NCBI GenBank assembly: GCA_947172415.1
Contig: OX359191.1
Span: forward strand, 5,208,001-5,272,000
DNA length: 64,000 nt
From: Chondrosia reniformis
Lineage: Eukaryota; Porifera; Demospongiae; Chondrillida; Chondrillidae
Direction: 5' to 3'
This document shows, piece by piece, positions 1 through 64,000 of this stretch (within the stretch, counting starts at the first letter, position 1; each line of letters starts with the position of its first letter). The notes beneath the pieces are model-generated. The model was given only the letters and a program-made list of their open reading frames with translations. It was not told where the DNA came from and searched no databases. The position numbers were made by a program, and so were the translations under genes.

Positions 1-240
1 ATACATACCTGAAGGAACAGTGGGTGCAGAAAGCAGTACAACACCACGGGCACCTGGCAACTCTGGCTTCTCAGTACAAGCTTCTGTTCTGTGACAGCCA
101 CTCGTATTATGCTTTTTGGCCTTGTCTCTTCTAAATTCTCTGAATGCATTTTTCAAAGACACGACAATGGCTCCCTGCATGTGTGCATGCATGCAAGCTA
201 TGGAGTAGCATTTTAATTGTGCAAATGACAGACATATACT

Positions 241-2030
241 ACTGTTGGTTAATTAATGATTATTGAGCTACAGCAACAGGAATATTCTTTAGAATTAAAC
301 ATTTCAACCCTAAGGTCTTCATCAGCAATAATGAAAGGAAGAGCACAAGTGTGTTTAAATAGATGTTGGGTGGCAGGTGGTGAGTGATGATGTAATAGTG
401 AATTGCGCCAAATATTAATTAGGATGAAAAGAATAAAATAAGGTGGTAGTGTTAATTAATTAAGTATGTCCTTCCAAATGGGATCCACATTCATTCCTAA
501 GTCCATGTTCATGCAAGGTGTTTTCTGTATTAGTATAGCCTCCTTGATCTTTCTTCTGATTTTGTGTTGTTCTTCCTGTAAAACCTTAGCATTCTCCAAT
601 GATATGTCATGCAAGGTTTCTTTAACATGTACAGCTAGAGAGTTGTTAGTGTCAATTCTGTTTTATGTTCCTTCATCCTGTCAATGAGGGTCTTACATGT
701 TCACCAATGTACACTTGTCCGCATCTGCAAGGTATTTCATAAATGACTCTTGTATCCTGAGTCTCTGGTGTCTTTATCCTTGTCATTATGGAGCAAAGCG
801 TGTTAGTTGCCTTGTGTCGGATTCTCACCTCCAGTGTTCTGCAAACTCTTTGTAGGGTTTCACTTAAACCTTTGATGTAAGGTAAGCAGAGGACAAGTTG
901 TCCTTTTTTAGTCAGATCATCATTCCATCTTTTCTTCTTCTTTAGTGTTCTTCTTACAAGTCCTTCTGGGTAACCATTTGTAATGAAGGTGGTTCTGATG
1001 TCTTCCAGTTCTCTTTGTAGTGATTATCCTTTGCATAGGTATTCAGCCCTTTTTTGAGGCATAAGATGATGCCAATCTTCGTGGACGGATGGTGATTACA
1101 ATTGTAGTGAATGTAGCTATCGGTATGTGTAGGCTTTCTGAACACACTGGTGTGGATTTGTTTTGAAACTCTTCCGACCGAGACATCTAAGAAAGGTTAT
1201 TGTCCTTGTGTTTTCCTCCTACAGTGTGAATTTGATGTTGTCCCTAATTGAGTTGAGATGTTCGAGAAAACCTTTCAGTTGTTCTTTACCATGTCCCCAT
1301 ATTACGAAGGTTTCATCCACATACCTTAGCCATATAGTTGGTTTCTTAGTGGTAGAGTTGATTGCTAGGTTCTCAAAATATTCCATATAAATGTTAGCAA
1401 CTACTTGGGACAGGAGGGGACCCATGGCAGCCCCTTCAGTTTTTTGGTAGAAATTATCCCCAAATTTAAAGAAAGTTGTGGTAAGGCACTTCTTCAGTAA
1501 GTCAGTAATTATGTCGGGTGGTAGGTTTGTTCTCTCCACAAGAGTTGTGCATTTGTGTAGTAAATCCGAAACAATGCTGATGGCTTCATTGATTGGTGCA
1601 TCAAAGCTAACCATTCTATCATTAGGCTCAGTCCTGGTGTCCCTGAGTAACTGTACAAAGTGGATGGAGTTACGTACAGTATGACATGACTTACCAGCAA
1701 GGGGGAGAGAATCTTTGTTAATTCTTTCACCAGGCTCTAAGTGGGGGAATTTGCAGAAGACATAATGGGTCTTAGCGGTCTGTCTACCTTGTGGATCTTT
1801 GGTAACCCATAGATACGTGGTGGTTGGCAATGGAATGGTGCTAGTTTTAGTCTAGTCTCCATATCCATTAGTCCTTTCTGTTCAATTGGCTTCATAGTTT
1901 GGTTGATCTCTCTTTCAATTTTGACTTGTGGATTTTTCTTTTTTCTTGATAGGTGTCATCTTTGAGTAGATTCTCCATTTTGATGTGGTATTCTGTAGTA
2001 TTCTTAGTACTGTCCGTACATGTACATAGT
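241..2030 (-). mobile_element. Penelope-like retroelement (PLE-1), 5'-truncated and broken
   Basis: Coding remnants run from about 2015 to 460 on the minus strand. In order: an N-terminal piece (EYHIKMENLLKDDTYQ), the PLE signature PRIYGLPKIHK with RPLRPIMSS (about 1830-1755), the RT core at 1830-1219 with EGAAMG and WLRYVDETFVIW, the post-RT piece FRKPTHTD at 1145-954, and a C-terminal GIY-YIG domain near 790-660 (VIYEIPC...VYIGE). RT then C-terminal GIY-YIG is the usual endonuclease-positive PLE order. Several frameshifts separate the pieces. The second catalytic Asp of YVDD is Glu here. The 3' end (about 320-290) has CTGATGA, a short stem and GAAA, as at many PLE ends. The element lies in an intron of the SAMD3-like gene in the same orientation. 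Confidence 0.85.
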
Positions 2031-2482
2031 CTCTCCATACATGCATTGATAGCACTTACAGCAGGAGAGCCAGCAGGAGATCTCAAAAATGGGTATTGAG
2101 CAATCACAGTGCTGCCCACATTTTGACAATCAGCACTTGTTGGATATCGTTTGTTGAATAGCATAGCTGTGGCTACACTTCCCACAAACTGTTTTCTGGC
2201 AATGCTGCTCATCTGTTTCGCTTTTAGGGCCACCTCTACTTCAGCACTATAGTGTTTAGGTAGGGGGAAGGGGTTCAGTAAGGGGACAGTATCGTCATAG
2301 CACTTGTCTATCTTTTGTATCTTCTTAGGCATCCTCACTGCAACACTGTCTGTGGAGGTGCCATGTTTTTCCCAATCGTCTACCTCATCATCATCACTCT
2401 CTAGCACCCTGTTTCTTCTTACTGGGAGGCTGTCAGAAATAGCTTCCTCTGTTGTAGATGAACTGCCTACACTTGGTGCTTC

Positions 2483-3348
2483 CTGTGTGTAAAATGCAGA
2501 AGTGTTGTAACTGACTTGCATGTATAGGACCAAATGTCTCTGGTCAGTGTGATTATTCATGCATGCAGGCAGGATTATAATGTTATGCATAAAATTCCAA
2601 TTATCAAGCATGTATGATCGACTGCACGAGGAAGCCGAAGTGAGCACTTAGCTAAGGTAGAATGCGGTAAGCCTTTAGTCGGAGCAACATCGACTCGGAA
2701 ATGTTGGATTATCTCAGAGAGTTAGTCTCTAGTCTTTCCGGAGGTGGACAGGGACGTGGCGATTATATGTATTCGGACAGTTACTAAGTGAGTAGGAGCC
2801 GTTATGCTGAAATATGCTGCTCTTCTCTGGATATATCTTTAATACAGAATGGGTCTTATTGCATTTACTGGTGAGTTCATGTAAACTCTATTTAAGAACA
2901 GTACTTTGTATGGACGGATTTCGGCCAGCATGTTAACAAGGACATAGGGTGTCCAACCTGAAATATGAAAGTATTCTCATGGATTTCAATTTAGTATTTT
3001 TCACAAGAGCCGACCTAGGTAAGAATGAAAACTACAACCAAACTGGATTCGCACCCCAATCTTGAGAGACAGATGCACATTTCCAGAAGTGGTAAATTAC
3101 AGAAAATGGGCACGTGATCAAAAATTCCATAATTGTTTCATCTACTCGATCCTTGGTAACCGGAACCATTTTGTGCTGCATCCCCGTGGAAGGTCAAGAC
3201 ATTTTAGTGACTTTTTGTTGCAGCGAATTATTATTTGTTCAGGAATGCTGATGGTGCAGTCCTGCATTGGTTTGTATTCCTACGTAGCTAATACTCAGAT
3301 GGTCCTCTACTTCAACATAGTACTTGGCTATGTGGTCCTGGCACTAAC
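2483..3348 (-). other. Intron-like gap with no recognised gene
   Basis: This 866-bp stretch separates two SAMD3-like exons on the minus strand. I see no other coding match in it. A plus-strand ORF at 3062-3610 overlaps its right end but is antisense to the SAMD3-like exon and has no recognisable domain. Confidence 0.4.
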
Positions 3349-3889
3349 CTTATCAGATGGCATCACTGTGGGTATTAGCACCACCTTCAGTTTGTCCCTG
3401 TCTGCAAGTACAGCATCCATTTCTAGCTCGATGTACTCATTCCATTCAGGGTTCTATTTCTGGAAAGTTACTGCTGCAGACACTGATACAGTGGGATCAT
3501 CTGCAAGGAGAATTGCTTTCTCAATCTGTCAAGGTCACTCTCTCCGGCTTGTTCTGTTATGGACACAATCTTATTCCTTCCCAAATAGGACAGGAGCAGG
3601 GACTTCATGATGACATACACTAGACGGATCCAATTGCAATTATGGGTTGGGGGTGACTTCATATATACATTTTAAATCCCGCTCTTTTTAGACCACCTTC
3701 TGGCATGAGCATGGGCAGATGCACAGATTCGGTAGGTAGTGGGCCATTTTATGAGATTCATGGGATTTTAATTTTATTCAATATCCTCAGGTTGCCCATT
3801 TGTGTATATATGCAAATTTGGCGTATATATATATATACATCTGGGTATATACATAGCAGACTACAATTGGGAATCAATCTACAGTTGCT

Positions 3890-6800
3890 GTGCAGAGGCT
3901 GGAAAGCATGTCACATGTACTTTGCTGGATATGCTACAAAATAGCTTCTATGCTGAAAGGAATTATCCGGCATATGGATGCAGTTCATGCTTATGATCCT
4001 CATTTCTCTGTCTGCTGTGGTGTTGATGGCTGCTCCAGGACCTATACAAACTTCTATTCTTTTAAAAAGCTTCTCTATCGAAGGCACAGAGCACGTCTTG
4101 ATGCAGCTGTGCCTAATTCTAGAGCTGCCACACTAAATGAAGACAGCATCTCCTGTGGTGACTACCCTGTGAGCTTAGGGGAGAAAGAGGTACCAAGGAG
4201 GTTGTCCAAGTTTGAGCATATAAACCAGATGGCTCTCTTTCTCCTGAAAACCGAAGAAATTCGTAAAGTTTCTCAAGTGGCACTGGATGACTTTGTAGCA
4301 GATTTTACCTCGTTGCTTCAGCGAAGAGTTGAGCAACTTCAACATCAGGTGAAGGGGTGTTTAGCAGCTAAAGAGTTGTATATTGAAGGACTGGATAATG
4401 TTTTCCAAGAAGAAGCATTTACCAATCCCTTGAATCAGCTAAACTCAAATTTTCTGCAGGAAACGTTTTACCAGGAGCACTTGCACCTTCTAGTATGAGT
4501 TAAGTATTACTGAGCTGATTAACAAGGCAGCTATCATGTTATGATGTTATCACTATACACATGTTAGTAATATATATGACATACATTTGCTTGTATATAT
4601 GTATCTCTGTGACAGTATACTCAGCTTTGGGATTGTGCACTGATCAAAATGCACCTAGCGGTCACCGGTCATGACACTTTCTCACAGCATGCCTCAAGCA
4701 GTGTTCCGTTCATCAAATGGTTTTTAGTGAATTACGCCATTTTTAGCTTCCCATGTCACTTAATTGATAGACATGTAGCCAGGGCCCCCTGTTGCCTTGG
4801 GGGATATGCCATTGTGTAAATAGACTTAGAGTCTGGCTATGCAAACTGTACATCGCATTCAGCAGCACATGCACCTTTATTGATGGCATGTATGTAGAAC
4901 TCTATTTGCATTTCTTCATGGACCGGTAGATTCTGTTGGCAGTACATTCCTCAGTTTAATTTGCCATGCACTGCACATTGAAAAGAAAGCTGGGGCGAGG
5001 AATGGTGATTGCACTTCGAGTTGCCCGACCGTACCTCAAGTTTGTGCACGATGTTGTATACGAAGATCTTTTTCTGGATTCACTGCAACATGTCCTTTCC
5101 AATGACCTTGTCCTTGAAGAGGTAAGTAAGTTGATTATTATCACTGCTTATCAGTGCACTGTAAAGTTTACATGCTTGCCTTTCATAATTACTCTTTGTA
5201 TTATATATATATCCTGCAGGTACCGAGGGGTAATTCTCGCAATGATGGACTATTAGCCGACTACTGTGATGGTTTCATCTTCCAGAAGCATGCATTATAC
5301 AGTTTACAGAGAAATGCTCTGCAGATTTTCTTGTATTTTGACGAGGTGGAAGTCTGTAACCCTTTGGGGACAAAAGTGAAATGCCACAAGCTTGGTGAGC
5401 TGATGAGGCTTGAAAGCACATTGCATGCAAGCAATTTGGCTTTGCAAGTGCTTTTCTTGAATAGCTGATGAGTGAATGTTGTTGGTGTAGATGCTTGTTG
5501 GCATTTGTTCATGTGCATGCTTGTGGTTATAGCCAATGAGAGATCAAGTAATTTACAATGAATATAATTAAGAAGTATAATCTGATGTCCCTCCCTGTGA
5601 GAGATATGTTCCTGAATTTTAGTGTGCATTGGTGAATGTTCTAATTTCAATTATAGTCATAGCCACTGAGTTTCGTTTGTATATTATGCTACGGTTATAC
5701 TTGTTTGTTCTGAATATTGTGGTACAATATCATTATAATAAAAATAAATATTATAATGTAGGTTTATGACACATTCTCATGTGCACATTGACTCATTCAG
5801 ATACTTTTTAATGCATGCACTTTAAAATGCAGGAATATTTTACTATATATCACCTTGGAAACCTCAGTCCTCAGCTGCGTTCCGAGATCAGATCAATACA
5901 ACTCTTGGCTGTTGCCAGAGCTACTGATGTTAAAAAGTATGGTGTAGATGCTATACTGGAGCCTTTCATGAATGACAATAAGAAGCTAGAAGCGGTAACG
6001 TAGATATAATACCCTCTTCATGCCATCTTGTATAACTATTATTCCCACCTATACTCTTTGAATGGCAGAAATGTTATATTTACATGCACATAGTTCAGTT
6101 AAAGTCCCTAACCCTAAACAATTTTTGCATGTCCTATTTTGGTACCTACATACATATGCAGAAGCAGGACAACTATCATACTGCATATATATACATGCGT
6201 AATATGGTTATCAAGAGTCTTGTGTACTGTTGATGTTATTATAATTCTGTTTTACTGTACAGAATGCCATTGACATTCTGAATGGTGGACAGAGTCAGAC
6301 CGTGAAAGGTACAATTGCTTCGGTGATTGGAGACAACCTTGCTTCACACTATCTCGGGTGCTACAAGGCACCATCTGGAGCATTACGTAAATGCAGGCAG
6401 TGTATGGCAACTGCGGAAGACATGAAAACAAAGGTACTGGTGAATATGAAACCATGAACTGTGGGGCTTTGCACAAGTGCATTGTGTGCATATGTATGTC
6501 TGTTCCTTTTGTTTGTTGCCACCGAGTACCAGCCCTGAACACGCGAGACCCACTCCCATCACTGTGCCTCTTTGCTTGGACCACTGCAGGCGCACAATAC
6601 AACCACATATGGTGTTGTCAGAGATTCGATTCTCAATAGTTCCAAATTCTTCCATGTTACAAAGGGACTTGTGCCGGACATCATGCACGATGTCCTGGAA
6701 GGCTGTGCCCTTACGAATTGAAGGAACTCCTTAAAGACCTAAATGCGGAGGGACTTACTTTGTATACACTCAACAACCAGCTAACCCATTTCCCATATGC

Positions 6801-8251
6801 ACCACCTTGATGTCAAAAATAAACCTTCAGCCATACCCACTTTGAATTCATTGGATCACTCATTGAAGCAAAAAGATATGCACATGCATGTAATTGTGTT
6901 TGTACACACCTTTTTTTTCAGTGGTTAATTCATGTTTCTGCATTTGCAGCTGTGCAAATGTGGTGCTTAGCTAGACTGCTACCCTTAATGATTGGTGAGC
7001 GAATCCCAGAAGAAAATGAACATTGGAAGAATTTCCTTTTACTTCTAGAGATTATGGACATCCTGTTTGCTCCTGTCTTGTGCCAAGACCTTGTAGCATA
7101 CCTTCTTACCCTGATTGAAGACCGCCATCGGGCTTTTATCCAGCTGTACCCTACCTGAAATATTACACCCAAATTGCATTATATGGTGAACTATCCTGAA
7201 TGGATCAGCAGGTGAGATGAGACACTAGTAATTTCTACATATACCATTCAATTTCCCCGCCATTAGTGAAAGGGATAAGACAGCCACTGCATGCATGCAG
7301 CTATCTATGCCACGTCATGTGTATAATTAGCTGTAATCTACCCATAAACTGTGTTTGCAGGTGTGGACCTCTTGTTTGCTTTTGGTGAATGAGGTGTGAA
7401 AGCAAGCACAACTATTTCAAGGAATTAGCACAGCGAGTGCACAGCTTCAAGAACATACCTAAAACCTTAGCACATCACCACCAACGTTTAGCTTGTCTGG
7501 AAGCAAACAGTGTGCAGTCTTCACTGTGCAAGGACAATGCCCATGGCCAAGGTAGGTTTACAAGATGCATGAATTTGCACTTGACATGGTTGTATAATAA
7601 ATACCCTTGCTGTTTGCAGCATGTTGTACTGATCTGGCGAGCCTTGCTTATCAGTCTGAGTTGCAGGATGCTTTCCCTGACACTGGAGTAGACACAACTA
7701 TCACAAGGTGCATGTAGCTATGCCCATGAATGCAAGTACAATTGGCATACAAATGGGGTTGGTTGAGGTTTCAACCCACCTCATCCCTGAGAAGCCATGC
7801 ACCATAGCCACTAAATTGTGATCTTATATCACCAGTGGTCATTTATCACGGATGAGTGGTAGGTTGAAACAACTGCCATATTAGTGTGCCCCTCCAACTA
7901 GTGCAAATTTGGACTGGGGTGTCAAGCCTACCTTTAACTCAATTTGCAGGTTAAATTGGACTGATTGAAGTCATGGGAACAACATACAAGCCTGGAGAGA
8001 TAGTAGTACTTTCAGTGGATCTGCTAACTAGATTTGGGCTTTTTGCTGACATTCTTGTGTTTAATGTTGATTATTTTCTTGTGTGCAAAGTTTTGTATAC
8101 AGAAGGCTTTAATAGTCATTATCATGCTTATATAGTAAATCGTGAACCCTACCCTTCTTTTGTGTTTGTAAAACACTCCCAATTAGCTGATCACTCTGTA
8201 CTAGGTTTTTACAAATCACAGTATGTTTCACGTAAATATCATGTCATGTGA
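3890..8251 (+). pseudogene. Multi-exon repetitive-family protein with degenerate C2H2 finger, copy 1
   Basis: Exons I can place: to 4492 (donor GTATGA), about 4966-5118, 5220-5394, 5833-5994, 6263-6433, about 6590-6800, 6950-7211, 7361-7551, 7620-7707 and 7951-8251. The translated order is a finger-like FSVCCGVDGC...YSFKK, then FLYFDEVEVCNPLG, YHLGNLSPQLRSEIRSIQLL, GALRKCRQCMAT, LVPDIMHDVLEG, MWCLARLLPLMIGERIP, CESKHNYFKELA and a C-terminal exon GTTYKPGEIVV...HYHAYIV. I recognise this as a family repeated in many invertebrate and fish genomes, but I know no name or function; a transposon origin is possible. Breaks: TGA at 7156-7158 and 7386-7388, frameshifts near 6705-6715 and 7965, a phase mismatch between exons 5220-5394 and 5833-5994, and Leu at the expected first finger His. 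Retained introns argue against a processed copy. Confidence 0.7.
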
Positions 8252-9182
8252 AGACATTGTAATCATGATGCCTACCATGCAGTCTTGTTTGTTAATGTAT
8301 ACCTGTTTGTTATATACACCTTTGTAATGAATATGAGAAAGCACCTCATTGTCACCTTTTCTGATCTAGAGCTTGGCATGGGAGGAGTTTGCAGTAAACC
8401 AGTATGTAATCATTCTGAATAAACACGAAATCCTTATATGGACTTCATTCATGCTTAATCATGCAGAATGAAGGGTTGAGCTTTTGCAAGATATGAAAAC
8501 AAACTCAGCTACTGAACAAACAATAGGCCTTCCAACTCAAAGAAATCTACTCTAACAAAAACCATTCCCAAACAGTCTTCTAGCAATCCCTTTCCTTGTT
8601 ACCATTGTTACACTGACTCCAAAACAACCATGCACTCCCCCTCTCCCTTATATAGGTAAAGGACTTCCACCCAATATAGTTTCCTGAGTAAGCTTAGATC
8701 AACACTACACCATTTTTATTACTATGGTAACTGAATATTAATGAGCCACCAAGTTGCAATTGGTGCTTGCACTTATCTTATAGGTCAACACAACACTCCC
8801 ACATAGCTGTGTAATGTTAATTAAGGGCCTGTCCTAGCTTGCCTTATTCTAATTCTATTAATAATGCATGGTATTGGCCTTCCCAAAGGACCACATTGGG
8901 TTAGGGTCTGTGCCAACCTATAGCAATGTACTAATTATAAGCCGCAATTATGGCAGTAGAGTAAGTAGCTGAACTTTATGCTCATTGTATATTATCATCC
9001 CGTTTTTTAGAGTTAGGGTTAGGTACACATATACCAACAATCATAATTTACTAAAATAAAAAGTTATTCCAGATAAAACACTCGTGGTCACCTAGGAGTG
9101 ACCTTCTTGAATAACTAGGATGTTTTTAATTATTTCTATCTTGTACATAACTTCATAGGGTTACATACGGCCTGCACACAGA

Positions 9183-9214
9183 CTTCCGGTTGTGTAGGAT
9201 AGTAAAATGGCGGC
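9183..9214 (+). promoter_or_regulatory. ETS-like and YY1-like motif pair
   Basis: CTTCCGG at 9183-9189 (ETS-like) is followed by AAAATGGCGGC at 9204-9214 (YY1-like). The pair is typical of TATA-less metazoan promoters near the transcription start. No clear gene follows, so this may be a decayed or element-derived promoter. Confidence 0.35.
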
Positions 9215-9995
9215 TTTTATGAAGTCATTCGATGATTCTAGTTAAGTTAAGTGAATTATATAAGAGCCTATACCGAAAGTATAGGGCACTTCAAACATTG
9301 ACATAACCGCATATTGACTGAATTTTTGTCTGAAAAGATTGTGTATTGTGTAGCGTATAAGGGTGAGTTTCACGTTGATATTTGACACTTTGTTACTGTA
9401 ATAACCACTGTAGTCTAGCTTTTTTGGGGCTGCCACTGTTTTCATTCTCACTTCTGGTTGTTAGCTCGATCAAAATGAGACCTTCCACCCCCTCGTCCTA
9501 ATAATAAAGTGTTATGTAGTAAATTTATTGATTTTGAAGCCTTGACTTGAAATCATCATGCTCAATATAAATGTTTTTACAGCAGGTGAAGAAGAAACGA
9601 AAATGGGAAATTTAAAACTGTTCTTTTCAGCCAATTGTCTTTATGCTCCAAAGTTCATAGCTGTTCTATATTTAACTGTACATAGCCTTGTTTCAAGGTT
9701 TTCAGCCTTTTTTTCCAGTTTTTATTCATACATTCATCATGCACTCCTGTCACTACGTAACTAAATTGCACAATACGAACAGCCATGACGAAGTCTCCTC
9801 TCTGCCTGTCCCATGCATATATAATAGGCCTCTTGGGTGATATTGGTGTTCCTATTTCGGATTCTTCATTGCATGTCATGGCTGACTTCATTCAAACAAG
9901 CAGTGGAACAACTCCAAGCTCTGCTATATCTGGCCCATCTAGAAAAAGTAGAAAGCAAGATATAAACATGTAAGAAGTCTATTCTTGGTGTTATA

Positions 9996-10029
<34 letters not shown>

Positions 10030-10052
10030 ATTATTATTATAATTATATAATT
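9996..10052. repeat. ATT-rich microsatellite
   Basis: An uninterrupted run of ATT triplets passes into imperfect ATT/ATA repeats. Confidence 0.9.
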
Positions 10053-10164
10053 AAGTGCACCATGTGCAAAAATTGAGAGGTATACAAAAACGTAGATATG
10101 GTACATGGAACATGATTTTGAGGATCTTTCCTATTCCATTAACATTAATTACAATTATCAGAGA

Positions 10165-10340
10165 GTATAGCAGCACTCTCTAAGTAGGGATGGCCGAAAA
10201 ACATGGGTGCCCTATCCAATGTATTATCACTTAACATCCTTAGCATCCATAGGTGCAACATTGCGTACGGTTCAAACATGTTCGAAAACCCGTAGTGAAC
10301 CCATTCGCACACCCGCACGTTTCTTGCAAAACGTTCAGTT
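10165..10340 (+). repeat. Interspersed repeat, copy related to 57735-57930
   Basis: The stretch beginning with CACTCTCTAAGTAGG resembles 57735-57930 in the same orientation, including a shared AAACATGTT segment. The copies are clearly diverged. No coding potential is seen. Confidence 0.5.
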
Positions 10341-10559
10341 TAGTCTGTCTGGAACTGTAGGTCTGTAAATGATGACAGTACATACAAGTGCTATACAAGT
10401 CACTTTATAGTGATCTCCCTCCACACAGGAAACACATTTGACCTATTCATAGGTGCAGGTTTGCATGTTAGCCCTTTACTCAGTTAATATTTGGATATGG
10501 ATATGATGTAACGCCATGCAGATATATTGAATGCTCAAATTTATATACAGTTTAAATCT

Positions 10560-12185
10560 CACTCTTTTTTCACCTGCACATGCCTTCATTACTAACCATC
10601 TCATTACAAAAATGTACAATGTATGACCCAGTGGAGAAGAAGATGAAAGAAGGGAAAAGAAGGAAGAAAAGACTCGTGTATCTTCATCTAAAGCTCTCTT
10701 TAGGTTTAGTTCCCCTTAGGCTCTTTTTACAGAATAGGCATATTGCATGTAGGAAAATGGTATCTTAGATTTTTCATGGGTGAATGGGAGTGAAAAAATA
10801 ATCTGAAAATTCAAATACAGTCTGAAAGGAAAAAAAGGAAAAAAATTACAACAGAGGGTGATGGGTGGAAAGGCATATGAGGGCTAAGGTTGTCCAGACC
10901 CTGCTAAATAGGTTCTACAAAAACACAACACAGTTGACAGTCTGGCCATAGCTCAAAGGTCATATATATGTACGTACATGTGGTTCATAGTATTCTAGCT
11001 AGGTATTTATACAGTCCAGGTATTTAGTGGGTGGAGGGTTCTTCCCAGTTCCTTTTGGTCCAGATGTCATAGGAGCATTCTAGGCATGTTTTGATAGTTA
11101 ACTTCTCAAAATCTTTTTTTCATTGTTCTTGGCCTTCACCAGTTTGTAAACTTGGTTGAAACATTCAGTATTCAAGAACCCTCTTGAACCGACCTCTACT
11201 GTAATAATGTTAGTCTTATAGTTGTTTTTCCTGCAGCTTTCAGCAAGAGAGTGGTACCTCTGTTCCCTCCTTAGCTTGGCATCTGTGAATCCTGTTTCAA
11301 AGGGGACTGTTAGTTCAACAAGGTGGATGGATGTGTCATTCCATATGACAATATCTGGTCTGGAGTCTGTGGCTGTTATGTGTTGTGGAAAGTTGTAGGG
11401 GTGTCTGGAAAGATATACAGTGATGTTGGCTCTTGTTGGTTGATGGCTTTTCAGAAAGTGGAAGATGATGTCCAGTATCTTGTCATGTCTGCTGTTGTAC
11501 CTCCTGTAGCTGAGGGCCTTGTTGCAGTTGTTCAGTACATAGTATAGGGTTTATTTTTGGGAGCATAGCTTACAGGCTGCTGATGGTAATTTTCCCCACA
11601 GGTGGAGATTTGCAGTATGGGGGAGGGTATCTATGACTGCATTTAAGCTGAACTTGAATATGTTTTCTGTTAGTGATGGAATAGTAGAAGACCACATATT
11701 GGGGGCTCAATCATGGCATAGAGTAAAAATCTAACCTTGTCTTGTTAGTCCAGAACTATGTTCAGCATGGTTCTTCGTATCCTGATGAAATACTTTACTT
11801 TTGATTCTGGCTAAGTTTTGCTTCCGGGATACCTCTGGGTCCTCCTTTATTACAGTGATAACTTCCTGGTGTGGCTTGAAGACAGGACGTTTTGCTTTCT
11901 CTTCTGCTATTGTACTCCTGGTGGCAAGGTGTCTTATCAGTGGGTCCTGTGATGTCATCATAGAGGCTGCTAGAGCACATTTCATTTCCTTAAAGAAGAC
12001 CACAATTGAAGAGAATTAAAGTCCTCCTTAATCCTTGGGCAGGTATAGCCGGTTTCCATCAGCACATTTGGCCAATCATGACCATTTTTTCAGGTATCGT
12101 GTTGCTAAGGCTACCAGGTTCTTTACCACCCAGCTATAGGGGAGGTCATTGGTTGCTAAATCCCAGAGCAGACGGGGGTGATGCC
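10560..12185 (-). mobile_element. REL-type LINE copy E1, 5'-truncated
   Basis: The 3' end (plus-strand left edge) has the same signature as the other copies, poly-pyrimidine then CACCTGCACAT, next to CTCACTCT. The minus strand at 12003-11731 reads MKCALAASMMTSQDPLIRHL, matching the region between RT and CCHC in copies E2 and E4 but divergent enough to be a separate subfamily. Homology on the 5' side stops near 12180 within the segment downstream of RT. The 3' UTR is interrupted by the 154-bp repeat at 10624-10777. A short CT tract (TCTCTCTT) separates it from E2. Confidence 0.75.
10624..10777 (+). repeat. 154-bp TGACCC...TTTTTCAT module, copy a
   Basis: It starts TGACCCAGTGGAG and ends TAGATTTTTCAT. 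Near-identical copies lie at 53364-53520 and 56718-56889 (plus) and a partial one at 19060-19126 (minus). Here it sits alone inside the 3' UTR of LINE copy E1. Its first base equals the predicted hammerhead cleavage position seen at 56717/56718. Confidence 0.8.
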
Positions 12186-12204
12186 ATCCTTATAAAGGTG
12201 TAGT

Positions 12205-13725
12205 CTCTCTTTTTTAACCTGCACATGTCCATAATTAATCAAAAGGTAAGTACAAAAATAGATATCATACATTGTGTATAGATGATTGGGGTAAACAGCT
12301 TACAAAAGGGGCAAAATAAGACATTACTGTTCGAAATTAAAATAATGATAAAAACAACAGATAGTGGATGGTAACATGTGAGGGCTAGGGTTACTGCAGC
12401 TCCTGTCATGAGCCCTACGAAGGCACAGCACAGTTAATAAACTTAGCTCTAGCATATCTACTTATAGTGTTAATATGTAAATGGTTACTTTAAATAGAGT
12501 TTTCCCAAATTTTTTGCACCAAATATCATAGGACCGGAGGATGCAGCTTCTGATTACCTTCATTTCCAGCTTTTTTCTTTCTTTTTTGTTGACTCTGACT
12601 ACATTATACAGGCTGTCAGAACTGGCTGTGTTGATGAAACTTCTTGATCCTATTTCAACTGTGATCAGTTTTACGTTAAAACCGTTTCTCTGGCATCTCC
12701 TTTCTAAGTTACTGTATTTCAACCTCTTTCTCTCAGGGGCATGTTCAAAGGCAGTTTCAAATGCAATGGTCAACTCAATGATGGTTATGGATTTTGAGGT
12801 ATCATTCCAGATGACTAGATTGGGTCTCAGGTCAGTTGTTACAATGTGCTGTGGGAAGGAGTATTCGGTGTCCGAGAGGTCCACAGTTTGTTTACTCCCA
12901 TTAGGAAAGTGGTGCTTGAGACAAATTCATGCAGATCCTATAGCACCCTGTCGTGTCTGAGGTTGAAATGGCGATGATTCAGGGCAGTGCTGCAACTGTT
13001 TAGAACATGTGAGAGGGTCTGCTCTTCGGGGCAAAGCTTACAGGAGACTTCTTCCACAGATGGAGGTTGGCATTTTGGTGTAATGTATCCGTGATGGCAT
13101 TGATTGCAAATTTGAAGACATGTCCTGGTAATTTAGTGACAGTTGTGGACCATAGTACAGGGGCTCTGTCAAGGGGAAGATGCATAGTTTGACCCTGAAT
13201 TGACAAACTCTGGCAGTGCTTGATGCAATGTTCTCGGTCTTCTGCTGAAATCCTAGCCTTGACCAACTTCATTAACTGCTTTCTATTGCTACCAGGGTCT
13301 TCTTGCATGACATGAATGACTTCTTGGTATGGTTTGAAGCAGGAACGCTGGTTCGAATTTTCTGCCAGTGTCTTCTGTGTGGCTATGTGTCTCATAAGGG
13401 AATCCTTGGATGCAGTATGGGATGCGGCCATGGCACATTTCAGCTTATATGTGGTGACCAGGGAAGGTAGTTGTAAACCCTCAATACTTTTTGGTAAATA
13501 CAGCCAACTGGTGTTTGCACTTTTGGCCAACGCTTCAGGAAGTTTGTTGCTAGTGACTCAAGTTCCTTATGCAGCCAGGTGACATCAAGGTCAGAAGTGG
13601 CAAAATCCCATAACAATCATGGACAGATTGTGTCTCGGTACAGCTTCAGCCTCTGTTGTCAGGTGAGAAGGGTTTCATCAACACGGTTTAATAACAACTT
13701 TTGCTATTTCCGTTTTCCTCTGTAG
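12205..13725 (-). mobile_element. REL-type LINE copy E2, 5'-truncated
   Basis: It carries the C-terminal half of the element. At 13530-13000 is the post-RT region (LKCAMAASHTASKDSLMRHI). At 12884-12462 is the endonuclease-like domain with YSFPQHIVTTDLRPNLV and IIELTIAFE. The PD-x-E arrangement followed by KRLKYSNLE resembles the restriction-like endonuclease (REL) at the C terminus of R2/NeSL/Hero-type LINEs. In this copy the Asp of RPDLV is replaced (RPNLV). Frameshifts break the frame between the two parts. Its 3' end abuts a CT tract. Confidence 0.8.
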
Positions 13726-13739
13726 GAGAACTGTAACAT

Positions 13740-14600
13740 TGTATCATTGAACAAATTGCATAGAATTGAAGCACTATTCGTTCGTAAGATTTTGGCTACA
13801 GCAGCATCAGGATTGCAGGCTTAAAGGAGAAGGAAAACGGCCATAAGTGATAGGTGTGAAAATGTTTTACCAGACAGTGGAAAATACAAAAATAGAATAA
13901 ATGGTGACGCCAATCAATGTAGGATAATGATATCAAACGATTGTATGTATACTCCTTGTAAATTCCCTTTAGTTTTTATTATAATCGAAAACGTATTTTT
14001 GTACCTTTATCGGGCGCCTCTAGTACTTCATATCTCAGTTAAACAAGGGAATATTCCAGGAGTATACATACAACTTTTAGCCTGTTACTTACTGAAGAGA
14101 TTGACGTCAAAAAATGGTTAGATATACAATCCTCCATAGTCTGGTAAGCTGTTAATTTTCCATTTGTCTCTTCTCCTTCGAATGAAGGTATTGTCACATG
14201 ACAGTCAGCCTAATACTGGTAATATTGCCAAACCATCATACAATGACGTCTTATGGCATTGTACATGAACCCAAATATTTGGTAACATGTTATACAAACA
14301 TTACACTTCCGAAGTTGATATTTTACGTAAGGCTTCTCGATAACGATACAGTTTCCTTGATCGAAGTTTTTTGTCGTCATAAGAGGTAACTGGAAACAGT
14401 AAGCATATTGCATGTCTGCTAATATCTATGTAATTATCAATGGCGAAAATATATGAGCATATAATCAAAAGATAAATAGAACGTTTCAGCCAAGTATATA
14501 GGCCTTAATTCTTAAGCTATTATTTATTTACTATGTTAACAATAGCTGAGGAATTAAGGCCTACGAGGCCGAAACGTTTTATTTATCTTTTGATTATACT
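13740..14600 (+). repeat. Non-coding repeat X, inverted relative to 24880-28740
   Basis: The reverse complement of this stretch aligns to 25050-25309 plus 27838-28740 once two insertions there are removed. Landmarks are GCAGCATCAGGATTGCAGG near 13800 and CCAAATATTTGG near 14270. The right end (about 14470-14600) is a hairpin whose arm holds GCTGAGGAATTAAGGCC...GAAACG, a motif like PLE 3' ends. No ORF of note; probably a non-autonomous element. Confidence 0.7.
14470..14600. repeat. Long imperfect hairpin with PLE-end-like motif
   Basis: ATAATCAAAAGATAAATAGA near 14460-14480 is complementary to TTTATCTTTTGATTAT near 14582-14597. The inner arms AAGGCCTTAATTC-like and GAATTAAGGCCT also pair. The right arm contains CTGAGGA, a GGCC/GGCC stem and GAAAC, but the outer stem needed for a hammerhead is not visible. 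Confidence 0.6.
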
Positions 14601-14959
14601 ACTTTAGAACTTTTAGGTCACGTAGGCCTTCCTCCGCTATACTATAGGTAAATTGTTCATAAGCTTTCCCAAATTTGACAACGTAGTAATAAGCCTCTAC
14701 AATATCACCTATGTAATTCAACAGAGAAATATACCAATCGTCATTCTTGCTTTGATAAAATAGCTTTTAGATAGCTATCATGCCCGTAACATAAGGCTAG
14801 TTTTGCATGTGGATGTAGACTTAGTGACATTAAGATACTTAAAAAGCCAAACTTAAATATAACTGCGATCCATAAAGCTTAAGGCAAAATTTACTGCGAC
14901 ACTCATAAGTAGAAATAGTAAGATAGAATAGCATTAATTCATTTTTGCTTTCCTTTGAA

Positions 14960-17900
14960 TGTTTAGAGGGGGGGAAGATCTTTCAACTGTGGCTTTTGCC
15001 ACACATTGGAGTACGAATGTCTACCTAAAAGGAGTGCTGGATCATCTGAGGAGAAGGAGAGTAAAAGCAAGACTGAGAAGGTTGAGTCCAATATTATGGA
15101 AAGATTTCAAAGCTTTTTTGTTGGACGGCAATTTGTGATTGGCCCAAACTATTTGAGAAAAAAGTCTTAAATCCATTAGTTTGTTTGAATCCCACTGTAA
15201 AATGGTAGAAAAAGCTGTTGCAAAAGGGTTTAATACTTCAACATTTAAGGAAAACTATGTAAAAACTTTTTCTTCTTTCAATTGATCTGAATTGTCCTCG
15301 TCTGAAAAGGAAAGACATTCTTTGTCAAACTGTGTTGCTTGTGCTATGCAGTTTCCAGAAATCCAGAAAACCTTTCTACTGAAGCCTTTTTTGAAATATC
15401 AGATTATGAGAAAGAAAATGCTTCAAAGGAAACATACGGTACGTACAAAAAAAACGTTTACATTGCGTGCGAAATGTGCTCGTACTTCGATCGAATTGGG
15501 AGCGATTTTCACGCTAAATGGCATGATGAAGGGAGCGAACTTCTACGCAATTTCAATAGTACTTCGATCGAATTACATACGAAATGGCATCGAAATTAAG
15601 CGCTGACGATTTACACACGTTAACAAGATGTTTAATAAAAATCAACACCTCAAACAACCGATTGCTGACGATTAACAAACACTATTAATACTCGAGTATT
15701 TAGCTTTGAAATTATTACCACTTCAAGAAGTGTTAATAATTTCAAAGCCAAATACAAATTGAGAGCGAATTTCGATAGTAATTCGTCCATAACTCGCACG
15801 AATAATCTTTGACATTTTATCGTAAGATGTTCGTAGTTTAGTCGTAGTTTGATGGTATTAAAAGCGTAGAATGTTGGAAGTCGATTGAAGTTCGATGTAA
15901 ACCTTATTTTTGTACGTACCGTATAATGAAAAAAAACAGAATTTTGCTAAGCCCCTGAGTGACCATTCTAGAAATATGTGTTACAGTAAAGGGGAAGTTA
16001 ACCAGTTAGTTAAAGAAGTACAAAAGGAGTTAATCCTAGAATTTAAGGGCATACTTGATTCTAGTACCCTTCAAGCTGTTTATTCAAACAACATTTGTTT
16101 AAATAAGGCTGATAGCTTTCGCAAAGAACAATTCATTGGGCCACCCACTGATGACAAAGCCTCAAAAAAGAATCGGTATCCACTGAGACCACATGAATGC
16201 AGCAAATTTCCAGAACTTTGTGATTGCTTAAAACATAGAACCCTAATACTAAGTTTATAGCTAGTGATATAGCTAAATTGTTTGATGTCAATGCTACTGA
16301 TGGCAGTAATAAAATTGTTACTTGCTCAAGAAATTGATCCTTCAATTCCAGGCCTTGAAATAGTTCCAAAGCCAAAGTCTACAAAAAAAGATTCCAAAGC
16401 ACATCTATGGCAGTACCCGTACCTCCTAACAAAAGGCGATTAGTAGACATTGACCGTTCCCTTGTCCAAAGTGGTGTATTAAATGAAGGCATACCATGTA
16501 TTCCCATTACTTTAGTACGATATCACAAAGGAGAAAGGGTGGAAACTGTTGCCCAATGTCGTAAATTTCCTTTGTTTGACATTCGAAATGGTTTACTGAA
16601 GGCCCATGAAAACTTTATGAGGCTTCATACTGATGTTGAGATTGAGAGCAATGAGTAAGGAATATATTCTAGGTGTACTTAGGGAAGGGGCAGGATATTC
16701 TATGAATCAATTTGAAAATTTGAGTTTGGAGGAATTGAAACACCTCCTTTCCAAATACGAGAGGACAAGGACTATCTGGATATGGCATGATCACTCAAGT
16801 CTAGCATCACATGGTATTTTAGCCATAATGGTTGGGGTTATGTATGACCCTATTGTGTTCATGACTGAAAATGAAATAGGTAAAAATGTAGAAGAGTTTC
16901 TCCAAAAAGGAGAAATTCATGTAGTTGCTCATGGGTCCTCATCGTTACAAGATCAGGCTACTTTAATTCCTGAGCGACTCTCAGAATTGGATGGTCTAAG
17001 TGATGAGGTTCTAAGTTCAACTGGAATCAGAATTTCTAATGGCACCTGAAAATTCATTAGATGAGTTTCATCTAGATAGCTACAGTGTCCTTCCTTATGA
17101 GCCTCTCTCTATGATTTAAAGGGCTATCTAGGTGCTGTCTTTAGACAATTTCCCTCAGTTTTAGGACCTTCAAGACTAAAAACTTCATTGTGTGATTATT
17201 TTAGTACCTTGTGGAAGAAGACAAATTTGTATGGTTCTGACCTTCGTAAAGCACTAGTAGATGTAGCTCACATATTCCACTTATATGATACTCCAAGTAC
17301 TGTGTCTACTTTTATTGGCTGTCTTGTTCAACTGTCCAATATTCTGTAATCAAAAGATTCTAACAGAAGTCCCAAACAATGCCTACAGTTTTATAATTGT
17401 GCATATGTTGTTCATGAGCTGCATTGTGAGCTGTTTGGTGACACAATGATCTCAAATTATTTTCATGCTTTACTTGTGCATGGTCCTATGCAACATGAAG
17501 TTGTTAGCTGCAGGTCAACCAACACTGAAAATGAGGAGAGAATATTCAAGAGTGCTGAAGCAGCAGCAAAGTGTACTGATCACAAGCCAGAAAACATGCT
17601 ACCAGGGATACTGAAAAGACTTCAATGTAAAAGGCATCTAAAAACTAGCAACCCTTTGTTAAAATTGAGAAAGGAAAACTCAAGAATTAGTCAGTCTGCT
17701 TCAAAACTTCCTCCCTACCCAGGCACTATCTTCAAGGAAGAGTTTATTAATAGAAGGACAGATTCATACAAGGCTCACCTTAAAACAATAAGTCCTTATT
17801 TAAAGTGTGGTGAAGGGGTTTGGTGGCACAGAGACTCATGTGGCAGCTTTTGCTGCCATGATTCGCAGGATGGTGAAGAAATCTCATCTAAAGGGCCTGA

Positions 17901-18454
17901 ATTGTTACATTTCCGTTGTTGCTGAAAGGTCCGAATCCTGTTGGAAGGAGGTTATTGAAAATAAAATAACACTTCCTATTATCATGGAAAGAGAAAATGA
18001 AAGGGAAGGTAACATATCTGATATTTCCTCTGCTAAATGTATGAATGTTTCAAGTGAACCTGAGTTTTCATTTGAAGCAACATTTATCCAGCCTACTTTG
18101 GCTTCTCCTAAGTCTTCCACTCCAAGTAGGAAAACAATTCAGAGTGAGGAAAGTTCCGAAGCATCTGAAACTGGTGAAGATGGTTTTGTCCAAAAGGAAA
18201 ATAGTAATGGAAATGATGAGCAAAATCCTAGCCTGAACACAGAAGGTACTGTAGATGTACAAGTAGATGAGGTACTGAATAGTTGTCCTGAAGTATCTCT
18301 TGAATCATCAGTGTGTAAAGCTATTGCCAAATTGCTTGGCTCTTCCGCTTATTTGAATATATTTGATCAATTGCGGTGTATGTATAAAGCAAGGAGAGAG
18401 GCATATGTTGCCTTCTCTGAAGGAAAGGTATCATTCACTGGCCCATTACTTTAG
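14960..18454 (+). pseudogene. Transposase-like repetitive-family gene, frameshifted
   Basis: Successive fragments in changing frames give a single protein: CGFCHTLEYECLPK (about 14985) and FFVGRQFVIGPNYL; MYVPYNEK onward at 15910-16260; PPNKRRLVDIDRSL at 16407-16658; TIWIWHDHSSLASHG and HVVAHGSSSLQDQA at 16633-17049; HDLKGYLGAVF and YGSDLRKALVDVAHIF (17110-17340); NCAYVVHELHCELFG, FHALLVHGPMQHE and ERIFKSAEAAAK at 17400-17925; a Ser/Glu-rich tail at 17807-18454. I recognise the set as a family repeated in cnidarian and sponge-like genomes, likely a DNA transposon protein, but cannot name the superfamily. A segment seems deleted near 17045. At least five frame breaks make it inactive. A 485-bp MITE interrupts it. 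Confidence 0.65.
15437..15921. mobile_element. 485-bp MITE with terminal inverted repeats, TA target duplication
   Basis: The left end CGGTACGTACAAAAA and right end TTTTTGTACGTACCG are inverted repeats that continue imperfectly to about 28 bp (GTTTACAT / ATGTAAAC). Both ends are flanked by TA (15435-15436 and 15922-15923), as for Tc1/mariner-type insertions. An internal hairpin (about 15699-15758) pairs TTAGCTTTGAAATTATTA with its complement. No transposase is encoded. It lies inside the transposase-like pseudogene. Confidence 0.85.
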
Positions 18455-18588
18455 GAAAAAGATCTCAGCTAAGAAACGTACGTAATTTAGATCTCCAAAT
18501 AGCACAAGTATCTCCCAATAATACCATGTACAGTGAGTATGCTAAGGACATAAAGCTTTGCTTGAAATTGGTATGTAATCTTCATTAG

Positions 18589-18663
18589 AGAGTCGTTGTG
18601 TGGCTCTATTATAAGAGTCGTTGTATAGCTCTATTATAAGAGTCGTTGTGTGGCTCTATTACA
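18589..18663. repeat. Three tandem 25-bp units
   Basis: The unit AGAGTCGTTGTGTGGCTCTA plus TTATA occurs three times in a row with two or three differences. Confidence 0.9.
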
Positions 18664-18835
18664 ATTTCTACTAAAGGCTTTTTTCAAAGCCATCACTTCT
18701 CAGAAGATTGGCCATGCATATGCAAATGAGTCTATCTGTTCAGATCAACATTCAACCCAGCCATGTACATTCCACTTCATTGTTATGCTGAAATGAATGT
18801 CATTCATCAATTCATACTTCACTAATTTACTGGTA

Positions 18836-18905
18836 ATGAGGATGCATGAAAGACTTAACAAAGTCTAGGTATCCCTCTTTGCTGGCTGGTTAGTGTTCAG
18901 TGTAC
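18836..18905 (-). repeat. Short repeat, inverted copy of 39285-39345
   Basis: CAAAGTCTAGGTATCCCTCTT here is the complement of AAGAGGGATACCTAGACTTTG near 39300. It is probably part of a dispersed non-coding element. Confidence 0.5.
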
Positions 18906-19059
18906 ATAACATCAAGTCATTTTAAATTTCCCATCACAATACATACAGTTAAAGGATTTGTCCATATGGCTTCATTTCTAGGAACACCACCAAATGTCCT
19001 TGAATGGACAATTTCTTTGGTGCTGGTCCCAAAAGTGAACCACATATGGAACAGCATAC

Positions 19060-19126
19060 ATGAAAAATCTAAGATACCATTTTCCTACATGCTATATGCC
19101 TATTCTGTAAAAAGAGCCTATAGGGG
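19060..19126 (-). repeat. 154-bp module, partial copy d
   Basis: The minus strand carries the last 67 bp of the module, ending in the same TTTTTCAT boundary as copies a and c. The 5' half is missing. Confidence 0.75.
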
Positions 19127-19362
19127 ACATGTACAGACCAATACAACAAAATGATACTAATTTACACGCAAGACATTAACAAATAAAGTGAAAACAAGGT
19201 AACAATACGTTGATAATAAGGTCAAATCTTCACCTGCTAGTGCATGGTTAAGGTGGTGAGAAAGTGAATAACAAGCCTATAATGGGCGTGATGACACACC
19301 CTTCAACTAACAGAATAAATAGACTCCACCCAGCATAGCTGCAACAGCTGATACAGCAAAAA

Positions 19363-19689
19363 ATGGCAACCTTCAACTTCGGAAATTTCGACAAATGCCA
19401 GATAACTATAATAAACCCAAAAGAAAACGGAGGAAAAGGAGGTAAAGGAGAAAAGAGAAAGGCTAATACCAAGAAGCCAGAGAACCTACCAAAGCTGTGT
19501 AGGTTCCAAGACAAATGTAAAAAAGGTCCTGGAGAGTGCGAATACAGGCATGTGGAACCTCACCTGCTTGAAGGCTGCAAGAGGCCATTTATGTTGTGTT
19601 GGGGGAAGCCCTGTACAAACCCAAAGTGCAGGTTTGTACATCTGGAGGAGGAAAAGGAACCAGCTGCAAAAAAGAGAAAAGAAATATAA
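19363..19689 (+). CDS. Small CCCH-type zinc-finger protein
   Basis: A 108-residue ORF starts at the first ATG after a stretch free of longer ORFs and ends TAA. Residues about 48-65 (CRFQDKCKKGPGECEYRH) and 79-93 (CWGKPCTNPKCRFVH) are two CCCH fingers with spacings C-x5-C-x6-C-x3-H and C-x4-C-x4-C-x3-H. The flanks are Lys-rich: GGKGGKGEKRK before and AAKKRKEI at the C terminus, the latter a plausible nuclear signal. CCCH proteins usually bind RNA. No intron or splice signal is seen. It is followed within 100 bp by a palindromic tandem repeat, so it may be a transposon gene. The reading frame is undamaged, unlike nearly everything around it. Confidence 0.6.
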   Translation: MATFNFGNFDKCQITIINPKENGGKGGKGEKRKANTKKPENLPKLCRFQDKCKKGPGECEYRHVEPHLLEGCKRPFMLCWGKPCTNPKCRFVHLEEEKEPAAKKRKEI

Positions 19690-19779
19690 ATAAAAAGAAG
19701 AACCAACAAACAGTTTTTTTCAAATCCACCACATGTCAAAAGATTTCAACAATCTAAACAAACTAAAATAAAATGCTAC

Positions 19780-20095
19780 ACAACACAAATCATCTGAACA
19801 GTCTATATTAAAACACTACATTACGCAAATCAACTAGAAAGTCAAAAATGATACATTGCACAAAAGTCTAAAATGATATATTACACAAAAGTCTAAAATG
19901 ATACATTACACAAAAGTCTAAAATGATACATTACAACGTAGCATTTCAGACTCTCTAGTTGATTTGTGTAATGTAGCATTTCAGACTTTCTAGATGATTT
20001 GTGTAACGTCAACTATATAGAAAGTCTAAAATGATACGTTACACAAATCATCTAAAAAGTCTAAAAGGAAATGCACGTTACATAAAACATCTAAC
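19780..20095. repeat. Palindromic satellite of 25-35 bp units
   Basis: Direct units GTCTAAAATGATACATTACA + CAAAA (25 bp, about four copies, 19840-19940) are followed by two inverted units (GTAGCATTTCAGACT...GATTTGTGTAA, about 35 bp, 19938-20009) and then direct units again (to about 20095). The array can fold into long hairpins. Confidence 0.8.
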
Positions 20096-20352
20096 CTTCT
20101 CATTCTTCCACGGAGGATTTTTGATTTCTAGTCCTTTGACGACCCTCACCATACAAGGAACTAATCAATCCATTACGTTTTTCCACTCTGCTGCGTCATC
20201 ATTACATTTTATTATAATAATATAAACTTCATGTGCGAGTCACATGACATTCATGCTACTTCCTGTAAAATGTTCAAATATTTCGCATCTAAAAGCAGCT
20301 TCAAAAAATCAGAAACTAAAACGGACATGTTCGACATGCGTCATTATTGAGT

Positions 20353-22430
20353 GTCAAATTGGGGTTGGTAGGCTTTCCTGAGGAGGCCTTGATAGCCATA
20401 CAGCAGCATTTTGGAACCTTTGCCTTCATTCTTGCCCATTCAAGCCATCTGCTAGTGATGTCTAGTAGGTGCTGACATGAAGCTGGGCCATCTGCTAGGA
20501 GGCAGGTGTCATCAGCATACTGAAGTAGGCTGTTAGGGCAGGAAGAATTGGACATAGGAAAGCCTATGGTATTGTGTTGGGTGATGGTATCAACCAGTGT
20601 GTTCATCACGGTGTTGAAGATGATAACTGATAGTGGATCTCCTTGAAAGACACCAATTTGAATGGGAAATGGATCAGAAGACCATTGCTTGGATGTTATG
20701 ACACCAGCTAGGTTGTTGTAGAGGTCTGAGATGACCGAGACCAGGTGGTGAGGAGCATGATAGTGCTTGAGGGAAAACTGAATAAAATTATGATGAACAC
20801 TGCCATATGCATTGGCAATATCCAGCCAACAGACAGAAAGGGACTTGTGTTTTTACTGGCATCATCGATCATGGAGAGTAGTTTGATATGATATTCCATG
20901 CATCCAGGGATCCCATCAATGAAGGCTTTCTGGACGGTGGTATTGAGGTAGCCATGATAGTCATGAAATCTAGCCCCCGTCTCTTGATGATAAAGGTGTA
21001 GACCTTACCAATGCAGGATGTGAGGGCAAATGGACGGAAATTTACGGGGTCTTTGGGATTGGATTCGGCTGTCTTCTTACCAAGAAGGCGTAGATCACCT
21101 ACTTTCCATTGCTGGGGAACCTTATGAGATTCCCAGGAGGAATTGAAGAGCTGTACCAGGGCTGGCAGGAGTGATGGGCAGTTCCTCAAAACAGATTATG
21201 GAATTTGGTCGGTTGGACTAGGTGATGATGATGGTTTACATCGGTTCAGATTAAGTATTAACTCTTCACTGCAGATGGGTGCCATGTCAAAGGGGACCAT
21301 TGGTTCAGCGACTGTCTTCATCCAGTTTGGTCTCGTGAATGATGCAGGCTCACTCTTATAGGTCTCCTAGAAGAATTTGTCAGCCTGGCTCTTGGGGAAT
21401 TGAGGTTGGATGCTTGTGTATTTTTCATCATCATTGAGGAGTTGACTTACAAATCTCCTGAAGTTGCCAGCAATTCTTTTCTATCATTTTGTGTCTTTTT
21501 CTTGATTTCTTTCTTATTCTCTTCTTTTATCAGTTTACTGTATCATCGAAGCAGATTATGGAATTCCTGAGCAAGCACTTGGTGCTCCTTTTCACTTCCA
21601 CTTTTTCTAATATTATTTATTTGTTTCTTCATTGCTTTCTTTACTTCTCTAACCTTTTTCAGTCCTCTATTGTGTGGGTGTTGGTTGTGTTGATATGACT
21701 GGCCAAGGTGATGATTTCCTGGATTGTTTGACTTGTAAAGGTGCTCATATATGCCTTTGGACAAGATGTCATTCATTCCATCAATTGAATGTGGGGCACA
21801 TACATTAGGCACAAGGTTTAATCTAAAAAAGTCATCAGTAGCTCTCCATTCTTCTTCAGTTTTTGGTACTTTTATATGAGGAGGTGTCTGGAATGACAGT
21901 GATGGTGGTAGATGGGCGTTAGCTGACTTGGTCTGGACTATGGTGGGTTCACCTGGATCAGCTTCTAGGACTGAGGCTTCATTGGTCTGTTCAGAGTCCA
22001 ACAGAGGAGGGTCTTTGCTTGTTGCACAGTTCCTCAGAAGTGTTTCTAGCCTTAGGTATAGTTTCCACATTTTGGAGATGCTGCCTGTCTCACCTTGTTT
22101 CTCTTGAAGAGTGTGTTCTTTTACAGAAGGTGGTCATAGTCGCTGCCTTTCCTCTGAGGGAATCCTTTCAGGTGGTTACCTACCCTGATAAATGCTTTCT
22201 GGCAGAAGGGACAAGAGTTAGAAGTAGCTGAATCCATAGTCTGAGGTGCGAAAACTGACAAACCTCACAATTTCAAAAATGGCATAAAACCCCACAAAAC
22301 TGCACTGACTGAAAGGTTATACCTTAACAAAACAATACCACTAGATAGTAAGGTTGAATATTAGCTCTAGATAGGAGATTAGGCAGACCACTCTACACTG
22401 CACTTTAGGGACACTTTAATTAACCCTTTC
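20353..22430 (-). mobile_element. REL-type LINE copy E3, 5'-complete, 3'-deleted
   Basis: From right to left on the minus strand: 5' UTR (22430-22235); N-terminal zinc-finger-like region starting ATGGATTCAGCTAC (22237), with CPFCQKAF in the first finger; a linker ORF at 22070-21543 (TPPHIKVPKTEEEWRATDDF); RT start at 21189-20869 (QQWKVGDLRLLGKKT, FRPFALTSCIGKVY); and RT catalytic part at 20609-20316 with LLQYADDTCLLADG. Homology to E4 stops at 20353, just after RT, so the CCHC and endonuclease domains are missing. Its 5' end meets the 3' end of E5 across a CT-rich spacer. Confidence 0.8.
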
Positions 22431-22452
22431 ACTCTCTTTCTTTTTTCATCTG
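22431..22452. repeat. CT-rich spacer between LINE copies E3 and E5
   Basis: A short CACTCTCTTTCTTTTTT tract joins the 5' end of E3 to the 3' end of E5, matching the spacers at the other junctions. Confidence 0.6.
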
Positions 22453-24680
22453 CACATATCTCATTAATTCCCACTTAACTTTACAAAAAACCAATGATAT
22501 GATTTGTGAGTAAAAGGGGGTTACTAAGAGAAAATAAAATATATTGAAAGGAAAAAAAGAAAAATACACGGAAAAATTAGAAATGAGATATATATATGAG
22601 GTCTAAGGTGGTTCAGTCCCTGCTCAATGTTAGACGAAAACATTACACAGTTATCAAAAACTGGCCTTTGCTATTGCATTGCTTAGGCTATATATCGATA
22701 TTATAATTAGACAATTTCGTTGTTGCCCTTGGTCCATATGTCAAATGATCCTAAAATTGCTTTCCTGGCTTGTTCTTCCTCAAATCTTCCCTTCTCTGAT
22801 GCTGTAACTCTGCAACCACTATTTTGCAGGATATGGTATAGATGGTTGATGCTCACTTGATCCAGGATGCCTCTTGAGCCTACCCTAAAAGCCAAAAATT
22901 TTGTCCTTGACTTGGAGCATTCTCTCAACAAATCCTGGGATTTGAGTTGTTTTCGGCTCTTGGCATTTTCAAAGTTAGTTTCAAAGGCAATGGTAAGTTC
23001 AAGAATACAGATGCTGTTGTCATTCCAGAATACTAAGTCTGGTCTGCTGTTGGTACTGGCAATGTCCTGAGGGAAATGGTATGTCTCCTGAGGGAGGTCA
23101 GCTGTAAAACAATACTCTCTTAGAAGATGGCCAGAGAGGAAGGAGTGGATGATCTCCAAGACCTTATCATGACGTTGGTTGAATCTTCTCATCTTCAGAG
23201 CACATTCACATTTATTGAGGACATGGTGAAGTGTCTGAACCTCACTACACAGTTGGCAGCGTCTGCATGGAGGTCTTCTTTTTCCAAAGGTTAAGATTTT
23301 CGTTGTGTGTAAGAGTATCTTTTGTGGCATTTTGGATGAAGAAAAACACTCTGTCAGGGAGCTTGGTGATTGCATTCACCCAGGTACTCACTGGTGTGTT
23401 CTCGATGCTCCTGTAAAATTGGCCTTGAGTGCTCAAGCTTTTTGTATTTTTTATCCTGTCTTAATTGTCTCTGTTTTCTAGTATTCTGCTGACATTTGAC
23501 TTCAGAGCTTTCCTGGGTGCACCAGGATCATTTATCATACAGTTGACAACTTCAGTGAATGGCTTGAACGTGGATCTCTTCATGGCTGCTTCTTCTTTTG
23601 TTTCTTGGGTGGCTATGAACCTGACCATGGCATCCTCAAAAGTCATGGCTGAAGTGGCTTTCACGCATTGTAACTTCTTGTATATAGTTGGAAGATATGA
23701 CAGCTCCAACACTCCTACAGATGTTGATAGAAAGAGTGTATTTGGGTCTGCATGTTGTGCTAGTCCACGCCATTTCTTGAGGAAGTTAGTGGCAATAAGC
23801 ATTAAATCTCTCTCCAAGAAAGTTGTTGGGAAGTTGTGAATTGCGAGATCCCAGGTCAACCTTGGACAGACTGCAAGTTTGTACAGACATAGCTTCTGAT
23901 GGCAAGTGACTAGGGCTGAGTCAACCTTTTCCAGCAATGATGTTAGTTTCCTTTTCAATTCTTGTCTGAAAGAATAATTTTGGTTTTCAGGGACACAGGA
24001 GCTCCAAGGAAGCTTATAGTTAAATCACCAATGAATGGCATGGGTTCTTCACCGAGGGTAAGGTTTGGGTTATAAGCTGTAGATGAGGATGCTTTGATGG
24101 CTAGGGAGCAACATATGGAGATTTTTACATACCAGACCAACTAAGCCACTGTTCAGTTGCTTTCAGAAGTTGATGACAAGATGATGGGCCATCTGCTAAC
24201 AGTGAAGTATCGTCAGCATACTGAAGGAGGTTGATTTTGTGGTCAGATAAGGAAATCTGGTAACCATAATCTTGAAAGCTGTTGGCGATGGTGTCAATGT
24301 AGGTGTTCATGACTGTGTTGAATATAAGCACTGATAAAGGGTCACCCTGGAAGCCCCCCTTCCCGATGTTGAAGGAATTGGTTGTCCACTGTTGAGAAAC
24401 AATGCTGCCTTTAAGACCAGAATACAGTGCCTCTAGCATGTTACAGAATTGGGGTGGGGCATGGTAGTGTCTCAAAGAGAAGGCGATCAAGTTGTGGTTG
24501 ACACTGCCATAAGCATTGGCAAGGTCGAGCCAGCAGACTGTAAGAGATTTGCGTTTTCTGCGGACTTCTTTGATGGCAGTGAGTAACTTTATATAGTGTT
24601 CAGTGCATCCTGGTATACCATCCATGAAGGCTTTCTGAATATTTGTGTTGAGGTATTTGTTTGACACCATGAAGTCCACA
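22445..24680 (-). mobile_element. REL-type LINE copy E5, 5'-truncated within RT
   Basis: Three consecutive blocks are read on the minus strand. RT at 24679-24125: IQKAFMDGIPGCTEH, WLDLANAYGSV (motif A), GGFQGDPLSVLIFN (motif B) and LLQYADDTSLLADG (motif C with both Asp). A connector is at 23958-23461. The C-terminal part at 23375-22707 has the CCHC knuckle CQLCSEVQTLHHVLNKC (C-x2-C-x7-H-x4-C) and the endonuclease-like RPDLVFWND...LELTIAFE. CCHC followed by a PD-x-(D/E) nuclease is the R2/NeSL/Hero arrangement. The 5' truncation is near 24680, ahead of RT motif A. Each block is fairly long and open, so this is a comparatively young copy. Confidence 0.85.
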
Positions 24681-24889
24681 CATGTGGAACATGTCTGCGA
24701 ATTTTCGATTTTTTTAAATCATATTAGCCCCTACAGACATGTCACATTCCAGGCAGAAGTGTCTCTAGCATGTGACCTGCACGTAAAGCGGAGCACCAGC
24801 ACTGAAACATCACGAGTCATCACCAGTCGTTATCAATGTTAAATTATCAATTGTGAAAACTTATGAGCAATTCATATAGTATAGGAAGG

Positions 24890-25090
24890 CCAACGACGGA
24901 GGAAGGCCAATAAAGGCTACGTGACAGAAACGTTCTACATTAATAATAGCATTAATAATAGCTGAGGAATAAAGGCCTACATGACCGAAACGTTCTATTT
25001 TTCTTTGATTATACTACGTTAATAATAGCTGAGGAATTAAGGTCTACATGGCCGAGATGTTCTATATTTCCTTTCATTATACTATGTTAA
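24890..25090 (+). repeat. Three tandem PLE-end-like units
   Basis: The units near 24893, 24966 and 25028 each contain a GGA...AAGGCCTACATG...CCGAAACGTTCTA-type core; the two right-hand ones share GCTGAGGAA and TTGATTATACTA-like tails. They match the right arm of the hairpin at 14470-14600. Confidence 0.55.
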
Positions 25091-25297
25091 TTGGCTCATA
25101 CATTTTCGCCATTGATAATTACATAGATATAGACATGCAATATGCTTACTGTTTCCATTTACCTCTTACGACAATAAAAAACTTCGATCAAAGAAATTGG
25201 ATTGCTACCGAGAAGCCTTACTTGAAATATCAACTTTGGAAGTCTAATGTTTGTATAGCGTGTTACCAAATATTTGGGTGCATATGCAACGTCATAG

Positions 25298-25309
25298 GAT
25301 GTCATTGTG
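25298..25309 (+). repeat. Left target-site duplication of the RTE-type LINE
   Basis: GGATGTCATTGT occurs here and again at 27838-27849. The related empty site in repeat X has one matching copy. Confidence 0.85.
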
Positions 25310-25321
25310 TGTGTGTGTGTG

Positions 25322-25341
25322 TGACGTCACAAGATGGCGGC
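25322..25341 (+). promoter_or_regulatory. CRE and YY1-like sites at the 5' end of the RTE-type LINE
   Basis: TGACGTCA at 25322-25329 is a full CRE palindrome. AAGATGGCGGC at 25331-25341 is a canonical YY1 site. They directly follow the target duplication and a GT run, where an internal LINE promoter would lie. Confidence 0.55.
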
Positions 25342-26060
25342 ACCGAACGAACTAGACGTGATAAGCTCGCACAGAAGGTAGTCAGTTTCAATCGAAAAGC
25401 CTCTATTCCTTAGCTACTGTCCTGGTTCAGTACGCAGATACCATTGGGAGACGAGCGCAGGGATCTGTGAGGCGACTCGAGAGAAATGGCAGAACGACGG
25501 AGGTGCGAAAAGAAGTCTGACGAATGGGTGAGCCGAAGGGGAGGCGCGTCCCCAGCGACCACCACAAGAGACAACCAATACACTACACCTGTCCGCCAGG
25601 CTACCTCAAGACCTGGCTCGGTGCAAGCGGGACACCGACAGGTGGAGGAGGGACGCGTCTCCCCAACGGCTGACGGGCGGAAGAGGGGAGCACCCCCAAC
25701 GGCCTCTCGCTATCTCCTGAGAAGTACTCAGGCCCGTGCCTGCCGACCGGAGACACAGGCAGGGCCTGGCGTGAGGTTAGCCACCTCACCCGCGAAGGCA
25801 AAGGCTCACAATACGGGATCAAGGGACGATGCTTCGCACGGAGGCAGAAGCGGCAATGGTCACAGACGAGCAACAGACGCTAGGAAGTCTGCGCGTGACC
25901 AACAGACAGAACAAAGACAACCACGGACCTCACATAGGCCTAGGCGTAAGTCAGTCGCGCAGAGGCTGCTGAAGGCGAGAAAGATAGACAGATTTGGCAC
26001 CTGGAATGTGCGGACGCTTCGAGGGATAGGAAAGATGGAACAGCTGGCGATGGATCCATA

Positions 26061-27759
26061 TTGGATGAAGATGGTCAACCAGTGCGGAAGGCAGAGGAAA
26101 AACTGTCACGATGGAGAAGGCATTTTCAAGAAGTACTGAATGTGGACAGTGCTAGGAGTGAGGAAGCAGTAGCAGACCTAGAAGACAACTCACATTTGGA
26201 GACACCAGAAGTGAATAGGGAGGAAGTTGAGAGGGCAGTAAAGAAGCTACAGAATAAGAAGGCAGGAGGGGATGACAGAATTGTAGCTGAACTTCTGAAG
26301 AATGGTGGTGAAGCAATGATTGACTGGATGATGGAGTTGGTACAGGAGGTGTGGAAGACAAGGCAGGTGCCACAGGAATGGAGGAATGCAACGTTGGTTC
26401 CAATCTACAAGAAGAGAGACAGAAGAGTGTGTGGCAACTACCGAGGAGTGTCCCTGCTTAGTGTCCCAGGGAAGGTACTGACCCTGATCTTGCTTGAGAG
26501 GTTGCAAGCCATCATTGAGCCCCAACTGATGGAAGCCCAGTGTGGCTTCAGGGAGGGACGTGGCACGGTGGACCAGATTTGGGTGACAAGACAAGTGGTG
26601 GAGAGAGCTGCGGAATACCACACCCCTGTGCTAATGTGCTTTGTGGACCTCACGAAAGCATATGACTCGGTGGATGTGGTGCTCCGCTTTACGTGCATTG
26701 GTGGCTGTTCTGAAATCGTACGGGGTGCCCCATCAACTAGTAGACATCATTCAGGCTCTCTACACTGGTACATGGTGTCAAGTCAGAACAGGGGACGGCA
26801 CATCAGAAGCCTTTGAAGTAAGATCGGGAGTAAGGCAAGGGTGTGTCCTGTCACCCCTACTGTTTAACTGTTTCATGGACAGGATCCTGAAAGAGATGAC
26901 AGAAACACTGGGAGGTGGATTCAACATTGAGTATGCAACAGGTGGAGGTTTGTTCCTCTCATATTGGGACAAGACATCAGCCTCAAGCTGCGTCCAAGAT
27001 GCACTGTATACTGACGACGTGACCTTGATTGCTGAAACTAGGAATGAGCTACAGCATATGATTACCACCCTGGACAAGGCATGTGAGCGATGGGGAATGC
27101 ACATCAATGGCGAGAAGACAAAGATCCTCACAGTGGAGACAGCCAATCAACCACCACTGAAGCTCAAAGGCCAGCAGCTAGAGGAAGTGGAATCCTTCCC
27201 CTACCTTGGGAGCGAAGTGTGTCAAACTGCCAAAGTAGAAAGAGAGGTGATGGTGAGACTGAGGAAGGCTGGTACAGTGTACCAGATGTGGAGATGGAAG
27301 GTCTTTCGAAGCCGTAATCTCAGCAAGACCACCAAGCTTCGTGCTCTCCGCACATTAGTGATGCCAATCCTTCTGTACGGTGCAGAGACATGGCCTGTCA
27401 CACAGCAAGACATCAGGAAGCTAAGGACCTTCCACATGAGATGCCTCCGTGACATCCTGGGAATCACACTGTGGGACATGCAAAGGAATGCTGACATCTT
27501 GAAGGTGACTGGAGAACTGCCAATTGATGAACAGCTGAGGAAGAAACGTCTGCAGTGGTTTGGTCATGTGAAGAGAATGCAAGATGAACGCCCCCAGAAG
27601 CAACTCATGAAGTGCAGACCAAAAGGGAAGAAGAGACCACAAGGGGGAACCCCCCTGAGATGGATCGACCTCATCAGCAGAGACCTATCCAAGCTGACCA
27701 ACTGGCAGGAGGTGGTGAAGGACCGTGCCACATGGCGAGCCGCTATCCACCACTCCTAA
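26061..27759 (+). pseudogene. RTE-type reverse transcriptase, one frameshift
   Basis: Two overlapping frames make up the RT: 26061-26816 (KAGGDDRIVAELLK, NYRGVSLLSVPGKV, CGFREGRGTVDQI, FVDLTKAYDSVD) and 26641-27759 (GVRQGCVLSPLLFNCFMDRI, LYTDDVTLIAE, FPYLGSEVC, LLYGAETW, HVKRMQDERPQ). The frame changes near 26680, between motif A (DLTKAYDSV) and the next block. Motif C has both Asp residues but Thr in place of the usual Ala. The C-terminal segment with ETW and GHVKRM is typical of RTE and related LINEs often mis-annotated as craniofacial development protein 2-like. Missing endonuclease plus a frameshift make it non-autonomous. Confidence 0.85.
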
Positions 27760-28110
27760 TCTGCCACCATGTGATAGTATCCTGTTTCTAGATCCCACCC
27801 AACATCCACAATGGATAAGGAGTAAAGAGGAGGAGGAGGATGTCATTGTATGATGGCTAAGCTATACTACTAATTTTGGCTGACAATCAAGTGACAATAC
27901 CATTATTCAAAGGAGAAGAGACAAATGGAAAATGAACCACCTACCAGAGAGTGAAGAATTGTATATCTAACCATTTTTTGACATCAATCTCTTCAATAAA
28001 TAACAGCCTAAAAATTGTATGTATAATCCTGGAATATTTCCTTGTTTAACTTATATATAAAGTACTAGAGGTGCCTGATAAAGGTACAAAAATACGTTTT
28101 CGATTATAAT

Positions 28111-28496
28111 TCAATAAGTAATTCGAGTTTAAAACTCGTGGGGCTGCTGCCCCCCGAATTAACTCGAACTACTTGGCCGCATCGTTGGGATTTAATATAT
28201 ATATTCGTAATACTAATGATTGAGGACACTTAAGTGACCTGAACTTTACAAATAACGATGGAAAAGCTTCGTAAACTAAAGCTTCCTAAACGCCGCCATT
28301 TGCAAAAACGATGTATTGCCGTATAAATTAAGTGTTACAATAGTTGTGTATGAACTGGTATTATACATATATCGACGTATAAAATAAGTGTTATAATAGT
28401 TGCGTATGAACCCGTATTTTATTAATTTATATATATATATCTTTCCGTAACATGAAGCCGTACAACATAATCGATGGGCTGCCTGTGGCAGCCCCT
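28111..28496. mobile_element. 386-bp insertion within repeat Y
   Basis: Comparison with repeat X shows an extra segment here, beginning TCAATAAGTAATTCG and ending in a GGGCTGCC/GGCAGCCC hairpin followed by CCT. It contains two tandem units of about 55 bp (28321-28430, GTATAAA(T/A)TAAGTGTTA...). No ORF is present. The TC start and 3' hairpin recall Helitrons, but a CTRR end flanked by T is not clearly met. Confidence 0.5.
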
Positions 28497-28830
28497 AAAA
28501 ACTAAAGGTAATTTAAAAAGAGTATACATACAATCATTAGATATCGTTATCCTTCATAGATTGGTGTTTATTCTATATTCGTATTTTCCACTGTTTAATA
28601 AAACATATTTGGTGATTTGGCACCTATCACTTACGGCCGCTCACCTTCTCCTTTAAGCCTGCAATCCTGATGCTGTTGTAGCCAAAATATTAAGAAAGAA
28701 TAGCACTTCAATTCTATATAATTTGTTTAGCAATAGGATATTTCTAAAATAAAATACAATAAATTAAAAAAGAGTGTTAGTTAGCGACTTTTATTGATAA
28801 TCTCCGGAAGTGTTGATATGTTCCACTAGC

Positions 28831-30113
28831 ACATCCATCTGTTCTTCAAGATTGATGTGAACAACTTGCAAATGCATGGTGTAAAGGCAATGGGACAAAC
28901 GTTGGAGGGTACGCTTGGATCATCCTTAGATTGTTTCTTGCCGAGTAATTTCATTATTCCAATTTTCCAAGTTTCAGGGATTTTTGAGGAGGACCAGCAT
29001 TTGTTATATAACTCTTGTAAGGCATATGTCAATGAGGGGCAGATTTTGAAGATGGTAAAGGATAGCTGATCCAGGGGGCTTGGTGTTGAGGAAGCTTTAG
29101 ACCTTTTTATGACATGTGCGATTTCTTCCAGGGAAACTGCTTCTGCTTAAAGGAAACGTTAGGTTCCTTTGGAGCAGGCATCCAGGAAGGTTTGTTGAAG
29201 GTTTGTTGAAGTTTACTTCAGTCCCACAATAAGTTGTAGTGAAGAACCTGTATGCTTCTTCTTCTGAGCAGGTGGGTTGGGTATTTGTGTAAGCATCCTC
29301 TTCCAGAAGTTGTTTGGCAAACTTCCAAAAGTTCCTGTGACATGCCTTCCTTTGATGGATTTGACTTTTTCATTTTCCAGTTTCCTGAGACTTTGCTGAG
29401 TTTTTTTGACAATGGCTTGGAATTCATATGCCAATTTCCTGATATTTTCTTCCTTTCCATGTTTCCTAAGTTGCCTAAGTTGTTTCTTTACTTCTTTTTC
29501 TCAGCTCTTACTTTCTTCAACACCCTTTGATGTGATAATGATTTAGAATGGGGTTAATGTGTTAGGCATTTTGTGCCATACTTTGAGGTAAAGTAGGAGT
29601 GCACATTTCTACATATGACTTCATTCATCTCTTCCACTGACATTTGCTTTCTCACTTGTGGTATAATGTTATTCTTGAAGAAATTGTCAGCTTCAAACCA
29701 CTCTTCTCGTAATGATGGTAGCTTAAGTATATCTTTGAATGAAGGCTTAGCTTGGAATGATTGGCTTAGGGTGTTGTTATCACAAGGCTCTGCTGTCGGT
29801 ATGGTTGACATGTTTTCAGTGAGGCTGGTGGGGTTGACAATAGATGGACTGTGATGCTTACAAGTTGTGCTGTTCTTTAGGTGTGTTTCTAACCCTGAAA
29901 AACGCTTCCTACAGCAAGGCCATTCAGATTTGGCTTTCTTTGTCCTTTGTCAAGAGTTTTCCAGGAAAGGAGACGATTATAATTTCTTCCTTCTCTTTTT
30001 GGGCAGTTCTTAAGGTGATTGCCTAGTCTGACAAAGAATTGTAGGCAAAATGGGCAGGTTGTAGTTGACTGATCCATTGTTTAGTGGTGAGAAATATTTG
30101 AATCCTTCCAAAC
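28831..30113 (-). mobile_element. REL-type LINE copy E6, 5'-complete, 3'-deleted
   Basis: The minus strand holds the 5' UTR, then a start at 30077 with MDQSTTTCPFCLQFFVRLGNHLKNC, a clear C-x2-C...H...C finger. A linker (29811-29213, LREEWFEADNFFKNNIIPQV) follows, then the RT start (29032-28826, WKIGIMKLLGKKQSKDDP). Homology ends at about 28831, before the RT catalytic motifs. Frameshifts are present. It belongs to the subfamily of E5 and E7. Its 5' end abuts a CT tract shared with the 3' end of E4. Confidence 0.8.
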
Positions 30114-30137
30114 TTAACTCTCTCTCTCTCTCTTTTT
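30114..30137. repeat. CT microsatellite between LINE copies E6 and E4
   Basis: AACTCTCTCTCTCTCTCTCT then T-rich sequence separates the 5' end of E6 from the 3' end of E4. Confidence 0.85.
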
Positions 30138-33100
30138 TTCAACTGCACATGTCCATAATTAATCAAAAAGTAGGTACAAAAATAGATATCATACATTGTG
30201 TGTAGATGATTGGGGTAAACAGCTTACAAAATGGGCAAAATAAGACATTAGAGTTCGAAATTAAAATATAGGTAAATACAACAGATAGTGAATGGTGACA
30301 TGTGAGGGCTAGAGTTACTCCAGCTCCTGCTCATGAGCCCTATGAAGGCACAGCACAGTTAATAAACTTGGCTCTAGCATATCTACTTATAGTGTTAATA
30401 TATTAATGATTACTTTAAATAGAGTTTTCCCAATTTCTATTGCACCAAATATCATAGGACCGGAGGATGCAGCTTCTGATTACCTTCATTTCCAGCTCTT
30501 TTCTTTCATTTTGTTGACTCTGACTGCATTATACAGGCTGTCAAAACTGGCTGTGTTGATGAAACTTCTTGATCCTACTTCTACTGTGATCAGTTTTACG
30601 TTAAAACCGTTTCTCTGGCATCTCCTTTCTAAGTTACTGTATTTGAACCTCTTTCTGTCATGGGCATGTTCAAAGGCAGTTTCAAATGGAATGGTCAGCT
30701 CAATGATGATTATGGATTTTGAGGTATCATTCCAGATGACTAGATCAGGTCTCAGGTCAGTTGTTACAATGTGCTGTGGGAAGGAATATTCGGTGTCTGG
30801 GAGGTCCACAGTTAGTTTACTTCAATTAGGAAGGTGGTGCTTGAGAAAGAGATACAGATCCTTTAGCACACTCTCGTGTCTGAGGTTGAAACGGCGATGA
30901 TTCAGGGCAGTGCTGCAACTGTTTAGAACCTGTGAGAGGGTCTGCTTTTCAGGGCAAAGCTTGCAGGTGTGAAATGGGGACTTCTTCCACAGATGGAATT
31001 GGCATTGTGGGGTAATGTATCCGTGATGGCATTGAGGGCCAATTTGAAGACATGTTCTGGTAATTTAGTGACAGTCGTGGACCATAGTACAGGGACTCTG
31101 TCAAGGGGAGGACGCATTGTTTGACCCTGAATTGACAAACTCTGGCAGTGCTTGATGCGATGTTCTCGGTCTTCTGCTGAAATCCTAGCCTTGACCGACT
31201 TCATTAACTGCTTTCTATTGCTACCAGGTCTTCTTGCATGACATGAATGACTTCTTGGTGTGGTTTGAAGCAGGAACACTGGTTAGAGTTTTCTGCCAGT
31301 ATCTTCTGTGTGGCTATGTATCTCAAAAGGGAATCCTTGGATGCAGTGTGGGATGTGCCCATGGGACATTTTAGCTTCCTATAGGTGGTGACCAGGGAGG
31401 GTAGTTGTAAACCACCAATACTTTTGGTAAATACAGCCGACTGGTGTTAGCACTTTTGGCCAGTCCAGTCCAGCGCTTCAGGAAGTTTGTTGCCAGTGGC
31501 TCAAGTTTCTTCTGCAGCCAGGTGACATCAAGGTCAGAAGTGGCAAAATCCCATAACAATCGTGGACAGATTGTGTCTCAGTACAGCCTCTTCTGTTGTG
31601 GGGGTGAGAAACGTTTCATCAACACGATTAAATAACAGCTTCAACTTCCTGTAGATATTTTCTTTGGCTATTTCTGTTTCCTCTGTAGGAGTACTGGTGC
31701 ACCTAGAAATCTGAAATCTGTATCCGGCAGGAGGGGGATGACATCATTGTCAAATTGGGGTTGGTAGGCTTTCCTGAGGAGGCCTTGATAGCCATACAGA
31801 AGCATTTCGGTACCTTTGCTTTCATTCTTGCCCATTCAAGCCATCTGCTAGTGATGTCTAGTAGGTACTGACATGAAGCTAGGCCATCTCTGCTAGGAGG
31901 CAGGTGTCATCAGTATACTGAAGTAGGTTGTTAGGGCAGGCAGAATTGGACATAGTAAAGCCTAAGGTATTGTGTTGGGTGATGGTATCAACCTTTGTGT
32001 TCATTACAGTGTTGAAGATGATAACTGATAGTGGATCTCCTTGAGAGACACCAATTTTAATGGGAAATGGATCAGAAGACCATTGCTTGGAAGTTATAAC
32101 ACCAGCTAGGTTGTTGTAGAGGTCTGAGATGACCGAGACCAGGTGGTGAGGAGCATGATAGTGCTTGAGGGAAAACTGAATAAAATTATGATGAACACTG
32201 CCATATGCATTGGCAATATCCAGCCAACAGACAGAAAGGGACTTGTGTTTTTTCTGGCATCCTCGATCATGGAGAGTAGTTTGATATGATGTTCCGTACA
32301 TCCAGGGATCCCTTTAATGAAGGCTTTCTGGATGGTGGTATTGAGGTAGCCATTGATAGTCATGAAATCTAGCCACCGTCTCCTGATGATCGAGGTATAG
32401 ACCTTACCAATGCAGGATGTGAGGGCAATTGGACGGAAATTTACGGGGTCTTTGGGATTGGATTTAGCTGTCTTCCTACCAAGAAGGCGTAGATCACCTA
32501 CTTTCCATTGCTGGGGAACCCTATAAGATTCCCAGCAGGAGTTGAAGAGTTGTACCAGGGCTGGCAGGAGTGATGGGCAGTTCCTCGAAACAGAATATGG
32601 AATTTGGTCAGTTGGACTAGGTGATGATGATGGTTTACATCAGTTCAGATTAAGTATTAACTCTTCACTGCAGATGGGTGCCATGTCAAAGGGGACCGTT
32701 GGTTCAGCGACTGTCTTCATCCAGTTGGCACTTGGCACTCCTTTTCACTTCCACTTTTTCTGAGACTCCTTGGTTGTTTCTTAATTGCTTTCTTTTCTTC
32801 TCTAACCTTTTTCAGTACTCTATTGTGTGGGTGTTGGTTGTATTGATGTGACTGACCCAGGTGGTGATTGTGTTGATGTGACGGGCCAAGGTGTTGATTG
32901 CCTGGATTGTTTGACTTGTAAAGGTGCTCATATATGCCTTTGGACAAGATATCATTCATTTTATCAACTAAATGTGAGGCACATGCCTTAGGCACAAGGT
33001 TTAATCTAAGAAAGTCGTTCTCAATTCTTTTTCAGTTTTTAGTACTTTTATATAAGGTAGTGTCTTGAATGACAGTGATGGTGGTAGATGGGGGTTGGCT

Positions 33101-33603
33101 GACTCGGTCTGGACTATGGTGGGTTCACCTGGATCAGCTTCTAGGACTGAGGCTTCATTGGTCTGTTCAGAGTCCAACAGAGGAGGGTCTTTGCATGTTG
33201 CACAATTCCTCAGAAGTGTTTCTAGCCTTAGGAACTGTTTTCAACATTTGTGACATGCTTCCTTTCTCACCTTGTTTCTCTTGGAGAGTGTTTTCTTTAA
33301 CAGAAGGTGGTCATAGTCTCTGCCTTTCCTCTGAGGGCAACCTTTCATGTGGTTACCTACTCTGACAAATACTTTCTGGCAGAAGGGACAAGTGTTAGAA
33401 GTAGCTTAATCCATAGTCTGAGGTGCGAAAACTGGAAAACCTCACAACTTCTAAAGTGGCAGAAGGAGATCCACAAAACTCCACTGACTGAAAGGTTATA
33501 CCTTAACAAAACAATACCACTAGACAGTTAGGTTGAAAATTAGCTCTAGATAGGAGATTAGGCAGACCACTCTACACTGCACTTTAGGGACTATTCACTT
33601 TAA
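30138..33603 (-). mobile_element. REL-type LINE copy E4, both ends present
   Basis: At about 3.5 kb this copy has both ends. Minus-strand order: 5' UTR (33603-33412); N-terminal fingers (TCPFCQKVFVRVGNHMKGC); linker; RT start; RT core at 32301-31879 with WLDIANAYGSV, GVSQGDPLSVIIFN and LLQYTDDTCLLA; connector at 31559-30923; endonuclease-like domain at 30809-30486 (LRPDLVIWND, IIELTIPFE). Compared with E3, a few hundred bases are missing near 32725, between the fingers and RT. There are multiple frameshifts, and the first start codon region reads TAA after GATT. Both ends abut CT tracts, the right one shared with E7. Confidence 0.85.
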
Positions 33604-33632
33604 TTAACACTCTCTTTTTTTTTCTTTTTTTC
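33604..33632. repeat. CT/T-rich spacer between LINE copies E4 and E7
   Basis: CACTCTCTTTTTTTTTCTTT joins the 5' end of E4 to the 3' end of E7. Confidence 0.65.
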
Positions 33633-36600
33633 ACCTGCACATATCTCATTATTCAAATTTTACAAAAACGTATTATGCATATGGGATATGAGAAAAAGGG
33701 ATTGTACTAAGTGTGAAAATATAATGTGTACAGTGAAATTGAGGAAAAATGATTACAAGGAAAACATAAAAAAACATGAGACAAGTGAGGGCTAAGGTTA
33801 CCCAGTCCCTGCTTAAATGTTAGACGAAAACATTACACAGTTATAAAGACTGGCCTTGGCTATGGTTAATGCCGCTTAGATAAAGTTTACTATGGTAGAT
33901 AAATTGGAGTTAATTGCCCATTTTCAGTGACAGGATCTCTCCAGTTCCTCTTAGTCCAGATGTCATAGGATCCTAAGATTGCTTTGCGAGATAGCTCTTC
34001 TTCAAATCTTCTTTTCTCTGATGCTGTTACCTTGCAATTATTGTTAGACAACTCCTGGTATAGTTCCTTGATACTCTGTTCATCTAGGATGCCTCTGGAA
34101 CCCACTTGATAGGCCAAAAATTGGTCTTTCGGGACTTGGAGCAATCTTCCAGTAGATCGTGATATCTTGCTTGCTTCCGGTTCCTGGCTTCATCAAAATT
34201 TGTTTCAAAAGCAACTGTAAATTCGACAAGGGAAATACTGCTGTTATTCCAAAACACAATGTCTGGTCTGCTGTCAGTGTTGGCAATCTCTTGAGGGAAT
34301 TTGTAGCTCTCATTAGGGAGGTTGGCTGTTATATGCTGTTCTCTAGGGAGATGGTTGTTAAGGAAAGAGTAGATAACATCCAAGACCTTGTCGTGCCGTT
34401 GATTGAATCTACTCATCCTCAGGGCATATTCACACATGTTGAGGACGTGCTGTAAGGTTTGATCTTGACTGCAGAGTAGGCATTTCCTTGAGTTTTTTTT
34501 CCAGAGGTAGAGATTTGCATTGTGGGGAAGTGTGTCTTTAGTTGCATTCTGGATGAACGAGAACACTCTTTCAGGGAGCTTTGTTAGTGCATTCACCCAC
34601 CTGTTTGCTGGTATATTTTCTATGCTCCTATAGAATTGTCCTTGGGTGCTCAAACTTTTAGTGTGCTTCAACTTTTCCTCGTTGTCTTTGTATTCTATTG
34701 CTCTCTTGACTCTTGACTTCAGGACTTTAACAGATGCACCTGGATCCACAGACATGCAATTGACTACTTCAGTATAGGGCTTGAAGGTGTTTCTCGTCCT
34801 GGATACTTCTTCCTTCATTTCTGGAGTGGCAATGAACCTGACTGTGGCATCCTGAGAGGTCATAGCTGAGGTAACCTTCAAACATTGCAGCTTCTTGTAC
34901 ATGGTAGGTAGTTATGGTAACTCCAGTCCTCCGATAGATTTTGGAAGGATCAATGTGTTAGGGTCTGCTGGTTGTGCTAAACCGCCCCATTTCTTGAGGA
35001 ATTTGGTAGCAATGGGCATCAGTTCTCTCTCCAAGAAGGTTGATGGAAAGTCATGAATTGCTAGATCCCAGGTCAACCTTGGGCATATTGCAAGTTTGTA
35101 CAAGTGTAATTTTTGATGGCAAGTGACTGAGGTTGAATCAACCTTTTCTAGTAAGGATGTTAGTTTCCTCCTCAATTCCTGTCTGATCAATGATTCTTGA
35201 TTGTGTAGGGACACAGGAGCTCCAAGGAAGCTAATGGTGGAATTGCCTATGAAAGGGATTGGTTGTCCACAGAGGGTAAGGTTTGGGTTATAAGCTTTAG
35301 CTGTGGATGCTTTGATGGCTAAAGAACAGCATTTTGGGATTTTAGCAGTCATACTGGACCAGAAAAGAGGGCAACTATCATGTTGCAGAACTAGGGTGGT
35401 GCATAGTAGTGCTTCAAGGAGAAATTAATCAACTTATGGTTGACATTACCAAAAGCATTTGCAAGGTCAAGCCAGCAAACTGCAAGTGACTTGTGTTTCT
35501 TGCGTGCCTCTTTGATGGCACTTAGTAACTTCATATGGTGTTCGGTGCAACCAGGTATTCCATCCATGAAGGCCTTCTGAATGCTTGAGTTGAGGTAGCT
35601 GTTTGAGGTCATGAAGTTCATCCATCTGTTTTTCCGGTTTGATGTGAACAGTTTCCCTATGCATGGAGTGAGGGCAATGGGACAAAAGTTAGAAGGTAAG
35701 TTTGGATCATCAATTGATGGTTTCTTGCCCAGCAGTTTCATTATTCCAATTTTCCATGTCTCAGGAATGGAAGAAGAGGACCAGCATTTGTTATACAGCT
35801 TACGCAAGGCATGCGTCAATTAAGGGCAGTTTTGAAGATGATGTAGGGTAGTTGGTCCAGTGGACTTGGTGTTGAGGAAGCTTTAGACTTTTGGATGACT
35901 AGGTTGATCTCTTCCAAGTAGATTTCCTCTGCATCAAATGAAACCTGAGGTTCCCTGGGAGTTGGCATCCAAGGAGGTGATGGTAGGTTGCCTCTGTACC
36001 AGAATATGTTTCAATAAAGAATCTGTATGCTTCTCCTTCTGAAAAGGTGGGTTGCACATTTGTATGGGTGTCCTCTTCTAGGAATCGTTTGGCAAATTTC
36101 CAGAAATTTTTATGACATGCTTTTCTTTGTTGTAGTTGTCTTTTGTTTCTTTCAAGTTTCCTGCCTTTCTGGAGACTTTGCTAAGCCTTTTGACCAGAGT
36201 ATGGAATTCATGTTCTAATTTCCTGAAATCCTCTTCATTTCCATACTTCCTTAGTTGCCTAAGTTGTCTTTCGACCTGTTTTTCACCTCTCACCTTCTTT
36301 AACACTCTTTGATGGGATGACTGTTTTGATTGGTGTTGATTTATGTGGCATTTGGTGCCATACTTTGAGGCAAAGAAGGCATACACATTATTGCATAGAA
36401 CTTCATTCATCCTTTCCACAGACATTTGATTACATACTTGTGATAGAACATTGTTATTGAAGAAATTATCAGCTTCAAACCATTCTTCCTTTGATGATGG
36501 TAGCAGGAAGCAGGAGTCTTCTTTTCATTATAGGCTTGTTAGTGGTTTTTTGGTTTGTGATGTCAATGTGGGGAGGGTCTGAGTTCTGTATGGCAGGGGT

Positions 36601-37085
36601 GTTCTCAGTTTGGCTGGTGTGGTTGGAAGTGATGCTGCAATCACTTTTTGTGAGATATAGTGCTTGCAAGCTGTGCTGTTCCTTAGATGTGTGTCTAACC
36701 TTAGAAAACTTTTCCTGCAGCTGGGGCATTCGGCTTTCGTTTTTCTATTTCTTTTGTCTAGAGTTTTCTTGGAAAGAAGGTGATCATAACTTCTTCCATC
36801 TCTCTTTGGGCACTTTTTGAGATGATTACCAAGTTTGACAAATGATTGTAGGTAAAAACGGCATGAAGTAGTTGACTTTTCCATAGTTGAGAGGTGTAAA
36901 ATCCTTGAAGTCCTCAAAACTCGAAAAATTGTAAAGGGATATCCTCCAAATTTCACAGTACTGTTACTAAACTAAAGAGTAATCAGTTTGACTAGGTTTT
37001 AGACAAATAAGTTAACCTAGATAGAAGATTAGGCAGACACCACTTCAGAGCACTTTTAGACTTGTCAATACTAATTAACACCTCT
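33632..37085 (-). mobile_element. REL-type LINE copy E7, both ends present, RT core deleted
   Basis: About 3.45 kb with both ends. Minus-strand order: 5' UTR (37085-36900); fingers at 36890-36640 (first finger with Tyr at the second Cys, CRFYLQSF; second finger CPSCRKSFLRLDTHLRNSTAC); linker (36425-36078); RT start and motif A at 35819-35391 (WLDLANAFGNV); connector (35352-34912); CCHC knuckle CLLCSQDQTLQHVLNMC; endonuclease-like domain (34902-34084, RPDIVFWNN, LVEFTVAFE). The stretch with RT motifs B and C (the YADD box) is deleted near 35370-35390. The C-terminal ORF at 34902-34084 is the longest open endonuclease/CCHC reading frame in the window. The 5' end abuts a CT tract. Confidence 0.85.
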
Positions 37086-37121
37086 CTCTCCAATTTTGCC
37101 CTCTCTCTCTCTCTCTCTAGC
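37083..37121. repeat. CT microsatellite at the 5' end of LINE copy E7
   Basis: Two CT runs (CTCTCTCTCC and a longer one ending near 37120) flank the E7 5' end. Confidence 0.85.
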
Positions 37122-39500
37122 CGAAAAGGAAATGTAAAATTGGGCAGGCTGAATGAATTGCCTAAGTTATGACATGTTTCAGTGGTGAACATTTCTTTCA
37201 CCATTAAATTTGATAAAGAAAGCCCACTTCAAAATTTTGATCAAAATCTTGAAACAATTTGTGAAGAACTGGGTGTTGATGATAGACCATTTTAAAAGTG
37301 GGATTATTGTTACAGAATATGTTTGATAAGAAAGAGGTATAGTAAATTGTCTGTAACCTGCTTTGTATTTTTAGGACTGCATGTCTTTCAATTAAAAAGT
37401 TGGTTTCTTGCTTTTAGTATTCCATTGAAAATGAGAGAATGCTCTCTAGTGAAGAAGTAAATATTGATGCATTAACCCTGTGACCCCACTGTATATGATA
37501 AATACTAAAATCCTAATGTAGGAAATTGGCTTAGAGAAATAGATGAAAGAAATAGATAACAAAATGTAAATGCCTATCAACACCACTACTTTTTGAAGTA
37601 TAATGTGTGATTTTATTGATAAATTATACATTATTTACATGCTTTAAGTCATTGTTGTTCACAACATCACTCATAAGTAGTGGATAAAATGCCTTATTTT
37701 TGCTTCCTGCTGTCTCATTAGGCCAATACGTTTGACTGTAACTATACAATCATATTACTAACTCTTCTCCTATACTACTATTCACATTTGTATAACTCCC
37801 TGCACAGTATATCATCATCACTATTATCATAATCAGTCAAATCCTCTGATATGTGTCCTCAGAAATCATGCATCTCACTGTAAGAAAATTCAGAGGAAAT
37901 ATCTTGGCACTAGTAAGATAAAAAAGGACATTCCAAATCGATTTCACCTTTACTACTAATACCATACTTAAACCATCGGGAAAATCCTGTTTTAATACGA
38001 AGTTATAAGGTGACAATAAACATTCTTGACATTTGTCCTTTTTTGGGGACAAATGGAATAGGGTGTGGGGTCAGAGTGTTTACCTGCTTAACATACCTAT
38101 AGGGTATATATTTTTTGAAATAATTACATCTAAAGTAAGTAAATTTTTAATATTCATCTTTAATATTTATCTTACTAGATTACATTAATGGCAATGGTTC
38201 TTTGGGAGATGAGATTAATAGACACCTTCTTAGAAAGTGGTATTCTTTAGAATGGTGATGCCAAGGAATTCTATGAAAACATATGCATGATACTCTTCCT
38301 CCATTGCCGCTCTATAATTATGTAAGTTTAAAGGAGCAAAATATTCAAGATATAACGGAGAATTCAAGGTTACGATTGCGCAATCTGGTGATGTATTGTG
38401 ATGTTTCCATAGTGCATCACCAACACCTTCGTATGTCACTCCGTACACATTTAGTGAATCATGTGACGTTGCGAAAACATCACCGCCTCACTGCTAAAGA
38501 ACATCATCCCTTTTGTGAAGGGCTATAACAAGTCGTCACTCTCCTACGAGAAGGAGCTACCGAATAAGCGAGTTGTAGCGAAGGTTAGATAAAGCGTATT
38601 TGTATACGTTCCCGTTAAGTTTGAGGCACAATTGTCCCTATATTGATGCAAAAGGAATTCATTTAGTCAACCATATTATAACTTTAGTAATTTAAGCTCT
38701 GTCTTCTCTTCTTATGTTTTTTGTTCATATTTTTACTGGCAATTCTCCATGTGTAGGTATAAGGAGTGTTTGTTATATATATTACACATGTTTAAATACA
38801 ATCAAATACTACACAGTGCAAGTTACAAATTTATACACGGATGCAAGTAACTCCCAAGAAAATCACTCTGAGGTATATATTATAATATGGATGCAAATGA
38901 GCCCCAAAATATTCACAATCAAGTATATTAAAGGCTACAAGACTTTAGCCACAATGAAATTTGGTAACTTGCACACAAGGGATATTGTTCATGAAATAAA
39001 TTAAAGGCCCCAGCCTATATGTCCCTGTATGCAAGTTACCAAATTGTCTCTAAACCTATTGATTATGTGAATACATGCAAGCAACCAATGGTACTCCTAG
39101 CTCACACCCAAGACAAGCCAAATCTGCAGTGATTATTGGCTGAGACCCCCTTCATGAGACTGGAAATTTTGCTGATAATGGCATGCAGATGCATCATCTT
39201 CAGTCTATACTAAGGTGTGAAAAGGTAATTGGTAGGCCATGTACTCATTTTAACCCAGTCAGAATTGAGATGATTAATTATTGTACACTAAGCAACAAGC
39301 AAAGAGGGATACCTAGACTTTGCTATATAGTCTTTCATACCCCTCTTTGCCAGGAAATTAGTTAAATATGTACTGCTGGATGCCATGTATTTTAGCATAA
39401 CAATACAGTGGATGTTTAAAGACTGGATTCAATGTTGAACAACAAGTCTGTAGGAAAATGTTTAATTTATGTTTACATGTAAATAAAGTATTTGCAATAC
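37122..39500. other. Gene-poor stretch
   Basis: No recognisable coding region. A short open stretch near 37184-37294 (FDKESPLQNFDQNLETICEE) could be an isolated exon. An imperfect hairpin pairs 38957-38984 (AAATTTGGTAACTTGCA) with 39018-39043 (TGCAAGTTACCAAAT). The stretch near 39285-39345 is the inverted partner of 18836-18905. Confidence 0.4.
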
Positions 39501-39507
39501 ATTATTT

Positions 39508-39560
39508 TGGATTCTTAGATTCAGTGTTAGAAAGAAACATTTACATTCTAAAGACTGAAA
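39508..39560 (+). repeat. Direct repeat with 40637-40692
   Basis: TTGGATTCTTAGAT, CAGTGTTA and CATTTACATTCTAAAGAC are shared by both stretches in order. A weaker match continues to a shared TATTTTGTAGATA near 39700 and 40870. The copies flank the TTAA-bounded element. Confidence 0.6.
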
Positions 39561-39720
39561 GCCATAAATTTGTTTCTGAAGCCATAGAACCATACAAAAG
39601 GTAGAAGGGAGTTCCAAAAATACGTATTAATGTTTAAAATACAAACCACAACTGCAGAAATTTATTATTTTTTCTAATAAAGAAACTACTACAATATATT
39701 TTGTAGATAGGAAAAGCTTG

Positions 39721-40579
39721 TTAACCCCTTACCGACTGAGTTAATGCTTAGGCCATTAACATCAGAGGTGTAGCAGTGTATTTTCCCTTGGTCCGGCCAA
39801 GGAAAAATTGGATCAAATCGAATAATCTCGTACTCAGACCCATTTGTGCCTTACCGACCTTTTGCGCGGGGTGCAAGTGGATCTCGGTATGAGATTAGTC
39901 GTTGCAAGACTCTAAACCCACCAGAGTTAATACTACGATCGTTAACTGCCATTTTTAACAGCATCAGAAGGCGTCCTCACTTCAAGAAAATGGCTGGCGA
40001 CGTGTGAAGGTGGATCTGAGGATTTCAGTATCTGCCAGCCTATTCCCCTAGTCTGAAAGGCTGCTAAAATGTGTGTTTTCAATTTTGAAAATGTGTGTCG
40101 AGGATAATTTTGGTCCGACCATGGCCAGACTAGCCAGACCGGGATTATTTAACTTTGCAGCTGTTCATAGGCGTACCTATGAACAGCTGCAAAGTTAAAT
40201 AATCGTTCAATCTCTTCAAAATTTATATGTATCTATTACGCTTATGTATAAGAATCTTCTTCTAAAATATTATAGGTTTAAACCATAGTTTAACTGTATT
40301 TTAAAAGGAAGAAATGTTTATTATAGATATACAAATTACGCAGGCATTAACAAAAAACGTCCAAAAGGAGGACCTCTTTCCTTAGCCCTTTTTGTTTTTT
40401 TAGTATTTTTTGTTCTTAATTACTCCAGCAAAGGTTATTTAGAGGATTTAACAATTATTAAAGGTGAAAATAGACCTTTAAAAGGTTAGACTAAAAGTTT
40501 TACTCTCGAGCCACTCTAGTCGTCATCGGTCAATAACGGGGTTAGCGATTACAGTTTAACATGGGCCTTAAATGGTTAA
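39721..40579. mobile_element. Candidate TTAA-flanked MITE
   Basis: The left end GTTAACCCCTTACCG and right end AAATGGTTAAG are weak inverted repeats, each containing TTAA, as for piggyBac-type insertions. No transposase ORF is present. A perfect palindrome sits in the middle (40144-40203). Confidence 0.35.
40144..40203. repeat. Perfect 28-bp inverted repeat with 4-base loop
   Basis: The left arm begins ATTATTTAACTTTGCAGC and ends CATAGG at 40171; the loop is CGTA; the right arm is its exact complement to 40203. All 28 pairs match. Confidence 0.95.
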
Positions 40580-41004
40580 GAATGTTTACATTTGTCACTT
40601 AAATTTAATATTTCTTCCAGCACAAAACCAATCCTTTAATTTGGATTCTTAGATGCAGTGTTAAAAAGAACCATTTACATTCTAAAGACAGAAATCTGAA
40701 ATAAACTAACATATGGTAACACAAATTAAATAGTTCTAGTGTATAGTTACAGTGATTTAATCTTTTAGATTGGTTGTGGCTTTTAAAGCCAATTGAAATA
40801 AAAGCAATGGATAACTATAGAGGACAAAGTGAATAACAATAAAAAGGTAATTAAACGAAACCGTATTTTGTAGATATAACAAGTTTGCTGGAGAGTCTGT
40901 GTGTGGTCATGCAGTGATAATCAATAAGAGATGTTAGTGGTATACTGAAAATGTTAGGATTGATGCTTTTAATTGCGTTACAGTGAAAATGATGATTAAA
41001 TTCC

Positions 41005-41060
41005 GATTCCACTTGCTGTACTATCAAGAAAGTTTTCTTGATAGTACAGCAAGTTGAATC
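41005..41060. repeat. Near-perfect 26-bp hairpin
   Basis: Arms of 20 perfect pairs (CTTGCTGTACTATCAAGAAA at 41012-41031 and its complement at 41034-41053) extend to 26 with one mismatch. The loop is two bases. Confidence 0.9.
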
Positions 41061-41409
41061 AGATGCTTATATAATTTTTTTTATAAATCTCAAAAAACAC
41101 TGGGGACTCCTTCTCTATGGTTGTAACTACTATTTGTTTGGGACGGAAGTATACATTGTGCATAAGTATATAGGTATTGTACTCTGAATAAAATGTACTA
41201 CAAATACGCAAATATATTGTTAGCTTTTTTGGCTTAAAATACTTACTGAGAGAAATCTTCACCAGTTTGATTTCCAACTGTTGTCATCAATTGGTGATTC
41301 TGTATATATGGTTGTGAAACATCAGTAGTGCTCTCTTCATTCATATATGAACACATGCATTGTCACTTTATATGAGTATGAAGATATATACCTTCCATAA
41401 ATTGTGATC

Positions 41410-42215
41410 CTGAGTTAACCACAGACCCCATCAATTGATAACAGAGAGCTTTGGTGTCTCTTGGATAAAGACTTGGGTACATTAATGAAGTTACCCAAAG
41501 TGTGGACCAGCTTCTCAAAATATTGGTGCTTAGCTTCGAACCGCATGCACCACAGCCGACTTAAAGGACCATATCTAATTCAGTAGACAGAATATTAGTC
41601 ATGTACCTATACATACATATTACTTTGTGTAAGCCCTACTTTTCAATGAAATCTGGATAATGCACCATATTATGCATCTTTGGTATTCTAGAACGATTAG
41701 GATACAAAGTTCTAAATGTTGAATGATGAATCTATATAAATATTAACATTAATACGTGCATAAATATAAAAATACCTAAGCACACAATGTATGTATTGAT
41801 ATGTATTCTGAAATATGAAACTTAATCTTCTGAGATACAAGGTGCAAATAGAATATCCATAATTTCCAACAATAGAAGAAAGCTTCCCAATTTTCATTTT
41901 TTTCAGGAATCAGGTCGCCAATAAGTAAAGGTAGATACCGCTCAAGGCACCATGACTGTGAAGCTACATAATTGCAACACTTCATTAATTGATTGAAAAG
42001 GCATTCATGAATGACTTTGTTACCTGACTGTTTAAAACCTCTGTCATTTGTATTAAGGTTGGCAAGTAAAATTTTGATGGCTTGCTTGTTCTGTCCTCGT
42101 TTCCATAAGGATAGGCCCTGATACAAAAATTGAGCTGGTCCAGAGTGAAGATTCTATCAAGAAGAATTTGACTAAGCAACAGCTTTATCTCTAAAGGCAG
42201 TGCTCCCTCTAAGGT
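41410..42215 (-). pseudogene. Repetitive-family protein, copy 2, partial
   Basis: Minus-strand exons match the later exons of the gene at 3890-8251. Exon 42214-42029 reads ALPLEIKLLLSQILLD and LNFCIRAYPYGNEDR with a GTAACA donor. The next exon (about 41960-41825) reads SQSWCLERYLPLLIGDLIP and, after a frameshift, FLLLLEIMDILFAPC. A third (about 41575-41440) reads MRFEAKHQYFEKLVHTLGNF. Residues such as WCL and RFEAKH are conserved between the copies, but overall similarity is moderate, so they are old relatives and not a recent duplication. Upstream exons were not found. Confidence 0.65.
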
Positions 42216-42429
42216 AAGCCATCAATTATATGGTAATGTCTCATGGTATTCGGGATTGAATTTCTAGACACAACATATGAAGTGGCAATGTGGCTTCTTA
42301 AAGTATCCCCTAGAGCACTACAGTACTGAGTGTGACTTTCCACTGTTCTCCTTTGCAACTCCTCTGTACTAAACGATATAAATAAACAGAATGAGTAATA
42401 CAGTAATGCCTTTTTTTATACATGTACAA

Positions 42430-43850
42430 AAGTCTGTTAAGCGTGGGAATTGGAGGCTGTGGTTCCGAGCTGACAAGAGGATGGGTATTGTCCAGTTCAA
42501 CTCCCCGAGGGAGCAGGGTGCTTAGCCCCTCATGTGGCATCCTGTGGCTAAAGCAGCCTCCCTACCAGTATGGCCTAACCCCCATCTGGTAGTTTCACTG
42601 GGTTACGTCACGTTCTGAAAATACAAATTTTCAAGGCAGGCTGTGGCCTAGGTACACCAGTGGTGAAGAAAATCCTGGGTCAACCAGAATAGGTGATTTC
42701 ACTGGTGCCTCACAGGTAGATGTACCTAAATGTAATAGCCCTTCTTCGGTCGCCATGTTGGGCCAACCAGCCCTCTGGACTGAGGAAATGGTTAGGGCAC
42801 TAATTGATTGCTATGAGCGATCTGAACCCCAAAGAGCTATCTGAAGAGTTTAGAGCAGGAATGGCTGAGCAAATACCCACATTTACCTCAGACCGGTTGA
42901 ACCCTTGCCTGCCAAGCCAAAAGGAACTTGGTAGGAGACGGAGTACTGCAAGTAAGAGATAACCGAGATTTGGATTTGGTTAATGATGTACTGCAGGGTG
43001 CCTCTCAAAGGAGAAGGATCCAAGGGGTGATCTGGAACCTTCAGAGGGATAATATCCTCATGGAGCTTTACCGAGAAAGTAAGCCCATGGAAAAGGGGTA
43101 TGCTGAGCGGTTGTACCAGGCTTGAAATGCTGCAATGCCAGACCATATAACCACAAAGGTAGCGCTTATTGCAAAGGTTGGTAGAATCCAAAGAGGTCAA
43201 GGTCTCTTGAGACTAAACCTTGTGGATTCTGACTCTTGTGGTGTAGGGCTGTAGAGGAAGGTGTCGGAGCCTTGGGACAGGAGGAGCTCCACCAAGTTCA
43301 AGCTGGGGCTTAACATAATGGTGAGCTGCCTACATACCCTGTGAAAACCCTCACACATGATAACCCCAGTCCCAGGACAAGTGTCAATGATCATTTGAAG
43401 CAACTTTTAGGCAAAGTAAAAGATGCCTGTCTCTGAAATATACCTGGAGATTTCGCTGATAGAAAACCCTGTGGGGTGGTGCGGTTCAACCATGTTGACC
43501 AAGCACTGCTTCAGGAGGCCAATAATTGGGTGGAGAAAGAGTAGCAGGAAGTGGATACGCTCCCAGACGACCGGAGGAGCATTATGAAGCTGTCAAAAAG
43601 TGCAGTAGGAGAAGTGATGAGAGCCATGCCGAGATCTGTTCTCTGTTCGGCTGTAAGGATATTGAGGCGTCACCTATCTGTTGAGGGATTGGGGCCTGTG
43701 CGATGTAGTCCTGTCTCAGTCCTTGCTTGTCGACCTCTGGAAAGCAGTGGTGGATTGGTGTATGGAGGTATATACTCCCTCCTAATATGACAGTCAACTT
43801 TGGCCCGAAGTGCACCTGTCTGTTGCTGCTGAAAGGAGCCAAAGCTGAGG
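42430..43850 (+). pseudogene. LINE-like N-terminal remnant, unresolved
   Basis: A stretch with higher GC than its flanks. It contains ALWTEEMVRALIDCYERSEP (near 42772-42830) and LMELYRESKPMEKGYAERLY (near 43055-43125), which resemble the short Myb/SANT-like motif at the start of some LINE polyproteins in invertebrates. It is followed by ITTKVALIAKVGRIQRG, an open piece near 43551-43690 and many stops. No RT motif is seen. The assignment rests on motif memory only. Confidence 0.3.
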
Positions 43851-43915
43851 CTTCTGGCTAAAAACCCAAAGAAGGGAAAACATGACTAACTGAGGGTTGT
43901 CCAAGCCAGATACTC

Positions 43916-43939
43916 CTTGCCTTAGTAAACTAAGGCAAG
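43916..43939. repeat. 11-bp perfect hairpin
   Basis: CTTGCCTTAGT and its exact complement are separated by AA. Confidence 0.85.
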
Positions 43940-44331
43940 AGGTAACAAGGTTATCCACAAAGCCTTTTGTTTCTAAAGTAAAAAATCAATGTTACACTCC
44001 ATTCTCAATACATAGAAAACTAAGAAAAAAGTTACCCAAAGCAGACATAATGACTACAGTCAGTCAAACTTTATTATTGCTTGGGGCATGTGTGCAGGTT
44101 GTACGCATGGCAGTTTAAGACACTTTGTATGGCTAGTTTTATACGTACGTATACTTACGCTGTTTATGTCGTTTATTTTTTACAACATAGCCTAACACAG
44201 GCTCAAGTGCAATAAACCTAGTCACGCCTTGACTATAGCCTCTATTCTCTCTTATCATGAAACCACAAGTGTTTCACTTGGGGTGAATTGATAAGCAGAG
44301 AACCGTCATCCATTTTTAGCTACCTATGTAT

Positions 44332-44376
44332 ACCACACTGATGAGCCCTAAAGAGGGTGAAACAGCTGTTTGTGGT
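44332..44376 (+). ncRNA. Type I hammerhead ribozyme, complete by sequence
   Basis: All parts of the hammerhead core are in order. Stem I left strand ACCACA (44332-44337); CTGATGA (44338-44344); stem II GCCC/GGGT (44345-44348 with 44355-44358, loop TAAAGA); GAAA (44359-44362); a one-pair stem III C-G around loop AGCT (44363-44368) extended by the A-U pair; then TT (44369-44370) as the UH site; stem I right strand TGTGGT (44371-44376), fully complementary to ACCACA. Predicted cleavage is after 44370. Short stem III with a four-base loop is the form known from PLE and retrozyme hammerheads. The host element is not identified; a related half-motif on the opposite strand lies near 44260-44280. Confidence 0.75.
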
Positions 44377-44573
44377 TAATTGATGAATTTTTGCCATCAT
44401 TGGATGACTGGGAGGTCATCACTGGTAGCTGCAAATAGGACTTTCGTCCCCCAGCCAAGTAGACGATTGTCACTTGTTTGGTTTAGCATAATTATCCAGT
44501 GTTGTTTATTATCTATATAAGTATGTATATTAGTAGACAGAGTAATCTTCCAAGAACCATAGATATAATAACG

Positions 44574-44593
44574 TACTACACATATGTGTAGTA
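44574..44593. repeat. 20-bp perfect palindrome
   Basis: TACTACACAT and ATGTGTAGTA form a gapless palindrome. Confidence 0.85.
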
Positions 44594-45059
44594 GGTTATT
44601 TTATCTATACTATATATACAACCTTGCATCGCTGGCTACCAGCATTTTAGCACTAATTAGTACACTTCGTTTAGACACGAATATGTCTACTTAGGAGCAT
44701 TAAATCTAATAGCCAAAGACATCACACAACGCACACGCACATTAGAGATTTCCATGTTGTGGAAGGCAAAATTTCCTTTTAGCTTTCTTTCTAACACTGC
44801 ACATAACAGGGTAATATCTAAAAGTATATAAATTGATATTTACAATGTTTACAGGAAATATCCAAAACACAGCGTATCCAGAAATACCATACTTTCATGA
44901 ATAACATAAAAATTATGAAAAATGTTAACATAAGTGCTAATACCGTATAACCTAAGTATTTTATAATTAAGTACAGTAATATTAATACAAATATTAAGTC
45001 AAATGGTAAATAAGTTATCAGTCTACACATGGATAATTAACAATATAGTTAAAAGTTAA

Positions 45060-47030
45060 ACCATTCCTTGATGAATTTCCTCACATATTGAAAGAGTTTC
45101 CCCCTTCAGATAATCAAAAACACCTTGAAAACCACCGACAAGGATGTCAGCTTTGATAATCTCATATTTCACTATACTGCAAATGTTAGACATAAATTTG
45201 ACTCTACAACAATGCCAGATTTAGCATTAGCTGCCCAAAGCTTTCACGGTCCTTAAATTTAGCTTCTGCTATGGAGTTAGCCTTTTCAGACAAACGCATT
45301 TTAACTTCTATTAAAGTAAACAATTGCAAAGCTGTTGTATTCTGTTTAACAATTGATATTATTGACACATAAGAATGCTGAAGGCAATATTCTTCTGCCT
45401 TGTATACCTATTTTGCTATTTCAAATTCCACTTAATCTTTTGACTCATATTCCTCTATCTGGAATTCGTGCACTTCATCATTCACCTGGTCATTTTCCTC
45501 TGATTCCGATTTCTTCCTTTCTGTTTTTACCTCATCAGCATAGACAATTGGTTCTTGTAAAGTGATAAAGTTGTGGGAGTGTTTGCAACCTTGAGCTACA
45601 GCCACTATTTTGCAATTGGCATCATGGTACTCCACCAAATCGAGCATTAGAGCAACAAAACAGTGGTAAATCTGATCTCTGCTTTGCTATCTGTTGTAGC
45701 AACGGATTCCACTGTATACCCCATTTGTAACTGATGCAGCGCCTTCGCATGAAGCAAACTGCTTGGAGGGCTTTGCATTAAGGATAGTACATATAATGGT
45801 TGGCTTGATGAATACATCTAGAATGGGATCATTTTCAATATAATTGACAAGGCAATTCAGGTTATGTAAAGCTACTTCCCAAGCAGCTGCACCAGAAGCC
45901 TATAAAACAAGTATACATACTAATATACATTTCAAAGTTACACAAAACTATATATGCACAGTGGTCCCTGCTCAATCCATATATCCTTATTTCTGTCCAT
46001 ATTCATTGCCAATGAAGTTGTAAAGGAATAAGAACAAAATGATTTGATAAAATATGGTGTAGATTAGAGGGCTAAAGGGGGACCACTGTACACAAACAAC
46101 ATTGGTAAATACTACAATAATAATGTATTATATTGTGTATTTACCAGTGATGTCCACTCATTACTTAGTTCTGCCAAATCTAAACAAGACAAAGGTATTC
46201 TCAATATATATGTTCAATTTTTGGGGCGCCTATGCCCCTATATTCTTTGCAGGAATTATGTTAATGTATGGCTTCCTGTTCGTAACCTTGTATATATATA
46301 TATATATATATATCTGTCACCAAAATGGCGGACGCTCGGCTGGTTTTAGTTTTCTAGCTTAAAATTAGCTATTTCTTCCTTTGCGTCGAACATTGAATTA
46401 ACAATAAGGCTTTAGTAACCACCTTTATTAATACTATGTAACGCAAACCTTGCGCAAAAATGTTTCTACGAGATATGGCCTTGAAAAATTGACAGCTAAC
46501 AAGAGTCGTCCGGAAATCGGTTAACCGGATATCTATGCGAACCAGCCATGTAGTTCAAGTTTACTTAGGGGCGCCTGGCACCCCCAACTCGAAATATTTC
46601 TTTTCCTATATATACATATTGAACATATTTAATGTACATATAATATGATCTGTTATTACATATATATCTCACTTACCTTTAATTACATAAAGATATCTTG
46701 AACAAGCGACTTTGCATATATACAGGTTTCAGCAATCCGTTTCCTCTTTCCTCTGAATATCTCTGGGTTAAATCTCCTGATAAAAGCAAATGTGTTCCAC
46801 ATCTTCCTATTTTTATTTAAAAGGTCTTCAAGGTTGTGGAAATGCAATTGCTACACATAGAATAAAATAATTCTATTGTAAGCACATATAAGTGGGTCAT
46901 CGTGTGAGAGATGCAATTGCTGTGTTTGAACAAAATAAGGGAAAGATAGTCTTCAGTGAAAGTCCTAGTAGAAGAAATGGACAGATATAAATATATATGC
47001 ATCCTTACAGCTAATAACATGCATGTTTTT
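45060..47030 (-). pseudogene. Unrecognised multi-exon gene fragments
   Basis: Minus-strand stretches look coding and sit behind plausible acceptors. About 46860-46690: HNLEDLLNKNRKMWNTFAF and FRGKRKRIAETCIYAK. 45902-45700, after TTTTATAG: ASGAAAWEVALHNLNCLVNY and ENDPILDVFIKP. 45647-45432: MLDLVEYHDANCKIVAVAQG with an acidic tail. About 45320-45200: LIEVKMRLSEKANSIAEAK. The shared strand and order suggest one gene, and in-frame stops suggest decay. I do not recognise the family. Confidence 0.35.
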
Positions 47031-47205
47031 AATTATGTACTGAGGTTGCAAGACTGGTGTGAGAGGAGTGCTCACTATTCTGAAGTATGGCAGTTGTAGT
47101 TAGTTGGGTATTGGCTACACTTGATTGCACTAAAAAACATTTGGTGTCCACTGTACACTAAATTTATTGTGTTCTGCTTGTCCCAATATGGACACGTTTA
47201 TTGGT

Positions 47206-47305
47206 GTGCTGGGCACACCTATTATGTATGGTGTGCTGGGCACACTTATTATGTATGGTGTGCTATGGACACTTATTTTGTATGGTGTGCTATGGACACT
47301 TAATA
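47206..47305. repeat. 27-bp minisatellite interrupted by PLE-2
   Basis: Units of GGTGTGCTGGGCACAC(C/T)T followed by ATTATGTAT occur three times plus a partial one. The array stops at the left end of PLE-2 and resumes at 50193 (CACACTTATTATGTATGGTG). Confidence 0.85.
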
Positions 47306-47307
47306 AA

Positions 47308-47410
47308 ATGGAATAAGGATTTCTTCTAACCGCGTCGAACTTATCTTTGTAAAGGTTCATCTTTCGACTTTGGGAGCGTCTAGAGACGCAGTTTTTTCGA
47401 CTCTTCTTTC
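47308..47410 (+). repeat. PLE-2 terminal direct repeat, copy A
   Basis: The sequence, with GGAATAAGGATTTCTTCTAA near its start, is nearly identical to 49892-49994. Read on the minus strand it repeats the start of the PLE-2 protein (MNLYKDKFDAVRRNPYS). Confidence 0.9.
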
Positions 47411-49891
47411 TGCCAAACTTTTCGAGCCTGGGGGTCTTCTTCAGTGACTGATGTTGGTCTTCAAGGTGTCTTCATTTATAGGCATCTTTTCCCGTCATTT
47501 TCGGTTACCTCATCAGTGATGTCATCGGTTACATCATTTCCGGAGGAAGGACAGGTGAAGGGAGTATTCATAAAAAAGGGTTTCCAACCACTTCTTAGTA
47601 CAGTTCCTTGATCTAAGTTCATTCTTACCTGACATTGTTGGATCTTCAGGGCTTCTTTAATCCTCTTCCCTCTCCACCACTCTGGCTTGGCTCCACTCAA
47701 TTGGATGGCCAGTTTTTAGGGAGTGAACAGCTAAGCCATTGTTCACATTCCCCATCCTGACGGCACGTTTGTGCTCCGCCATCCTGACTTTCAACGTTCT
47801 TCCTGTTTCTCCAGTGTACACTGCAGGGCAACTAGAACAGGGGATTTGGTAAACGACACCTTTAATATCCATGGTAGGCTGTGGTTGTTTAGGCCTTGAG
47901 AGGATACTCCTCAGCGATCTCTGCTTTGTGAAGATGGTTTCAATGTTCATCTTCCGGCATGTTCTGGAGATCATTTCACTGAGGCCTTTCACATATGGAA
48001 TAAAAAGTTTTCGTTTACCATCTCCCCTACTTCCCTGGCTCCGTTTTCACTTCTTTATGTGCCTAGCAGCAAGCTTACTGGGGTATCCGTTGGCCTGGGG
48101 TACCCCTTTCAGGTGCTCTTCTTCCTCTTGGAGGACACTGGATCCAGCACCACCTCTGCTCTGTCCCTGAGGCAAAGGGCAATGCCAGCTTTCACCCTAG
48201 AATGGTGATGAGACGAGAAGTGAAGGTATCTATCCATGTGGGTTGGTTTTCTGTACAAGGCTGTACTCAAACTTCCCTTGTTCTTCTTCACTAACACGTC
48301 AAGGAACGGGATAGAGCCATTGGTCTCCTCCTCCATGGTGAACTGGATGTTTCCATGTCTTCCATTAAGGAAAGACAGAAAATTCTCCAGCTGACCCCTA
48401 CCTTGACTCCAGATGACAAAGGTGTCGTCTACATAACGTAGCCAGAGCCTGGGTTTGTAGCCAGCCTTCTGGAGGGCTTCATTTTCAAACTCTTCCATGA
48501 AGATGTTTGCCACCACTGGAGAGAGAGGAGAGCCCATGGCTGCCCCATCCTTCTGCTCAAAGAACTTGTCACTGTACTGGAAGTACGTTGTCCTAAGACA
48601 GAGTTCTGTGAGCGTTGTGATGGTGGGAGGGTCCAGAGTGGTCCGGTCTGATAGGGTGTTGTCTTCCCTCAGCCTCCTATCAATGATCTGCAAGGAGAGA
48701 TCTATAGGTACCTTAGTAAACAAGCTCCTCACATCAAAGCTGATTAACTTATCTTCATTCTATACGTGTAATCCCCTCATTTTCTTCACAAAGTCCTCCG
48801 AGTTCCTCACAAAGTGAGGAGTGTTCCCCCACAAGGGTGAGAGGATATTTGCCAGATATCTAGATAGGTGGTAGGTAGGGGAGTTTATAGAGGAAACAAT
48901 AGGTCTCAAGGGGCAACTGGCCTTGTGGATCTTTGGGAGTCCATAAAACTGGGGGGTGGAGCTTTGTTGGTTCTGAACCCTCTTCCTCAGATCATTGGGG
49001 AGTTTGCCATTTTTTCCAGTGACCGGAGAACTTCAGTTACCCGTTCGATTTTCAATGTTGGGTTCTTTTTGATTGGTTGATAGCTTGTATCATCCAAAAG
49101 TTCCCTTACTTTGGGGTCGTACTCTTCTTTGTCCAGGAGGACTGTGGCATTTCCCTTGTCTGCTGGAAGAATGATGGTATCAGAGTCCACCTTGAGCTCC
49201 TTGATGGCTGCTGTCTGACGTTTGGTCAGATTCGGGCTCGGGACCCCAGCTTTTGACAGGCATCATTGGACTTCACTCCTGAGTTGTTCTCCCTGGTGAC
49301 CAGATAAGTAACGAGCTAAGGATTCTGTCCCCGCAGTGATATCAACCCCGTGGAATGTGACAAGGAGTTGGTATAAAATTAAAACCTAGGGTAAGAACCT
49401 GTCTCTGTTGTGGTGTCAACTCCCTCTTAGAAAGGTTGATGATCACTTTTTCTGGGTCAATGGGAGTGAATCTGTTGACCTTGATGTTCCTGTCTAGCAG
49501 AGACTGGAACTTCACCCTATGCCTCTACTTGGTTTCCTGGAAGGTCCTTTCAGCAATGTTGTCACTCCATTCCTTCAGTTTAGGGAAGGATTCCCTGCTG
49601 ACCAACTTCATTAAGGAAGTTTTACAGTATTCCAACAGGATTTGGGAGTGATGTAATGTCCTACGAGCCGCGCCGATGCGTTCACATACTAGGTCCATTG
49701 ATGTGCGAAACGCTAATCATTTGGCCTTTTCCATGACAATAGGGAGCCGTATTCGAAGTCCTTTCGGCATGATCTTCTTGTCCCTGCATCTGAGGAAGAA
49801 AACAAGATGATTACGGTAACGGGCGATACGTTCTTTGATGTTCCTAAGTTGGTAGCACACGGCAATTGTAGCTCGCTCTAAGCGATCAATA

Positions 49892-50192
49892 ATGGAATAA
49901 GGATTTCTTCTAACTGCGTCGAACTTATCTTTGTAAAGATTCATCTTTCGACTTTGGGAGCGTCTAGAGACGCAGTTTTTTCGACTCTTCTTTCCTCCGG
50001 AAATGATGTAACCGATAACATCACTAATGAGGTACCAGAAAATGGCGGGAAAAGATGCCTATAAATTAAGACACCTTGAAGAACAACATCAGTCACTGAG
50101 GAAGACCCCAAGGGTCAAAATGTTTGGCAGAAAGAAGAATCGAAAAACTGTGTCTCTAGACGCTCCCAAAGTCGAAAGATGAACCTCTACAA
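49892..50192. repeat. PLE-2 terminal direct repeat copy B plus inverted copy C
   Basis: Copy B (49892-49994) matches 47308-47410 directly. Copy C (49995-50192) is the reverse complement of about 47346-47553. About 65 bases of B and the end of C are complementary, giving a hairpin with a loop near 130 bases. Confidence 0.85.
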
Positions 50193-50229
50193 ACACACTT
50201 ATTATGTATGGTGTGCATTGCACACTTTA

Positions 50230-51500
50230 AAGAAGTATGAGTGGTACAATTAAATGGGAAATTAGACAATACAATATTTATATACGTATACGCATATATA
50301 CAAGGACATAAAATAATGTTCAGTTTGTAGTGATAAATAAGTTAAGTGCAGTAATAAAATGTTTAACACTAGATGATGCTCTGTCGGCATTTGATGTGCA
50401 AAACAAAAGTTTTAGGTGTGAAAAAATTAGTACAGCCTTAAACATAACAAATATTGAATACAAAATACGCTGGTAAAAGACTAAGTGGTATCTCCTATAC
50501 TCTAATCTCAACGATAGGTATAGAGTCTACAACTAGGAAAAACTGTTTTGGCTCTGACAATCTACCTGTGCACATCACGTACAGCTGCAGCTACCCCTCT
50601 CTTATCCAGAATTTATTCAAGATGGCTTGCACCTTGTATGTATGGAAGGTACAATTTTAAAATGAGGTCGGTTTTCAAGTATGTGTGCACAAATGTATGT
50701 ATCATGGGTTAGGCATGTCCATGCATACCTCTGTAAAGTATAAAACCTTTTCATGGCTGACCTTGTGCCTAAGTCAAGAAGCAGGTATGGGAGAGCTGTT
50801 GTGCTTGGCATCCAGCTTTGCCTGGGCAAGAATCTTCTGCTGTGTAAGAGAAAAAAGGTACAGTTTATAGTTTTCCCACAATGTAAACTGGCGGTGGTTT
50901 CAACCCACCATGCACTAACGGTGAGTTTGCCTTGTCTAACATACTCTCGTTCCCTTCCCAACATCTCCACTAATGGCCACTAAAAAGGGTGGTCTGGTAT
51001 CTTCTGGCAGGTTTCTTGGCTCACTATCCCAAAAAGTTCTCCCACTTGGTCTAGTGTCTACTAAACATCAAGCATAAACCCCATATGTGCATGGATGAGT
51101 CTCAACGTGTAAATGTTCTTTTTGGTTTATGAGTGGATGGGAACGGGATTAACTTTGTCCCTACGTGAGAAACCACCACCATTACCGTGCACAGTGGTGG
51201 TTTTAACCCACGACTCTATAAAATATAGGTTTAACAGGTGGTGCATGGGGTTAATCTATTATGTGGTGGCTCCAATCAATCACCGTTTTTATAATGCATT
51301 TTTCCTATAGACCCATCTCTGAGACATGCACTTACCGATTTCTTGGTCTTCTTGTAGAAAAACCCTTAAACAGCTGTTGTGCTTGGGATCCAGCTTTGCC
51401 TAGGCAAGAATCTTCTTCACTGCATTCTGCCACTTGTCTTGAGCAGCATGTTGGAACTCACAAAATCCTCAGCATCTCCTTCAGCAGCTTTTAATGGAAA
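50230..51500 (-). pseudogene. Unrecognised minus-strand exon-like pieces
   Basis: Two coding-like pieces read on the minus strand. About 51480-51325: FQHAAQDKWQNAVKKILA then a stop and AKLDPKHNSCL, with a GTAAGT donor. About 51060-50790: TRPSGRTFWDSEPRNLPED, later QQKILAQAKLDAKHNSSP. The shared ILAxAKLD(A/P)KHNS motif shows the two pieces are related copies. The family is unknown. The rest of this stretch shows nothing. Confidence 0.3.
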
Positions 51501-51529
51501 GCATACAGTGATATATGTAACAACAAGTG

Positions 51530-51800
51530 TGGCAGAAGAAAGCATGCAATGTAGTATGAGAGAACATGAAAGTGTAAGTGTCAAGGAAGATAACATGAGA
51601 ATTCATGTGAGGTGCACATGGAGAGTATATACATGAGGTGTGGTGGGAGAGAAAGTGAGATGCAGTGGGAGAGAATGCAAGTTGTGAAGCGAAAGAAGGT
51701 TAGTGTGCTAGGAGAGAATATGTATGAGCTGTGCATGGTGAGAGAGAAAGTATACATGAGGTTAAATGGGGGAGAACCTGAGGGTGGGGTGGGTATATAG
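51530..51800 (+). repeat. Purine-rich degenerate minisatellite
   Basis: Loose repeats of GTGGGAGAGAATG and GAGGTG-like words dominate. A similar stretch lies at 52258-52500 with TGAAGTGTGGTGGGAGAGAG-like units. Confidence 0.45.
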
Positions 51801-52257
51801 CATTAAGACATACATGCAGTGTTGTCATGATAAAATTGTCTAGCAGGGCAGCATAGAGACCACGTAATGTGCCTTATATTTCCTGATTGAGAAGGGGGGA
51901 CCTGCTCCTGCTGGATGGCCTAATTCTACTAAACAGCGGACACCACACGAATACTCGTAAACTGGATTAAATATATATTGATCCCAGTATACATTGATTT
52001 TTGTAAGACACCACCACACCTCCCTGTATTTCTGCACCGTTTCTTTTTACCCACGCTGTACTTATGTCTCACAAGACTTATCATTGTCTGTCTGCTTCCT
52101 GTATATATTAATACAGTAGAGCCTGCATCTGTATCATGCATTTATGATAATGAAGGCAACCAAAAGTTGCTGAAATATCTAAGAGTGAAACAGTTTCATG
52201 CTGGCTAGTGATTACAAACAAGAGTAAAGTATGAACCCTTGTCACCACTCAGGAATT

Positions 52258-52500
52258 TACAGCATTGAGGTGCAGTGGGATAAAATGTGATGGTGTGCTT
52301 GGAGAGCATGAAGTGTGGTGGGAAAGAGCGTTAAGTGTGCTGTGAGTGCATGAGTGTGACGTGTGGTGGGAAAGAGCATGGAAGTGTTGTGGAAGATAAT
52401 GTGATTGTGCTGGGACAGTGTGAAGTGTGGTGGGAGAGAGTGTGTAGTGTAAGTGTAGACTTGAGGTGCAGTTTGAGGGGACATGAGGTGTGCCTGTAAG
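52258..52500 (+). repeat. Purine-rich degenerate minisatellite, second block
   Basis: Five or six imperfect units built around GTGTGGTGGGA(A/G)AGAG. Long antisense ORFs here are an artefact of the low complexity. Confidence 0.5.
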
Positions 52501-52533
52501 CATTCCTGCAATATGCATTATATTATGATGTAC

Positions 52534-52703
52534 CTGGTCAGGGTCATTCAGGAAGGGATACTTATGGAACACATCTGTAAGCGTGTGGTTGTTTTGCAGC
52601 AGGTCTGCCCTTCTCAGTGCAAATGAGGAAGACATCAATTCCTCCACAATTTGTCTGTTGGGAAGCTGTTTCTTGTGTTTTGCTTTGCAAGACTTTTGTG
52701 TAT
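52534..52703 (-). pseudogene. Isolated SAMD3-like exon
   Basis: The exon is bounded by an acceptor (TTTGCAAG before 52703) and a donor (CAG|GTACAT at 52533). It reads LPNRQIVEELMSSSFALRRA and HTLTDVFHKYPFLND, resembling the later part of the SAMD3-like proteins whose earlier part is at 9-3640. No neighbouring exons were recognised, so it is probably a relic. Confidence 0.4.
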
Positions 52704-52749
52704 CTTGCAAATGATATAGAAAGAATGTAAGTATATATATATACACATT

Positions 52750-53360
52750 ATGAATTCACTCTAATACTCATGAAAACTACAACGCATTTGCTGGTCACCA
52801 ATGTTCATATATATTCAGTAGTCACCAGATAAGCATATATAGAGTATGTCAGCTTCTTCTAGTATACTTCTTTGTTTTCAAGTCATGTGAAATCCATGTA
52901 ATCTGACAGAATTACAGAAATCTCAAGGAAATCTTTGAGATGTCAAATTTCATAGACTCTTTCCACATTTTATGATGGCTGAGCTTGCAGTGAAAATGCA
53001 GAGATCTAAACAAAGGTATTTTGTTCCCAAAACTTAATGACAAAGGTAAAAATAAGTTTTCGCGGCATATAAATACTTTTCATAGCTTGTTATGTTATCG
53101 ACATGTGCAGGCGTTAGCGTAAAATTCCATGTATTTTTTAAAAATAGTGCATAACTCATGTATGAAGTATTCTTTCAAAGATATACGTGGTGAAAATTAG
53201 ATTTTAATGTTAAGAGTATTTTGAGACAAATATAAGACTTTTAACCGACATCTATATCTCCACATTTTCAACTGAAGCATTTTGTTGTATGGCTGACTGA
53301 ATATTTAATTTTTTGATCTATAAATAACTTACAAAGGTTATAAAAACAAATTCATAAATT
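52750..53360. other. AT-rich stretch with no recognised feature
   Basis: Only short random ORFs occur, and I see no repeat matching elsewhere in the window. Confidence 0.5.
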
Positions 53361-53363
53361 ATA

Positions 53364-53520
53364 TGAATCCAGTGGAGAAGAAGATGAAAGAAGGGAAAAG
53401 AAGGAAGAAAAAGACTCCTGTATCTTCATCTAAAGCTCTCTTCAGGTTTAGTTCCCCTATAGGCTCTTTTTACAGAATAGGCATATAGCATGTAGGAAAA
53501 TGGTATCTTAGATTTTTTAT
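53364..53520 (+). repeat. 154-bp module, copy b, at the 5' end of the permuted PLE
   Basis: It starts TGAATCCAGTGGAG and follows the other copies to TTAGATTTTTTAT. Unlike copies a, c and d, sequence of the element continues directly from its 3' side. Confidence 0.8.
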
Positions 53521-53821
53521 CTGTTTACTTAGCCTCATGTTAGTCCCTGGTGGCTGTTGAGCCATTGTTGCCTTTAAATAGGCCCGGCTACATGTAATAA
53601 GTTAAGTCTTTGTGGACTGGCTTGTCTAGTCCTTGACCCATTTCCAATCATGACAAGTACAAAGTATAGAGATAGGATACCGGCTGGGAGGTCACCCGGG
53701 TTAACAAGCTCCCCGTCATTAGGTAAAGGTAGGGTGCCTGGTGATGAAAAGTTAGCTAACTCTCCCCATCTGTAGGTAGAGGGGTGCCTACTGGTGGGCA
53801 AGCTAGCCCCTCACTAGTTAA

Positions 53822-54100
53822 GAAGTGTAGCAATAAGCGGTGTAAAACATGTCTTCTTTAGTTACTGGCCCTACTTTTAAGAGTTTAGTTACAGGCAGGA
53901 CCTCTCAAGTCCTTAGTGCTTGTGGTCCCCTAGGATGCCAGAGTAGGAATGTTGTGTATCTTATTACTTGTAAACAATGTGATGTACAGTATGTAGGAGA
54001 AACCTCTCAAATACTTAGGAGTAGAATGAACAACCATAGGACTAGTACCAAAGGTTTTCAGCAATCATTTTAATTCTGATAACTATAGTTTTGATGAGCC
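53822..54100 (+). pseudogene. N-terminal GIY-YIG endonuclease of the permuted PLE
   Basis: A Cys cluster (CSNKRCKTC, about 53826-53852) precedes VTGPTFKSLVTGRTS, CGPLGCQSRNVVYLITCKQC, YVGETSQ and LRSRMNNHR at 53849-54040. NVVY and YVGE correspond to the GIY and YIG strands, and the Arg in RSRM matches the usual catalytic Arg. A frame change near 53855 and two more near 54068 and 54103 separate it from the Cys cluster and from the following domain (HFNSDNYSFDE, then LIMPIEQIPE). The domain nicks target DNA in PLE relatives. Confidence 0.75.
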
Positions 54101-55186
54101 TTGATTATGCCCATAGAACAGATACCTGAGACACCTAATTCTACTAGCCTCAGACTACTGAGAGAAGCGTTCTGGTACAAGGAACTCTGCTCTATTTATC
54201 TATATGGACTTAACGATAACATTAAATGCGTTGGCAATATTTCGAAACTTAAAAAACAACTACCACTTTACAAGAACGGGGGCTTTCTAGCCAAACTTAA
54301 ATGCGATACTTTTGTATTACAAGCTCGACACCTTCATTGTTTGTTAAACTCAGTACAATGTCTCATCGATACCCCAAAAACACCTTTTCCGCTTAGACTT
54401 ATGCTAATGATTAAAGACGTTATTAAAGCACGCGCTTCAGCCAGCCTTCCCAAACACCCAACGAAAACGACCAGTCCAAAAAGGTTTCTTAAAATCGTGT
54501 TTCATAATAAAGGTGTAGAAAAAATAGGCCTCTCAGGTATCTTAAACCAAAAGTTAGTGTTAGAAACTGTCCCACTCTTTATTCAAAACAAAGAGCCCCC
54601 ATTTGTATTATATAAGTATACCCAACTGATAGGACCTCAAATCTTTAACTTTTCACAAGCCTCTAGGTCAGATGTCTTTAGAAAACCAGAACCATGTGAG
54701 TGTCACAAGTCCCCTTTCATTTACAAGCCCCTAGGCCATGTTTTAACAGGTGACCTACGTATTGTTAGTAACCCAAAACCTAGAAAACTTCTTAAGAAAG
54801 GACTAAAATTTAGAGAACCTAATAACTTTAATTGGGTAACTGCTTTAAAAATGTGTAAGGAAGGTCTTAGAAAATATAAGATTACCTGGGCCTGTAGAGA
54901 AAATGTATCTACTTCTGTATTTAGTGAGTGGGAAAATGCTGTACTTAAGAAAATTAATGATAGGATCTCTAAGCTGTCTAAATTGTATACCAAATCCTCA
55001 GTTGCCAAGAAGACCTTTACTTGTCCTAAAATTAAGAAATTCTTAGCAGACCTACATGATAAGTGTGTTATAGCCCCAGCCGATAAGGCCTCTAATAATA
55101 TAATATTAATATGTAAATCCTACTATAGGCAAATTATCAATGAAGAACTAGGCAGTGCCTCCACTTATGCTAAATGTACAGCATAA
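54101..55186 (+). CDS. Central domain of the permuted PLE polyprotein
   Basis: A 361-residue open frame, among the longest in the window. It begins with the end of the endonuclease domain (MPIEQIPETP, LREAFWYKEL, IYLYGLNDN). A Lys-rich middle follows, then PEPCECHKSPFIYKPLGHVL (a small Cys motif also found in related elements), VLTGDLRIV, FREPNNFNW and, near the C terminus, DKCVIAPADKASNNI, which is the PLE equivalent of the ADKG motif ahead of RT. A stop at 55184-55186 interrupts the polyprotein; the frame resumes after about 90 bases with PSFYWMPKLHKN. The ATG is internal to the domain, so this is a fragment and not a native start. Confidence 0.75.
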   Translation: MIMPIEQIPETPNSTSLRLLREAFWYKELCSIYLYGLNDNIKCVGNISKLKKQLPLYKNGGFLAKLKCDTFVLQARHLHCLLNSVQCLIDTPKTPFPLRLMLMIKDVIKARASASLPKHPTKTTSPKRFLKIVFHNKGVEKIGLSGILNQKLVLETVPLFIQNKEPPFVLYKYTQLIGPQIFNFSQASRSDVFRKPEPCECHKSPFIYKPLGHVLTGDLRIVSNPKPRKLLKKGLKFREPNNFNWVTALKMCKEGLRKYKITWACRENVSTSVFSEWENAVLKKINDRISKLSKLYTKSSVAKKTFTCPKIKKFLADLHDKCVIAPADKASNNIILICKSYYRQIINEELGSASTYAKCTA

Positions 55187-55189
55187 CCC

Positions 55190-56424
55190 CAACAATTAAT
55201 TAGGAAACACATAGATTTCTTAAAACTAGAGAACTTAGAACCTAAACCAGACTGGTGTAACCTTCCCTCTTTTTACTGGATGCCTAAGCTACATAAGAAC
55301 TCTTACAGCAACAGATTCATAGCTGCCTCTCACAAATGTACTACCAAACCCCTTTCTAGATATCTAAATTCGGCACTCAGATCAATTCACAAACATTTTA
55401 GAGAATACTGCCTAGGTTTATATAGGAATACTGGTGTTAATGCCTTTTGGATAGTAGAAAACTCACTAGAAGTCTTAGATAGTCTTAGGTCTATACCCAC
55501 TAGTAAAGCCCAGCTAGCTAGTTTTGATTTTTCTACATTATATACAGCGATCCCCCATAACCTACTTAAAGACAAGATTACTAACCTTATTATAGTGCCT
55601 ATACCTGTAGCAAGTCCCAATATATAGAAGTCTGTCAGGATAAAGTCTTTTGGTCTGACAATGTCTCCCATAAAGCAGTCACAGCTGTTCATTTAGTAGA
55701 GCTCTTTAATTACCTTATTGACAACATTAATGTATGTGTAGAAGGTTCTGTATATAAGCAACATGTAGGTATCCCTATGGGTACTGACTGTACCCTGTAG
55801 TTGCTAATCTTTTGTGTTTGCCTATGAGTATATATGAGTTTATGAAAGGACTTCTTAAGGATAACATCACCTTACTATTAAATTTTCCAATACTTATAGG
55901 TATATTGATGACCTTTTATGTATTAACAACAAGAATTTTGAACTGTCAATTAGTGATATTACCCCAGAGAGGTTATTCCAAAAAGACAAATTCCAGCCCT
56001 AGGAAATCCCCCTTTTTAGACTTAGATATAACCATTCCTAATTTATCACTAAGGTATATGATAAGCGAGAGGACTTTAACTTTGATATAGTAAATTTCCC
56101 CCATTTAGATTATAATATTCCTAATACCCCAGCCTTTGGTGTCTATACTTCACAACTAATTAGGTATTCCAGAATATGTTGTGACTTCTCCAGTTTTCAG
56201 GTTAAAGTTTGCAGTTATGCAGTAGGCTTATTAAGCAGGGTTACAAATACTTTAAGCTAAAATCAACCTTTAAAACCTTCCTATCCCGGCAGCCTCTAGT
56301 TAGAATCAAGTATAAGCAAAAAGTAGCTAGTATGCTTAAGGACTGTCTTGTGTTACCCCATATTGTGTTACCCCACCTCCAAAGAAATGTTACTACTAGA
56401 AGACCTAAGGGTAGACTTATGTAA
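55190..56424 (+). pseudogene. Reverse transcriptase of the permuted PLE
   Basis: Blocks in order: FYWMPKLHKNSYSNRFIAAS (55271-55330), SFDFSTLYTAIPH (motif A, about 55521-55559), VYKQHVGIPMGTDC (motif B, about 55750-55790), RYIDDLL (motif C, about 55901, both Asp present), SPFLDLDI, then YDKREDF and a C-terminal KYKQKVASMLK at 56310. At least three frameshifts lie between the blocks (near 55620, 55795 and 55890). The enzyme would copy element RNA at the nicked target. Confidence 0.8.
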
Positions 56425-56583
56425 TATGTCCCACTTAATTGTGTCTATAGTTATGCTGAGTCCGTTTTACCTAAAAGCAAGATTACTAATAGATTTATAA
56501 ATAATTCATAAAAGTTAATTGGACCTACATTCCTTTCATATAATTAAATTTCATCATGTGTCTTAGTTAACACCATATTTTAC

Positions 56584-56610
56584 TTTTGGCGCCAAAATAG
56601 TGTATATAAG
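56584..56610 (+). promoter_or_regulatory. E2F-like palindrome and TATA box
   Basis: TTTTGGCGCCAAAA (56584-56597) is a perfect palindrome with an E2F-like core. TATATAAG follows at 56603-56610. A start about 30 bases downstream would put the hammerhead-like fold at 56678-56723 inside the leader of the next unit. Confidence 0.5.
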
Positions 56611-56677
56611 GCCCCTAGATTTAGCATAAATAAGGATTCACAGAAGATCAAGATAAAGAAAAAGACAAAGACTCCAA

Positions 56678-56723
56678 GGATCAGTGATGAAGGGTGGAAT
56701 TCCCAGAAATGGCTGTCTGACCC
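56678..56723 (+). ncRNA. Hammerhead-like ribozyme, one core base changed
   Basis: Stem I GGATCA (56678-56683) pairs with TGACCC (56718-56723) with one mismatch. The core reads GTGATGA (56684-56690), so the expected first C is G. Stem II is GGG/CCC (56692-56694 with 56702-56704), closed by an A-A mismatch. GAAA is at 56706-56709. A minimal stem III follows (T.G around GGCT), then GTC (56715-56717), the preferred cleavage triplet. Predicted cleavage is between 56717 and 56718, precisely where the 154-bp module starts. The C-to-G change would weaken or abolish activity in this copy. Confidence 0.55.
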
Positions 56724-56889
56724 AGTGGAGAAGAAGATGAAAGAAGGGAAAAGAAGGAAAGAAGGGAAAAGAAGGAAGAAAAGACTCCTGTATCTTCATC
56801 TAAAGCTCTCTTCAGGTTTAGTTCCCCAATAGGCTTTTTTACAGAATAGGCATATAACAAGTAGAAAAATGGTATCTTAGATTTTTCAT
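56718..56889 (+). repeat. 154-bp module, copy c
   Basis: It starts TGACCCAGTGGAG and ends ATTTTTCAT. An internal duplication of GAAGGGAAAAGAAGGAA makes it longer than copies a and b. Confidence 0.85.
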
Positions 56890-56976
56890 GAGTTCTAATT
56901 TGTTTAAATCTTCTTCTTGGATGTTCGCTCTAAAACAAAGTGAGGAATTATGGGTTAATTATAGGCTCACTTTTTA

Positions 56977-57189
56977 GCCGCCATTTTGTTTACGGCTGCT
57001 ATGTGCACATGTCCTACCTGCCAATGGATTCCCTCAGAAGAGCCGCTGCAGCAAGCAGAGGAGTCAGATGAAGACTCTGACAACTCGCAAGATACAAATA
57101 ACAAATCCACAAGCATCTCCACCGGTGACAACGCAACCGAATCTACACATAATTCACTTGTAGATATAACAACGTACATATTATCATAA
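56977..57189 (+). other. Possible short ORF beside a YY1-like motif
   Basis: GCCGCCATTTTG at 56977-56988 is a YY1-like site in reverse. An ORF at 56986-57189 (67 residues, CTCPTCQW then an acidic Ser/Asn/Thr-rich tail) has no family I recognise. It could be chance. Confidence 0.25.
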
Positions 57190-57734
57190 AACTGCCTCAT
57201 AACACCATACAGTCTCTCTTGTATGTATGTGTTATAACTTCGTTGTAATATATTGCATGGCTGTATTACTGCAAATTTAAATACTACTCACTATGTGTTA
57301 CCTAGGAATTTATTTTAAATAAAATCAGCTAAAGTAATCGAATCGTCATGAGTTGCCTGTTGCTGATTTCCCTCTTAATTTTCTTTAGCTGCATTTGTAT
57401 GTATATACAGTCAACGCCTCGAACACTTAAATCCCAACATAATTGTTCATTATAAAAGAAGGTCTGTATGACCAAACACACTTTATTGGTATATAACTAT
57501 ACAAATAAACTACTCATCAGTGTAGTAAGAATACAGTAAACAGCTGTAGAATGCTTACAAAATATATTAATAATACTCTGGGTAGACTTTATAATTGAAA
57601 ATTCGTCACAAATACCCTTCTCCATCCCACCTTTATTCACTTCCGTTTAAGATTGATAAATAAAGCAGTTTTTGGCTTCACACATATATAATTATAAGTT
57701 AACACATTTGTTATAATATAAGTTTGTTTGTTAT

Positions 57735-57930
57735 CAGAGGGTACGGTAGTACTCTCTAAGTAGGAGTGGCTGAAAAAAATGGTCGCCCAATCCAAAGTAT
57801 TAACAAGCAACACCTCCTGAATCACCAAGGAAGCGATTTTCTGTTATTTACAGCCTTCAATGCACACTTTTCTAAATGCTAAAACATGTTTTGATGCTCT
57901 ACACACTCTACCGCATTCAAAAAGTGGCTG
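57735..57930 (+). repeat. Interspersed repeat, copy related to 10165-10340
   Basis: ACTCTCTAAGTAGGAGTGGC and the following sequence resemble the stretch at 10165-10340, with many differences. Confidence 0.5.
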
Positions 57931-58341
57931 ACCAGGAATAGGCTCATTTCCAAATTCATTTTTCTTCTTTTATTGAATGGACTAGCGCTAATATGCAAAG
58001 TTCTGCCGGCACATACAAGTCAAAAATTGTCATAAATATTTCTTAAGTAGGTCCTAAATCTGAATGTGCTCTACAAGAAACATGTTAATTGTAAAAAACG
58101 AAAATTGAGGTCTTCTCGGTTGCCATTTTTAATCAAGAGATCTTGCTTTTCAGCATATTTCTCTTGTCTAAGACGTTATTTCGAGATTTTCCCAAAGAAA
58201 ACTTTCAAATTAATTTAAAAAAAAGTAAAATCAAGAAGAAAAAAGGCGAAATACAAGTAAATAATGAACAGTTTCAAAAATGATGTTAAATAAGAATGTC
58301 AGTGTTCACCAATACATCTGCAAAAGGTGTCAAAACAAGAC

Positions 58342-58535
58342 AATTGATTATATAATAAGACTAATTTACATGTATATTGAAATTTACGTAACTTAACCAT
58401 GCACTTCTGGGTTTGGGCACACCATTCCTACATCAGCTTGGTGCACCTAAATACAGAAGTGTAAGGTTAAGTTACTTACATTTCAGTATACATGCAACTT
58501 CTGTTTGATTAGCCTTATCATATATTTACTATCTT
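58342..58535. mobile_element. Hairpin MITE-like element
   Basis: The left arm (CATGTATATTGAAATTTACG...ACTTCTG, about 58371-58412) pairs imperfectly with the right arm (CAGAAGTGTAAGGTTAAGTT...CATG, about 58456-58497). A weaker match extends outward on both sides. The loop is about 43 bases. No ORF. Confidence 0.6.
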
Positions 58536-59589
58536 GGACATTGCAAAAGGATCTCCAAAATACAAGTAGGATACTCAGTTGGATACTATGAGTATGTAGG
58601 AATTATACAAGGTGGGACACTGGTAAGTATACACAATGGATTGATCCCTCAAAATTCAACATTGTATATGGCAGTATACAAGAGTCATGAATATCTTTAG
58701 GAAACTATGAATATTATTAGCTATGTCCCTATCATAACTGCTCTATATATATACATTGGCCAATGGCATGCCTTTTCCACTGTAAAAAGTACATTTTTAC
58801 AGCTGTAAAGACCGTAAATGTAACAGTAAACAGAACTTAGAAACCATCTTTAAGAATGCTTTAAAGATAGTTAAAATATCTTGAAGTCCATATGAATCTT
58901 AAATGTCCTTAAATGAATTTAAAGACATATTTACGGTTATCTTTAAGCTTCTTTAAAGGTATGTATATATATCTTTACTATATACATGTGATTCAAAATG
59001 ATGGATCATTTTTTATGTAACTGCGTACACATGTATAAATGTATAATTTAACTTATAGTATATACAATTTGCTCAATTGCTCAGTTGCTCAGTTATACCT
59101 CTGGATTAAATAGTATATACATGTATGTACATGTATATACAGAAATAGTACACTTAAAAATAGCTGCATGCTATATATACTAACTTATATAAGCATGATC
59201 AACATTGTTAAGCCAGTGCTGCATGTATGCACACGCAGGTAGAACATGTGCACTTCGCATACGAAAAGGGGTGTATTGTGGTTTTTAAAGAATTTGTTTA
59301 CATAACAGTGTCTAACAAATAAATGTGTAAGCTGGGCTGTGCAAGGTACATGACTTGATTGATCATTCTTTGTGACGGTATATGACGAGTTAAATATTTA
59401 ATACTGTGCAAACAAGTACGTGGTAGCCTCTTGTGTCTCCGACGATAAGTTTACTTGAACTGACGGCTTATAAACGCTTTGGTGATTGATCGACCCCCGA
59501 ATATCTGTCTGTGGTAAGCTGTCTTTATTAAGAACATTGTATAATTAAATTCATTCGCAATATTTAGGCGGCTTACTACGGCGGCTTTA

Positions 59590-62030
59590 AACAATGTCAT
59601 TTATGGAAATCGGAAAGATTGCTTTAGGGCCACAAGCTGATATGATCTACAATATAGTGGAAATAACTCCACCAGAGTCATCAGAAGCAAATTAAGAACA
59701 CGTAAAGAAAAGTTGGAAGACTTCGTAAGAGAGAATACAGACGAAACAAACTACAAGTACATCACAGAGATCCTGAACGAAGAGAAAAGAAAATATGCCA
59801 TGAAAATCAAGATGAAACACAAACAAAAGGTCGACAACCTTCTGGACGAAGTGACCATTAGACTACAGAGACGATAGGTTTAGATGAAGACAAGATAATA
59901 AAGAACCTAAGCCATAGATATCTCACCAGCGAAGAGAAAGGAGTGCTCGCCCTCGGCCTGAATTACGCCGTCACTCCAAAGACCATTCTGAAAATCGACA
60001 TTGTAGCTGCCGTGGAAAACGCAGCAAGATTTCTATCACCAGAAGCAGCAGCAGACTTCCGACTGGAAATGAAGAAAAGCTTGAAGAGAAGCGATCCACC
60101 CATCCCTAACTTGACTAGGAAACGGAGAGAAGTAATACAACAACTCAGTAAAGACGATTGTAATTATATTACCAGCCGACAAAGGGAATGTCACAGTAAT
60201 AATGGACAAAACTCAATACGAAGAAAAAATGACTCAACTGTTAGAAGACCAGAGTTACAAAGCTATCAAGAAGGACCCCACAGAGAAATTATAGAGAGAC
60301 CTAAATAAGAGATTATTCCAACTATTCACATCGGAGGAAATTGACAGACCAACAAACGACCGGTTGAGGAACAGCTACAACACTCCCCCCAGATATATGG
60401 TCTCCCAAAAGTCCACAACCCTGACACCACGCTGAGGCCAATTGTGTCTTGCATCGACTCAGTAACATACACACTGGCCAAGGAACTTACCAAGATCATC
60501 TCCCCCTTAACAGGAAAGTCACCATCCTTTGTGAAAGACTCCCATGACTTTGTCAAGAAGATTCACAACTTACACCTCCCGGAGAATTTCGTCATGGTGA
60601 GTTTTGATGTGACACAATTATTCACCAGGGTCCCAATTCAGGAGTTATTAGAGATAATCCAACATAAGATTGAGAACAACCTGGACATTCAATGCAGAAC
60701 AACCCTCTCCACCGACAGAAGCAAGGAACTTCTCCTTAGATGCCTAACAACAACATACTTCCAATGGAAAGACCTGTTCTATGAACAAAGGGAGGGAGCA
60801 GCCATGGGAAACCCATTCTCCCCCGTGATCGCCAACTTGTACATGGAACATTTTGAAGAAGATCGAAGCCCTGTCAACGGCATCAGTCAAGTCACACACT
60901 TGGCTCAGGTATGTGGACGACACTTCCGTTATCTGGAATGAAGGAGAAGAAGCACTGGAGAACTTCCACCAACATCTCAACAACCACAGACCCTTCACCA
61001 AGTTCATGAGAGAAATGGAAGAGGAACACTCACTAGCCTTCCTGGATGTCCGCATAAAGAAAGAAGGAGGAAAACTGACAACAACGATCTACAGAAAGAA
61101 GACGCACACAGACCGGTACATCAACTGTAGCTCCCACCACCATCCCAACACCAAGTCAGGAGTCATCAGCTGTCTGCGGGTGAGAGCACAACGTGTGTAT
61201 GATATGGACCAACTGAAACAGGAAGGCAACTCCTGGAAGATGCCTTCAAAAGGAATGGACACCCAGAGAGAATTATTAGGAGAGCCCTGTACCCAAAGGA
61301 ACAACCAGAACCACACGTGACCGAAGATTGAACACCACCACCTAGAACTGCCAACAAGAAGATTATAAGCCTCCCATACATCAAAGGAACCACAGAAAGA
61401 CTGGGGAAAATATGCCTCAAACACGGATTAAAACCTGTATTTAGACACAGTGACACGCTGAGAGAGATAATATCCCATCCAAAGAAGAATGTACACAAGC
61501 ACAGTAACAAAGGCGTCATCTATAGGATCCCATGTAAAGATTGTAGGGCGGTCTACATTGAAGAAACAGGAAGATTTCTAAGTGTGAGGATCAGAGAACA
61601 CCAACGCACAGTACAAAAGAGGGTCAAGTACAATGCCAACGCTGTCCACACGGAGATAATGGGACATACCATCAATTGGAAGGGTGTACACCATCTGGAC
61701 AGGGAACCAATTTTGAAGCTAAGGAAGATCAAGGAAAGCCTGCACATCAAACAAGAAAGGACTTACAACCTGGACCAAAGAGTCCCTATCCATCCAACAT
61801 GGGACTCCTTATTTGATATTACCTAACAATACTGTATTCATTCCACACATTCCATTGGTTGTTTTTTTCAATTATTTTTTTATAATTTCTTTCAATTATT
61901 TTTCAATTAATCAACAACCAATCACCATCCCATACAGTATTTAAACCCATTTTCAGCTTATTTTTGTATACCTGAAGAAGCCCGAGAAGGGTGAAACATT
62001 GTAGAGATTATTTTTGAAGTCAATTTGATC
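59590..62030 (+). mobile_element. Penelope-like retroelement (PLE-3) with C-terminal GIY-YIG
   Basis: Fragments from N to C: MSFMEIGKIALGPQADM at 59595; GVLALGLNYAVTPK (59938-59980); a damaged ADKG block near 60175; PQIYGLPKVHNPDTTLRPIV (60388-60445); RT at 60444-60941 (SFDVTQLFTRVP, EGAAMGNPFSPVIANLYMEH) continuing in another frame at 60853-61320 (WLRYVDDTSVIW with both Asp, IYRKKTHTDRYINC, HHHPNTKSG); C-terminal GIY-YIG at about 61508-61640 (GVIYRIPCKDC, VYIEETGRFL, RIREHQR); end at 61826. The Gly of YIG is Glu (YIE). The 3' end near 61973-62000 has CTGAAGA, a CCC/GGG stem and GAAAC, the usual PLE end motif. At least three frame breaks and in-frame stops make it inactive. Confidence 0.88.
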
Positions 62031-62674
62031 AAAGACGTGTGTTAAGAGTCCTAATAATTTACCAAATATGATATGATCTATTGGGTCCAATCCAAGGGCT
62101 TGCTTGCCAGCAGAAAGACCTGCTCTTGTGCACTGCCATGGCCATGACACAGTGGAGTGATGTCTCAGAAACATTCAGGTGTACATTTTAATTAATATTA
62201 ATTAAATTACTATATGAATAATATTAAAAACTAGGCAAAGTTTTGCCGTCTGAAATCTGTTTTCTTGGTCTTTTATAGTCCTACATGTATTGTAAAAACA
62301 TAACACTAACAAACAATTGAATGTATACATTAATTTGTTCTAGATGAAGGTGTCCTTTGGGTCAAAAATGCTCCACCCTTCTAATTAACTGGTGGGTGTT
62401 TGACATAGCCGTCACTACAGCAGCTGCCCAAATAAAAGTTGCTGAGAATACAGCATGTGCCACATATCAATGGTTTAGAGAGGTATACTCAACCAAGCTG
62501 TGTTCCAGCCAGATTCGACTTGAAGGGCCAGGGTGGAGGTTCAAATGGATGAATCTCTGTTTGCACATAAACCCTTTAATATAATTTAAAAAAACTTGTA
62601 AGATTATATCTATAACGTTGACTAAAATGAAGACATGAACCTGTACACTCCATTAACATTGTGTAAATTCTCTC

Positions 62675-63263
62675 AGTTCTATATTTAAGCAATGTGTAGG
62701 TATCCCTAATGGTACTGACTAAACCTCTGTAGTTGCTAATCTTTTTCTGTTTGCCTCTGAGTATGAGTTTGTGAAAGGACCACTTAAGGATAACATCACC
62801 CAAGCTATTAATTTTTCCAATACTTAGAGGTATATTGATAACCTTTTATGTTTTAACAACAAGGATATTAAACTGTCAATTAGCAACATTTACCCCAAAG
62901 AACTTATTCCAAAAAGACAAATACCAGCCCTAGAAAATCCCCCTTTTTATACTTAGATATAATCATTACTAGTAATCAATTAATCATTAAAGTATATGAT
63001 AAGCGAGAGGACTTTGACTTTGATATAGTAAATTCCCCCATTTAGATAGTAATATTCCTAATACCCCAGCCTTTGGTATCTTTATTTCACATCTAATTAG
63101 GTATTCCAGAATATGTTGTGACTTCTCCAGTTTTCTGGCTAAACGTTTGCAGTTATGCAGTAGGCTTATTAAGCAAGGTTAGCAATACTTTAAGCTAAAA
63201 TCAACCTTTAAAACCTTCCTATCCCGGCAGCCTCTAGTTAGAATCAAGTATAAGCAAAAAGTA
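62675..63263 (+). mobile_element. 3' fragment of a permuted (Naiad-like) PLE
   Basis: It matches 55745-56326 in the same orientation, from the motif B region (GIPNGTD then stop) through RYIDNLL, in which the second catalytic Asp is Asn, to RIKYKQKV. Both ends are truncated relative to the copy at 53364-56717. It is older or more damaged than that copy. Confidence 0.8.
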
Positions 63264-63547
63264 CATTTTGGGGATGAGAGGGCAGGTAACATTTTGTGTA
63301 TATCATATATATATAAAATGTGTAATGGAATGTAATAGAATATAGGATGATGCAAGTGCTAGCTATATACAAGGGTCGGATATCTATGCTACAATCATCT
63401 TGTACATTATTTTTGGAAATTTTGGAATTCAGAGTCGTGTTGACCAATAGATTAAGTTAAAGAATGAATGAACAGAATAGAATAGAATAGCACAAGAATA
63501 TGTAAATGTTAGAATTGCTATAAAATTAAGGGTAAATAATATATGAA

Positions 63548-63580
<33 letters not shown>
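63548..63580. repeat. TA microsatellite
   Basis: About 16 consecutive TA dinucleotides. Confidence 0.9.
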
Positions 63581-63583
<3 letters not shown>

Positions 63584-63691
63584 GATTATTTGATTGAATT
63601 GATTATATGTTTACCTGTGACAATCCTTAAGCAATTGTGCTACAAAAAAATATTATTGTAGTATAATAATCTGTATAGTTCTTGCCTACAG

Positions 63692-64000
63692 AGTATGCAG
63701 ATTATTCTTCAATTGCAATAACTTCGTCAAATTTATCAAGGAAGCAAGACCAAACCCAAGATGAAGCCAAAATTAAGATAACTGGATTGTTGTTACACTG
63801 AACCAATGCTCCCACTACCCTTGCCAGTACAGCAACATGCAGCAGCTGACCCGGAGCATTCCTATCCGACGCCAAATTTTCAAAAATATTACCAGTTCCC
63901 AGACCTTCCTTCAACTCAATCTAGGCCACCAAATGGTCTCTATCATCCACCAGCTCAACAAATGCAACATCTGTGTGCAAAGCAGCTATTTCGCCAGTGG
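63692..64000 (+). other. Possible exon running off the right edge
   Basis: After a TTGCCTACAG acceptor at about 63691, one frame reads EYADYSSIAITSSNLSRKQD up to a stop near 63798. From there another frame stays open to the window end, with a Pro/Gln-rich reading (EPMLPLPLPVQQH, LYHPPAQQMQHL). The family is unrecognised and the frame change may mean decay. Confidence 0.25.

What the first reader, a model, noticed from the sequence alone, without database searches (positions are those of the whole stretch)
56678..56723. Hammerhead cleavage point coincides with the start of a dispersed repeat
The predicted cut (GTC|TGACCC at 56717/56718) is the first base of the 154-bp module. Solo copy a (10624) and the 5' end of the permuted PLE (53364) begin at the same base with unrelated sequence upstream. 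This is what is expected if element RNA is cut by its own ribozyme before reverse transcription. Hammerheads in PLE ends are established knowledge; finding the product 5' ends of a permuted, Naiad-like PLE in the same window is the new part.
Basis: partly seen in the sequence, partly recalled or inferred. Interest (0 to 1): 0.8.

Follow-up and report, generated by a model that had tools for sequence, protein, structure and literature searches.

The report
Ribozyme cut marks few retrotransposon ends
A jumping element in this genome carries a degenerate self-cutting RNA motif, and a small, sharp set of its inserted copies starts exactly at the predicted cut, while many more start about 90 bases upstream at what looks like the transcription start, so most copied RNAs were probably never cut.

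Summary
The hammerhead-like motif and cut (56717/56718) are real. The window copy has G at core position C3 and is probably dead; 75 of 82 sampled relatives keep the core. The motif is degenerate: no Rfam hammerhead match and A-A in place of the usual G-C pair closing stem II. The "module" is no separate repeat but the end of a Penelope-like element (PLE) terminal region: TATA box, start-like point, hammerhead, module. In 97 usable of 100 copies sampled without regard to 5' ends, 33 run on into the element, 42 start at -97..-84 (TATATAA at -119), 7 at -9..+5 (2 exactly at the cut), 15 elsewhere. A sharp minor peak at the cut is supported: 7 of 17 independent starts in -8..+5 (P 1e-4; 6 of 17, P 8e-4, if copy a is placed at -4), and 14 starts against at most 2 and 1 at two other TG sites. 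The window PLE begins at +4, and 0 of 40 body-linked copies begin at 0. Best reading: cleavage happens but is minor; uncut transcripts are the main template. Domain order fits N-terminal-endonuclease (Naiad-like) PLEs.

The parts
56603..56609 (+). TATATAA, putative TATA box of the PLE terminal region; in the relative L062 it lies at -119 from the cut, 29-30 nt above the main 5' pile-up
56632..56640 (+). AAGGATTCA, start-like point: 42 of 97 usable sampled copies begin at -97..-84 (mode -89) relative to the cut
56678..56723 (+). Hammerhead-like motif (type I layout): stem I GGATCA/TGACCC with one A-C mismatch, core GTGATGA (C3 is G here), stem II GGG/CCC behind an A-A mismatch, GAAA, very short stem III, GTC|
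   Evidence: no Rfam hammerhead match
56718..56886 (+). Module from the predicted cut to the 3' end TTTTT (18-bp unit duplicated in this copy)
56887..56890 (+). CATG after the 3' end; 93 of 96 sampled 3' flanks begin CAT, 59 of 96 CATG
10624..10774 (+). Solo copy a: starts at TGACCC (or at -4 with one mismatch), ends at TTTTT, followed by CATG
53369..53518 (+). 5' end of the window PLE: module remnant whose identity begins at CCAGTGG (+4), not at TGACCC
53846..54073 (+). GIY-YIG endonuclease fragment, upstream of the reverse transcriptase (Pfam PF01541, E 1.1e-5)
   Evidence: GIY-YIG also downstream of the module in L061 and L058
54098..55186 (+). ORF with a CxC linker motif (PCECH)
   Evidence: same motif downstream of GIY-YIG in L061
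55187..56002 (+). Frameshifted reverse transcriptase remnants with motif-A-like FDFSTLYT, motif-B-like GIPMGT and motif-C-like YIDD (read by eye, motif names recalled; no Pfam RT match)
19060..19127 (-). 5'-truncated solo copy of the module's 3' part

Best explanation
The module is the 3' part of the terminal (promoter-bearing) region of a Naiad-like PLE. Transcription starts inside this region at about -90 to -86 (inferred from 5' ends and TATA spacing). Reverse transcription starts at the TTTTT end where the terminal region meets the body, at a CAT(G/A) target (inferred from the constant 3' end and flanks). On most templates it runs to the RNA 5' end at the start site, giving short copies that still hold the hammerhead. 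On a minority the RNA had been cut at GTC|TGACCC, giving copies that begin at the cut. Longer transcripts through several units give copies that run on into the element. Shown: positions and counts of ends. Inferred: transcription start, internal priming, actual RNA cleavage.
For: Core intact in 75 of 82 copies, C3 in 82 of 82. 7 of 17 independent starts between -8 and +5 fall at 0, P 9.7e-5. 14 independent starts at 0, all fetched, against 2 and 1 places (not fetched) at TG sites -4 and +8 under like patterns. 25 independent starts at 0 among 54 of 88 places fetched, 27 with L087 and L102. 42 of 97 starts at -97..-84 with TATATAA at -119. CAT follows 93 of 96 3' ends. Published, main-text section read: in the Anolis PLE reverse transcription starts inside the template RNA, uncut RNA is the main substrate in vitro, and the hammerhead is protein-assisted (PMC11167929).
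Against: No Rfam hammerhead match; L041 folds no better than shuffles (z 0.63, 1.18), while a retrozyme-type hammerhead of the same genome does (L017, z -2.77). The pair closing stem II is A-A. At nine starts at 0 the target duplication found reaches into TG or TGA (L069, L071, L075, L082, L100, L249, L252, L253, L258), so the true end may be 0 to +3 there. Starts at -9 to -4 are not explained by exact cleavage. None of 40 body-linked copies starts at the start-like point either, which the model does not predict. No RNA data.
Confidence: 0.66

Rival explanations
1. Microhomology only: cDNAs end at random and are joined where the target's CATG or CATGA matches the element, so TG sites such as TGACCC collect 5' ends without any RNA cleavage.
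For: Target motif CAT (CATG) in 93 (59) of 96 flanks; duplications reaching into TG or TGA at nine of the starts at 0; starts at TG elsewhere, L150 at -4 and L139, L185 at +53. Microhomology-mediated 5' junctions are reported for a rotifer PLE (PMC3846280, passages).
Against: Two other TG sites collect 2 and 1 places against 14 independent starts at 0; at L072, L076, L084 and L256 no duplication reaching into TGA was found.
Confidence: 0.2
2. Reverse transcriptase stops at the folded but uncut hammerhead.
For: Loose cluster at -9..+5: 7 of 20 starts between -83 and +92, P 9e-4 for a zone chosen after seeing the data, including starts at -7 (L158, L264).
Against: Exact peak at 0 within that zone; a stop by structure would be expected before stem I, at about +6 (inference); 42 of 97 copies were read through to the start-like point.
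Confidence: 0.1
3. One reading: self-cleavage is the normal step and the module is the unit-length product.
For: Copy a at 10624 and the other copies starting at 0.
Against: 27 of the first 30 exact copies on C1 keep the hammerhead; 42 of 97 start upstream of it; 0 of 40 body-linked copies start at 0.
Confidence: 0.04

Closest known systems
Hammerhead ribozymes of Penelope-like elements (Cervera and de la Pena 2014, not held; known here through passages of PMC7229834, PMC6155905 and PMC6431247)
   Same: Minimal type I hammerhead with very short stem III in the terminal repeat of a PLE.
   Different: Here the pair closing stem II is A-A, Rfam finds no hammerhead, and the genome keeps copies of both cut and uncut template ends.
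Poseidon PLE of Anolis carolinensis, PAc (PMC11167929, main-text section read)
   Same: Terminal repeat with a likely promoter, hammerhead close by, internal start of reverse transcription, uncut RNA as main template in vitro.
   Different: PAc has a C-terminal endonuclease and prefers ATT sites not homologous to the template; here the endonuclease is upstream of RT, the target is CAT(G/A), and CATG also sits at the terminal-region/body junction. No RNA-seq reads at the cut were found for PAc; here genomic 5' ends at the cut exist.
Penelope elements of the rotifer Adineta vaga (PMC3846280, passages)
   Same: Terminal repeats with a putative TATA box, solo terminal repeats, short target duplications, microhomology at a 5' junction.
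   Different: That text does not mention hammerheads; low copy number there.
Naiad PLEs with N-terminal GIY-YIG (Craig et al. 2021, not held; content recalled)
   Same: Order GIY-YIG, CxC linker, RT; tandem-like copies.
   Different: The abstract, as recalled, says they lack canonical hammerhead motifs; this element has a non-canonical one at a functional-looking place.
Metazoan retrozymes (PMC7229834, outline and passages)
   Same: Type I hammerhead; another family in this genome looks like them.
   Different: The PLE region is not a short tandem unit and is linked to protein-coding bodies.

Membership tests
Hammerhead ribozyme, type I | Conserved core CUGANGA, GAAA, UH at the cut (motif recalled) | tested here: met
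   75 of 82 sampled relatives intact; the window copy has G at C3
Hammerhead ribozyme, type I | Stem II closed by a G-C pair next to the core (recalled; also in the Rfam consensus shown) | tested here: not met
   A-A in the relatives (column tally); 3 bp follow
Hammerhead ribozyme, type I | Match to the Rfam model | tested here: not met
   No hammerhead among matches up to E 10; the same scan does find another hammerhead at 44332
Hammerhead ribozyme, type I | Self-cleavage in vitro | not testable with these tools
   Needs RNA; genomic 5' ends at the cut are indirect
Penelope-like element | GIY-YIG endonuclease with RT in one element | tested here: met
   Pfam GIY-YIG E 1.1e-5; RT motifs read by eye, no Pfam RT hit in the broken pieces
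Penelope-like element | Terminal repeats and tandem or partial-tandem arrangement | tested here: met
   27 of 40 body-linked terminal regions run on upstream into PLE 3'-end sequence; whole upstream units were not read
Naiad-like (N-terminal endonuclease) PLE | GIY-YIG upstream of RT with a CxC linker (definition recalled) | tested here: met
   Window ORFs and L061; L058 shows GIY-YIG only within the fetched stretch
Naiad-like (N-terminal endonuclease) PLE | RT phylogeny and insertion-in-fingers domain (recalled) | not tested
   No reference sequences at hand
Retrozyme | 170-400 nt non-coding tandem unit with hammerhead (PMC7229834 abstract) | tested here: not met
   Body starts occur at 48 places and the terminal region adjoins them in the 40 fetched (down to short remnants in some); other sampled copies are solo or run on into PLE sequence

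The most novel reading that the evidence does not exclude
An N-terminal-endonuclease PLE carries a degenerate, possibly protein-assisted hammerhead that yields two template classes, uncut from the promoter and cut at the ribozyme. Its more than a thousand copies then form a genomic record of how often a retrotransposon ribozyme cuts in vivo (about one template in seven or fewer, 7 against 42 in the sample), with priming at the terminal-region/body junction guided by CATG matching between target and RNA.
Probability: 0.35. Interest if true: 0.7.

Novelty: new variant of a known kind. Interest (0 to 1): 0.55.

Why it matters
What hammerheads do in PLEs is open: the one in vitro study that I read found that cleavage is not needed and saw no cut ends in RNA-seq (PMC11167929). 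A family with over a thousand copies whose 5' ends record template ends gives an independent in vivo estimate, and it puts a hammerhead-like motif in a PLE clade that is, by recall, said to lack canonical ones.

Tried and rejected
Rfam on the window and on a relative gave no hammerhead for this motif. RNA folding does not support the fold. The idea of a separate 318-bp element was dropped once copies were seen to run on into the PLE 3' part. Retrozyme-type loci L009-L038 were meant as a 5'-end control; I compared them only through L029, the output was cut, and nested inverted copies made ends unreadable, so this was left. Papers PMC8557442 and PMC4209133 are not held. The host species was not identified. 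Library searches that could have shown hammerheads in Naiads or 5' ends at the cut in PLEs; I saw no such description in the listings, but most papers behind them were not opened.

Full report
What is at the coordinates. The stretch 56678-56723 reads GGATCA-GTGATGA-AGGGTGGAATTCCCA-GAAA-TGGCTGTC|TGACCC. It has the layout of a type I hammerhead with a very short stem III and a cut at 56717/56718. A descriptor of the fold (core, 3-bp stem II allowing one closing mismatch, 3-bp stem I) finds it when C3 is left free, and finds the intact form in the relative L062; 3 of 20,000 dinucleotide shuffles of that 318-nt stretch gave any hit. The window copy has G at C3. For the Anolis PLE hammerhead, C3G alone eliminated activity (PMC11167929, main-text section read), so this copy is probably inactive. 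In the 82 of 100 sampled copies that reach the motif (5' end at -55 or further upstream; two duplicates included), C3 is present in 82 of 82 and the whole core in 75 of 82. Against a canonical hammerhead: the pair that closes stem II is A-A, Rfam gives no hammerhead match even at E 10, although the same scan finds another hammerhead in the window at 44332-44376, and L041 folds no better than shuffles (z 0.63 and 1.18; window copy 0.86), while a retrozyme-type hammerhead, L017, gives -2.77.

The module is not a separate repeat. The window lies in a 117.4-Mb, 15-contig unnamed assembly, G000. A 31-mer at the module's start occurs 1,457 times with up to 2 mismatches, the reversed control 0 times; the 34-nt hammerhead stretch occurs 2,526 times with up to 3 mismatches, control 0. 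Of the first 30 exact module starts on contig C1, 27 keep the hammerhead stretch directly upstream, and the other three (L052, L066, L067) keep at least CTGTC before the module. The module is therefore the last part of a PLE terminal region that also holds TATATAA at -119, a start-like point, and the hammerhead. Where this region begins on its 5' side was not settled.

Unbiased tally of 5' ends. I sampled by an exact 49-mer near the 3' end, which does not look at 5' ends, and took the 100 listed of 1,244 places (up to 3 mismatches). The sample is biased to young copies on contigs C1-C3. Positions are relative to the cut, T of TGACCC being 0. Two copies with the same flanks as L117 (L118, L119) were dropped, and L134 because its fetched stretch ended at the module; 97 remain. 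Four further copies with similar 3' flanks (L122, L124, L181, L186), all of the first class below, were kept. Of the 97, 33 run on into the PLE, 42 start at -97..-84 (17 at -89, 7 at -90), 7 at -9..+5 (0 twice; -9, -7, -4, +2 and +5 once each), and 15 elsewhere. Searches show 8 in the third class because they include L134. Of the 42, 40 hold an uninterrupted hammerhead core. Between -83 and +92, 7 of 20 starts lie in the 15-nt zone -9..+5, P 9e-4 for a zone chosen after the fact; 2 of 20 lie exactly at 0, P 0.006.

Is there a peak exactly at the cut? A pattern that demands four mismatches at -12..-9 and leaves -8..+4 free lists copies starting anywhere from -8 to +5 with about equal chance; it gave 23 places. 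I dropped 2 duplicates (C1:8240921, same flank in L074; C11:1960255, judged by identical letters) and 4 copies that carry the hammerhead with small changes (L095, L262, L265 seen; C10:3978536 judged by its letters). Of 17 left, 7 start at 0, the others at -7, -6, -5, +1, +2 (2), +3 or +4 (3), and +5; P 9.7e-5 for a position named beforehand. Seven of the 17 were not fetched and are read from the matched letters alone, two of them starts at 0. One of the seven starts at 0 is window copy a, which the aligner puts at -4 with one mismatch; without it 6 of 17, P 8.2e-4. A second test used the same kind of pattern at three TG sites: 25 places for a start at 0, 2 for -4, 1 for +8. Of the 25, 14 are independent starts at 0, all fetched; 3 are duplicates (C8:3366322 not fetched) and 8 are copies with the hammerhead or local duplications (C10:3978545 judged by letters). 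The 2 and 1 were not fetched, so they are upper bounds. A wider list of non-C before TGACCC has 88 places; 54 were fetched, the first 40 in order and 14 chosen from later lists. Of the 54, 25 are independent starts at 0 by alignment, 27 with L087 (copy a) and L102, which read TGTaTGACCC; 6 are duplicates and 21 are longer copies or tandem duplications. These sets overlap: L189 of the unbiased sample is the same copy as L082.

What weakens it. Targets are CAT(G/A): 93 of 96 3' flanks begin CAT and 59 CATG (body-linked copies and those without TTTTT left out, duplicates kept). Duplications of 5 or more bases were found in 52 of 102 junction pairs against about 20% in randomly paired flanks. At nine starts at 0 the duplication found reaches into TG or TGA (L069, L071, L075, L082, L100, L249, L252, L253, L258), so those bases can come from the target and the true end may be 0 to +3. 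The small set at -9..-4 is not explained by exact cleavage; at L158 the target itself reads CATGGCTGT.

The window PLE. Its 5' identity begins at 53369, CCAGTGG, +4. The 44-mer at the body start occurs at 48 places; I fetched 40. Of these, 27 run on upstream beyond -175 into PLE 3'-end sequence, none starts at -97..-84, none at 0, and 13 are scattered from -127 to +142, the window PLE among them and two (L231, L247) that look like one event. The window PLE's closeness to the cut is compatible with random truncation. That body-linked copies do not start at the start-like point either is not predicted by my model and stays unexplained.

The element. GIY-YIG at 53846-54073 (Pfam E 1.1e-5) precedes a CxC motif (54098-55186) and RT motifs read by eye. 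The same order, GIY-YIG then CxC, is found in L061; L058 shows GIY-YIG only within its fetched stretch. The RT pieces gave no Pfam RT hit; the frame is broken. This fits N-terminal-endonuclease PLEs (Naiads; recalled from Craig et al. 2021, not held). The abstract, as recalled, says these lack canonical hammerhead motifs; the present motif is non-canonical, so there is no contradiction, but its position at a 5'-end peak would be new. Four library searches listed nothing that describes it.

Reading. Module starts outnumber body starts about 30 to 1 (1,457 against 48, counted with different patterns), the 3' end is constant, and the 5' ends of copies that do not run on into the PLE fall mainly at a TATA-spaced start. 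This is what internal initiation of reverse transcription on promoter-started transcripts would leave, as reported for the Anolis PLE; putative TATA boxes in PLE terminal repeats are also reported for a rotifer (PMC3846280, passages). The hammerhead contributes a minor, sharp class. Whether it truly cuts in vivo needs RNA evidence.

Noticed in passing
window 44332-44376 (+): A second hammerhead, Rfam type I, 30.6 bits, E 4.5e-6 in a 201-base scan but below the gathering score; resembles the retrozyme-type L010 and L013.
   Followed up: partly
L022/L023, L028/L029, L030/L031: Canonical type I hammerheads (51 places over the Rfam cut-off, a lower bound), some in 354-355 bp head-to-tail pairs with copies on the other strand nearby, retrozyme-like; their stem III ACAGCTGT differs by one base from the PLE's ACGGCTGT.
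   Followed up: partly
window 60345-61826 (+), 47657-48759 (-), 1219-1851 (-): Other PLE-like pieces; the first has an RVT_1 match and, by eye, a GIY-YIG-like stretch after the RT (no Pfam hit), so the canonical order seems to coexist with the N-terminal-endonuclease order.
   Followed up: no
L139 (G000 C1:7485243-7485670): A copy starting at +53 is flanked by TTAGGG-like repeats inside the contig.
   Followed up: no
L123, L124, L180, L181, L182 3' flanks: Several insertions sit in an ACTAGTACATACA-like satellite.
   Followed up: no
L158, L194, L150, L263, L264, L267: A small cluster of starts at -9 to -4, in and next to stem III, that exact cleavage does not explain.
   Followed up: partly
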